From Adineta ricciae (taxonomy: Eukaryota > Rotifera > Eurotatoria > Adinetida > Adinetidae): a stretch of 64,000 bases of DNA. This document shows, piece after piece, positions 1-64,000 of this stretch. The notes below the pieces were generated by a model. The model was given only the letters and a program-made list of their open reading frames with translations. It had not been told where the DNA came from and did no database searches. How positions within the stretch are numbered: the first letter of the stretch is position 1; each line of letters starts with the position of its first letter. The DNA lies in contig CAJNOJ010000066.1 of assembly GCA_905250025.1 (NCBI GenBank), forward strand, positions 372,001 through 436,000, read 5' to 3'. Both the position numbers and the translations under genes were made by a program.

Positions 1-3000
1 TAATTGAAATGACGTATGAGGATTGAGCATAACATCAAATGTTCGATTACTTCTAACGACACATGAAGCACTATTTCCAGTCTTAATAAAGAATTCATGC
101 AGAGTTTATATACTTGAAATTCGATGTAGTCCTACTTTTTGTATTTCGTAACCCCGGTCACATTGACAATCGGACACTTGAACTGTCGATTTCTTTCTCG
201 AACACGAATCGGCTTCATTCTTTCGACGTGAAATATTTGCATGTGCGCATGTTCCATACGACCAATTACATAGACTATCTTCCAAAACACAACTTCTACA
301 CAAACAGATATTAGACTTAAACTAGCAACAGATCATATCTTTCATTTCCATACCCATTGGCTACTTTAACATAACCATTTTTACATTGGCAAACAGGCAA
401 ACGATTGATTATTTCGCAAAAACTCGTTTTTGGATCACAATTTGTACAGTTTTCTAAGCATAAAATCTCTCCTTCACAACTTTTCCTCTTTATCACATCA
501 CTTACGACAACGTAATTTATGTTCATCATCGCCCAGTGGACACTGAGCAACACCATTGCATAAATCTTGTAATGGTACACATAACGGTACATAATCATAT
601 TGTTCATGTCGCTGTTGCGCACAACGATAACCATTCATACATGTATAATCTTTAATAATCGATAATGGAAGAATACCATTATCATCAGTACAATTTTCTT
701 CATCTGAAGAATCCGAACAATCCAAATCGCCACTAGAAATATATGATGAGAATACTGAATTTCGAGAACGCAAGCAACATACTCGCAAACGAATGTCCGA
801 TTAATACAAAAATTGCTGGTTTTACATCGAAACAGATCCGTTGATTCGCAAGTTAGATGAGTCGATGGTATCTGTGAGGACGATGATGGTGTAGATGTTG
901 TTAAGTTAGAAAAGTGATTTAGTATAAAATCTAAACGAAACAATTCGATAAAAATACATCCATTTTATCTTCTAGTCAATCGTACTGCATGCGTGCGATG
1001 TTTCATCTTCACTAATGCCATTCGTTCGTTCAACTGCTGGGCAATCATCAACATTGTCACAAACTTTCTCCAATGGAATACATTTTCCCGATGTTGAACA
1101 TTTAAAATAACCATTAGGACACGCCACATTGACACAATCAAAAGGTTCGTCTGCCCCATCATCTAAATCATCAGTATAGTTATTGATTTAATTGTAAGAC
1201 GAATATGATTGATAGCTATTTTCACTTACAACAATAGGGATTTTCATCGCAGCGATGACTAATCGAAACGCATTTGCCGTCGCAATAAAACTCCACGTCA
1301 GAACAAAGGTTTGGGTATTTCTCTGACAAACACCATAAAAAATTTATTTTATCTATTCAATCTTAATCAACTCGTGTCTTACTTGTACATATATTCAAAC
1401 TAGGCCATTCACAATAATGTCCGCAGATAACATCATTTTCATCTTCTCCATGTAAGCAGTCAGTTACGTTATTGCATAAATCATCTTTAGTGATGCATTT
1501 CTTATCTGTTGAACAACGAAACGATGATGATGAATTACATTTGAATTCTAAAATGAAATCGATAAGATAAAATACGACTTTCGCTCAAACAAACCTTGAC
1601 AATCATTTTCATCTTCATTCGAGCTGCAATCTTGATAACCGTCACAACGTTGATAGAACGGAATGCATTTTTTCGACAGTTGACAATCAAAGAAGTGTCT
1701 AAATCGAAAAGCGATTCAGCTGACAAAGGCAAACTTTCGATTGCGCTTACTGTGCACAATTTGATTTACATGATCGACCATCGTCAGCTAGATTATAGTA
1801 CTGCGCGCAGCCACATGCAACTTCAGTTTGATTGATCGCATTCGGAAAACACAACTGTTCACATTGTTCACATCGTTGTTCTGCCACTGAATGAACAAAA
1901 CGATTTTCTATTTTTCAATTTTACAAATGTTCACTCTTACATTTCTTTTCATTCGAATCGAAGATGAGAAAGTCATACATTTGTAGAGAGTATCGAATGT
2001 AGTACAGGTTGTGCAGAGCATTTAATGACCATGTACCTTCACCAAATCGTGATGACTTATCTATTGAAATGCCATTAGATGTTTTGCATAAAAACTAACT
2101 GGATATTTACTATGAAATGTTTGGACAACTCGATTGAGATCGAATATGAATCCTGGTCCGAGTAATGTTGTGCCAATGGCATGCTTTGGATTAATTCGAA
2201 ATTCACTTCGATTTGTATCAGCTGGGTCAATCAAAGCTTTGTACATTTTATCTATAAAGCGGCACCACTTCATTTTTCATTCAAAAAATCATCACAACTT
2301 ACCAGCATATACTTTAAATGAGTGAAATCGATGAACAGCTTGGTGCTGAATATGCAGAACTTCACCGTGCATATTCAATGTAAAAATTCGATCGAAGCCA
2401 TTGTAAAAATATAAATGATGTGTTATCCGATCAAATGTTAACAATGGTCGAAGATAGTTTTGATTATCCACGTCGCTCATCGTTTTCGATGTAAACAGTA
2501 ACTTCAAATTTGTTCCATCCATGCCAAGACGTAAGATATGATGTGCGTGAGATTTTACAATGGCAGTGTAGAAAAGTAAGCTAAACAAAAGAAATAACAG
2601 CATGTTAATTAGCAATCGGCAAACTTTCATTAGGTCAAACAACGCCGCAAGACATAGTTGTATTATCTCATAAGTGAAGTACTCTAATCGATACAGACAT
2701 CGGGATGGAACAGCTGTTAATGAAGAAAAGCACTTCTTCAAGCAAAGAATACATCCATATGCTCAATCAATAAGAAATGTAAATACATCTTCGGACAGAT
2801 TGTTGTCTGATTTCAGAATTTCAAGCGATACGTACCCTTTTTCCGGATAGAGAACAATTCGTTGTGGTAAGTAGTCACTGATTGTTTGATGAAGAAGTAC
2901 ATGACAAAAACTTCCATTCAGACGGCAAACGTCGATCGTTTGTAATCGTGTGTTAACGAAATAGATATTTCGATGTAACCAATCGACTGCCATGGATTGA

Positions 3001-5504
3001 ATGGATGTGTAATCACGGCCATCAACAACTATCTATCGAGAAAGAGAAATTTCATTGTTTAGGAACAACAATAAAGTGTCATGTTTCATGTACTTCTTTC
3101 TTGAAAATTGAATTGTTTAGGTTTATTCGAAAGATACCCCGTGTTTTCGGACAGGACATAATTACAGGTCGGATCGGTGTAGTGCATTCAGTGAAGTACA
3201 AATAATTATCGACGGGGTCATGATCGATTAGATAGGCATGATTTAATAGCATAAGTAATGTTTTGTTAGTTCCCCATTCTTTATTCTTGGGCAGTTCGTG
3301 TTCAGTAGTGAAATTAATTCGATAGATCCCATCATCGAACAAACCCACTAGAGTTGCTGAAAAAATGTCATCTATAGTTGTTTTCTTTGTCTGCTAGAAA
3401 GCAGTAAACTCACCAGATGAGTATTGATTCGCCTGAAGAATACATGTATGTTTATCAGCTTTCAACTGATAATGTTCCTGACATGCACAGCGATACGAGC
3501 CAAGTGTATTGATACAATAATGATCACATACAAGCCGTTCTCGACATTCATTTATGTCTTCACACATGCCAGTTGTTTCATTCATTCGATAACCTGCTTG
3601 GCATACGCAACGCTTATTAAAATAACCTCGACAGTATTGATTCTCATCGAGACAAGTGTTATTCACTAAACAAGGTGGTTCGTTTAAAACTGCCATGGAA
3701 CCTAGAAACACTCGATACGTATTTATCAGAGAAGTTCATTCTATTCGCTTACACTCATTATCCTCAGTATCGTCGTCTTCGTGATCGTGTCCGATGACCA
3801 AGTTGGTACATTCATGTTTAATGTAACATTCGACATCTTTTGGAAGACATTTATCAGTTAATCCACAACGATAGAATAACTTTTGACTGACATAATCTTC
3901 AATTGGACAACTGCATGACATTTCATCGCTACGATCATGACATTGAGTTATCGTATCACATAAATTTGACTTTGGAATACATAATTTCGTTGATTTACAT
4001 GCAAATTGATCAGGCGTACAAAATCGAGGAAAACCTTGAAAATCAAACAGTTTGCTTTCACTCAATCATGACTGAAAACATACGGCATAAGCTTGAAGTT
4101 TCATCACTACCATCAACACAATCCTACATGAAAGTCACGGCGCATTCAAACCAAAGTACAAACAAAGAATTTCCTACTTGAATTCCATCGCAAACAGCAT
4201 AAGATGGTATACATTGATTTTTACTTTCACAAGTATATTCATTTGATGAACATTTCACGACCGTTGAACAACCTATTAAAATATTCATTATCTCTTTCTT
4301 TCCTTTCTACTTCACACACATCCATTTACTTACCCAACTCATCGGATGCATATGGATCCCGACAGTCATTAATTCCATTACATAACCACGTTTTAGGTAT
4401 ACAACGATTCGTTATTTTGCAATGATATTCATCACGAGAACATGTTATTAATGGATTTCGTTGAGTACATTGTTCATCAATGCCATTGCGGCAATCAATC
4501 ACACCGTCGCAGACAGATGATCTATGAAAAGAAGAGAAGCTCGAAAAAGTTCAAGTATTTCTCATACGCATAGTTTCTATACGACACGATGACAGACTAT
4601 TTAAAAAAAGAAAGTCTTCGTCAATTAATTGCTTTGGCATGTAGAAAAAATTTGATTTGATTCCACGCCAATATATAAGTTAATTTCTTTTTGATTTCAA
4701 AGTTGTCGAACAAAGAGCGTAATTCGATTTTGATTAATGTCTGGCAAAACATCACGAGTACAAACATTTATTTCCGAATCAGATTAACTTCCATATGTTA
4801 GACAATCGATTTCCGCTCTTTTGTTTCGAGTAGATGCATGTACAGTTTCTCTGATTAAAAATCAAAAGTGTGCAAATATTCTTTCATAATCATCACTCCT
4901 TTTTTGCCTAATGTACGAACCATTTAAAACTATAAAGTATTCAAACTACTCGAACTCGATCCCTCAAGGCAAATGTCTACTATTTACGATTAATTCCATC
5001 AGACGAATGGAAAATGATTGAAATTATTCCAAGTTGATATGGTAATATAAACATCGATGACATTGACTAGAGAAGAAATCAAACGAAACTTACCGGTGAA
5101 TACATATCTGAATCGGTCGTGTGTATTCGAAGCGAATATTATGATCGATGAGACGTGTACTGTGAAGAATATCTTGTTCACAATTGATAGAGGCTTTGGT
5201 ATTACACAGATCACTATTGATGATTGCTATTGAACAGTTGGCTTCGTCTGTTTTATCTTGACAGTTATATTCTCCATTGCAGACGAATGCGTAAGGTAAA
5301 CATTGTACAATATCACAACGGAATAAATACGACGGACAGACAATCGATTCACCTATTGGAGTTCGACATGCATCTCACGTTCGATTTTATTGATCGATAA
5401 TACTTACTAAGTTTTTTTAATTCATCAATTGACATATCTTGTTTATCGGCATAACAGAAGAATAAATTAATGATTAGCGAAATATAAATCGAGATTAATT
5501 GCAT
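1..5504 (-). CDS. LDL receptor-related protein (LRP-like), 3' end outside window
   Basis: A large multi-exon endocytic or lipoprotein-type receptor. The start ATG at 5504 opens a hydrophobic signal peptide (MQLISIYISLIINLFFC). Next come an LDLa repeat at about 5345-5225 (CPSYLFRC ... DKTDEANC), more LDLa repeats at about 4520-3755, and an EGF plus calcium-binding EGF pair at 3700-3410 with a DINEC start. A six-bladed YWTD-type propeller follows at about 3360-2050, then another EGF near 1980-1820. Further LDLa repeats (DCSDSSDEENC type) lie at about 1700-500, with EGF-like modules at 480-106. This LDLa-EGF-propeller-EGF-LDLa order is typical of the LRP1/LRP2/LDLR families, which bind ligands through calcium-loaded acidic LDLa motifs. 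No transmembrane segment or NPxY tail is seen, so the gene continues left of base 1. Introns are short except one of about 560 nt (5090-4530). Family confidence is high; orthology to a particular LRP is not resolved. Confidence 0.88.
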
Positions 5505-6697
5505 GGTTTCCTTGTGTGTTTTTCTGTAAATTAAGAAGTGAGATAAGATAGACGATAGACTATATATATATATGTATATACACAAAATCTATCAATCTAC
5601 AGGCGGTACTCTTCCATCGTCACAACTGTTAGTTCGAGTAGTAGTCGTAGTGCTGAATACTAAGTTCATTCTTTTCTCTTTTCTCCTCCACGTCTGTTTC
5701 TCTCTCGTCTTTCTATACTTATTGATGAGTCCACTCCACAGTCCATTTTTTCCTTTCTTTCTTTCTTTCTTTCTCTCTGTCTCGAGCTCATTCCTTGTCG
5801 AAACTATCGGTCGCGCAATTTGAATACGCTGTTCACTGAGGATCACGATATGCGAGACAGAGAGAATCAGAAGAAAAGAAAGGAGAAGAAAAAAGAAAAA
5901 AAGCTCTCGCACGTCATGCGCATTGATGTTTTCGAGTGTCCATCTATCGAACAGAGAGGATTGATTATTCTTTGTTTCTACCAGCAGTGTGTCGCTTTGT
6001 CCGAGCTTAATCAAGCAGTCGACGGTTCCTTTTTTTTAATAATGTATCGGTGATGAAAAGAGTGAGAAGTTTCTTACTACATTTAACATTCTCGTCGAAC
6101 AGACCAATGTAAACGAGAGAAGAGAAAAGAAATACTTTAGTTAATATCTATCGATTAGATAGGTTTCCTATTGATGTGAGAATATGAGCAGATTGGAGAA
6201 GGCAAAGAATTTGAGATACTTGACTTTTTACGATCATCTTTCGTCAAAATTATCTCTTCAAGACAACGTATGCAGATGCCGGTTTTTTTTTCGCCTCAGG
6301 GGAGAATCTGATAAGCAAAAGAAAAGAAGAATATGCCGGCGACGAAGAAATATGTAAAAAACTATTAAGGAATTATATAGGACCAACAAACAGTTGTTAC
6401 GATAATCTGCAATGTAACAGTGTCATTTTGTCAGTAACATGCATGAAAATAGTTATCATTAACTCATTTGCACTCTCATCAAACGAACGAGAAAGAAAGA
6501 AAATGAAAGCTTTGCTATTTTCCAAACGCTTCCAGAATTATGACAATGACAATTCTACCACCAAACACTTCCAATGACTGATTATCAAAGATAATTTTAT
6601 TAAAATAAGCCCAAAGAAGTCCTATATGGATACATATATATATATATATATTCAACTACGCAGTTATCATATCAAAGAGAGAAAAAAAGCAGACTGT
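5505..6697. other. intergenic, low complexity
   Basis: About 1.2 kb between the LRP start and the stop of the CH-domain gene. It should hold the LRP promoter and the CH gene's 3' UTR. A TTTC microsatellite lies at 5753-5776, and short purine- and AT-rich tracts are present. The open frames here have no recognisable domain and look like by-products of pyrimidine-rich sequence. Confidence 0.6.
5753..5776. repeat. (TTTC)n microsatellite
   Basis: Six consecutive TTTC units interrupting an otherwise pyrimidine-rich stretch upstream of the LRP-like gene. Confidence 0.9.
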
Positions 6698-8303
6698 TCA
6701 CCAACGTTCGCGCAGCGTAGCTGGTGGTTGTGTACGTGATAAATGACGATATAAACTTTGAACATAAGTGAAAACAACCTTCCAATCTGGTTTATCACCC
6801 ATATACATCATATCGTCAGTATCAATCAGTGGTTCGACGCCAGCACGTTCTCTAGAAAAAAAGATAAGTAAGATGTAAAGAACGATGATAAAGAAACGAG
6901 AAATATCGAATCATACAAAGCAACAGTGAAAGCGAGATCGAAATTTTGCCGACGATCATCGCTATTCAAAATCTCGAAGTTGAACTCATCTGGGAAATAA
7001 CGATGAATAATAGCGCAGAATGCTAAACCGTCACTCCATGACGAAGAAAAGTTTCGAATGTTCACACCCTAATAAACCAAAAGGAAGTGACATAGCAAGA
7101 GAAGATACAAATATTTAGACGAATTTACTTTGTAAAATTGAGTTAAATCTTGACACCAACGCAAGATTTTTTCTTTGATCATCGCTGGGCTTTGTGGACT
7201 GCAAACGAGAAAAGAAAGTTAATGACGAAATAATCGATCTACATACTTCATCGCGGGTCGTATTGTAGAATTGGGTACGACACCTTCTCCAGCCGTATCT
7301 AAATACAAATAATGAGAAACGAAGAGAATTGTGGACACTGAACTACCTGCTCGTGACAAACGTCTTAAGGCATTAGCTTCGAGTTTTTCTCGTTTATCAT
7401 ACTCTCGAATTAGATCCGATGGTTTAACAGTTGAATGAGAAATTCGACGTCGTGCCCAGATTGGTTTTGTTGAATCCGAATCGGAATCTGTTGGTAAGAC
7501 TTTAATTCGACTATTTACAGACTGGTGGCGAGTATTAATTGGACGATAGTCATTATCAAGATTTGTTGTCATCGTACTTGAACGTTTTCTTGTTGAACGA
7601 ACATTTCCTAATATCGGATCATATTCGATATCGATCGAGATAACCTCACGTGCTATTCGAATGAAATAGATGGAAATAGTACAATGATGCGATAATAGGC
7701 TTACTATCACTTTCTCTTTGAACTTGGGAAAGATCATGTAAACTAGAACGAACACAATTATCAATCAAACCTTTGATGTTTGGTTCGATGGATGATCGCG
7801 TAAGATCTTCATCCGAATGACGAAATTCTAATGAATAGTTAGATCGATGCAATGGTGGGATTGTATCCTCTTGTTCTTCTTCACTAATGGGAGAAACTTC
7901 TCGAAGTGTGGCGGGAGGCTTAGGTTCATAGTCATTCGCTTTCGTTGCTGGAATTTCTAGAAAAATCCATATGAAAATATTCGTTTTTGATTAACAAAAC
8001 GTTCTCTTCTTCGTACAAGAATGTGAATAAATCCTGCGGACAGGGGCATTGATTTAACTTGTCTGGATGCCTCTGTGCGTAGAACTTAACCACAAATCTC
8101 TTTTTCGAATATCCCCGTCGTGATCGACACACACCTTGTGTTACATCTGCTTGTAGAAGAATCGTCAGTGTCTGATGTTTACCACAATGAATACATTGAA
8201 ATGATATATCATGTTGCTGTTTAGTTACATTATCATATTGATTAACTTGTGATAGCTGAAATTTATCGCGTAAAGATCGCACATTTGTATTCGTATTTGA
8301 CAT
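6698..8303 (-). CDS. smoothelin-type calponin-homology protein
   Basis: Starts at the ATG at 8303 (MSNTNTNVRSLRDKF) and ends at the TGA at 6698. Exons joined by short introns (for example 8028-7970) give an N-terminal region with CxxC and CPCP cysteine pairs, a Ser/Arg-rich disordered middle, and a C-terminal single calponin-homology domain. CH landmarks are ILRWCQDLTQFY, NFSSSWSDGLAFCAIIH, FPDEFNF, DRRQNFDLAF, DTDDMMYMGDKPDW and VFTYVQSLYRHL. These match the smoothelin/cytospin class of C-terminal CH domains, which associate with actin or tropomyosin-type partners in the cytoskeleton. The protein ends only about 15 residues after the CH domain. The N-terminal cysteine-rich stretch is not one I recognise. 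Family call strong; exact orthology (smoothelin versus smoothelin-like) open. Confidence 0.88.
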
Positions 8304-8949
8304 CGTGATGCAAATGAATAAATGATCAAATTCATTCACTTCAACATTTTTTTTTCTCCTGATAAAACACTGCAGAAAGAAGTATGGAAAGTAAATGACA
8401 ACTGTTCGATCATCGGTTTACTCATCTCTTTCTAGTCGAATGTTCGAGAGCTATTAACATTTCGACATTTTCGTATCGAAGTTACACATACTAATAGCAA
8501 GCCCATGCCATAAAACTCGATTCATCAAGGTTAGTTATCTGTTGACCTTTGTTAATGGTTCATTTTATGGCGTTGATTCATAATCGAACCTTTTCCGTTT
8601 CAAGATTAATTTTTCTTTTTTTTCAAAATAAAAGAATCAGTTCAACGAGATACATAGCAACAACAAACAAAAAGGCATATATATATATATAATTTTCCTT
8701 CTGATAATCGTACAGTTCCCAGTAAATAACCGCAAGTATAAAAGATTACACATACTTGTATATATACACACGTACAAACAGCAAAAAAAAACACGGATGT
8801 CTAACGCAAAACTTGATTTTTATCGAGTGACTGAATAGAAAGGCGACAGAAACAAATTGACCGGTTCGAAAAACGAATTAGACGAAAAAACATGAATTTG
8901 ACTAATACACTGATAGAAAAGAAGCGTTTGTAGAAGATTGAATCATGTA
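8304..8949. other. intergenic
   Basis: Short gap between the SHOC2 stop and the CH-gene start codon, both genes on the minus strand. It should contain the SHOC2 3' UTR and the CH-gene promoter. It is AT-rich with small TA runs near 8678-8690 and 8758-8768. No other feature seen. Confidence 0.6.
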
Positions 8950-11900
8950 CTAATTCAAATTGAATGGTCCTTGAACTTTGAGAAACTAAATAAAGAAGAA
9001 TTTTGCATCGATAAAAGAAATTCTCATTTAAACGAAACCTACTTGAATCACGAGTGACGGCCCGCCAGCAACGATTTCTTGTGGCAAACTTCTTAGTGAA
9101 CAATTTTCGATACTCATTATCTGTAAATTTGTACACAATGCCAATTCATATGGTAGAACATCTAAATTTGGATTATCGTTGATATAAAGCTGTTCGAGTT
9201 TCTCCAATTGACCGACATCTTCCGGTAGTGAAGTTAAACTGTTCTCTCCAACGTTTAAATGTGTCAAATTAGTTAATGATCTTGAAAAGAAACGGAAGTT
9301 CGAGTTTGAATTCATATACAAATACTCATTTTACCCAATTGAACGTGGTAATTGTGCTAATTGATTCGAAGCGACAATCAATCGTGTTAATTCGCGTAAA
9401 TATCCTTTTAAAAAAAAGATTCATTTGGAAAATATATTCAGTCGTGCACGAAGAGAGAAGAAAAACGTCATCTACCTATTTCCTGAGGTAATGAATCGAG
9501 TTTATTTTCTTCCAAATCCAAATGTCGCAATTTCCGTAATTGACCTAACGATGGAGGAATTCTCTGAAATAGACAGAAAATCATTTCCTTTTATCTTCAA
9601 ACAACAAATCATTCAACCATAGAAACATTGAAAAGCTTTTCTCATTGACAAGAGCATATGAAGAATCTTCAACGGCTTACTTTTAATTGATTATTGGACA
9701 TGATCAACACTTCGAGATTTTGTAGATTCTTGATGTCTTCAGGTACGACTGTTAATTGATTGGTTGCGAGATTAAGTTCGACTAGGGCTGTCCAGGAACC
9801 GATATCTAAAACAGCAAATGAACTTGTCGCTGTTTGAAGCACGTTGTCCTTCTAAATCTATATGTCACAATCTGTAATCGAAGGAATTTCACTGTCTCTC
9901 AGCATGTTCTATGACATATCACAAATTAACATCTTCATTTCACCAGGAGACCAAACTAGGAAAAGCTAAATTTTCTCTCTGTTCGTCTTCGGAGAATACC
10001 CGATTAAAAAAGATCATATTTGCAGATCTTTTGTTCACTTGAAAAGATCATCTATCTATATTTACTTCGACCTTTCCTTTTCAGATACTATACTGATCAT
10101 AGAAAACCTGATGTGAAATATTTCCTTTCGTAGACATTAATTAATTCACAAAAATAGCATTCCTATCTCTCACGCCTACATTGGAATATTTAATCATATG
10201 TAATTAGACTATTTCTTTGATTCTATTTTCGTGCTGATAGGCAAATAGAAAATATCTATCTTACCTAATGGTAAAGATGTCAGCGAGTTTTCTCTCATGT
10301 TCAATTTCGACAAATATTTCGCTAAGGAGAAGATTGAAAATGGGATCTTATCAATTGTATTGCATTCCATATTAATCGAATGAACGGATGTAAATTGGGT
10401 TGGGCCACCCAGTGGAAATGAATTGAAATTATTCCTTGCCAATGATATTGTATTCAAATGAATTAAACTTGATAGTAAACCTTCCTGAAATAGAAATCAA
10501 TTGACGAAGTTAACTCACTTCGAGAGTGAGAGATATGTTTTTGAACGAACCGGTAATTGTGAAACGTTGTTCCCTTCAATATTGAATTCGTCGAGTTTCG
10601 AACAATTAGCTAATGACGATGGAATGGCGGAAAGTCGATTATATCTGATCAATAATCGACTGAGATTTTTCAGATTCCCTATTAAATCCGGCAGATCCAT
10701 AAGTTCGTTATGTGTTAAATCCAATGTTGTTAATTGAGCGCAATTTCCTAATGAGATAACGATAGGTGAAAGCAATTCTCTTACCAAAACAAACAAACAA
10801 ACAAACCGATTTCATTTGGTAAATGTTCGAGATGATTGTGTGCGACATCCAAGGTTAACAATTGTACAAGATTTCCAACAGTGATTGGTAATAAACGAAT
10901 ACGATTTTCTCGTAAACTCAACATTTGTAGATTCTAAAGTGAGAAACGAACAAGATTTCAATGCGAATTGACAAGTTGATGTTTCTTACGACTAAATTTT
11001 TAATCATATCTGAAACTTCTTTTATTCGATTGAAACGTAAGTAAAGTGTGGTTAAACTTGTAATACGATAAATAACTTCAGGAATCTAAAAAAATCAAAC
11101 TTTATCTACGAAAAGAAACCCATCGAAGGAGCTCTCTTACATCATTGAACTTGTTATGTCTCAAATCTAAGACTTTTAGTTGTACTAGACGATCCATCGT
11201 ATCAGGTAAAGTTGTCAGTGAATTTTCACTGAGAGCTAATACTTTTAAATTGACTAAATTGCCTATTTCAGGTGGTAATTGTTGTATTCGATTGCTATAT
11301 AAATATAATTCTCGGACATGAATTAGCTAAATTAAGAAGATATATGAATTAACGTGCTGTTCTCTTCATAATCATGGCGTTTACGTACATCTTTGATTGT
11401 GTTGGGAAGGATTGTCACACTACTTTTGCTCAGATCGAATCGTTCACTTTGTTCATCACGACAATTTTGAATTTCTCGATTGATATCCTAGAAAAGAGAA
11501 GAAGTTGGCGACGGATGATTTATTTATTTAATTGGGATTAATTATCAACAAATCTAAAGATATCATCACGTTGAATTCTAACCTTTTGTTTAAGATCGAA
11601 CTTCTAGATAAATATACAATCGAGATCAACTTACGGTTTGTTTAGCATTGGCAGCTATGCGAGAGGTTAACGATTTGAATGGGTGAATGTCTCGTAGCAT
11701 CGTTGTTTTCGATAATAGAAAGTATTAATTCATTAAAAAGAGATGAAGTCGTCTTTTTAGTAGATAACCTAACGATGTACTTAATCGTTGATGACTACTC
11801 AATAGATCTACGTTCGTAACATAAACAACAACCTTTGTTCGCAGGCGTTGTTTCTTCGTTCTACGCTTGCTGACAGACAGATAGATATAGAGATAGATGA

Positions 11901-12737
11901 ATGGCTAGAAAGAATAAGAAAGCAGGCAACTGAAGTGAGAGCAAAGAGCGCAGGAAATAACGAGAAAGGAGAGACATGTAGAAAAAAAAAGTGTCCGTTC
12001 TCATATTGTTCAGAAAAGAAAAACTCAAGAAGATAAAAGTTGTTCTTTCTCTGTTATTATTCTTGTCTTCGTACTTCTTCTCCTTCTTCTTCTTCGCTTT
12101 TCTCCTTTTATCCCAGCTAGATAGAAAATGAAGCGATGACAGATAGAATCTACATAGATATGTGCGTCATAGACTTGTTCTCGTATGATTATGATTATGA
12201 TTACTATTATTATTTTTCTTGTTGTGCTTGAATGTATTTCTTTTTCAAAACACGCACATGACACCCCATGCAGAAAATATCGGAGTCTAATCAAGGCAAA
12301 TTTTCACAATGCGTGCAGTATATTATTCAAACGCCGGAAGAGAAGAAAGGACACTGCATAATGAAGATTCACTTCTTTCACTTGCATCTCACTAGGATCC
12401 AAAGGAGAATAAGAAGAACAAGATAATTAGAGAGAGAGAGAAGAGATTTTCATGCATGTCATCTGTGTACCGAAGTTCATTTCATCATTTTAAATAATAG
12501 ATATAGAAATGAATGTGAGATGGGAAGATTTGTTCATCGTGGAACCTTTACATACCACTTCAGCTCGGATTCGACCTCCACGTAATTCCTTCTTTGTTGC
12601 AGATTTAATCCCGACCTAGAAGACAGCAGATCAAGCATAATTAATAATTTGTTGACTACTTTGCTTACAAAAGTAACTTGACTGGAAGCACCTGCACCTG
12701 GAGATTCCTTTTCTTTTGATGGTTTGGTCGGATTCAT
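8950..12737 (-). CDS. SHOC2: SHOC2 leucine-rich repeat scaffold
   Basis: Leucine-rich-repeat protein matching SHOC2, the scaffold that with MRAS and PP1 dephosphorylates RAF. Start chosen at the ATG at 12737: exon 12669-12737 gives [16 protein letters not shown] and exon 12556-12615 gives [11 protein letters not shown]...RAEV. These splice in phase 0 over an intron of about 1 kb to [12 protein letters not shown] and then [16 protein letters not shown], the first repeat. Many 23-residue LRRs follow. Diagnostic stretches shared with animal SHOC2 are [54 protein letters not shown] and [19 protein letters not shown]. The last exon ends with TAG at 8950. Introns are short except those near 12556-11496 and roughly 9810-10260. 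Domain order and end match the family closely. Confidence 0.93.
11635..11700 (-). other. SHOC2: candidate alternative first exon of SHOC2
   Basis: A 66-nt open segment starts with ATG at 11700 ([19 protein letters not shown]) and ends at a consensus donor, GTAAGTTG. It would splice in phase 0 to the same exon (DINREIQN) that the 12556-12615 exon joins. It could give a second SHOC2 isoform with a 22-residue N terminus in place of the 43-residue lysine-rich one. It may instead be noncoding or unused; only transcripts can tell. Confidence 0.4.
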
Positions 12738-15700
12738 GTTTGATCTGCAAAATAAAGATAACTCTTTTGTCTTCCGTTCGGGTTTAGGAAAACGACGAGA
12801 AGAGAAAGAACGATTGATGAATCAATCTGCTATCATCAATGACAAGCAATCGATTGATTACTCATGTCGAATTTGCCATCTACTAGATATTGAGGCGTTG
12901 ATAAACGTCAAAACAAGTCGGAAAATAGTCGTGAAATGAAGTTCTCTTCTCTCTAAATATAGCTAATTCGTCATGTTTTTCTTCTTTTTATTATCTTATC
13001 GCTGGAATAAACAATCGTTGATGCATTATTCCAACACCGTTCGATATCATTTGTCTTGAATGCATCAATTACTGATCAATGACAATTAATCAGATGTTTA
13101 TACCAATAATAGTAAACCTACTTTTGATAATCATTAGCATTGTCAGTTCGATCGTATCATTAGTTGATGCACTTCAACTCGCTTTTCTTGGAAAAAAAAA
13201 GAAAGAAAACTAACAATTCACAGCCTATATGTCGTTTGATTGCACACACTTTGGTCGCCATAGTCATAAAACGCTTTTTTCTATGTATGCACCGTAACGA
13301 CGTCGTTCTTTCACACTCGTTACAACATCAAATGATAGAAACGAAGAGGGCAAATCTTGAAAAATCCTGTTTATTACTACATTCTCGCCGTTCAGCTTTG
13401 TCTACCAGGGTTATTATAGTACAATTGGGTAAAAAACATGCGCATAGACACTTGATTTCGATTCTCGATGTAGCGATTAAGTCGGTAGCATTCTATTCTA
13501 ATGAATACTCTTTCGCATTGTTATTTACTTAGGAATCAAACATTGATTAGTCGTTGCCCTTTACTTCTATATTCCAAATACAATAAATAATCTCACAATT
13601 TTTTAATGTACTGCTTGAGAAGTTTTCATGGAATATTTATTAACTAAAGATAGTTTAGATTTAATCAACTGTCATGTTTTATTATGTTCGATGACAGAGA
13701 AAAACTCAAGTAATTCTATCTGACAATGTCAGTTTGACAATTTGAATAACTAGGTGACTCAGTCATTGAGAACCTTGCGATGGTTAACATCAACCGCTTC
13801 TTCAATAACCTGTGCACAATAGAATGCTCGTAGACGAAATTATATAAAATAAATGTGTACGGCACGAATGATTACAGTCAAATTTGATACTTACGAATAG
13901 TAAGGAATACTAAGAAGTCTTTCATTGCAAAGAAATCGGAGAGTTTGTGTCGAGAAAATGATCTACAGAATTCTTCGATACACTCAGATGTATTCCTATG
14001 ATCGTTTGTGATCATCAATCTACTGACGAATTCTCTAATAAAATTAACTGAAAGCCTGTTTCTCTCCTTACAATCTAATGCAATAATCGAAGCAAATAAG
14101 TACGAAAGAATCTTCGAACAGATCCTCTAGGCTGTTTAGATTTCGTTAGTTTGAAAATTCACTTACGAGCTCATCTATTCGAAAGTAGGTCTCATTACAG
14201 ATCGTCCTCTATCGTTCGAGTAATCAGAAAACTCAACCATAAATGGAATCTCCAATCTCTTGTGATGTTCAGGCAGATTAAGATCTTAAATTCACTGTCT
14301 CTAGGTGTTCTTAAACTAGCAGACGAACTTATACTTAGTCTTATGTTATCACGTTTTCTAAAATAGTTTTCATAACAGATCGACATGTAAGATTACGTAA
14401 GCCAGATGACACCAGATACTTGATAATCGGGATCTCCTAATATAATGCCAATGAAACATCTATGTTATAAGATGTTTTTCTAACGTTTCTTCCTGATAAA
14501 TTGAACGTATTGTCTTTCGACGAAGTTCACTGGAACGATCAATTGTACTGTTTTGATTTCCAGACGGATAACTCTTGATCATTCTATCGTATTGCCTTAC
14601 ATTATCAAAAAAAGGGCGAAACGATCAAAATCAAAGAACACTTGAAAACTGGCAACACACATACAAACCTCGATATAAGGAAATGCGCTGGGTTCGCTAG
14701 AAACTGCAAACTAATACTCAGTTATAATCTCGACTAGAAACCTGACGAACGATTTGTTCGGTATTTTGAAACTTAATATATCGTCGTTCGAGTACACGTC
14801 GTCGCGTGTTGATTTTCTTCGTTGAAAAGAAATAACACAAGTCTTGATTAATAATTATAATAAGTCGATTTCAAGCTGTGTAATGTTTACAAAAATCAAT
14901 AAAAGTAAAACAAACATACCACACGATAATATTGTCTAGCAAAAATAATATCTATACACGTTGCTTTGATAATAATAATAATAATAATAATAATAATTAG
15001 TCACGGATAAATGAATGATAAAGGGATAGCAAAGTAAGCATTTATAAGACACATATCAGTAATGTTGATAAAGTAAATATCAAGTATATCGTCATTCTTC
15101 CTTCTTTTTTTTAATATTAAAGTGCTAGTGTTTCGAATGTTTTGACAACAAGACGGTGTTTTATTTCTTGCTACTGTGCAAGAACACGCGCGCGCACATG
15201 CAAGATAGATGCTTACTCGTCTTTTTCTTTCTTTACTAACTTGCTGTTGTTCCCCACTACTGTTGGTACTATTGCTTTTTCTCTTCTTCTTCTTTTGCGC
15301 AAGTTCTTCTTTTCGTTCTCTTTCTCCTTATACACTTCTGTATCTTGCCTCACGAATACGTTGCTACTAAACGAGACACACATACAAGTAACATCTCCGA
15401 GCCTCGATATAAACAGAACCCTGGATTTTATAAAGTATTTTCTGTTTGTTACTTGTATTTTTTCCTCTTTCTTTTTGCTCTCGTCTCATATCCTTTAAAT
15501 CATAAAAGAATAGAATAGAAAGAAGACGAAGAAGAAAAAAAAAAGACCAAGACAATGCATTTGTATCAGAACGATTTCGTTAATTCTCGCAGAGAATTGC
15601 TCATTGTTGATATTCCTGTTATGTTGTCATCTGTATAAATCTTAACAATCAAAGTCGAAATTTGAATAAGTTATCCTTTTTCTTCTGTTCTGATAATAAA

Positions 15701-17262
15701 TGACCTCGATTTATCGTGACGCTAGCCTTGAATTAGAACTAAACGTCTATAATTGGTCATCATTCCGATGATTTGAAGTGTTCATCGTTCGTCTGTTGTC
15801 GGCAATACATCACAAAAAGAAACCGAAGAAGATGAGAAAAAAATGACCTTCACAAGTAAAAAAACAACAATCATTTTCTCGTTGATACCTCGAAATCGAG
15901 GGTTCATTCCTTCACTCTTATGTTCTGTTTTTCCTAGACTCGTCGATTCTGACAGATATATAGACAAAGAACAACACTATATATTGTGTCATGCTTGGAA
16001 GGACCTCCAGAAAAAAAAGACAAGAGAAAAAACACAGATTCCAATTACCCGCATGTTCGTCATTTGCTTCCTTTGTCACTTGTCGTCGTTGTCAAGGTCA
16101 TACGACTATTCTCATTGAGAATAATCGAAGACAATAGATTTGAACAACAACAATAATACCATCATCATCTCTGATTGACTCGACATCTACTGCTAGACAA
16201 TGTTTTCCTTAGTTGGTTTCGGTTTTCATCGATATATTGTATCTCAGTAATAGAGTCATATGCACCTAACCAAGGCTATATTCGTTAGGGTAAGATTGAT
16301 ATGAAGATAACTTAAGGACGTCTATTTCGACAAGATTTGCACTAAGAATTTCACTTGAATGGTATTACACTTGAGTGTTACCTGTTAATATGCATACTTA
16401 AACATGAATAGAAGTATGCAAGTCATGAAAAGTAAGTAATAGAACTAATATCTTCGTGAGGTTACTACATTTAACTTAAATAATGATCTTAGATGTAAGA
16501 AAGAGTATCTAGGTGCATTTTTTTTTCAGAAGAATAGAGCATAGATGGAAAAATAGACTGATTAATTACCTTCGAATACACAATACATGTACTTGAGAAC
16601 GGAACTTGTGTGTTTGTTTTTGGCTCTTATAGTTTATATCTTGGGAATTCCACGCCTGCTCAGATTTTATTAGTATTGATAAAAAGAAACAGTACTCGAA
16701 TCATATTAGATCAAATACATGGAAGAAAACAGGCGTAAGAATTGATCTCTTAGCAAAACAATCTTTGTACTCGATAAGGTCGGTTTCAGATTGTTGATAC
16801 TTACATTATTTTGCGGTTCGATGACAATCTTTTCATAGATTATGAGAGTTAAAACTTAAACTAATGAATAATAATAGATGTTCTCATCATCTCTGTTTTA
16901 AATGTAAAAATTCTACGAAGAGAGAATATCTTTCCTTTTTTTTTCAAGAGCAGTAAGAGAGAAAACGCACTGAACTGGTTCTTTTCAAATCTTCATACCT
17001 TTCATTCTCAAACTTTTTCCTAAAGTCAGTGTGATGATATTGTAATGAAATCAGATGAGATGCTATAAAGCGTGCGGAAGAAACAGTTTATTTTTATCAT
17101 AGAAATGAATATATAATCATTGAATGAGAAATGAAAACGGTGAGAATGACAATGGAATGTACACGAAGAAGTTAGCCAGTAGAGAGAGAGAGAAAAAAAC
17201 AAGTTTATGTAAAGAAAGAGAATATATGAAAAAGAAAAACAAATATCGAGATTCATCTCAAA
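12738..17262. other. 4.5 kb gene-poor intergenic region
   Basis: Between the SHOC2 start and the stop of the P-type ATPase-like gene, both on the minus strand. The longest open frame is 122 codons (13164-13532, plus). It has no recognisable domain, no flanking splice pattern and a composition like its surroundings, so it is not called. A trinucleotide (AAT)n tract lies at 14969-14996. The right end should hold the ATPase 3' UTR (a minus-strand AATAAA near 17086) and the left end SHOC2 upstream sequence. No RNA gene or mobile element recognised. Confidence 0.6.
14969..14996. repeat. (AAT)n microsatellite
   Basis: About nine ATA/AAT trinucleotide units in an otherwise unannotated intergenic stretch. 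Confidence 0.9.
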
Positions 17263-20200
17263 TCAATGATTCGTCTCTTTTGCCACCCAACCTTCCGGAT
17301 GTTTTCGAATGAATAATTTACGTATTTCATCATAGCCAAAAATCATCAATGCAAATGGAATAGGACATAAAAGCCACAAAGGTCTAGAAAAATCGGCAAT
17401 TCACATTGATGAAGCAAACAATTTTGCAAAATCTTACTGTAATCGTTCGAGGAAAATAGCGCGATTAAGTCCTGGAATGTAAATCAATAAAACAGCTACC
17501 ACGGGCATTAATATTAAACATAGATTGACAAACATATTACTAAACAATCAAGACGATGAAAAGAAGTGTCGCTTAAAAAAGAATAGCCTACGTTCGTAAA
17601 CCTTGTTGAAATAATGATAAACGACGCGTTTTACACACGAGTAAATTAGCCATTTGTACAATGACGATAGCTGCTAAAAATGCTGCGTAGCCCATATATT
17701 CGAGAATTTTTCTTTGTCGATATGTCTAAACAACAAAACAACGAGACTCGTATACGAACTTAACGTCTTTTCACGTACCCATTCTTGACCGTAAGAATCT
17801 TCTAGATCATTGACAGCAGCGGCATCCCATGCTTTTCGAATACCGACTAAACGCGATGGCCAAAAGCCATTTTCGGCCATGACAACAACCCATGTGAAAA
17901 ATCCAGCTGTAATTTGAATTAAACCAATTTGTCCCCAACAGAGCGATAGAAGTCTGAGAACAGTCGATGAATGATGAGAACCAATAGTTCAAATCTAGGC
18001 TTACCTTCGGTTCACTAATCGATCTCGAAATTTATCAATTGGTCCCTTTGTCATTATATCTGATTCTGGTCTTTCATAAGCTAAAGAGATCGTCGGTAAT
18101 AACTGTGTAATTAAATCCACAAGCAATAAAGTAATTGGACCAAGTGTTAGAGGTATTTGAAATATAATAAACATTAAAAATGGTAAAAGTTGCGTGGCGT
18201 TCACAACAAGACAATAAGCTAAGCATTTCTTGATATTTTCCCAGAGATAGCGACCTTCTTCAATAGCACCGACTAGTGTATTCAAATCGTTATCAAGTAA
18301 AACAAGATCGGTTTCTTGACGTGAGGCTTCACTACTACGATTTAGCATTGCCACACTCACATCAGCTTTTCGGATCGCACCACGATCATCCGATGATTGG
18401 CAAAAACATGTCACCACGGCTTTGCCTAATTGAGCGCATTCGACTATTTTTTGTTTTTGTCGAAGTGTTGTACGAGCAAAAGCAACTTCAGGAGCATTGA
18501 TGATGGTATCGGCCAAGTCGAGTTGCGATATATTATGTAAATCACGGCCGTGAATAACAACGGCTGTTGCTTGTCTGTGAAACAGAAATTCATTTTCGAT
18601 CTGTCTCTTCCGTATCATTGTTCAGCTTACCTTGGCCCAACACGATCAACTGGAACACCAAGTCGAATAGCAACATCTTCGACTGTTTCTGATTCAGGCG
18701 AAAAGATTGTCAAACGTCTAGCCAGTGCACATGTTGTGACAGGATGATCACCAGATACCAAGATAACCTATAACAAAAAAACATTTTCATTAATCTTATC
18801 GAATGCGCAAACCTCAACTTTACTTTCACTCCAGCCAGTCGGCATTTTTCAATTGCTGTAACAGCATTCTCCTGAATCGGATCACTAAATGACATAAGGC
18901 CAAGAAAGCGCCAATTTTCTTGTGGACCATCATCGCGATGATATTGTCGTTCAGCGAAACCTTGAATTAATTACTGAATTAATATGAAAACATATGAAAA
19001 TAGTTTACCAAGTACAGTATCGCCCAATGAACCCATCTGGATGAGACTTTCGTTGAACATTCGCTCCAGGGCGAGATTACCATCAGTTGGTTCTTCCTCG
19101 TCATCGATGATAACCGACGAACATCGATGAAAAACACGTTCCGGCGCACCCATCATACAATCAAGAAACATTCCTTCCATGTTAGGTTCGTTATTCACAT
19201 GAAACGATTCCTAAAAAGAGAAAATAAACTTTCAGTTATGAAAAGACTCTTTTGTCAAACAACAAACAATTCGTTTGTTTTCCGGTGTAAAATGATGAAC
19301 ATCTCGTCGAGGATACAGATGACGAATTGCTGCAATGTCCAATTCAGCATATTCCGCATATTTTATTATTGCTATTTCACGTGCATCACCATCCCTACAA
19401 CGAAATAATTCTCCTTAGAACACAGAGAAAAAGAAGAGAATCATCGTTTAACAAACCATTCTCCTAGTGGTATCTGTCGACCCGATTGATGCTGATCGGT
19501 GAAATACTCCGCCCGACTGCATAGAACTGCTGTGCGCATTAATTGTTGCCATCCTGGCATTTGCATACACTCTTGTATAACTATAAGCAGAAAAAAAAAA
19601 CAATTTTGACTCAAACTTCTTCTTCCTCCTTCTTCTATTCACCATTGGGATCTTCCGATGGAGCACCCGAAATAATACGCTCTTGATTTGCTGGTATCCA
19701 TATTTGGCTGGCGGACATTTGATTCGTCGTTAAAACTGATTTGTCAACGAATAAGATTGTTGTACAAGCCAAATCGTACAAAGCATCGATAACTTTGACA
19801 AGACAATTTCGAGTAGCCATATGTTGTGCTGTACGTGTCAAACATAACTACAATCGAAAAGAAAATTCAATTTCGCCTTGACAGGTTACTCTTCGATTGA
19901 TTACATGAATTATAGCTGGTAGAATTTCAGGTATGCAGGCGATGTACACTGAAATCATGATTTGAATTGCGTACAGCCAATAATAACCAGTTGAATAGAG
20001 AATGATGAAAAAGATCACTCCCAACACTAGACCAGCAACTGTCAGGAATAGAAACATGGAACGAATAGTTCGTGCATAGATAGTTCTTTTCGGATCAAAA
20101 CCTAAATAATCAATGAATATTTCATCAGGATGTTGTAACTTTAAATTTCATCCTACTTTCAGTAATATTCGACATTTTACCCAAGAGGGTATGTTCAGCT

Positions 20201-23200
20201 GTTTTGACAACAATACCGATTGCTGATCCATGAGTTATCTGAAAGAAAGATATTCAATAATAGAATTCTCTGTCGAAGAATCATTTACACTTGTTCCACT
20301 CAGAAGTAAGTTGTTGGTTTCCAATGGATTTGTATTTGTATAGTCCGATGATCGAGGTACCGGATCCGAGTCTTTTGTAATAATCGAATTATCCACAAGA
20401 AGAGCAGATGTATGAATGATTCGAATGTCAGCAGCAACACGATCTCCACCACGGACATGTATGATATCACCACGGACGAGATCTTCCGAATTGATACGTT
20501 GCCATTCGCCTTCACGTTTAACATCAACTTGCTAAAACAAATAAAAATAGAAGTAAATATGAAAAAGAATCCCAAAACAACAACAAAAAAATAACGAAAA
20601 AAAAGAAGAAAAACATATTCATGGATTTATTTCGCGTATATTCTCTCTGAAATTTCTATTGTCTTTTCTCTGAAAGTCATTTATTAATATGTGTAAAACT
20701 AAACAAAACGAGACGATGATGACGACTCTAATAAGTGCTCAACATTTTCTGTTTAATCCATGTTAAATATGGCACCGTACGAACGTAGACACCAGGAAAT
20801 CCACGTTTAGAACAACCATAACCATACGAGGTTATACCACCTATAGACCATTCACCATTTTCCTGATGCATCAATGGTCCCCCACTATCACCAGCACTAA
20901 AACCAAAATTCACCAATGCATCGATAAGCAAACAAAACTCATCGTAAGCAGATTTCATACCATGTATCTTTGGACCAATCCAAAGCGGCAGCACACAATT
21001 GTTTTCCCGTATCGTAATGAACATCCATGTACACACGACAATTCGTTGCTGGTAGAATGTTTACATTGGCTTGTCTTAGTACATTGGAATGAACACGTGA
21101 CGTCTCCGCCACTGTACCCCAACCAGCTACAGTTACTTGTGTGCCCGGTGCCACATTAGCCGATGGCAAACATATCGGTGATTTATGTTCAGTCGTGACA
21201 ACAGGTCGATCAAGTCGAATGATAGCAATATCGTTTTCGAATGTACTAGCAATGAATCGTTCATGAACAAAGATGCGCCGTGCTGCATAAAGTTCCTCTG
21301 GACGAGTTGAACGGATGTCATGAATACCGATGCGTAGGATAAAAAAGGACTCTAATGTCGGATTGGTCGATGTAAATGGAACGTAACGATCATCAATCTT
21401 CTGCTCAAGACAATGAGCAGCAGTGAGAACGTGTGATGGTTCAATCAATGTTCCACCACAGATATGTGTGCGATTTTGCCATAAGCCCGATGGACCACGA
21501 TATCTCACACCGATTGATACGAGCCAAGGCCACCCATTCGGACGTGCCTCAACGCCGTTGATAATTCTTGAAAGTATCGAATGAAACAGATTAGTAAAGT
21601 AGCCTGTACGAGTATTTGAATGAAATGATGTCGAACGTGCTGCTCTACCACATGTAGTTTGAACAAATCGTGAATGGTTGTCTACGGACGTTGTTGTATG
21701 TGTAGCATTTCCAATGAACATATCACGTATTTGATTTTTCACTACGTGTGATGGTGTCGGTTGAACTGATGCGGGCGGTGGAGGTGGAGGTGGAGGTGGA
21801 GGCGCATGTACTGATGATGTTAGTGTTGTTAGAGTAGGGCAACAATATCGCACACTGTAATCATCGCACATCTTGCGTTGATATTTCGGATCATAACTAT
21901 TTAAACAGAAAACATCGTTTGAACGTAATAAAATCATATCGAGTGTTTGATTCATATCAACACCAGCTTGATTTACCGCTGACACACCACGAGGTTCAGC
22001 ACAAACAATTGCTGGATGTCGACTTCGAATAGCAGCATGCAGTTCATATTCACCTTTGATGGATGGAGTATGAAAATTAAACCACGGTGTCCACGACCAC
22101 GAGTCTTTCGGCTCACATGGCATTTCTTGTCCAGTAATTGCAGTTAAATAGATCATTAAATAAGCGAATACCATAGGTAACATCGTTATCATCGTCATTA
22201 TGTAACAATTTGCTCGAACTCTTTTTTTTTATTCAATAACGATTAGAAGAGTAATAAACATCAAGTCGAGACTTATTGGATTAAAAAAAACTGACGCGCG
22301 TACGTATGAAATATACAATAATAATATGTCAGAATATCGAAAAATGTCATCATTGTGTTGTGTATGTGTCTGTCGATTTTTGAAGGCTCATCTTCATCAT
22401 TCACAATCTTATATTATGATGTGATGTGATGTTTAAGAGAAGGACGAACATGAATACACACCTTTCGTTTTTCTTCTTCATCTTCTCTTAAACACACTTT
22501 CGTCCTCTGACGATAATCGGAGGGCTTCCGTTTCGTTACATGTCTACTGATCTTTTTCTGTGTCTTATTTATGTACACGAAATAACTCAAATGAGATTTT
22601 TCTTCTCTCGCGTCATCTTACTTGTTTGATTTGATATCGTAAATATTGTAATTTGTTGGCACTGATATGATTAACAGCAAATGTGAATACACTTGGTAAG
22701 AGTATGAAGATAATCAAAACGATGAGCATGTAAAGCTAAAACATAGAGCACGAAACGAACTTTATCGAAAGATAAGATTTTTTTTCTCCCATTACATTTT
22801 CATAAGTTATTTCTTGTCGGGTGTTCAATTGTATAGCAAAAGCAACAAAACATAGAATAGCCAATAGAGATAAGATGGCAACGAAAAAAATGTAGGGTTG
22901 GAGCCAAAAACGTTCGCATGATTTGGAAATACTGACATGTGGTGGTTCGATATGATTTCGACCTTCGTCAATTAAACGTTGTTTAGCTTGAATTTTTGTT
23001 AAGCCCTAAGAGAAATATCTATGAATCGATTGAAATTTCCAATGTAATAATGCGCTACCGTTCTCAAATCTGTGTCAAATCGATGTACAAGTTCTTCAAT
23101 GGAAATTTGATGTTCATCCTAAATAGAAAGAATTTCGAAAATGAATTTTTTTCCGACGAACGATGAATAAACTCACATAAACTAAATCGGCGTTAATATC

Positions 23201-23426
23201 ATTTAAATCAATTTCATTACCAACACGTCTTCGTTTGGTACGATGAGATGGTCGAGAGTGATCGCGACTAACTGCCGATCGATAGGACACAATTCGTGTC
23301 GAATCATTTCGATCGTCAATACCTCCGTTTGCATAACCACCGTTCTATAAAGAATGTCAAAGAAAAAAAAATACGATGATGAACTTTTCAAGGTTGTCCT
23401 TCTGATAAGCAACGATCTCTTACCAT
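17263..23426 (-). CDS. Na,K-ATPase alpha-like P-type ATPase, predicted catalytically dead
   Basis: About nineteen exons. The ATG at 23426 is followed immediately by a GT donor and joins NGGYANGG...; the stop is at 17263. It aligns along its whole length with the Na,K/H,K-ATPase alpha subunit: N-terminal [10 protein letters not shown] and [13 protein letters not shown]1-M2 (22600-22900), actuator domain, M3-M4, P- and N-domains, M5-M10, and the terminal [17 protein letters not shown]...KETNH. Catalytic motifs are degraded: TGES reads TKDS (20367-20378); DKTGT reads DKSVL with one residue missing just after (19731-19745); TGDGVND reads FCQSSDD (about 18383-18403); KGAPE reads MGAPE; DPPR reads DPIQ; PEGLL reads PEILP. 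Ion-site acids in M5 and M6 equivalent to E779 and D808 are Gln. The frame is intact throughout, so this looks like a maintained pseudoenzyme. Intron 5 (about 20536-22614) contains a complete protease gene. Confidence 0.9.
20728..22198 (-). CDS. secreted trypsin-like serine protease with N-terminal WxxW domain, nested in ATPase intron
   Basis: Two exons (22198-20961 and 20896-20728) give 468 residues. A signal peptide (residues 1-23) is followed by a cysteine-rich module, about residues 28-120. It has W34, W36 and W39 (SWTPWFNF) and ends DDYSVRYCC, resembling the mucin-type WxxW domain. A linker with a ten-proline run follows, then a trypsin domain. The activation cleavage site is R211/IING; the His is in TAAHC (H262), the Asp in ENDIAIIRL, and the Ser in GDSGGPL, split from upstream sequence by the 64-nt intron. 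Asp at the S1 position (DTCAGDSGGP) predicts cleavage after Lys/Arg. It ends [11 protein letters not shown] minus-strand AATAAA (20626-20631) sits about 100 nt after the stop and before the next ATPase exon, so it appears to be a free-standing gene. Substrate unknown. Confidence 0.9.
22199..22613 (-). other. upstream region of the nested protease, within ATPase intron
   Basis: About 415 nt between the protease ATG and the donor (GTAAGATG) of the upstream ATPase exon ending IKQ. It must contain the protease promoter, unless that gene is made from a processed ATPase transcript. It has an A-rich/T-rich stretch near 22222-22300 but no clear TATA box that I can assign. Confidence 0.4.
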
Positions 23427-23994
23427 TTTGAATTTTAACGTTAATTGAATAGTTTTTGCAAGCAATCGGGATTATTCATATAACCTTGAAAATGTCGCGT
23501 TCAAGCAAAGGACACGACTGTACATACACACACGCACATTCACTATGTCCACTGCTCTAACGTCGGTCAACACGTATACGAATGAATCATACCTGTCTGC
23601 ATGAGTTTCTCTCTTTCTTTCCTCTTTCTTTATATCGCTTCTACCTCTTGGATTTTTTCTTCTTCTGCACATTTCAACCCACTGTGTCGAGAAAGGACAT
23701 AAAAAAAACGGAACAGACGAAGGAAAATTTCATTCGACCAGTGTTACCATTGTCGACATTTTGCGTTCTTCATCAATTCATCGCTGACAGGGAGAAGAAG
23801 TATGTATAAAATGAGAAGAAAATGGCACAATATACGTTCTCTAGTGCTTCAACCCAGTTTATGACGGCCTTTTTTTGATAGACTTTCTCCTTGCGATAGA
23901 AAAAAGAGGAAAGAATCAATTTATTGACATAAGTTAAACTAATTAGAATTAAACAGGCACAAAATAGAATACAAGAAAGGAACATATATGCAAA
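23427..23994. other. intergenic
   Basis: Gap of about 570 nt between the ATPase-like start and the stop of the cholinesterase-like gene. It contains a pyrimidine-rich stretch at 23605-23665. It should serve as the promoter of the first and the 3' UTR of the second. Nothing else recognised. Confidence 0.55.
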
Positions 23995-26167
23995 CTAGGT
24001 GACAACACTTGGTAAAAAATCATAGGTAGTGATCACATTTCTCGTAGTCAATTCTGTCGGCTTAATATTTCGTCGTGATCGTTTCGTATTATAAAATATA
24101 TAAATTATAATTAGAAGAATAGTGAGTATCAGTATGCTGACGAGCAGAAATGTATGATACCAGTGAAATGGTAAACACACTTGACGATGTGATATCATGT
24201 CCCAATATCGAAAGCGTTCTTCGAGATATTGATTTTCAATTCGGGTTTCTTTGACATGGAAGTTAATGTAAGACTTGTTTGTAGTTTCATACGAGGGCCA
24301 ATAAAGTGAAACATTATTCGGTGAATTGGGATTTCCTGGAAATAAAAAGAAATGCCAGTTTGTGAACGAAGAGACTGCTTACCTGTTTTAGCGAAATTTG
24401 TCCAATATCGAATCATCTGCAGGCTGAGTGCGATTTCATCGGATGTATAAGACAAATTCCTCGTCGTCATTCGTTGTACATCTGATTGAGGAAGGAATGG
24501 AAGACCCAAAAGAAGATCTAATTCAGCAAAGTGTCCAACCATATTTGAATTACGCTGTGATTTGTAACTGGGCGGATTTGTATAATAATACACATACGTC
24601 GATGCAACGGATTCGGAACGTAGACGTTCGTGAAGAAAACGAATTAAATCATAGTAAATCATCAAATCACTGGTAGTGAAAATAAATTATTGAGATAATA
24701 ATCGAGGAAAAGTTGCTTACCTGATCAGATCGGTATAGAGATGAGTAGTTTCGACGACATTATGTTGATCTTTTTTCATTGGAGTATAGCGTGCGCGAAT
24801 TTCATCATAGAAACAGAGATATTCAGGGTGGTTTACTTGTAAAAACTTTTTTATGTATTCGTGCTTTCGAAAATGAATGAGACTGTGCACTTGTTCTTGT
24901 TCAGTTAAAGTTCGTCGCAGCGAAGTTGTCGACAAATAAGGCGAAAAAATATGTTCTTCAGCTATGGATAACGACTCATCAGCTGTTACACCAATTAGAA
25001 CATCAATGTTCTTCAAATGCCCAGTACGAATCATATGTTCCAGATCGAAAGGTATTATATCGTCATCAACAACTGGAAATCTAATAGTTAGAAATAACAT
25101 ATTGAATTCGAATCTCATAAAACTTCGTCGTTCGATTTCTTACGGAAAGGCAGGTAGTTCTTCGAGTTCATCACGATATCTGTAACGAATTTGTTCAACT
25201 GGCATAGTTTTTAATCGATCCATATTGGTTTGAATGAACTTTCTTCTCGTATTCATATTATTTTCTTTTATGACATTATCAAAACGAATTTTCGCATGTC
25301 GATCCACTGCCCTACAGAGGAAACTCTACAAAAGATTAATAAATTTCAATTGAATTCGATTACCATTGATTCATTGGACAACCACTTTGCGCGATAACTC
25401 GAGTCAACAATCCATCAGAATGGTTCGACATCGCAAGTAGAAGAGCATTGACAGCACCACTCGAATGTCCGACATATGTTATCCGTTTGAAATCTCCATT
25501 GAATTGCTTCGCATTTAGCGATATCCATTCTAACGCCAGTAATTGATCGTATAATCCATAATTTCCTGACATCGTCGTTGAGAGAAAACCGAAGATACTC
25601 AAACGATAATTGATCATAATCACAATAACATCACCGAGAGCAGCAAATGCACTTCCATCAATCGAAGATACTGAACCAATTTGGTTCAGCATTCCATATG
25701 AGAAGACCATGATTGCTTTTGGTACTGACGAAGTCGATTTTGGCACGAAGATATTTAATGTCAAACAGTCTTCATCAAAATGATCAGCGGATCGAAATGG
25801 ACCGTATGAAGAATCATCAGACGACATTTGTAGACACGCCGGTGGCGGATTTATTGCATAGATAATCGATTGTGCATTGTATCGTCGCAGAGTCGATCGT
25901 TCAAACCGCGCTGGCTTTTCACCATATGGAATACCGAAGAATTGATAAACTGGAACATTACGAACGATGACTTGTTTACCTTGAAACAGTCCTGACGTAG
26001 TATTTAAACGCGGATCGCCTTTCACATCCCTTGAAAAGCTTCAAACGAAAAGAAGAAATTGTATGAGATGTCAAAACGAAAATGAATTACTTGATGTTGT
26101 TGATCGATCGAATCGTTTGTAAATTGACTAAAAAAATAAAGAAATAGCACACCGAGGCTTCAACCAT
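23995..26167 (-). CDS. cholinesterase/neuroligin-like single-pass membrane protein
   Basis: Start ATG at 26167 opens a signal peptide (MVEASVCYFFIFLVNLQ). A carboxylesterase/cholinesterase fold follows: FFGIPYGEKPARFE, EDCLTLNIFVPK, VIVMINYRLSIFGF, GNYGLYDQLLALEWI, then nucleophile elbow GHSSGA in place of the usual GESAG. Catalytic acid region GVTADES and histidine region VGHFAELDLLLGLP are present. The oxyanion-hole HGGG is replaced by SYGM. A C-terminal hydrophobic helix (FLLVSILILTILLIIIYIF) and a short basic tail end at 23995. Ser, Glu and His positions remain, but the altered oxyanion hole argues for weak or no esterase activity. The TM anchor and short tail resemble neuroligin/gliotactin-type cholinesterase-like adhesion proteins. 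Enzyme versus adhesion role is unresolved. Confidence 0.87.
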
Positions 26168-28427
26168 CGATGTCAGATGATCATATTCTATAAATCTGAA
26201 ATGAAGAAAAGAACACCTGAAATTACTCCGTTAGCAACTTGTCTAACAGAAGGCTATAATCAAACTTTTCTTTCAATTCGATGTACTCTTCTGTTGTGAA
26301 AGGGAAAAGGTTTAATGGATCTCTATTAAACACAAGGCGCGTACAATGGGGGGAAGGAGGCGAATTGGATTTGTTCGAGAAAGAAAGTTCTTTTTCTCTT
26401 GTCGATTGCTATCAGATAGAAGACCGAACAAGAAATTTGATAGTTGGTTGCACTACAAAAAAGAAGTTGATTTTTATGTTGTCGCTATGCCTTTGAAATT
26501 TCCTTCCGATGAAACTAGTCGAAAATTGAGCGGCTCACTTTGCTCTCGATCCGATGGTGAAGACAAAGACGAAGAAGAAAAAGAGAGAAAGAGCAAGGAA
26601 AAGCGCAGCGAACAATGCCTCTTTGAAATTCTCTTTTTTTTTGTTATTGTCGTCACATTGACACTAACAATTATTAGTTTTGTCAGTGAATAAATAATGA
26701 CAAAATAATCTAAATACATACACAGGATATTGTTTTTCGATATAATAAGACTAAATCTGACACTCGTCTTCATGTTTTGTCGCTTCGAATGTTATACGGG
26801 CTGCTTTTGCTTTCTACTTTTCGTTTTATACGTATATAATTGACAAGTGTCTTCATCGAAATTGATATAGCACAAATGACCTTGAATGTCGTCCAATACA
26901 CATGATATTTTGATCCATTTTTCTTCACTTGTTTCTACCGAATGAAGCAAAAAAAAAGAAACGCGAACGAGACGAGTCTTTCGTATACATAAATGTTGTT
27001 TATTTTTATTTCTTCGATTTTTTTCTCTTCACCGACTCGCTTTTTTCTTATGCAATCATCAGCACAATATACGATACCTGAAATACATGCGCGTGCACAC
27101 ATACATATGTGTGTGTAAGATAGTGATTAACGTCGTACACAAGAGAACGAGAGCGAGAGAAAAATGCGGAACTCAGTTGTGATTTTGACCTTTTTTCATT
27201 CAGTCAATAATGATCAGTAAGACATCGAAGGGTAGAAAATTGTGTAAGGAAGTGAATGAATGAAGAAGTACGAGAAGATGGGATAGAGTATTAAAAATAG
27301 TTCCGTTCTAGTCTCAATAGTACTAATACGATTAAAAGAACTATGAAGTGATCAATCGAGTGAGTTGCAGCCGTCAGCCGACGATAACTAATTGATAGAA
27401 TAGATAAAGGAATAAAGTCCATATTTGTGTCAAGTTAAACAGTTCTGAGTAAATGTCGAGTGATGATCTAACATGGAATAAAATGTCTTTACAACATGTA
27501 CAAAAAGAAGAAGAGAGAAAGCTTATCTAAACAATTGTACTCTTTCGTACCTGATTCATTCGCATCGAATTACTCTAATAAAACTTTTTTTTTATCAAAA
27601 GCAAACGATATTAAATACATTATTAAAAATCCGAACGTCGATCAAGTCTATTCTTTTGTTTGTTGAATGCGTATTCTCCTGAAGTATTACAAGACAAAAG
27701 ACACCAACTCTAATCTCATTATTCGAAAAATGTCAATTTTGAAAGATTATATTGACACACTCGGTTATGTAAGAATATCTTGTAATCAAACATATCCATG
27801 GCGCACATACGATTACCAGACGAATCGATGGTTTTTGTAGACTTCGAATCACATCGACGATCTTATCTCGACTCGCTTCTGTTTGGTAATTTTGAGAGAG
27901 TGTGTTTATTAGATGATCACGATTGATAATATATACAGACTAATACCATTTGGGCTACTTAGCATGCGCTACTTGGGAAAATTGTGTTTTTTTTTATCAG
28001 ATCGAAAGAGAGTCAATCATTTAATGAACCTTACTGATTTAGTTCATTGACAATTCGACTTCGATATTCAGCTCCTAGCGTTCTTCTCTTTCGGCCTTAG
28101 CTAACATCATTGGTAATAGACAATCGGAGTGTGCTCTTATTATGTCTATTATTGTTATTCTATTCGTTGCATTGTTAATACTGGAAATGGCAAACATATA
28201 ATACATGATATGTAAATAACGACAATCTGGACAAGGATTACCGATTAGAGAATATCCTTCATATGCAATAGATTAACGGTGTAAGCAAATTAATTGCTAA
28301 AAAGTCGTCATTGAAAAATGATTTGAAGAGTTTATTTCAAGTTTTCTTTTCATACATCTTCAATTCACATTGAGATCTGATTCTTTACATTCTATCGATT
28401 TAAGTCTGTTCAGGAGAATAAACTACT
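26168..28427. other. intergenic, gene-poor
   Basis: About 2.2 kb between the cholinesterase-like start and the deiodinase 3' UTR. Open frames at 26281-26773 on both strands overlap each other, are Lys/Glu- or Ser-rich, and lack domains. A minus-strand AATAAA at 28331-28336 is a likely poly(A) signal for the deiodinase. No other feature recognised. Confidence 0.55.
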
Positions 28428-28490
28428 GCTTTGTCAGATTGTGAACAAACATTTGCTATGTTTTTTCGCTGCACAATCATCATACACCTC
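28428..28490 (-). promoter_or_regulatory. candidate SECIS element in deiodinase 3' UTR
   Basis: On the minus strand, about 100 nt after the deiodinase stop. ATGATG is followed by ATTGTG, which pairs perfectly with a downstream CACAAT, then CTGAC. Outside the helix the order is a G:C pair, T:T, then tandem A.G and G.A, as in a SECIS quartet (ATGA...TGA). A run of A begins 13 nt after the first ATGA, matching the conserved apical adenines. An inner AAACAT/ATGTTT hairpin could form the type II mini-stem. The predicted poly(A) signal at 28331-28336 lies beyond it. The main helix is short (7 bp before mismatches), so folding software should confirm it. Confidence 0.5.
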
Positions 28491-28586
28491 TCTTGAACAG
28501 ATATTTGAATATAAAGAAACAGAACTAGAATGAATTCAGATAATACGAATTTAATTACAGGTTAAATAGATGTTTTTCAGTTCGGC

Positions 28587-29635
28587 TTAAGATCTTCGTT
28601 CGATTCCTTTCTTTTGATAGTAATTTTCAATCCAATAATCCAACTCGTCCATATCGTACGCAAAAGTCGTTTCACCGGGTTCAGCTTTTAATACTAATTT
28701 TCCTTCATCGATTACATAGAAGCGAAATGGCCATGATCCGTATGTGGTATGAAATGTATTGTCCATACTATCAACAAGCATTGGCATTTCGAAGTGGTAT
28801 TTTTCTCGAAAATTTCGCGCGTTGATTCGTCGTTGCTCCAATGTTGTTGGTTGATCAACACATGAGATGGTCTTTCCAGCTGGCCATTGGTCTCGTGCAT
28901 GCGCCTCAGCAATATAAATTGTCAAGAGGCGCATTACTGGGGCATGTAAGCGAAACAAATTACTGAACAGATGAAGAATTGGGAAGAGACAATCTCGAGG
29001 AAAACAACTTACTTTATTCGCTCAACAGCCGCCAGGAACGGAGGTCAGGTACTCGAACCAGCCAGAATAATCAATGGCTGGCCAGAAGTGATTTGAGAGA
29101 AGAGTGTTGTTGGCTGCCCGTCCACAGTGAATAAGTCGACATCTCGAGCAACTTGTCCTTGATAGACAAGACCTTGTGTAATTTTGTTATGTTTAACTAA
29201 AGAAATTTAATTTAAATCGTATGGCTTCGACGCGAAATATAAGTTTAATTATACTATAGAAAGCTTCTTTGATCACTGGATCATCAGGAAAACGTGAAAC
29301 AGCTGTTCGTAAAGAATTGACATGCTTATAACCAAAACGTTCAACGACATGCTGTTGCACTGAATCGAGCACCATTCTATATATTTTCAAGGAGATAAGA
29401 AAACGCGAGTTGGCTCGTTTTTAGAACCAATATAATCTTACGTTATAGCACTGTCATCTTTTCGATAGAAATCAAAAAGATTCTGAATAGGTTCTGATAA
29501 ACGTAAAAATGTCTCATATTTGATCATTTCACGAAGCACGTCCAATGGCGGTAGATCATCATTGAGCACATTCTGATCGCTGGACGAACTATGTCGAATA
29601 TCAGGCGGTTTCGTCGATGCATCTATCATTTGCAT
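28587..29635 (-). CDS. iodothyronine deiodinase family selenoprotein
   Basis: Thioredoxin-fold deiodinase. The active site reads GSST-U-PPF, with selenocysteine encoded by an in-frame TGA at 29045-29047, exactly where vertebrate deiodinases have Sec. Upstream is VDLFTVDGQPTTLF. Downstream exons give INNLFRLHAPVMRLL, YIAEAHARDQWPAG (with the conserved catalytic-type His), MPMLVDSMDN, LYV-like FYVIDEGKLVLKAEPG and DELDYWIENYY, ending TAA at 28587. The N-terminal exons (HSSSSDQNVL..., VVERFGYKHV...) are divergent. The ATG at 29635 (MQMIDASTKPPD) is the first in the open exon, but the frame is open further upstream (GTG ATT TGG...), so a membrane-anchor exon could exist. Family members remove iodine from iodothyronines. 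In invertebrates the substrate is often unknown. A tool reading TGA as stop would cut this gene. Confidence 0.87.
29045..29047 (-). other. in-frame TGA selenocysteine codon
   Basis: The TGA sits in the deiodinase active-site motif between Thr and Pro-Pro-Phe. The frame is open on both sides with family-specific sequence. No splice site removes it. Confidence 0.85.
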
Positions 29636-29665
29636 TTTTTCAACGATCAATGCATTCCAAATCAC

Positions 29666-30356
29666 AATAGAACGATGGAATTACAAGGTGTTGTGCAACA
29701 TTCATTTGTCCTCAAACACATCACGAATAGAAACAAAAAACAACAACAACATCACGTGTTTTCTGACTCATACATATAGAAAAAAAAACATGACTTTCTC
29801 CTCTGCTGAAATATCGAAGGAGCATCCGTGAATAAGTAAAAATGGCTCAGAGGTATATGAAATGTAATCAGATACACCTCGTCATACATATTCTCCTCCA
29901 GGATTTCATTTTTTTACTTGTATTTTTCATAGCAATGATGCATATATGTAAAAATGCTATTTTTTTTTCTGAAAAAGTACGTTACGATTAAAATTATGTC
30001 AACAATTAGTTTATGAATCTCATTTTCTTTTGATTCATTACGTTCGTTAATTATCCGGATGGAATGGGTGAGTTCATGAAGTATTATGAATGTTCTCTGG
30101 AGTCAAACGCAAAACAGGTCAGCCGCGAGATCTTCTTTAGAATTTACTTATCGAGATTTCATAAATGATAGGAAACATATTGTGCTCCTCAGGAACTTTT
30201 CTTGAAAACGGAAACAAAATGGATAATTAACATAGAGAAAACATCATGAAAACCCTCATTAGTGCGTATTCTTTATTCAAAACTTCGTCATCTTTGTGGA
30301 ATACAATAGAAGTACGTCTCGAATGAAGAACAAAGGAACAAAAAGAGATTGGTTCA
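29666..30356. other. intergenic
   Basis: About 690 nt between the deiodinase 5' region and the stop of the Roco-TIR gene. A minus-strand AATAAA near 30269-30274 could end the Roco-TIR transcript. Nothing else recognised. Confidence 0.55.
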
Positions 30357-33300
30357 TCACAGAATGCTGCAAACAGTACAACTGGCAACAGAACTATTAA
30401 CATTTGGTGGAGAATGATTGTTGGTCATCGGACCAAGACGATGTTCCAAGTGAACTGAACTGCGGATCTGAAATGGTTGATTCAGAGATGTACCAACAGG
30501 TGGAACAATGTTAGATGCAGTTAAGATAGGTTCGATAGGTCGAACGGGATGATCACTACCATCAGTTTCATTGTAATCGTAATCGAAATCATCTTCGCTC
30601 ATACTTTCATTCGAACTTTCGTTTGAGTTCAATGAATCTGTATTATGACGTTGATGATTTCGTGCTTGTTTCGTATGTCGAGCTGTAGTCAATGCAGCGA
30701 GAGCAGATGATGGATGAGCAGTACCTCGTTTATCGATCGAAGATGAATGCACCAATCGACGAAACGTACTCGGCGATGATGATGTTGTATGCCGAGATAC
30801 CATAGATGCAATTTCGTTGTAACGTGCTTGCAAATCTGCTGCTCTACCGCTACCACCATGTCCACCGGCACCTAATAGATACGGATCAATAGAGAAGAGT
30901 TCGTTAAAAACTCGAGAAAAATTACCTTTCAAATCAACATAAGCTAATTGTGAAAGAATCAAACTTGCTGCTCCCATTGGTGGCCATAGTGTTGATTCGA
31001 ACATAATTGGTACGATTGGCTTCTTCAACATATCAGCGAGAACCAATTCCCGTTGACACATATTCGAAACAATATACATTGGTGTTATACAACAAATAAC
31101 CACCTAATAGCAAAGTTCACATCAAATCACTTCAATTACAATCGGAAATCTTACTTTCGCATTTCGTATTCCATGATCGATTTTCTCATAGAGCAATTCT
31201 CCTCCGCCGATTTGCCCCATATCCATCCAACATGTAAAACCGACTAATTCTAAAAAGTTCCGCAATTCTTTCACTTCGTCCTGAGCATCCCATTGATAAC
31301 TAATGAAAACTGATGGCAAAGAATATTGTGCTTCACGTTCACGTGATATGATTTCAACTAGATCGTCGCGTCCAATTTGTTTCATTGTCGCAAGTAACAT
31401 ATCAACGGCTAGTGAAGAGTTGCCGCTTCGGACAATCCAATCAGTTATTAATTGTAAACTTGGATTGCGACTCAGAGCAAACTGATCGATCACCGATTGT
31501 TGATAACCGAGTTTTTTGGCTAGAATAACCCATGTACGGTTTTCACTTGATGATTTGTTGAGATTGATGTTGATTACAGATGTCGAGAGAAGTTTCGCAG
31601 TTGAGCGTATCCAACCTGGTAAGTTTGAGTCTTCGAAGAAATGATTCATTGACTTTTGATCGTATAAAATATCGATGATTGGCACGGCTCGTGTCGTCGT
31701 TAATTTCGGAAACCAATTACGGTATTGACTTGTAGGTACACGACGAAATGAACATTCAACAATCTGAAAAGTCAGACAAAGAAAATGATGAAAACGGAAA
31801 AGAAGAGGAAAGCTTACTGGATTTGAAAGACAATGATCGAGATTCAAAAAATGTAAACAGAAATTATTTGAGCAATAAGGAATTTTATGTAAATCACATA
31901 TTTTCCCACACGGACAAACGACCATACATTGAAATGCCAGACGGCGTATCCATGTCGATTTAATTTCATTCAATAATGACTCGAGAAACTTACGAACCTA
32001 GACAAAACTCAGTAAAATGCCTGACAATCACTGAAATAGAACTTACTTTTGCTACAACCACTGGATCTGCCAATTGCGGATTGATTTCATCTTGATTTTT
32101 GTTATTACTGTTATTGCTATTGTTACTACTAGCTGCAGCTGTTGTAGTTGTTGGATTAGGAATGGCTGTGGCGATGTCTGTACGAATAATTTGCACTTTC
32201 ATTCGCGCGTATTTCATCGATGATGCAGTTAGAATAAGTAAATGATGATCGTCGAGAAGAAATTTTCCACGACGATAGTTGAGTTTCGGTGATGATGCAT
32301 GATGTGATTGTGTCCATTTGATTGTTCGGACAAGTATTTGGTGAAAAAGACTTTCTAAAAACAGCAATCTTTCGTATTCGTGAACCGGATCTTTGCATCA
32401 GAAACTTACCCGGGAAAAATCCATCGAATAAATAGTAGAAAACCACCGATTGATCGTCTTTTTCTGTCGAACTCTTCTCAGTATAAACACGACGCATACA
32501 TCCCGGTATGTAATACTGTTTACACAACGCTGCCGATGATGTACATTCACAAAGAAGATCGAATTTCTTCAGTAGTGCCAATAGGCTTTGTTTTTGTTCA
32601 ATAAATGGTTGACAAAGATTTTCAAATGTTCGTTCATCGATAATTCCGTCGTCGTTCCCATTTTCAGCATTGTCATTAAAAACAAGACGTCTCATAAGTT
32701 GTATGAGTTTCTGCGGACGGAGGATAAGTGTATTTTTCAAAAACATGTCTTGTGTATTATCGAAATAAACAATAACACCGAGATCATGATAGAAATCCAA
32801 TAGAGTTTTCAACTCGTCCGAAGAACAAATATCTTGTGTTCGAGCGATGTCACAAATCTAAAAGCATCGATGAATAACAAAGAGAATTAAGAAGACGTTT
32901 AGCCTACTTGATCCAGCGAAGCATAGAAATTCTCTTGTTGATGTTTTAATCGGTTCAAATCATTTTCAAAATGCAACCATCGAGTCGGAATTTGTTCGCC
33001 GATATAATGTTCAGCTAGAGCCGTTTCTTCGATTAATTGTCTTAATTGTTCGATCTGAAAATACAAGTGAAACTATGAACGAAATTCTTGGTTGGTAAAT
33101 AGTTACTTGTTCAACATCAGCAGCATCCGATCGAAGTGTATCGACGGTAAAATACGGTTCAATCACATGTTTCGCGTAGGGCTTCGTCGCAATCATCGCC
33201 CGAATTGTAGACATTTTATTGTCAATCTGAAAAAATGCAGAAAATGTTGTTTATCATCGAAGTCTACATACAACAAGAAAAACTAACCGTGTTATTTTTA

Positions 33301-35206
33301 TTTGCATGCGGTAATAAATTGCGATGTGTACCAACAAGAATAATCGGTGGTGATAGATGTTGATTATCTACTCCTTCTTCATCGGTTCGTCCTCGATTGA
33401 TATTCGCCGAATAGCAATAAACAGAATGCATGATGTAACTCAAATGATCCAAGTTGGTAATTTCCTAAATTTACAAGCAAAGTCCATCTGTCAGCTGATA
33501 CTACCAACGGTAACAAAGTCTCTCTCGATTCCGCTATAAGGAGATGAGAAAAAGAGCTTTTTATATGCAAGATCGCCTGTTATATTTAGATGTCGGCAGA
33601 GATATTTTTGACATTTCTTCCAGCATACTAAATTATCCATTTGTCTTAAAAGTAATTACCTTATTCCATTCACATGGCTGGTCCAGATCTTTTGTTAGAT
33701 CGAATACAAGCAGATAAATAGCTCGCGATGATAGAAAAATCTAGAAGGAAGCAGATTCAATGAGACAAATGAAGAACTATCGAGTTAAGTCAAACTTGAT
33801 GTGTGATCCCACAAGATGATGTTGATCCGGGCATGTCCCAAAGATCAAGGCGTAGACGTTGATAATCGTGCGGTTTTTCTTCTTTAGATTTGCCAGAGTT
33901 TGACATAAGATTAGCGAGGACTGCATGCGGATCCGAGGACTTCATTTGTATCAATTGTTTTTCGACTAATGAACGAATGGTTAACGGAATCATCGGAGTG
34001 GGATAGACTAGTTTCAGATCATCTAATAGAGTTTCTTTCCAATTCTAAAACGAATTAATAAATGAGAAAATCGAGAAAACGGAAGGCACTCAACAAACCT
34101 TATCTTTCTTTTCATGGACCGTATGTAATTCGTAACGTCGTTTTAATAAGTTAAGAATTATATTATGAACTAATTGAGATTCATACTCATGCTGTTGAAC
34201 AGCGGATTTTGACGGTCTGTTCTCATCTAAATTGTCAAATAAAACATCTTATGTATAGTTATAAAATCAAACGATGTCGTACCGAATTCTTGAATCATTG
34301 TTGATAACGATTCGTGAGTCGAATTTCGATGAAGATTTGATTTCGTTAATGACCATGTATGTGACTGATCGATATTAATAGAACAAGATGAGGAAAGGTC
34401 TGAAGATAAATTATGACTAGGAAAGAAAAACGCAACGAAAGTTATTGTCAAGAAAATTCCTTCACGTTTACTTGTCATCGTTATCATAATTTGATAAAAG
34501 GACTTGTTTCAAACAAGTTTTTCCGCAAAACTTCGGGCCGACCAATAGCAGCAACGTTCGACGTACAGAAGTTGTACCGGTATCACATGCTGTTTGAAAA
34601 TGTCGTATAGCATCAAGGCCTCGAGCTTTGATCTCATATGGAACAGCATCATCTAGACATGAGAAAAAAAGCAAAACAAAACAACATGAAAGTGGATCTT
34701 TCACCAACGTTACCATCTCGAATCAGCTGCACTTTAGTTGTATTACCATACAAATCAAAAACTAAACGCGGTCGAAGTAGGCCAGTGCTGTTATTCTCAT
34801 CTAATATAACGTTATCGATCAATGTTCCACGTAAAACATTGTTTATAGCATAGTTTAACGAGTAGTTTTGTGTTAACCAAACAGTGACGCGTATTTCACT
34901 ATACAAATTGACATATTTTTCCAAAGAAACCATCGTATAGGATGCACTTAGATTTGCTTCCATAGTCGATAAAGGCAAATCATCGGTAGGAATTTGTTGA
35001 TCAGTGTATAAACCGAGACGTAACGAACCTTGCCAGATCGATGATGGCTGTTGATCAACTTCGAATGTGATTTTCTCGAAAATATTCATGGGGCGATTGG
35101 TAAAAACAATGCCATTGGCAAAACCGGTCGTTCGTCGTGCGCTAAGACCATCCGAAGCGATACTGATAGCTGCGCCATGACTTGTTTGGTCGAATGATAG
35201 AGCCAT
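30357..35206 (-). CDS. NHR-Roc-COR-Death-TIR protein with C-terminal CaaX-like motif
   Basis: Multi-exon gene from ATG 35206 to TGA 30357. Domain order: Neuralized (NHR) repeat at residues 1-170 (FANGIVFTNRPM ... VFDLYGNTTKVQL). Then a Roc GTPase with P-loop GPKFCGKT (about 34510-34530), switch DLWDMPGS (about 33830) and G4 GTHRN (33318-33332). Then a COR-like region (31990-32830), with a Cys-rich stretch CPCGKICDLH around 31900. Next is a death domain (LAKKLGYQQSVIDQF ... GRDDLVEII). The TIR domain follows: VFISYQWDAQ, GFTCWMDMGQIGGG, VVICCITPMYIVSNMC, with an RE pair where SARM1-type TIRs carry the catalytic Glu. A Ser-rich, acidic tail ends CSIL, a CaaX box of the geranylgeranyl type. This combines a Roco switch with death and TIR signalling domains, suggesting innate immunity or cell-death signalling. 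Function is inferred; no LRR or kinase is seen. Confidence 0.88.
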
Positions 35207-38200
35207 ACTTTTGAAATGCTTATAGAATTAATTGTATTGTATGTCTCGATTCTTCATGTTCAATTAAAGCTTTGTTTCTTCGTCCTTTTTCTCTTTTTTA
35301 TTTATCTGTTAAGAAATAACAAGAAGATTATCGAAGAAGAAGAAGAAAAAGAACTGACAGGCAGGTAAGAATAGATAATGAGATCGTTCTCTGACGTCTG
35401 ATATGCGAGTTTGAACGCGTGGGTAGAAGATGTAAAAAACTGAAGCTCTTTTGTAATCGTGTTGCTTTTCTCTTAATTTATGCTAGATAAAGAAGTAGAG
35501 GAGGAAAAGCAAAAGCGAGGAAAAAAGTACGAAAGAAAATCCAACAGTTCAACGTCATTTGTTTCAGCAAGGAAAGAAAATTACCAGACCGTTCTTCTTC
35601 GACGTTTTTCTTTTCTCCTCTTTTCTCACTTCCTCATGTCCTCAGTTTTTTTTTCCTCCAGTTAATATCATTCAAATGTCTTCTTAAAACACTTGAATAA
35701 TTTCTTTCTTTTTTATCCATTAATGAAAACATCTACCGATGAACTTGACAGCAAAAATTCTTTTGACATTCCGAAACTGATGAGAGAGAATCGCGATTAT
35801 CTCGGTCAACTGGCTGTACTGAATACACTATGTTCTACGCCTTCGCTTTCGATGGATGAATGAACCATCTGTGGCAAGTTTCGCGAGAGTTTTTCTGCAC
35901 ACATCTGTCATCCTCTGTTTTTTGTTTTTCTCCAAGAGAAACAAAACAGAGGTTCAAACAAGTGTAATGGAATTTCAAAGTATTTATTATCGAAGAAACG
36001 ATTGCAAATGGAAGTTTACGAGGTAGCTAGACCGTAATGATTAGTTGGGTTCTCGTAATTAAACTACGTAATAAGAGTTGTTGGTCTCTCCCTGAAAATA
36101 AAGAAATAATTACAAAGTTTTTTCATACCTCGACTGCTCATAGCCCTAAGTCAAGGATTACAAGTTAATTAAAGTCGAAGATGTCACTGTTATTGTTGTT
36201 CTTTCATGAACAGCAGTCTTGTCAAAATCTAACATATGAAAAAAAAAACCGAATATTTATTCCATGTCAATATGGAAGAAATCTGAGGACTTCATGCACT
36301 TCCAATTACTTTCCTCGTAGAAAACTTTTTATCTTAACGAGTAGATAGCATTACAAGTTACGCGCTTTTTAAATCTACTAAAAAATTATGACTTTCCACA
36401 AACATGAAGCCGATTTTCTCACTTTTCTCTTGAATGTGTGAAAGCTTGCCGCGATGACGAAAGCGGTTAATGAATTATCTCTATTATTAGTTCAGACACG
36501 ACTGTCGTTCCAGAAAGAAAAAGATGATGATAATAAATAACAAAAAGTAATCTTTTTGAGTAAACAGTCGTTGTATTCGAAGTTTCATTCTGCAAGAACT
36601 TTTGAGCACGCATGTAGACGCTCCTTTACTTTGTTCACCTTGGGAAAAGTACATGAAAAATTAAAATAGCATGCACGTATAATTGTAAAAAAACAGCGAC
36701 GACAATGAAGCACGGTGCAATATACACAGGTAGAATCATTTTTGAACGAGCAGTCATGCTAGTTCAGATTCCGGAGTACCTACATAAGAAATCCACTCTC
36801 TTGACTGAAGAACATTGACGCATGCTGTTCAATGTCTCTTTGGTCTCATCCACGGAAGTCCGTATCGGAACTACATTCTATGCAATCCGGACATACACAT
36901 AATCATTTACAGAGACACCTATCAGATGACGTATAAGATCATTTTTGACGATCATACGAGTTACATAAGTATTTTCTTACATGAAATTATGTGAATATTA
37001 AGTATTACGGGTTCATTACGGATGCCACTTGGATATAAGAATAGCATTGCAGTTGAATAGACAATGATGAAGTGTATCATGTGAAAAAACAGGTAAACTT
37101 TAATGACAGAAAATGTAATATTCTGAATATAGATGATGATGAGGATATCATGATCTTCGACTCATCTGCGTTTACATCCCACTCAAATGCGCGGTGAGGG
37201 AGTGATTTTATATCGCTTGATGATACAACTTGAAGAAATCCCATCCTCTACAATCAGACTTGCAATTGGATTACATTCACTACGATGATGATCTTGTTTT
37301 CATCGAAACAAGTAATTCTCCTAGTATACCAGCGAATATCAATGATTGTCAACTCTACTTTCATTTTTTCTCAAGCACATGTGTGTGATGATATTCAACG
37401 ATTATCTATTGATATAGATTGCTCTCTACTCACAATTTCAGCAGATCTGCTAATGTATGAGGACAATTCAATATGTCACAAGCTGTTTATTAAGTATCAT
37501 GTGATGATCTTTTTCACCTCGATCTTTCCCCCTAAAGATAAACACACCTTTTCCACATGTCTCGAGATACAGATTATAGACGGTTGAATATTTCTCTCGT
37601 TAAATCGATCGTTGTCGTCTTTTTTCAATTTTTTCTCTTGTGAAAGTATATGAGAAAATATTCTAAATTGATTGATGTTATCTTATCCGGAAGTGAAGTA
37701 CATTTGTGTTTGTACGTCTGCTAAGATTCATCTTAGCTAAATAGTTTAAAGATGATTCTTGACTTCCTATTGTTTTGTTGACTTGTCTCGTCATGTTGTT
37801 TGATCTTCTTTTCATTCTCCTCCCTTTTCTTTTCGCTTGTCCATCCGATTCACTCAATTTCACACATTGTTGCTTATGTATGCATTCCCCAGCGCGGTTT
37901 CTCTTTTCGAAATTTACATATAAAATAACAATAAGTTTAATCGATCTATCCCCGAAGATCGAAGAATAAAACGTGATCAACTAACCATGCCCGACATCAT
38001 CCAACGTAATCGAATTAACTTTTGTCATTCGCGTTTTTTTCTTCTCTCTTTCTTATGTTTGATGAGAATATTCGCTTCAATCAACGTTGTGATGTCGTGC
38101 AAGTTGATTTGATTGAATCGAAAACTTGTCATCTCGTTTTCGCCAATATTCTCTATTTAATCTTATCGACATGTTATTGTCGAAATTCTTGAGTGATTTA

Positions 38201-38546
38201 CCACACCTTGTTGATCATCTCACTTTCCTCGAGGCATTTCAACCAATCAACAGAATCCGACACGAAAGTAAATTGAATAATTAGTGATGCGAAACGAATC
38301 AGACAAGTCTTGTTGGGAGATTTTTTCATACAATTATTCAAACGGAACCAACAACAACAACAACAAAAATGACAACAAAGAGAGCGAATGAGAAGAGAGA
38401 AAAAAAAACGATTTTTTAGACAACAACACACCGATGATGATAAAATACTGTCTTTTGTACATAGAGAAATTCACATGGAATCGAATGTAAAAACATCGGC
38501 TAGAAAATACAATGAAATAAGAATGAAATCTGACAAGAGTATTTGA
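35207..38546. other. 3.3 kb intergenic region
   Basis: Between the Roco-TIR start and the Hox1 stop, both on the minus strand. Only short, compositionally biased open frames are present (for example 37285-37587 plus and 37678-37980 minus), with no domain. The left end should be the Roco-TIR promoter and the right end Hox1 3' UTR or a further Hox1 exon. Confidence 0.55.
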
Positions 38547-40134
38547 CTACTTACGTTCACGTTGTCTTTTCTTCGCTTTCATACGGCGATTTTGAAACCA
38601 AATCTAACAGAACCTTTTTTTAGATGAAATTTTCACGGAGAACGAACTTACCTTGACTTGTGTTTCATTTAGTTGAAGTGATGCCGCAATTTCAATTCGT
38701 CTTGCTCGTGTTAAATAACGACTGAAATGAAATTCTTTTTCCAATTCCTAAACACACCCAAACAACACTGTTATTCTCTTAACCAATCAAGTTCGTTTTG
38801 TCTTACTGTTAGTTGTTTATTAGTAAAATTCGTTCGACCAGCATTTGCTGCATTCGAATTGATCATTGCATTTGCTGCTGAACCGTTGATTAGCGACGTG
38901 CCATTATTGTAGTTATAATCAGTCGGTTTACCTTCAAATAAACATATGTACTTTCTTATCAGTGGATATTACCACATCATGGAGGAGAGCGGAAAGGAAA
39001 AACGCAAATTCATCTGTTGATAGACGTTATTTTGATCTTTTTCTACTAAATGGCATAATTTTTAATCAAGGAATGATCGATTCTTCTTCGGAACTATATC
39101 GATCATCTCTCGTGACATGATCTTCGACAATGGCGAGATAGTGTAACTGATGAATTAAAAAAGTATATCCAAACAGAAACAGAACGAACGATTCTTCCTC
39201 ATGTCTATTTGTTGGACACCTGTAAGCATGAAAAAACAAACAATATTTATCTTCTTATCTGATAGAATACATTTCAGGACGAGCATGAAGATGAGCTTTT
39301 TCTATCGTGATGAAAAACGAAGAAAATTTTCGTGTGTTGTCTTTTTATCAAGATCAAAATCTAGACACATATGCTCGAAAATCGTTATTTACCGGCTGTC
39401 TTCGCGGGGGTGCGTTTGATTTGCATCCATTTGTATTTAGCTTCACTGGCAACAATGTTCAATGGTTTTTCGTCTAAACTGGTTATCGTTGACTGTTCAT
39501 GTTGACGATATTGGGGTTGACTACCTGGTGGTTGAATAGGAGCATGAAATGACGAAGACGACGATGTTGATGACGATGAAGTTTCATTATTAGATAATGG
39601 AACTGATGAATAATCGCGATAGTTTGGTTCAGATAATTGCGAATTGTTTAGATAAATATTACATTGATCAAATGATTGAATGGGATGATAGAGTGGACTT
39701 TCACCTGTTGCGGCTATCCATGGTGTGGATGGTGAGGTTTGCGAATTGTCAATACAGAATTGTTCATAAGAGTTTACTGGAATATTTGCTGCTGTTGCTG
39801 CTGATGATGAGGTAGGTGATGCGTATGTTTCATAAACATTTGGTTGAGAATCTAATGTACAAATCGTTGGTGATCGGTATATCTGATGGTGTTTTGTACA
39901 ATAGGACGAAGGTGGTGGGTAAATGTAATTATCATCAAGTAAATTGTAATGATTTGGTTGGTGTAAATCGACGAGTGAATTATTATTATTTGGCGAATAA
40001 GTATCGAGTGGAGTTTGAAGAACAGTTGTTGTCGTTGTTGTTGTACTACTACTTAGGTGAAAGTGATGGTTTAATGGGAGAGTTGTACTCGAATTATGTG
40101 TTTGTAAATGTTGGTGTTGGTATCGATTCATCAT
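38547..40134 (-). CDS. lab: Hox1/labial homeobox gene
   Basis: Four exons (40134-39393, 38931-38807, 38747-38652, 38603-38547) give 339 residues. Exon 1 encodes a Ser/Thr/Asn/His-rich activation-type region ending in the labial-class hexapeptide [13 protein letters not shown], which binds PBC-type cofactors. The homeodomain ([19 protein letters not shown] ... [11 protein letters not shown] ... [16 protein letters not shown]) matches Hox1/labial almost exactly. Introns interrupt it after homeodomain position 14 and between 46 and 47. The protein stops just after RQRERK. The stop TAG overlaps a consensus splice donor (GTAAGTAG), so an additional C-terminal exon is possible. Role: anterior patterning transcription factor. 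The next gene to the right is divergent. Confidence 0.92.
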
Positions 40135-42089
40135 GATAGATGATGATGGAGATTGATGTGTTTTTTTTCTTCTGTAGATCTTCTTCTTCTTCTTCTTTTT
40201 CTCTTTCTTTTCGTTCTTTTTTCGAAAATGATAATGAATTGACTAAATGTCCAACTGTGTCCTACAAGATATGTCGGATTTAATTCGAGAGAGTCATCAA
40301 TCTAAATATAAACTAAAAGAAAGACGACAAAAATATGTGTATAAACAGTTTTTTCTATCTTAGATAATAAAGAAAGCAAAACAAAATATAGAAATGAGAG
40401 ATTTTTCTTGCATTTATTGTGAAATATGAGCTTGATCAGAAAGGGCTATGGTGCCTTCTTCTCGTTCGTTGTTCTATTTAGATAGGCGTTTTTTTTCTTT
40501 TCTCTTCCTCTCTTTGCTCGCTTCTTGACATGGTGTTGGTCAACGTTGTCGAATACTTAAGCGCAAAAAATTCCTATTGATCTAAATTGCTCGAGATCAA
40601 CGACGAATGAGATTATTTCATACGTTGATACGCATACCGACGTGGGGGTGAAGCAAAAAAAACAGAGGAAGGAGAAAAAGAAACTCAAGTATTTGTTTCT
40701 TCTCTTTATATGTGTCATCAAGCTCTTTATTCCTGTTATGCATTATACCGTACTGGGTTCGAACACAAAAAAAGACTCCGAGATAATATCGCGCATCGAT
40801 GCGAAACGATAGCGGATATTAAGTATGTGTTAATCAGCAACAATGTTGAGTAATAGAAAATGATCTTAAGGTAGTTGGCAAGTCATTAGGACAGTTTCCG
40901 AAAGATAATCATCGTGTCGAGTGATATGAAGTTTTCGGTCGACCTTTGACAGTACATTAATATGACAGATAAATTCGTTTGGTGTTTTCAAAGCAAATGA
41001 AGTCGAGTTTTGATATATGCATTCACATGTCTTTCTACTCGTAAGGGAATTTTGTTCTAATCAATAAAACTAAAATAAATATACCGACATGCATAGGTTT
41101 GTTCTCTGATGTTGTTTTTTATTTTAATTTTCATATCCTGTCGGCACACGAGTCAATTCTTCTTCTTCTCTTCTATCATCAGGACAGTCAGTGATTTGTG
41201 ACCAGAAAGAGAGAAAATCACGATCGGATTGCTTGACTTCTTCTTTTTTTCACTAACAATGCACATATTTGTGAGTCTCTTGAGATTCGAAAAAGAAAAA
41301 GAAGAAGAAGAAGCGCATACACATATACGAGTAAACCCATTGCGCACTAACTATAATCACTGAAGTGAACAGTACTCACACGGTGGTGAACAGCACATCG
41401 ATCGATCATTTTACTGACGACGTGTCGACACCCACTGTGCATACACACACACACACACACATAGCGAAAGAGATAGACATCTCTAATATGCGAGTGCCGC
41501 GTATATACTGCAACAAGTGGAAAAAGAAGAAAATGAGCTAGACAATGACGAAAGCGATGAGAATGTCTATTGAAGGTTGCTGTTGATTGTTATTCATGCA
41601 TTTTTTGCTCGATCATATCTGATTTAAAAAAAAAGAAAAGAAAAGTAGTTATGATTCGTCGACTTGTGTAAAGATTAAAAAAGCAATATTTATTTCTGCA
41701 TGACAAGTTGATTAAAACTTGTGATGGATTATGACACGATCTTATTTATGATTATTCTGCATGCCTATAAGGAATCGTCTTGGTCAAAAGCCGATATTTC
41801 TCATAGTTGGATGATACGTGGAAAAGGAAATATTCTGGGATTGATTTTTATGGACTTGTGAGTTCGATGGAAAAATATTGACTATGATAATATTTTAACA
41901 AATAGAATGAGGATTTTTGATTTCGTACTTTCGAAAAGAAAAGGCTTTGAAATATGATCGGTGCGTTAATACAGCTTAGTACTTCGTGTTTTTCTTTCAA
42001 ACAATGGTTAATTATTGGTTTTTGTCTTTGGGAGTATTTGAAGCACGTATAAATGTGCGCATCAAACTTATTTTTGACTATTTTGGAAT
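40135..42089. other. divergent intergenic region between Hox1 and EGF gene
   Basis: Nearly 2 kb holding upstream regions of two divergently transcribed genes. It has pyrimidine-rich stretches near 40170-40215 and an (AC)n tract at 41442-41461. No coding sequence or RNA gene recognised. Confidence 0.55.
41442..41461. repeat. (AC)n microsatellite
   Basis: About ten AC dinucleotide units upstream of the multi-EGF gene. Confidence 0.9.
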
Positions 42090-45000
42090 ATGCAGGCCAA
42101 ATTTCTATTCTTTGTTGTTGCTGCCTTTTGGATAGTATCTGCCGTTGCTGGACAGATCAATAGTAAGTCCTAATCTTGTGCATCTTCGTTTGTTTCTTCA
42201 TTATAAATCTTGCGACATAGTTTGTTCTTCGAATCCATGCATGAATAACGCACAATGCATCGCACTGAATGGAAATACTGATTTCTATTGTATATGTCCT
42301 TCTAATCTTCCAGTAGGTGGGAAGAGATGCGATCAACTAGTTTTTCCAACAACAACGACACCAAGTTAGCTTTGAGAAGTTTCACGATTCTAGTATAGAG
42401 AAAAGAATCTGTTTTTCATTCAGCTGCTACAATGACCCCTTCGCCATGTGCGCCGAATCCATGCATGAATAATGGCATTTGCACGGTTTCACAATTCTCG
42501 AACTCGTACACATGTTCGTGTACTTCGTATTACTATGGAACACAATGTGAACGTAAACTGAGAATTTCACTACAATCTCGTTTGATTTTTCTTGAAACTC
42601 TCATTTGTAGACGTGAATCGATGTTTGTATCAACCACAAGTTTGTCGTAATGGTGGCACATGCATCCACGGTATTAACGGAGCGTTTCAGTGCCAATGTC
42701 CACCATCATATACTGGAATATATTGTGAAAATTTTGGTTCAGTATCAAGTAAATCCGAAAGACGATTGTTATGTGAAGTTTTCTTCTGACATATGTTTCC
42801 TTAGCAATTTGCACATCAAATCCTTGTAAAAACGGTGCAACGTGTATTTCCTATAATAATAATGCCAATTATTATTGCCAATGCCCATTGGAATACACCG
42901 GATCGACATGCAGTATGTTACGATTCGAAACAAATCGATCAGAATTAGCCTTTTCAACAATAACAAAACTTCTTGTTTAGCAACACCAACTACAGTTTGC
43001 CCAGTTGATTATTGTAAAAACAATGGTCAATGTACATTTGATTATACATTGAATCGATTGAGATGTGCTTGTCCTGGAACATTTTCTGGTCAATATTGTG
43101 AAATTCCCATTGGTAAGCTATTAAAACTAAGTCTCACTACGATTTTGATCTTCAAAAGGTCAGTCAAACGCATGCGCAAGTATGCCTTGTTATAATAACG
43201 GTAGTTGTACACCGGCTGGTGCATCATTTTTATGCCATTGTAAACCACCATACAGCGGTAATCAATGTCAACTGTCCACGTCAAGTATGATTAGAGTTTG
43301 TTTGTGAGAGAGATTTTCGATTGATACTTTCAGTAACACCTTGCTCATCATCACCGTGTCAAAATGGTGGTGTGTACGTATTTGAAAAATGAGATTAGTC
43401 TAGCAATAACTTCTCATTGATGGTTTTAGTTGTACGAGTATTGGCAATAGTTTTCAATGTGACTGCCCATTCGGATTTCAAGGCCCAACATGTGCGACAG
43501 TTGTGAGCGGTGAGTGAGCTTTCTATTCCATCGATGTGCATTTTGAATGATAAAAGTCATGTCTTAATAGGTAACTGTTTTGCTGTTCCATGTTTAAATG
43601 GTGGAAAGTATGTTTATTGCATGACAGAAATCGATGATTTTCAAAAGATTTTCGAAATTTTGTAAATAGATGTGTTTCGGCTGGAGCATCTCTTCTATGT
43701 TCCTGTCTACCTGGCTATACAGGAGCGAGATGTGAACAGCAAAGTAATCCTGAGACATAAAATTAGTCAGTGATCTCAAACCTTACATTTAATGTACGTA
43801 TAGCATCATCGAATACACTGTGTGAAATGAATCCCGGTTTTTGCAAACAAGGAGGCACGTAAGTTATGAATCGATTGGTATTTATTTTTGATTGAGATCT
43901 TTTTGTTTAAGATGTGTTTCAAATTCAACTCATATTCGATGTATCTGTCCACCGGGAACCGAAGGACAAACTTGTGAAAAAACGTCTTCATGTAATGTCG
44001 ATCTTATGTGCAGGTCGATTGAATGATTATATTTCATACTATTGTAGCTCCTTGTGGCTTTAATGATCCTTGTTTGAATGGAGGAAGGTAGATTTTATCA
44101 ATCGATGCGAATATAAATTTTCTACGAAGTAAATTTAGTTGCTATTCTAATGGTGTAACGCAAGTTTGCTACTGTCCATCGCCGTACACCGGAAGACGGT
44201 GTGAAACGAATACGAATGTAATTGGTATGCTGTCTCTGATAAATTAGCTGCGACATTAAACTGTCCGTGCTTTTTTTCTTGTTTTGTAGCACCTAACGGA
44301 TGTAGTTCTAACCCAAATTATTGCAAAAACGGCGGAACGTAAAGAAACTGATGATATAGTGTTCCCCTTCTGTACGTCCTGATTTGCTATTTTAGATGCA
44401 TCTTACTGAATAGTGCTCCGTTTTGTTATTGTCCACCTCCGTATACGGGAGCAACTTGTGAACAATCGAATTCAGGTTACAAATGAAAATGTATGAAGTA
44501 GAATTGAGCTTTTTTATTCACAGGTGGAGGCAATGGTATTTGCAGTGCCGTTCCAAATATATGCAAGAATGGCGGAACGTAAGAAAACGGTGCAAATTCA
44601 AATCAATTCAAGTAATCTATTGAGTTTTAGGTGCCTACCTGTAGCAGTCGATGCATTCACTTGCAACTGTATGCCAGGATACACGGGCTTAAGTTGTGAA
44701 ACTACAACAACAGGTAAAGTAGGATGCATATGGAGAGTTTCTACGTATGAAACAAAATAAATGACAATCTGATTTTTAGCTAACAGTTGTTTTAATAATC
44801 CGGCAATGTGTTTGAATGGTGGCGCGTAAGCTATTTAAGAATAAAACGTTGTAGTCTAGTACTTTCTTCTACTCTTCAAAGTTGTACTTTGTCCGGAGGT
44901 TCGTACAAATGTGCCTGTGCATATGGTTACACTGGTCAATTTTGTGAAACATCTTTATGTACGTAGATAGCAGTGCCTTCTGATTATCATCGTGATCATT

Positions 45001-45686
45001 TTCTTTCTTAAGCTTCATGTAATTCGATGACATGTTCGAATGGAGGCACATGTGTAACAATATCAAATGGGCCCGGTTGGGCGTGCTTTTGTCGAGAAGG
45101 TTTTACAGGTGATCGATGTCAAAATCAGCTGAGTGGTATGTACTCAAAATCATTATCTCAGGTAAAAAGCGACTTCTTTTTTCCTGACGTCATCTAGCTA
45201 GTCAATGTGCATCGCAACCTTGCCTCAATGGGGGTAGATGTGTTCAAGGAGCACTGACATACACTTGTCAGTGCTCATATCCATATGTAGGAGATCGGTG
45301 TCAATCAACGACTGGTACTAACTATTGTAAGTATTCAAAACAATCGTGTTAACTGTCAGAATGCTGATATATCTTCTTTTTCTGCGTACGATAGTGTCAT
45401 GTTCTACTAATCCATGTTTGAATGCTGGTACATGCACAAACGTTGGCAACGGCGGATTCAGTTGTTCATGTCCTCCTGGTTTTACTGGGAGAACATGCGA
45501 AACAGACATTCGACCATGTAAATCTCAATCGAATATGATTTTTGGTGTTTAAATTCTCTTTCTTATTTAGCATCGTGCACAATTAATTGTTCACCGGGCT
45601 ATTGTTTTTCCAATCCTGCTAGTCAACCACCATACGCTTGCTACTGTCCCGATCAAAGTGTTCAATTAAGTTCTTGCATGGCTTAA
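42090..45686 (+). CDS. secreted multi-EGF-domain protein
   Basis: Start ATG at 42090 opens a signal peptide (MQAKFLFFVVAAFWIVSAVAG). About sixteen EGF-like domains follow, each with six cysteines (pattern CxxxPCxNGGxC...CxCPPGYTGxxCE), plus a final partial module (TINCSPGYCF...YCP). The protein ends at TAA 45684-45686. No transmembrane segment, DSL, laminin G or other domain is present. A poly(A) signal (AATAAA near 45749) lies just downstream. Almost every domain is on its own exon. EGF 7-13 are each split by a further intron in phase 2 just before the third Cys; EGF 1-6 and 14-16 are not. Such proteins can be matrix or ligand-type glycoproteins, but no specific role follows from sequence. 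It looks like a product of tandem domain duplication. Confidence 0.88.
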
Positions 45687-47022
45687 GGTCGCTTTGAATT
45701 CAAAATAGAATGACCTTGATAGGAAGCATCGACAAAATTGTTCATCAAAATAAATGTCGACATTTTCCTTAGAGTTTTTCCTTTTCATCTTCTTTTCCAT
45801 TGTGTTAACTAGCCAGACAGGAAGACAGACAAGGTCGTCTGTCTGTTATTACAGTCATAAAAAGAAAGAACGGGAAAAAAAGACAAACAATTCTTCTTCT
45901 CAATGTCGAATTTTGTTTTGCATCCGGAAAAGAAGACAGTTAATGTATTTTCATCGATAGATATAAACAGTACTTAACAATGACCTTGAGAAAGGAAAGA
46001 AAACGAAGTCAGCCGTTGATACAGACCTTGACTTGAAGGAAAACTTCGCTTATAAAAAAATCTCCATTGACTTTTAATTCATTTTATTTTTATTGATTTG
46101 CACTCGAATTTCAAAACACAAAGATTATTTTACAGAATAAAAGAGAGAAGAAAAAGGGCAACAATACACACATATACATATATATGTTGGGAAAAGAAAA
46201 GTTCAATTGATAAAAACATAAAATAGAAGAAATGCTAAGAGGAAAACTTTCAAGAATAATAGTCGATAAAAAAAACACACACTTCGTGTAGTTCTTTGTA
46301 TGTATATAGACTTTTCTCTAGTGAAATAACTGGTTAAAAACCTGAGAGAGTGCCAGAATTTATCTGCATACTGCTAATTTTATAAATATAAAAACAAACG
46401 ACGAAACCGAAAGTTAAAGAACTCAGTTCATTTTAGTTCGTTATCAGAAGAGAAAAATATTCTTCTTTTGAATATTATCAACAGTAGCAATTGGGATGAG
46501 AGAAGAAACAAGCAGAAAAAAATGATCCTGAGGGATTTTAAAGTTAATACTGTTCAGCCTGAGAAGCATGATCCTGAGCGAATATGGATGAAGTCTGTTC
46601 AAATGTGACCTTATTAAGGATAAGTTTAGCAACTTGAAGCTGTCAAGACGAAAGTCAGTTGTGATTTTTCTCTCTATAGAAGCACACTGTGCTCAAAAAA
46701 AAACTTAATACTTATACAACAAGTAGAAACACAAACGACAACGAGATACTGGATTATATATGTATATACATGTACATATATGTGTGAATAAATTCAATAT
46801 ATCTCATCCTACTGTTCTAAATGAAAAACGCAGTTCATAGAAGAAAATAATATGAATAAGTATAACTCGTTTTCGAATTCTTATTCTTCCGAGACAAAAG
46901 AGAGACTGTTTTATGTTTGTGCATAAACTACCGGGATGACAATATATGTGAATATATAAGATTAATAGGTACCTGAGTGAAAGATAGGCGAAAAAGAAGA
47001 AGTAAACTGGCTAGGAGATGAT
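45687..47022. other. intergenic between converging genes
   Basis: 3' ends of the EGF gene (plus) and the TRIM71-like gene (minus) meet here. The right part should be the TRIM71-like 3' UTR. I looked for minus-strand CTACCTC (a let-7 seed match, read as GAGGTAG on plus) and did not find one. AT-rich with small TA runs near 46170 and 46760. Confidence 0.55.
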
Positions 47023-49807
47023 TTAGAAGGCAAGAATACGATTATTACCGAAATCGACAACAAGTAAGAGGCCTTCGGATGTCACGCATAACCCACTTGG
47101 TCGATCCATTTGTAAAGGGCCCGAACCTTGTGTACCGAATTTTGTTTTAAAAACACCTTGAGGCGAAAAAACTTGTACACGATAGTTGCGCGAATCAGCA
47201 ACGAATATGTTTCCTTCGGCATCGATGTCTACACCTTGTGGACGAAGAAATTGTCCATTGCCTGAACCTTCACTTCCAAGAAATCGAGCATTTTGAAAAT
47301 CGGACGAAAGAAATAATAATCGATGATTATTGAAGTCCGTAACAATGATATGGCCAGCATGTGTAAAAACGACACCACGCGGCGAGTCGAACTGTTTCCA
47401 AACCGGCCCGTCAAAACCGTACTTTCGTAGATATAATCCATCCTTGGTAAATAATTGTATACGGTGATTGCGAGTATCGGAAATCAAAATTTGTGAAATT
47501 GATGATACGGCGACATCCCATGGATAATTGAATTGACCGGGTTTTGTACCTTTTTCACCAAATTTAAATATGAATTCTCCTGTCGATGCAAAAACTTGAA
47601 CACGATGATTATCTTTGTCTGTGACAATAATTCGATTCAGTTGTTTATCATAAGCAACACCAGCTGGTCGATCGAATTGTCCTGGTCGATTGCCTTGCGC
47701 ACCAAACTTTCGTAGGAATTGTCCATACTTAGTAAAGATTTGTATTCGATTATTTGATCGATCAGCAATGATAATATTCGACTGATTATCACAACAGACA
47801 CCCCATGGTCGACAGAGTTTACCGTCTTGATCACCTTCACCACCAATTTCGAATTCTATCTTCGTGCCAATTGTCAGATAGTTCCGATTTTGTTTGACTT
47901 CAATACGAAATGGATTATCCTTGATGGGAGAATTGTTCACATAAACATTCAAGATATGTATATGATCACTTTGGGCAATATAAGTCAGGAAGTATTGTCC
48001 ATTTTGTCGATCGTAGATTTCGCAGGGAACTGTTTGATTTGTACTTGTATCAATTAAACAACATTGAACGTTGTCACCACCCGTTGTACGTAATTCGCCC
48101 AAATGATTGCGTGCCTGTAGATTTAAGACTGTTAAGCGATTGCGTACGGTATTATAAAGTGAATCACCATATAGTTCACACAATGCAGGATAAGTCGATG
48201 TTATTAATTGTCCGTAGTTCATCATCGATTTGCTAATCGGTGTCGATGGGCTTTGCAATTGAACGAAATCATCTTCGAGTGGTTTGAAATTCGATAGCAT
48301 GACTTGTTTCATTTGAATAACTTCATTCCAAAGACGATTTCGTGTACGTACCAAATCGGTATCGTTGCCGTTCTTTAAGCACTCGTTACAATCGAGAACG
48401 GTTATATGCAACTGTTTGATAACTTGATTGATTTCATTGATCTGTCGTTGTAATGTTTGCGTTTTAATCGTTTGGATTCTATCGACATTTTTCAAAAGAA
48501 AATCTTGTCGTTGGGTGAGAGTATCGAGAAAGTGTTTGATCAGCGTACGAATCTCGTTTTCAATGGTTGAACTCTTCAACGAATGGTTTTCTATGGTTCG
48601 TGTCGATTGTTTTAACGATTCATCTAAATGATACAGTAATGTTTGCAGTTCGATCAGGAATTGTTTCGTTAGTTGTCGAGCATTATCTATTGTATCTTGA
48701 AATGCTGACAAACTGTGCTGTTGAACATGATGAATTTGACATTCATGACAATATGCGTGTGAACATATCTCACAAAAATAAGTTGCTTTGTATGACGGGT
48801 GCTCATGACAAAAAATGGTCGACGGTGATGAGAGAGACGAATTCAGGATAACTGGATTGTCATTAGTCGATGTATTTAATGAAAGTTGAGAGAAAAACGA
48901 ACTGAATAACGAGGGAAAATCATTGGTGGTGGCTGATGTGCGATTCAATGGGAAGTCGAAAGATGTTGGTTGTGGCAAATGACCTAGAACTGACAGAAAT
49001 GGGAACTAAGTTTTACAAACGAATTGGCCGACCTTTTTTCGATGGTGATGATGATGACGGTGGCTGTCCGATCATTGATCGAGTATGATGATTATTTGCG
49101 ATCTGTGAGGATGAAAGTAATTGTTGCTGATGATCTTTAAATCCAAGTATTTTCCGATGGGCTAAAGCGCATTTTTCACACAGAGTTGAATCACAATCCA
49201 GACAAAAAGTGTACGGTAAATTATTGGTAAAACAACACAGTGTTGCTGGCTGTTGTAACATTAACGTACGAGAAAAATCTGTATTACTCTGTGTACTACT
49301 AGCCGGACTATCTCGATCGTTAGTTGAATTATTTCCGTTAAGGAAGAAACGCATGAAATCATTGGTGATATTCGTTGTCGATTCGAAGTCATTTGGGAAA
49401 GCTGTTGGTGTTAACGGCGGAAATGTATGATTCAAATCGGTTGATAAATGAAGAAAGGGATTGTGAGAGGAATTACCGGATAGAAATGGATCGAATGCGC
49501 TTAAGCGACGGTTCGATGATGAAACAGATGAAGATGTTGAAGATGCTGATGATGAAGGTAATGAAGAAAAATGGGATGGGAATATCGATTGAGTTTGCTG
49601 TGAATGATTAAGCAATAGTTGTGACGATGACGACGACGGAAAAAGTGGAAATTGATGTTGTTGATCAATAAATTCTGTCATACAACTAGAACAGAATCTC
49701 GATAGAGGATGATTCGCTGATGAGCCTGAATTCATTGGCATTTCTTTAAGGCATGATGAACATATACCACCGGTATTCGCGTTATTCATATTGCTTGTTT
49801 CATTCAT
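47023..49807 (-). CDS. TRIM71: TRIM71/LIN-41-like B-box, filamin, NHL-repeat protein
   Basis: Two exons meet at 49013-48996 in a continuous frame. Exon 1 (start 49807) has an N-terminal pair of CSSC motifs 20 residues apart, Ser-rich linkers and B-box 1 (CCFTNNLPYTFCLDCDSTLC). Exon 2 has B-box 2 (CHEHPSYKATYFCEIC), a coiled coil, a filamin/ABP280 repeat (LRTTGGDNVQCCLID ... NPFRIEV) and six NHL repeats ending FGNNRILAF. Several NHL stretches (GQFNYPWDVAV, SDTRNHRIQLF, FDSPRGV, VVDFGNNRIL) match TRIM71/LIN-41, an RNA-binding repressor in developmental timing. A full RING is missing: there is no His-containing zinc motif at the N terminus, only the two CxxC pairs. Like Drosophila Brat, it probably lacks ubiquitin-ligase activity and acts through its NHL domain on mRNAs. 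Confidence 0.92.
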
Positions 49808-51800
49808 GATAGCGTTGCTCTCTCAGAAGACGATTGATTTGGTTATTTTCGAAGATATTGAAATCAAATCGAACATATCATGGTGGAGACCTTCTCTGAC
49901 ATACACACTCTCTCTCCCTCTTGCTTGCTTGCTACTTCGCCCCTCCTGTCGAACTTTGAGCCGTTAATGGAACCAAATGTTAATCTAAAACGATAAATAT
50001 GAAGAAGAAAAAAACTTGAGCAGGAAGAACTTCCTAGTAGTTAAACATATGATGCGAATAAAAATCTCCAATTTCAAACATGTAGACGATTGATAAGCAT
50101 TTTATGTCGATCTGAACAGTAGAAAAAATGGGAAGAAGAGAAAGAGAATATGCAATTGAGAAGTTTCACACGAATCAAGTCAAGGTGAATGCGTACATTG
50201 ACAAAGGTTAATGACCACTCTTCACAATAAAACAAAATCTCAGATTTTTTCTACCCAACTGACTCTTAACTAACTAGCAAATGAAAGCATGTGAAGCACG
50301 AAACGACTGGTTTGGAAATGCGTGAAAAGCGATGTTGAATATCACTCGTGATCTTGTCTCTGTTGACTAATCGAGTCATTCAAAAGAAAAAGGAAAAAAA
50401 GAAGGACGCCATTGATGATAACGAGGATGAAAAATAGGGGTATAACAAACAAGCATACAAGCACAACAGAAAAAGAGTGATCCTAAAATTCCAGAAAAGA
50501 AACGAGAGACTTTTTTCTTCTTGCGCATCTAGGTTTTTTCTTCTATCAATGAATAAATGAAGTTTGGTGTCTGCTTCTCCTTTTTTTTTCTTTTTCTCCT
50601 TTTTTTCCTATCGACAAAACGCATGTGTGCAAGTCCGATGATTTGTTCTCTACGAACGGCAAGTAGTTTCTTTTTCTCTCTTGCCTGTTCTGTATGTATA
50701 TTTGTGGAGAAAAGAAGAATCGCGTGTTCTCTTACATAAGACATATTATATATTCTCCGTTGTTCCTTCTTCTTCATCACAATGCGGTACCATCAACGTA
50801 TGAGTTGTACTCGTTTTCTTCTCGTTTGGCCTTGAACAACAACCAATACAATGTAAATGAGAAAGAAACAGCTCGCTGTTGATCTCCTCATTTTTTGACA
50901 GTGTCGAAGGATAGAGGCGAAGAAGAGGAGAAAAATCCGATAAAGAAGAAATAAAAGAAAAGAACATGTTTGTTCTCAATGTCTTGAAACATGTGGGAAG
51001 AGAGAGAGAGAGAGAAAGATGAGGGTGTGTTCGTATTAATGTAAAGTAGACAAAAGATGAACAAAAAAAAAAAGAGTAGAAGAGAGCAAAGCGCAAATGA
51101 CCTTGACTGGTACGTCTCTTGCGTTCGCTCTCTTTCACACTCTTTATGTAAAACCCAGTTGATTGTCAAATAATATTAGCAATAATAATAAAGTGGTGGC
51201 AGAGGAAAAAATGAATTGGATAAACCCGCCGGGTCCAGTTGACCTCAATATTCTCCTATCATTGTATCATAAGAAGAAGGCGAAGTCTGTTTACATTATC
51301 AAAGATACCACGACAATGATTGATATGATGTTCTTAGTTCATGTAAATCTTTCTTGCTTGTTCATTCTATGAATGATAAACAAAAAATGGATATAACCAA
51401 AGGATGTATATTGTACTGTTCATTGAGAAATAGATAATCAACAGTATTCGGTTCGTTTGATATGAGGCGAAGATTTATTTTGTGTCAAATTTTATTTCAA
51501 GTTTTGTCATAAATAAGTATCAAATGAATAATGTTACAGAAGAAAGAAAAACCTTGAAACTTCGATCATTTTTTGTCATTAGAATGAAATTCTTAGACAT
51601 CACGAAATTTCAACAACGTAGACGATAATCATGAAAAGAGAATTACAGAAAAACTTTCAATCATAAATACAAGCATATGGGTCAATCTTGTTATGTTAAG
51701 TTTAGTAGCATTTGTAAATTGTTATCTAGCACGATAAATTACATATGATAACATGACTGGCAAAGAGACATTTTAGAATGTTGAATATCAGTTGAAGGAA
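49808..51800. other. intergenic, low complexity
   Basis: About 2 kb between the TRIM71-like start and the SOAT stop (both minus). It contains overlapping pyrimidine/purine-rich open frames on both strands at 50529-51169 that mirror each other and lack domains. A minus-strand AATAAA at about 51475 could serve SOAT. Confidence 0.55.
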
Positions 51801-54310
51801 TTATAAATCATTTTGACGATGAAGAACAAGGTTGGGTACATTGTTCGTGAGCGGAATTTTGGTGTCACCACCATCGTGACAGAAAAATGAGCGTGGAACG
51901 AAATAATCCAATGGGCCATTCTAAAAATGAGATCATTCGTGTGTTTAATATGCATAGTTTTCAATTATTTACCACATATCGAGGGCAATTCAGTCGTGCA
52001 TACCATTCGATGGAGTATAGACACATTTGCATTCCAAGTCCCACAAATAATGACGCCCATATGAAAACGTTAAATGCATTATTTTGAGTGCGTTGTGGTA
52101 ATATCAACATCGAAATAACTATTTCAAAATGAGAATAGAAGTCAAGTTTACTTTCGACATGTCAAACCCAACAGATACTTACATCCGAGCACGGCAAATT
52201 GAATAAATAGAATAGGATAGAAGTAACCAAATGCTAACGAGATGATGTACTCATGAACACATGCACTAAGGAAAATGACAGCATACATGGAAACCAAGCG
52301 ATATTTTACACCGAGTAACTAGAAACGGCAATGAATGAAAAGAGTGAATTGAATAGCGAGATTCTGTACCTTGTGGCAATCACGATAAACATAAGTATAA
52401 AGCCAATCATGAACAACCTATGGACGACATAAGAGGGAGGCTTGTCGTTGAGGAATGCACAAAGTTGAACTTACAATATTCCATGTTCGATAATAGCTAC
52501 TCCACGATGTCGCAGTCCACCAATCCTAAACCCGTCGAACAATGTACGAATGTGAAAGGAGACACGATCAAAAACATACGCTATAGAATTGTCGATCTGC
52601 AAAACGAAGCATTTCAGCAAATGCGTTGAGCCAACAATGTAGGAAACCATAGAATGCTAAAAAAGGACATGCAGATTATCTTCATATTCGAGTTGCAACA
52701 ATTTACCACAGAACAAGAATAGAGCTCCGGGTAGAGTGCAATTCAGAATTGAAAGAACGAATATTTTGAGCGTGACATGTTCCGAATTAAAATGTCGAAA
52801 AACTGGCAAGCAAAAGCGATAAAATAAATAGTAGCCAAACAGTGACGTTGTCGCGAACTGTGCTAATTGTGATATCACATATGTCCATCGAATGGACGAT
52901 GTTCGTGGGTACGAATCACGGTAAATAAGTGTCGGAGCGAATAGAAAATAGAGAAATTTTGAAAATTCTGGACATGGTGTGTGAGGTATAGAGAATGCTT
53001 TCTGGTCATTCGATGCATCATTGAATTTGTCTTTGCTTAAATCTTCGATTTTGACTACGAAAAAGAAAATCGAATGAGAATATGGAATAAAATAATCATT
53101 TACTTTCTTCGGAATAAATCTGACCATAGAGTATTGCACGCGGCGTATTTTCTCGTACAAATGCATGAGTTTTCATAAGGAATCGAACCTAGTCCATGTA
53201 TACAAGAAACTTCGAACAAATCGCCGTCACTTCAATCTAGCTACCTGCTCTGCGAGAATGATAATTCGCGTGACGATGGGATAGTTTTCTGCGAGTATAT
53301 GTTGTACTGGAATATATAAGAATAATCCGACATAACAGCAATACGCAACAAACCAAATCCAATCGAAGATGACTGAAACAGAAGCGTAATTTTCTGTCGG
53401 AATAAATTTAAGCTCCTTACGTAGTGTCGTTGAGTTAGTCTTGAGTTTTTCTGTGTCGGTTGAATCAAATGAATGTACAGGAATGAAACTGAGACGTTTA
53501 TGCGCCCAAAAGTGAAAGCAATAATAAACAATTGCACAGGTAGCCATAAACATACATAACCAAACACGTACACATTGTGATAAATTCGAAAAATTCCATT
53601 GAATAAGGTCAAACACAAAGAAGTCTACTCTAAATTACAAAGAATTTCATTTCTTTATTTGACAAATTTCTTCTAGTATGTCTACGTACGTGCCCTTTTC
53701 GAATATGTCCGTCAAAGCTACTTGAAAAACAAGTAGAACAAGAATAGATATAAAGATTTGTCGAATGGATTTTATATGTGACACTTCAAGTAATTCAGTC
53801 ATTATTGACGAACGCATGCGAAATACTTTTGTTGGAAATGCTGATGATGATCTTGAAGAGAAAAAAAACAATTTCAAATAACGAAAGATCTGCCTTATTA
53901 AACGTACCTTTTGATATCAACACTTTGCTTTGATGCGATGGTTTGAGCTGATAGTTGATTATCAATTTTATTGATCGATGATAGATCACTATTGGACATA
54001 ACTGGTCGTTCGATGATTTCATCAATCGATGGCATATTTGCTGCTTGTTTCATTTCGGAAGAAAATTCTTCGAAACGATTAGTTATATAATTCAGCAACT
54101 CCGATCGGAGACGCTAAAGCGAAAAGATATAGATGAAAATGAAGAATTTCATCGAATTCAAAGGTTTTACTTCAGTTGAATTATGAATTCGAACTGTTCG
54201 ATCGACACGGTTAAACTCAGCACTTGCTGATCGTTCTATAATCACAAAAAAAGATCCTTTTTACAATGAAAATCGCCTGTATGAAACGCACCATGACCAC
54301 GTCTATGCAT
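51801..54310 (-). CDS. SOAT1: sterol O-acyltransferase (ACAT/SOAT, MBOAT family)
   Basis: Multi-pass ER enzyme that esterifies cholesterol with fatty acyl-CoA. Exons on the minus strand give, in order, the cytosolic N terminus ([17 protein letters not shown]), [25 protein letters not shown], several TM helices, [34 protein letters not shown], the acyl-CoA motif FYSDWWT split by a 54-nt intron (family consensus FYxDWWN), [14 protein letters not shown], and the catalytic His region [17 protein letters not shown] (His at 52253-52255). It ends with [15 protein letters not shown] and a short tail at TAA 51801. Start taken at the ATG at 54310 (MHRRGHERSAS). The exon begins at an acceptor a little upstream, so a 5' UTR exon or another coding exon probably lies to the right. 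The last residue of the FYxDWWN motif is Thr here. Confidence 0.9.
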
Positions 54311-55905
54311 CGACAATGATTTTGATTGGAATGATATCTAAAAGAACAACAGCGAAAGATTTTTTAGTGCTCAATGAGAGTATGCTAGTTGCTTTAAAGA
54401 TACCAAACTAGATAAACGCAGGTGTAAATACACTTTTTCATGTTATCTAACGATAAGCAAATAAGCGACGCACAGTGGAAAAAAAAACAACTAACTTGAC
54501 TCGGGTGATAATTGCACCATAGAATTTTTCTATGTACTCATATCAGCCAAAACGATCATCTTAATTGCTTACAGACTAGATCTCTCACTGAAACAAAAAA
54601 CCTATTATGACTGGAGAGCAAAAGCAAGCTCACATGTTCATAATTATATTCGATTTTGACGACCGACATTTGCAACGAAACAGAAGGAGTTTTTGACTCA
54701 TTCAATGAGTAATAACATGAAAAAAATATCGTTCGCATTCAACTTATTTCTTCCAATTAATCAATCGAACTACATGAGTAAAACATATAGTAATATAAAA
54801 AAGAAGCATGACATAATTGTTTTGACGAGAACAGGACACTTTCTTACTAAGGACATATACTTCTCAACGAAAAAATGATCGGTTATGAAAGTAAAGAACT
54901 ATATATGTACCCCCGCACGAATACACTTGTTGATTTTGATATAGAACCAATAAAAAGTTTTATGTACTTGCTTTCGCTTGTATTCTTATTTAACTAAATA
55001 TACGCTTACGCTTTATTCTTTTTCCCTCGGTCTCTCTTTCTTGCATTCGATCTTCGATATACAGATAACTTTGATGATTGAATTGGAGGAAACCAGTGTG
55101 AGGTATAATTATAATTCTACTTTCAATCAATGTTACTTCGTTCGTTCAGTTTTTGATGACATGGATATTATGAATCATAATTAATACTATTGGATTAGAG
55201 TTTCAAACCAATTGAAAACGTATGTCATCCGCTAAAATGCTGACTGCGAGATAAGACCTCAAAAAATGATTTATTGACGAGATTATATATTGAAGCTTTT
55301 CATGGTAGTAAACAATTTTCAGAAATAAACATTTAAGAAACACAATACTGTATATGAGTGACCTCTAGGCAAGCTGAAAATTGTATATTCGGTTGGATCT
55401 TTTGTAAAAAATAATCGAATTTTTATCGAATATCGATTTGTGTGTTAATTGTGTGATTTGAATTTCTCTTCGATTCATTATGTTAATCGAGCTGATCCTC
55501 CCATTTGACGCTTTACTGACCGTCGTGATGTCTTCCTCTTCTTCATCGCCATATTTATTTTTCTTTCTAACTAACCCCCTGGAATTGACCAAACTTATAT
55601 TCATCACATTCTTTCTATTCTAGAAACGTCTATCTTAATGTTTCACATGTTAGTCGAACTAAACAAGTGAACATAAATCTAAAATCCCTAGACGACCAAC
55701 GACATTTGTTTTCCTTTTCTTCTCATTCTTCTTCTTCTTTTCTGTTTTGGTTTACACCCAATGTGACTATAGTTGGCCAGTGTATATCTGTTTATAGTTA
55801 TTATCTGATTGAATTCGTTACATAAAGAGAAGAAGAAAGAGAAAAAAAAACCCATTTCATATTATTCTTCACTTTTCGTCCTCCATAGTCGAAGAAACTA
55901 TCAAA
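54311..55905. other. divergent intergenic region between SOAT and LSM14
   Basis: Holds upstream sequence of two divergent genes and probably a noncoding first exon of SOAT. AT-rich; the open frames here have no domains. Nothing else recognised. Confidence 0.55.
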
Positions 55906-57728
55906 ATGAGCTTAACAAACAGTTCTTCTTTAAAAAAACCATCAACATCCGGAGCAACTGATTCACCCTACCTTGGCTCAAAGATTAGCCTTGTTTCGAA
56001 AGCTAAAATTCGGTATGAAGGTATTCTATATACAATCGATGCTAATGAATCAACGGTAGCACTTTCTAAAGGTAAATTCATTCGATACTAATTCCGAATT
56101 GATTAGTACATGTCATTGATGGGCTATTTTTAGTGCGTTCTTTTGGTACGGAAGATCGTCCAACGGATCGACCTGTGCCTGCACGTGATGAGATCTTTGA
56201 ATATATTATTTTCCGCGGCGCCGATATTGAAGATTTACAAGTTCGCGAACCTCCGCAAACTGCGCTCACTCAAGATCCAGCTATTGTCGAAGTAAAATAT
56301 CTTGTCCAGAAATGATTCATCGGCATGCCTTCGTTCGATTTCTATTTTAGTCATCTATGTATCCTTCGAATGCTCGTTCTTCAACAGTGGCAACAAATAA
56401 TGCAAGTGGAGGTAGTCAAGCACGTGTATCATCGACTCAAGGCCCGACATCATCATCATCACCAACTGTTCAACAAGGTTTCAATAAAGGATTAAAATCC
56501 TCTTCAAACACAGATCCATTACGTCAGTTAAATTTCAATCAACAGCAATCAACAAGACCATTCAGTCAACAATCAACATCAGCACAGCTCGATGGACAAG
56601 ATTATTCCTATGGAAACAATCAACGACGTGGTCGTCAACAACAAGATTATTATAATGATTTCAGTAACAATAATACAAATAATAATCGTCGAGGAAATCA
56701 AAGACATGACTATGCTGAATGGCCCCGTACAAATAACTCTGGTTGGGAAAATAGCAACTATCGTCAGCAACAGAACCAACGATATCCTCGACAACAGCAA
56801 AACTATGAGGGCAATCGTTTCTACCCCTCAAAACGTAAGTTTTCTCACATCGAATTCGAATTACTAATATTCTTTCGTTTTCTTCATGATGACAAAACAG
56901 GCACGAATAACAACCAACAAGGCTATAATAATTACTACGGATATCGTGAACGACGCAATTCGACAGGTGGTATAACAGGTAACCAACAAAACCAACAACG
57001 AAATAGCCGTCAACACACAGATTCTACACATGGTAATAGTAACAATCGTTCAACTTTGAAATTTATCGGTGACTTTGATTTCGAAAAATCCAATGCGGAA
57101 TTTGATAAGAATGCTATTGAAGATGAACTTAAAAAGAGTTTATCCATTAAGACCAACAAAGATAAAACTAACGAAACATCGACAACGGACAAGGAAAAAG
57201 ACAAAGAAGAAGAACACGATCAAGAACAGCAGCAACAACAACAACAACAACAACAACAACAACTACCGGATCAACCAGCAGATTCTTCAAAAACTCAACT
57301 AGATGAACAACAGGAGCCAAATCCGGATGGTTTCTATGATAAACAAAAAAGCTTCTTTGACCGAATCTCATGTGAAACAACCGAAAAGGAAAAAACGTAC
57401 GTTTCACATTTTTACCTGTTGCCATTTTACGACGTTTCCTTCTAGAAACTCACGTCGTAATTGGAATGAAGAACGTCGAATCAATGCCGAAACATTCGGC
57501 CTAAAATATCGTCCTGTCCAGCAATCCAATCAACGCAATGGTTACGCTGGTTATTACAACAACAGCAACAACAACAACCGGCGAAACAACAACGGTCAAC
57601 AATCCTATTATGGTAATGGTGCACGTTATCAACGTGGCGGTGGTGGAGGAAACTATGGCGATGGCCAACAACGTCCACGAAACACGACATATTATAATAA
57701 CACAAACAAACGCATGCAAGCCTATTAG
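55906..57728 (+). CDS. LSM14: LSM14 (RAP55/Scd6/Trailer hitch) RNP-granule protein
   Basis: Five exons (55906-56071, 56134-56291, 56351-56834, 56901-57396, 57446-57728) give 528 residues in one frame. An N-terminal LSm14 domain ([20 protein letters not shown] ... VRSFGTEDR ... [14 protein letters not shown] ... QDPAIVESSMYP) is followed by Gln/Asn/Arg-rich disordered sequence. Next come the DFDF box ([18 protein letters not shown]) and a polyglutamine run (57226-57262). The FFD box ([14 protein letters not shown]) and TFG box ([19 protein letters not shown]) follow, with a terminal Arg-Gly-rich tail. These are the full set for LSM14 proteins, which bind DDX6-type helicases and 4E-T/EDC4 partners and repress mRNA in P-bodies. 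Start ATG 55906 is the first in frame. The Q/N content is high even for the family. Confidence 0.95.
57226..57262 (+). repeat. CAA/CAG tract encoding polyglutamine in LSM14
   Basis: Uninterrupted glutamine codons between the DFDF and FFD boxes; mostly CAA, a few CAG. Confidence 0.9.
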
Positions 57729-58936
57729 AAATATCGAAGAAAACAACAAGACCAGTCGAATTACGATTCTATTTGTGTATTTTTCGAACGAGTGAACAAC
57801 AGTCATTTGGTTTAACCTATTCATTATCATTTTTTCTTTCTTTGTCTTTCGTTTGTTCGTCTAAGCCGCCATTTCTTCTATCTACTCTCTGAACATTTTA
57901 CTTTCTCTTTTTGTTTGCTGATTTTGACTGTCGTTCTCATGCTGGTTTTTATTTAACTTTGTCTCCTAACAAATCACTAGACGTTTGATCAGAAGAAAGA
58001 ACAACAACTGAAAACAAACTACTAAAATTCTCTACCGCTATATACCTAAACAAAATAACACACTTCTATATATATATATATCCATAAGCACGATTTAAAT
58101 ATGTAGATTTTTATTTGTACGAAACAGAACTGAAATGTTGTTTTTTTCCTTATAAACAAATAAAAAATGATTTCCATCGTTCATGTAAGCAGCAACGGAT
58201 CAATCACAGCTTCTTTCGCGTTCACAATCCTCAGAAGTTTCTCGTATTTCCGCACTCCGCTATGAAACCTTGGTCTCCAACCAACAACATCTGTCAATTA
58301 ATTAGTTTCGGAATATTTTCATCGTTAAATGATTGCGTCAAAACAGAAAACATTTCATCTCTTATCACCAATACCTTCAATAGAATTAGCATTGAATCAC
58401 TAACAAACAAGCCGCTCTTAAGCTGTTAATTATCTCTCTCATAGATACACTTCGCTGTTTATTCGTTAATAAACGTTACATTTCTTGTAACATACCAACA
58501 ATTCACACATCTATGAAAATACCCACTAGGTACCTATCAGCAAGATTTCTGACTTGTCATCTAAATGATATGAAATCCTCACTCTATTAAACGCACATTT
58601 CTACTCTTTATGATTATGATTTTGTTGTCACAAAGAAGAAGAAGAAGAAGAAGTAAAGTTGATGATTGATCTTTAATTTCTCACAATTTAATGCGGTATC
58701 CTTGAAATGCGAATGATCCGCTCGTGAAAATAGAGATGGTGTGAATATGAAAACAAACAGACAGTCAATCAATTTTTCAAAGCAGATTAATTCTTTTTCT
58801 CCATCCAATCACGACACTTCTCCAATGAGAAGAAAAGCAACAATGCTCTCTCTTCTCTTCTCTTCTCCTCTCTTCTTTATATAAACTATAAGCTTCATCT
58901 AAACATTTCTATTTCATTTTGATCGACGGTATCATC
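57729..58936. other. intergenic between LSM14 and the Gbx-like gene
   Basis: About 1.2 kb on which both flanking genes read rightward. The left portion is probably LSM14 3' UTR (AATAAA near 58155) and the right portion the promoter of the homeobox gene. It includes a CTCTTCTCTT repeat block near 58848-58875. The 58115-58429 open frame has no domain and is not called. Confidence 0.55.
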
Positions 58937-59455
<519 letters not shown>

Positions 59456-61600
59456 TGGAATTCATCTTTTTTTGTACACAATAAATCTTTAAATTATCGA
59501 AATCTTCGTCTTAAGGATCGATCGATGATCAAAGATAGTTTATCTGATCGAATTGATGTAATAGGAAGACAGTTAATGAGGATGGGTGTGCTTGAAGCGA
59601 AATGAAAAATGATCAATTACAGTGCACAAGATTAATGACGCGAAAAATTTTTAATTATCATTCAGTGACAAGACGATATTGCATTCCTCAGGTGAATCTG
59701 TTCATTGTATTCAAGATAAATGTGATAATTTATCTTAGTCGTTCGTTTCGAAAGATATCCGATCGCTTGCTTTGATCCGTCGCGATTAATTCTTATGCAA
59801 TGTAATTTTCTTTTGTCTGTTAAATTGTGAACATGTGCAATTGACTTGTGACGATCAGAGAAAGAGAAGGAAAGAGATCAACGATTTTCATGGGGAAATG
59901 AAATGATTGTCTGGAGTATCGTGCAATTCCCATAAGCAATTATCTCGTGATGCTTTTCGTCAACATAGTTTTGATTTCAAATAAACGTTTGAACATCAAT
60001 CGTTCGAACGAAAAGGAAAAGTCTTCTCGTGTTTTGTTTTTCAACACTTTGATCGTCAATTTGAATAACATTGAAAAAGAAAACAAATGCTGGTAATTAC
60101 TTCTCAAAAAGTACTCTGTTAGCTAATTAGAAGCATCTCTGACAGGCCACTTATCACTTTTATGTTATAGACGCATGTTTTGATGATAAATTGACTTCAG
60201 TACTTCATTGCCGAGCTTATTTCTAATGACTAGTCATTATCGAGTAGGTGACAATGAATAACTACTATCGTTGATGATGACTGTTCGTTTCGTTTTTGTT
60301 CTAATCGAGTGTGATTTACTATTTGGATTGACGCGCTCGAGCAATGCGTCATTGAAGATGAATATATTATCGGCACATCGATGAACTTTTTATGTTGTCA
60401 GATGTCTGCAAGAATCATTAGAGAAAATAATCGGAAAAAGAGGTGGATCTATCTGATTCAGCGGCGGTATCAATCAGATACGAATCGTTGATCTTCGTGA
60501 AATTTTACTTTGAATTATTTGCGCTTCTGTGAAGAGTAAAAAAGATGTCCGTTTGTTTTACTTGGCAAAAAATGACTTATTATATGTGTATTTTTCTCTG
60601 TATGCAAATAAAATCATAAAATCTAACAGAGAGATCATCGATAGTTAGTTCGAATTTTTTCGTGGATATAAAATTGAAAATAGGAGAAGAAAGAAGAAGA
60701 AGACCAAAGACGTTCAAACAAGAGCAGAAAGAAAGTATCAATCAAGTTAAGTAGCAACAGTAACAATAAGCAAGAAACAAACTGTTCGTCTCTGCAGGAT
60801 GGATCAAGATGGAGGAAATAGAAAAAGAAACGGAGACAAATTGAAAACAAAACTCTGTACAAAGAAAGGAGAGAAAACAGCACCGTTCTATGTATATACT
60901 CATTAAACGTTGGGTTTTTTTTCGAAGAATATACATAGGACGTATCACACAACAGAAGAAATATTTGGATTTCAAGAAGATTGTCTATTTTCAGTTGTTC
61001 TTCTTATGTTGAGCAAAAAACAGTCGGAACCACAGTGTTCTCGTGTATGAATGTGGAATGTTCGTTCATCTATCAGTTGGAACAGGAAATCGAAGGAAAA
61101 AACAGAAATAGATTGATTGCATAGAATTGAGTAAGGACGGTAATGATATTTAAACAGCACTTGATCTTACACCTAAAGAGAAACAAAGGAAATCGAATGG
61201 GATGATGTTCGGTTACAAAAATTTTTGCGTTAGTTTTCAACATGCGAGAAAAGAAAAAATGAAAACGAAAGAGAAAGTAAAGTCCAGTTCAAGACATGAA
61301 TAGAAGATGATAGTTTCAGACCTCATCAATTTGCCATATATAAGTGGGAATTATGATAAAGCTTGCTGAAAAAAGCAAAATAGATTAAAAATTTGATAAT
61401 TATCGGTGGAGAAAAAAGCCGCTGTGCTCTTTAGCGTATCTCAAATGACACGTGTGCGAGTCAAATTTTCAGTGTGAAATGATATTTCTTTGTGCTATTT
61501 GAATTCTATGAAAATCAGAATATGTTCGCACACAATGTCATTCTTTGTATAGTTTGGCTGCATTGTGTTATGTGCTGTAGCGTTAAAAAAGGATTTTTTT
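59456..61600. other. intergenic, gene-poor
   Basis: About 2.1 kb between converging genes. It contains AT-rich sequence and Cys/Phe/Leu-rich open frames at 60635-60975 (minus), which are read through a purine-rich tract and have no domain. Nothing else recognised. Confidence 0.55.
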
Positions 61601-63275
61601 TGGCAACAACGAAAAAGAATAGAAAAGAGAAAAGCGAAGTCTTCTTCTTACGTTTGATCTCCAGTCGCCTAAGTAAACCTCATCCAGTTATTCATATTAA
61701 CATTTAATTACTAATGAGACTCACCATTTTCGTCTGAAAAGCAGTTTTGACAATGAAGTCGATTACTTCGTACACGAACATCGGTGCCTTCGAATGATGA
61801 TGACAATGGTATATTACAAACGAAACATCGGAAACAATCGATATGATAGTATAAACCAAGCGATTCAATCACCATTGCTGAACCTTGACCTGAATATGGA
61901 TACGTCGGTGAAAGAGACATGATTCAAAAGGAAAGTTCACTTTACCTAGTTCTTGGTTACATTTCGAACAATGTAGTTTTCCACTGACCGATAAAACTCG
62001 ATTATTATTACTATTGATTGTCGTACGAATCGGTGATTTCCTAAAAAAGAAATTCACACTGAATTCAATAAGTGTTTTTTGATTCGTGTACTAACGGTCG
62101 ATTTTTTAATTGATGCTGACGGTGAATAGATGGTTCGAAATCATGCTTATGTTGTGCACTTCGCAAAGGACGATAACTCAAATCATCCGATGCATCACCA
62201 TAATGAAACATGGATATTGGCTTGGATGATGAAGCATTTCTTTGTGTGTCTTGATGATGAGGTACCGGTGGAGCAGGACGATGGTTACTCAAAAGACTTT
62301 TACCATTTTGATATGTTGATGGTAGAAGAACATTAGGTTTATTTTGTTCATCATGATTAATCCATGAATGATCGTCTGCAAGAGGTTTTTTGGGCACTTG
62401 GTTGAATGTTGTGTGTAGTTGTTTACTTAAAAGAAATCAACTAGTCGATACGAATTGTTGTAGAGAGAAAGATTTACTTCGTAATACGTTGTTGCGTTTT
62501 TTTCTCATCTACTTGTATGGAGACTTTCTTTGGTTGTTGATTCGATGTTGGACTCGATAGATTGACTTTGGTTTCATTGACTGGATGGTCTGTTGCAGGT
62601 AAACGATTGATGGCCACTGTTGTTGTTGCATTATTAGTAAACAATGAAGGAATATCTTGTATAGAACGTTTTGGGTAACTTGGTGAAAATTGTTGTGAAG
62701 TTGATGATTCAATATTGTGATATATTCGGCTTGTACTACCATTACTACTACTACTATGATTATTCGTGGATTGTTGGGTTTGATTAGATGATGGTATAAC
62801 CAGATTTGATGAATCAACAGGAATGTTTACTGAACGTCGCTCCTACAATCATCGAAATGGTTTCTAAATAGTAAAAGAAAAGAGGATATCTTACGTGTGA
62901 TATTCGTAAATGAGGTTGATTGAATAGAAAGTCTTCTTGTAACTGATTCATGTGTTGTTCAACAGATGAACGTGCTTGGCCAGTGAATGATTCATTACGT
63001 TGCTGGTCTTGTTTATTGATATCGAGTGTTCCACGTAGTAATGTTTCGACGGATGTTAACGGTGGAGGCGGTGCTTTTGCCTTCGCTGTTATTGTACTTG
63101 ATGGCGATGTATTATTAGTCGGCGATTCCGATGAAATCGATACTGGATTAGGAGGAGCTGAAAAACAATAGACTCGATGTCGAAGATCAAACGAAAGTAA
63201 CCTACGTGAGATCACCGTGGTCTGTGACGATAAGTCCGACACAGTTGATGATTGTTGTTCAAGCGAACTTGTTGT
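61600..63275 (-). CDS. LMO7/LIMCH1-like LIM-domain protein, 5' end not resolved
   Basis: The first visible exon starts after an acceptor (tttgcag) at about 63275 (TTSSLEQQSSTVSDL), so the gene has more upstream exons, perhaps beyond base 64000. Later exons give Ser/Pro/Asn-rich disordered sequence (SAPPNPVSISSESP, APPPPLTSVETLLRG, NQQPKKVSIQVDEKK, HRPAPPVPHHQ). A single C-terminal LIM domain follows (about 62030-61720): CSKC ... SAMVIESLGLYYHIDC ... CFVC ... RVRSNRLHCQNC. The MVIESLGL and VRVRxxxLHC stretches resemble the LMO7/LIMCH1 LIM domain, associated with junctional actin and myosin. The coding end is uncertain: either TAG at 61711, or splicing at the overlapping GTGAGT (start of a 65-nt intron ending ttacttag) into a short extra exon. 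Zinc ligands are complete. Confidence 0.78.
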
Positions 63276-64000
63276 CTGCAAAGGAAAAGAATTCGGTTGG
63301 ATGAAATCAGAACAAGATAACCAGTAAAAAAGAAATCATAATACTAATGGTTGAAGAAGTCGTTCATGCGTTGAAGAAGAATAGAATTAGTAATTCGGTT
63401 GCAAATAAATCAAATAAAAGATATGTTCATCAGAGAGTTTTTAATCGAAAGAGTCGATTTATACTTCGATCGATTAGAGAGGACTAATTTTCATCATATG
63501 AGTCTCTATGCATTCTCGACAAGGAAAGACTTTTTGTTCAGAAATATCTACAACTATCTACTTCTCTACAGGAGATAAGCAAATTGGTCAAAGTTAATAG
63601 TTGGTTTTCAAAATAAATGTCTACATCTAAATTAAATACGAAAGTTACGTTTCTCAATCAAGAGATATACATGCATCGATATGTGATCATCACAAAGATC
63701 TTTCATTTATCTACTCATCTGAACGTATATTCATCGTTTTTTTTACGTAAAACCATTCAATGAACAATAAAATCGTATGGAAATATGAACGCAACAGAAA
63801 AAACACACCTTGATCAAGTTTTCGAAAAACAAATTAGATGACGATCTGCACCAAACACCAAAGATCATGATGATTAGTGTACATGTGCATATAATTATGT
63901 AATGGAATGTTTTTATTTGTTGAATTGTTGATAATAGAAGACGTGCAGTTAAATAGACGGATAGATAGATAGATAGGTAGATAGATATGTATTTTACTAA
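63276..64000. other. unresolved right edge
   Basis: Probably intron or upstream sequence of the LIM gene. I see no confident exon. A GATA-type tetranucleotide repeat lies at about 63957-63987. Confidence 0.5.
63957..63987. repeat. (GATA)n microsatellite
   Basis: Seven or so ATAG units with one GGTA interruption close to the window end. Confidence 0.85.

Follow-up and report, generated by a model that had tools for sequence, protein, structure and literature searches.

A Na,K-ATPase Alpha-Subunit Relative with Replaced Catalytic Residues, Conserved in Bdelloid Rotifers and Probably Kept for a Non-Pumping Role

Introduction

Can an alpha subunit of the Na,K-ATPase be kept by selection after the residues with which it pumps have been replaced? 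The question is raised by a gene in a stretch of 64,000 nucleotides of Adineta ricciae DNA (the window), in which an earlier note had described an alpha-subunit relative with a non-pumping role. We refer to its product as the dead alpha. In the open-licence literature, outside which most subscription papers lie, we found no account of a dead but conserved Na,K-ATPase alpha.

Gene Structure, Predicted Fold and Origin

The dead alpha gene occupies 17263..23426 on the minus strand. Splicing, phases and a spliced alignment to protein P0001 define 19 exons, at 23426-23424, 23344-23177, 23118-23059, 23005-22796, 22735-22622, 20531-20289, 20238-20157, 20101-19905, 19847-19643, 19580-19457 (exons 1-10), 19394-19268, 19210-19009, 18960-18824, 18767-18631, 18574-18005, 17953-17779, 17725-17592, 17539-17438, and 17383-17263 (exons 11-19). 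The CDS of 3111 nt, from the ATG at 23426 to the stop at 17265..17263, encodes 1036 aa; all 18 introns are GT-AG, and the frame contains neither a stop nor a frameshift. P0001 is a 1036-aa ORF without introns on a 3359-nt contig, a form from which its status as a transcript is inferred, and with this uninterrupted ORF as guide the spliced aligner recovered exons 2-19 at identical coordinates. The protein is a full-length relative of the Na,K-ATPase alpha-1 structure 4xe5_A (E 7e-234) and is about 41% identical to a canonical alpha of the A. ricciae genome; domains, structure match, and tree agree with the ten-helix P2C architecture. Pfam lists four cation-ATPase domains for it and no match to the HAD hydrolase family. 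The earlier description of a full-length alpha relative with an intact frame over about nineteen exons was thus borne out.

The AlphaFold model (mean pLDDT 77.7) resembles Na,K-ATPase structures (8jbk_A, TMq 0.83). E1 structures are the best matches both for this model and for that of the canonical control P0235 (mean pLDDT 81.7); since both are E1-like, a conformational state, frozen or otherwise, cannot be inferred from them.

Eleven of the 18 introns coincide in column and phase with those of canonical alpha loci of the same genome, which rules out a retrocopy and, together with the animal-type homology, horizontal transfer. The tree does not place the origin of the dead clade, and in AU tests a grouping with locus L037 (p 0.134) and one with the bdelloid canonical alphas (p 0.172) both escape rejection. 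The A. ricciae genome holds seven alpha loci matching all five catalytic-motif patterns, so that the separate canonical alpha gene proposed as a check is present, and, spread over 10 contigs, 21 exon-level matches to the beta subunit. No second dead copy, that is, no other locus above the canonical-alpha level, was seen among the 43 own-genome loci compared (two pairs of them overlapping; 95 places were listed) and the window.

Altered and Retained Residues

In the alignment, TKDS replaces TGES, the dephosphorylation motif of the A domain (residues 237-240; 20367..20378, on the minus strand like all the motifs that follow). DKTGTL has become DKSVL (residues 394-398; 19731..19745), with one codon deleted and the nucleophile Asp 394 kept, while the N-domain nucleotide site KGAPE reads MGAPE (residues 531-535; 19139..19153) and DPPR reads DPIQ (residues 605-608; 18872..18883). 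TGDGVND is replaced by FCQSSDD (residues 727-733; 18385..18405), in which the Mg-ligand Asp is lost and the second Asp kept. In M5, VNATQ stands for SNIPE (residues 794-798; 18190..18204), with Gln at the E779 equivalent and Thr for the proline, and in M6 the D808 equivalent is Gln 827 (18103..18105), the D804 equivalent (residue 823) being kept. Residue names such as E779 follow mammalian alpha-1 numbering. Additional losses, absent from the earlier note, are R544 to T, D926 to N, the E954 equivalent (the glutamate of M9) to M, and the proline preceding E779 in M5 to T. Among the carboxylates of the Na+/K+ sites (E327, E779, D804, D808, D926, and E954), the E327 and D804 equivalents are kept and the other four are replaced. 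As intact DKTGT, TGES, and TGDGVND are all absent, the dead alpha is not classed as a pump.

The named changes (TKDS, DKS-V, FCQSSDD, MGAPE, DPIQ, and Gln at the E779 and D808 equivalents) are therefore present as claimed, but the wider statement that every catalytic signature is altered goes too far, since the phospho-accepting Asp 394 and several of its neighbours remain. Across the seven rows of the dead clade (six species plus P0001), this Asp is kept throughout, as are GDHP of TGDHP (the T is Ser in 6/7 rows), the second Asp of TGDGVND, the Lys of TSPxQK (K691 equivalent), and the ion ligands equivalent to E327 and D804. The N-domain equivalents of E446, F475, and K480 and the equivalents of N776 and Q923 are still present in the dead alpha. 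With several active-site residues kept, residual nucleotide binding is possible, and residual phosphorylation possible but less likely.

Retention was scored at 480 sites invariant in a canonical set of 21 rows, which leaves out L034, L036, L037, and P0010 (divergent controls or frameshift). The dead clade retains 15/32 sites in the catalytic motifs, 62/87 in M7-M10, and 152/361 elsewhere; M7-M10 exceeds the other sites (OR 3.4, p 1.2e-6), whereas the catalytic motifs stand at background level (p 0.71). In contrast, the divergent controls with intact motifs (L036, L037, and Diorhabda P0010) keep 32/32 motif sites each and show no excess in M7-M10 (OR 0.98, 0.36, and 1.10, respectively). The predicted beta-docking loop L7/8 keeps all 13 of its invariant sites, against 216/467 elsewhere (p 5.5e-5), and divergent working alphas likewise retain 12 or 13 of the 13. 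Alignment and invariant-site counts agree that the SYGQEW motif in this extracellular loop between M7 and M8 (residues 913-918; 17779..17796, minus strand) is fully conserved; we take its SYGQ region to be the site at which the beta subunit docks. Of the 11 invariant sites in M8, 5 are kept, and changes affect D926 and part of M8-M9. The counts support the view that constraint has been relaxed on catalytic-motif residues and that M7-M10 and the putative docking loop have been selectively kept, and the earlier claim of conserved membrane helices and C terminus holds for the C-terminal membrane half and this loop.

Orthologs and Rate of Change

Orthologs with the same losses are found in A. steineri, three Rotaria, and Didymodactylos, the broken sites being common to all seven rows, so that the proposed check of whether the motif changes recur in independently sequenced bdelloids had a positive outcome. 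The replacements are not uniform: A. steineri has Leu in place of the Mg-ligand Asp, D. carnosus has Glu at the D808 site, R. socialis has DPIR for DPIQ, Rotaria sp. Silwood1 has DRS for DKS, and the TGES position reads TKDS/T/A across the clade. The seven rows exclude P0002 (identical to the window over the shared part), P0007 (a second Silwood1 model), P0009 (a chimeric model), and P0013 (exons 1-5 only); in the M1-M2 region, letters are carried by the window and P0001 only.

Over exons 6-19, the distance of the dead alpha from A. ricciae is 0.093-0.128 in Adineta, Rotaria, and P0001 and 0.198 in D. carnosus, which is 1.6-1.8 times the divergence of the working alpha in the same columns (0.065 in Rotaria sp. 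Silwood1 and 0.121 in D. carnosus). In a 35-row tree the dead sequences form one clade (support 100/100), whose stem measures 3.17 changes per column and whose end branches measure 0.037-0.29; this points to a large change first and slow change afterwards. Within the clade, 569/818 non-motif positions of exons 6-19 are invariant, compared with 24/31 former motif positions, which thus show no extra conservation (p 0.43).

No dead ortholog outside bdelloids was seen among the best 120 rows of the protein searches; PF00702 is absent from eight of these rows, P0001-P0008. Brachionus (P0175) and Seison (P0217) show, among the matches listed, only alphas with intact motifs. In a pattern check of 316 proteins, 197 were of the Na,K type (P0010 and P0121-P0316); seven of these miss DKTGT and/or TGES, five of them pieces under 760 aa and two long models, and loss of TGDGxND was seen in 0/197.

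A Protease Gene Nested in Intron 5

In the dead alpha gene, the fifth intron (20532..22621, minus strand), delimited by splicing, hosts a second gene on the same strand, an arrangement implied by the gene models of other bdelloids. The nested gene, defined by its open frame and a spliced alignment, encodes a Mucin2_WxxW and trypsin-like protease (20728..22198, minus strand; exons at about 22198-20961 and 20896-20728). The open frame spans 22228-20939, and because it is open in the proline-rich linker, an extra break placed there by the spliced alignment is regarded as an aligner artefact. PF13330 and PF00089 are listed for P0003-P0008. Conservation of the host exons exceeds that of the whole protease in 5/5 species and that of its catalytic domain in 4/5. 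Both the nested gene and the resulting mis-annotation in databases had been overlooked in the earlier note.

Database models of the orthologs are split or fused because of this nesting, and gene predictors that disallow nested genes would yield such fusions. P0002-P0008, from five species plus an A. ricciae fragment, are annotated as trypsin-ATPase fusions, but it is very improbable that the protein is truly of this form. The fusion model truncates the protease domain, which in the window continues in frame to its own stop, at the C-terminal end, and omits ATPase exons 1-5, which are joined to exon 6 in the single ORF of P0001, the one source for the unfused form. In D. carnosus, exons 1-5 are fused instead to an upstream esterase-like gene (P0013). 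A real fusion was rejected on the protease stop and the joining of exons 1-5 to 6 in P0001, and the gene models given here correct the database entries in which dead alpha orthologs are named "Peptidase S1 domain-containing proteins".

Discussion

The dead alpha is clearly homologous to an enzyme family and has lost residues essential for catalysis; this loss is common to the orthologs, and the gene is intact. It is probably a pseudoenzyme, an old DNA-level duplicate of the alpha gene under purifying selection in bdelloids, the selection being argued from the constraint seen in protein comparisons. An animal Na,K-ATPase alpha gene would have been duplicated long ago at the DNA level, the duplicate would then have lost the formation and breakdown of the phosphoenzyme and normal Na+/K+ binding, and it would afterwards have been held by purifying selection in bdelloid rotifers. 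Broken ATP and ion machinery beside an untouched partner-docking surface suggests that the protein is kept for a non-pumping purpose, and an alpha selected to dock a beta subunit would be the best reading of these sequences. The earlier claim of selection for a non-pumping role stands insofar as the gene is maintained and its product is almost certainly non-pumping.

A decaying pseudogene or an assembly artefact is hardly credible. Many genes of this assembly lie on paired contigs, yet no second copy was found among the own-genome loci examined, which could point to an artefact; however, the frame is open over 19 exons, P0001 is uninterrupted over 1036 aa, independently sequenced species carry the same losses, and the dead alpha has a slower rate of change than the complete protease nested within its gene. 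Decay is contradicted by the open frame and the conservation across bdelloids. It is also very unlikely that the protein is still a transporter with altered chemistry, such as a pump that runs slowly or with different coupling, or a passive leak. Such activity would fit the retained nucleophile Asp, TSPxQK Lys, GDHP, second TGDGVND Asp, and equivalents of E327, D804, N776, and Q923, but a codon is deleted beside the nucleophile, Gln or Leu takes the place of the Mg-ligand Asp, TGES has become TKDS/T/A, R544 and K501 are lost, and E779, D808, D926, and E954 are replaced; retention in the catalytic motifs is at background, contrary to divergent alphas with intact motifs.

A more serious, though still rather doubtful, alternative is a dominant-negative regulator, which would compete for beta subunits, or enter mixed oligomers, and so lower pump number or activity. 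Drying out may be the occasion for such control. The complete docking loop (13/13) and the presence of working alphas and several beta genes in the same genome are in its favour, and dead paralogs controlling an active partner have a precedent in the TbAdoMetDC prozyme of trypanosomes (PMC5201418). Like the dead alpha, the prozyme is a dead copy beside an active paralog, but it is a soluble decarboxylase, and binding of the dead alpha to a working alpha is conjecture. A mere beta sink would not obviously require A, P, and N domains, yet invariance extends to 569/818 non-motif positions of exons 6-19. A structural or junctional role is ranked slightly ahead of a competitor role.

Compared with a Na,K-ATPase alpha (P2C), the dead alpha has full-length homology, the predicted fold, the shared introns, and the docking loop in common, and differs in its replaced catalytic and ion-site residues. 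For septate junctions, PMC12125057 describes roles of the Na,K-ATPase that are independent of pumping, and cites Paul et al. 2007 for catalytic mutants that leave junctions intact in Drosophila. This is an analogous case of an alpha whose task may need no catalysis, except that the wild-type Drosophila alpha also pumps, whereas in rotifers a separate gene would naturally be without catalysis. CATP-1 of Caenorhabditis elegans, offered in the earlier note as a loose precedent, is a weak one. It is likewise a divergent alpha relative whose pump-independent roles remain debated, but in passages of PMC11631496 it is considered a pump in which the catalytic Asp (D409) is retained within D-K-S/T-G-T, unlike a dead enzyme; D409E gives a strong phenotype there, and one phenotype is affected when pump activity is lost. 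ATP13A5 is, according to PMC5837089, another P-type ATPase for which autophosphorylation was not detected. It belongs to a different family (P5B) and has the typical P-type motifs, so that the negative result may be technical.

True pump-independent functions of the sodium pump have so far been argued mainly from point mutants. With its motifs lost, its predicted docking loop kept, and its conservation across Adineta, Rotaria, and Didymodactylos, the dead alpha would be a natural experiment on such functions, and its binding partners and location would reveal the non-pump work of the subunit. It is conceivable, and we propose it tentatively, that bdelloids have divided the Na,K-ATPase, the working alphas pumping and an ancient, beta-docking, non-catalytic alpha doing a pump-independent job at a junction or as a scaffold. 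If this is true, bdelloid rotifers would show a natural separation of two functions that other animals keep fused.

Gene Structure and Origin

The Na,K-ATPase alpha relative with broken motifs, here called the dead alpha, lies on the minus strand of the window (23426..17263) and consists of 19 exons with a CDS of 3111 nt encoding 1036 aa, its introns being GT-AG in 18/18 cases with every phase joining. In the PDB it most closely resembles Na,K-ATPase alpha subunits (4xe5_A, E 7e-234), and the full-length alpha homology and intact frame over about nineteen exons described in the earlier note are confirmed. A Pfam search identified four cation-ATPase domains (PF00690, PF00122, PF13246, and PF00689) and listed no HAD hydrolase domain. 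A database protein, P0001, is encoded by a 3359-nt contig in a single unbroken frame of 1036 aa; it is 87.9% identical to the dead alpha across all 1036 residues, and spliced alignment guided by it recovered exons 2-19 with identical boundaries. Since the genomic copy is cut by 18 introns and the P0001 contig is intron-free, the simplest view of the latter is that it was assembled from transcripts of a related Adineta. In addition, the protein of exons 6-19 is 100% identical, over 82% of its length as query, to P0002, a partial Adineta ricciae protein. The AlphaFold model of P0001 (mean pLDDT 77.7, pTM 0.72) has Na,K-ATPase as its top structural match (8jbk_A, TMq 0.83); its E1-like form is uninformative on a locked state, as the canonical Rotaria alpha P0235, modelled on a matched 39-row alignment, is E1-like too.

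Own-genome alphas were located by tblastn on fetched loci and then spliced. A separate canonical alpha gene, which the earlier note counted as support for its reading, is indeed present: L027 and L028 (contig C21), L029 (C117), and L030 (C25) are canonical with intact motifs. The divergent alphas L034 (C172, one frameshift), L036 (C355), and L037 (C104) were also found, and the five catalytic-motif patterns are matched by 7/7 of these loci. L034 and L036 form a divergent pair, the frameshift of the former being in the M5-M6 region and absent in L036. Six further loci (L009, L011, L012, L013, L014, and L031) belong to a Na,K-ATPase-like family about 30-36% identical to the Brachionus alpha, with DKTGT intact in 6/6 translations. 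Beta-subunit domains gave 21 exon-level matches on 10 contigs. The dead alpha has 11/18 intron positions (column and phase) in common with canonical L027, L029, and L030, nine with L036, and no exact match with L037. The positions in common with canonical alphas indicate that the gene began as a duplicate of an animal alpha gene that already had introns.

Altered and Retained Residues

Residues were scored across seven rows, the window gene and its bdelloid orthologs; the D. carnosus gene model lacks the E779/M5-proline stretch, leaving six rows there. Pump residue numbers (E779, D808, and so on) follow mammalian alpha-1. In 7/7 rows, TGES has G replaced by K and E by D, the T-G-T of DKTGT is S, a deletion, and V or I, K501 is M, R544 is T, the second P of DPPR is I, T-G-D-G-V-N of TGDGVND is F-C-Q/L-S-S/A-D, D926 is N, and the M9 glutamate is M. 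D808 is likewise replaced in 7/7 (Q, but E in D. carnosus), the R of DPPR is Q in 6/7, and E779 and the M5 proline are Q and T in 6/6. The motif losses named earlier are therefore correct and common to the bdelloid orthologs, but the claim that every catalytic signature is altered was overstated, as the nucleophile Asp, the last Asp of TGDGVND, GDHP, and the Lys of TSPxQK are retained in 7/7. E327, D804, Q923, and the SYGQEW loop are also retained in 7/7, and N776 in 6/6.

Phosphoenzyme formation should fail in such a protein, given an improper Mg site and a codon deleted beside the nucleophile, and hydrolysis should fail too because TKDS replaces TGES. Normal Na+/K+ binding would be lost with the replacement of E779, D808, D926, and the M9 glutamate. 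None of the papers listed in the literature searches was about this gene, and the word "inactive" is absent from the main text of PMC10654040. Two metagenome proteins, P0055 and P0049, are P-type ATPase relatives in which the simple patterns DKTGT, TGES, TGDG.ND, KGAPE, and DPPR all fail; they may be further unusual or inactive members of the P-type ATPases.

Conservation across Bdelloids

Orthologs were found in A. steineri, Rotaria sordida, Rotaria sp. Silwood1, R. socialis, and Didymodactylos carnosus, besides P0001. Over exons 6-19, the protein distance to A. ricciae was 79/849 (0.093) for A. steineri, 95/849 (0.112) for R. sordida, 99/849 (0.117) for both P0001 and Silwood1, 109/849 (0.128) for R. 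socialis, and 164/829 (0.198) for D. carnosus. Over the same columns, the working alpha L030 differed from its counterparts in Silwood1, R. magnacalcarata, and D. carnosus by 56/855 (0.065), 55/855 (0.064), and 101/838 (0.121), so the present rate of change of the dead alpha is 1.6-1.8 times that of a working pump. Its distance to every canonical alpha compared is 0.55-0.57, and that between canonical bdelloid and Brachionus alphas is 0.18. In a 35-row tree (LG+C20), the dead rows form one clade (100/100) on a stem 3.17 changes per column long; for the position of this clade among alphas, AU tests reject neither a grouping with the bdelloid canonical alphas (p 0.172) nor one with L037 (p 0.134). 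These sequences suggest a history of duplication, then large change, then constraint. Within the clade, invariance is similar at former motif positions (24/31) and at others (569/818; p 0.43), which gives no sign of free drift or of special guarding at the former.

Intron 5 (22621..20532, minus) hosts a Mucin2_WxxW and trypsin-like gene on the same strand (22198..20728), used as an internal yardstick with the local mutation rate in common. Identities to A. ricciae for ATPase exons 6-19, whole protease, and protease catalytic domain, respectively, were 90.7, 85.3, and 92.5% in A. steineri; 88.8, 79.4, and 87.9% in R. sordida; 88.3, 78.4, and 85.8% in Silwood1; 87.2, 78.3, and 85.7% in R. socialis; and 80.2, 62.4, and 70.2% in D. 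carnosus, the whole-protease values being slightly blurred by an aligner break in the proline-rich linker of the window model. The ATPase exons are thus better conserved than the whole protease in 5/5 species and than its catalytic domain in 4/5, A. steineri being the exception.

Gene models of Adineta, Rotaria, and Didymodactylos suggest that the nesting is conserved. Database models fuse the protease to ATPase exons 6-19 in A. ricciae (partial), A. steineri, Rotaria, and Didymodactylos, and one Didymodactylos model fuses the upstream esterase-like gene to exons 1-5. Judged by these models, Adineta and Didymodactylos, with Rotaria between them, seem to have kept one arrangement: the esterase-like gene, then ATPase exons 1-5, the protease, and ATPase exons 6-19. 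The protease-ATPase fusions themselves look like prediction artefacts, as the window protease frame continues to its own stop. The upstream neighbour (about 26040..24000, minus) is cholinesterase/neuroligin-like and, by eye, has a membrane-spanning stretch at its C terminus; its Didymodactylos counterpart, P0013, has neuroligin as top PDB match and resembles cholinesterases too. Its proximity to the dead alpha is no evidence for a common role. Elsewhere on the minus strand, open frames at 32857..30357 and 49005..47023 look by eye like a TIR-domain and a B-box/NHL-repeat protein.

Regional Constraint and Possible Role

The 480 columns invariant across 21 canonical alphas served as reference sites, of which the dead rows retain 229: 15/32 in catalytic motifs, 62/87 in M7-M10, and 152/361 in the rest. 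Compared with the rest, catalytic motifs are no better retained (p 0.71), whereas M7-M10 is (OR 3.4, p 1.2e-6). Divergent controls with intact motifs show the opposite pattern, with motifs at 32/32 in all three and M7-M10 and rest at 73/87 and 304/361 in L036, 57/87 and 304/361 in L037, and 75/87 and 307/361 in Diorhabda P0010. Inside M7-M10, the dead clade retains 13/13 sites in L7/8, the extracellular loop that docks the beta subunit, 7/7 in the M8-M9 loop, 6/7 in M10, 10/16 in M7, 5/11 in M8, and 4/7 in M9. L7/8 stands out from all other sites (13/13 vs. 216/467, p 5.5e-5); L036, L037, and P0010 retain 12/13, 13/13, and 13/13 of its sites, but their retention is high elsewhere too.

According to PMC12125057, Na,K-ATPase has pump-independent roles at septate junctions, and junctions stay intact in Drosophila catalytic mutants (citing Paul et al. 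2007). The retention pattern suggests that the membrane half carrying beta docking was the part selectively kept, and for this reason the dead alpha probably pairs with a beta subunit and acts by binding. The main rival reading is that the dead alpha acts as a dominant-negative competitor, a model compatible with the same data.
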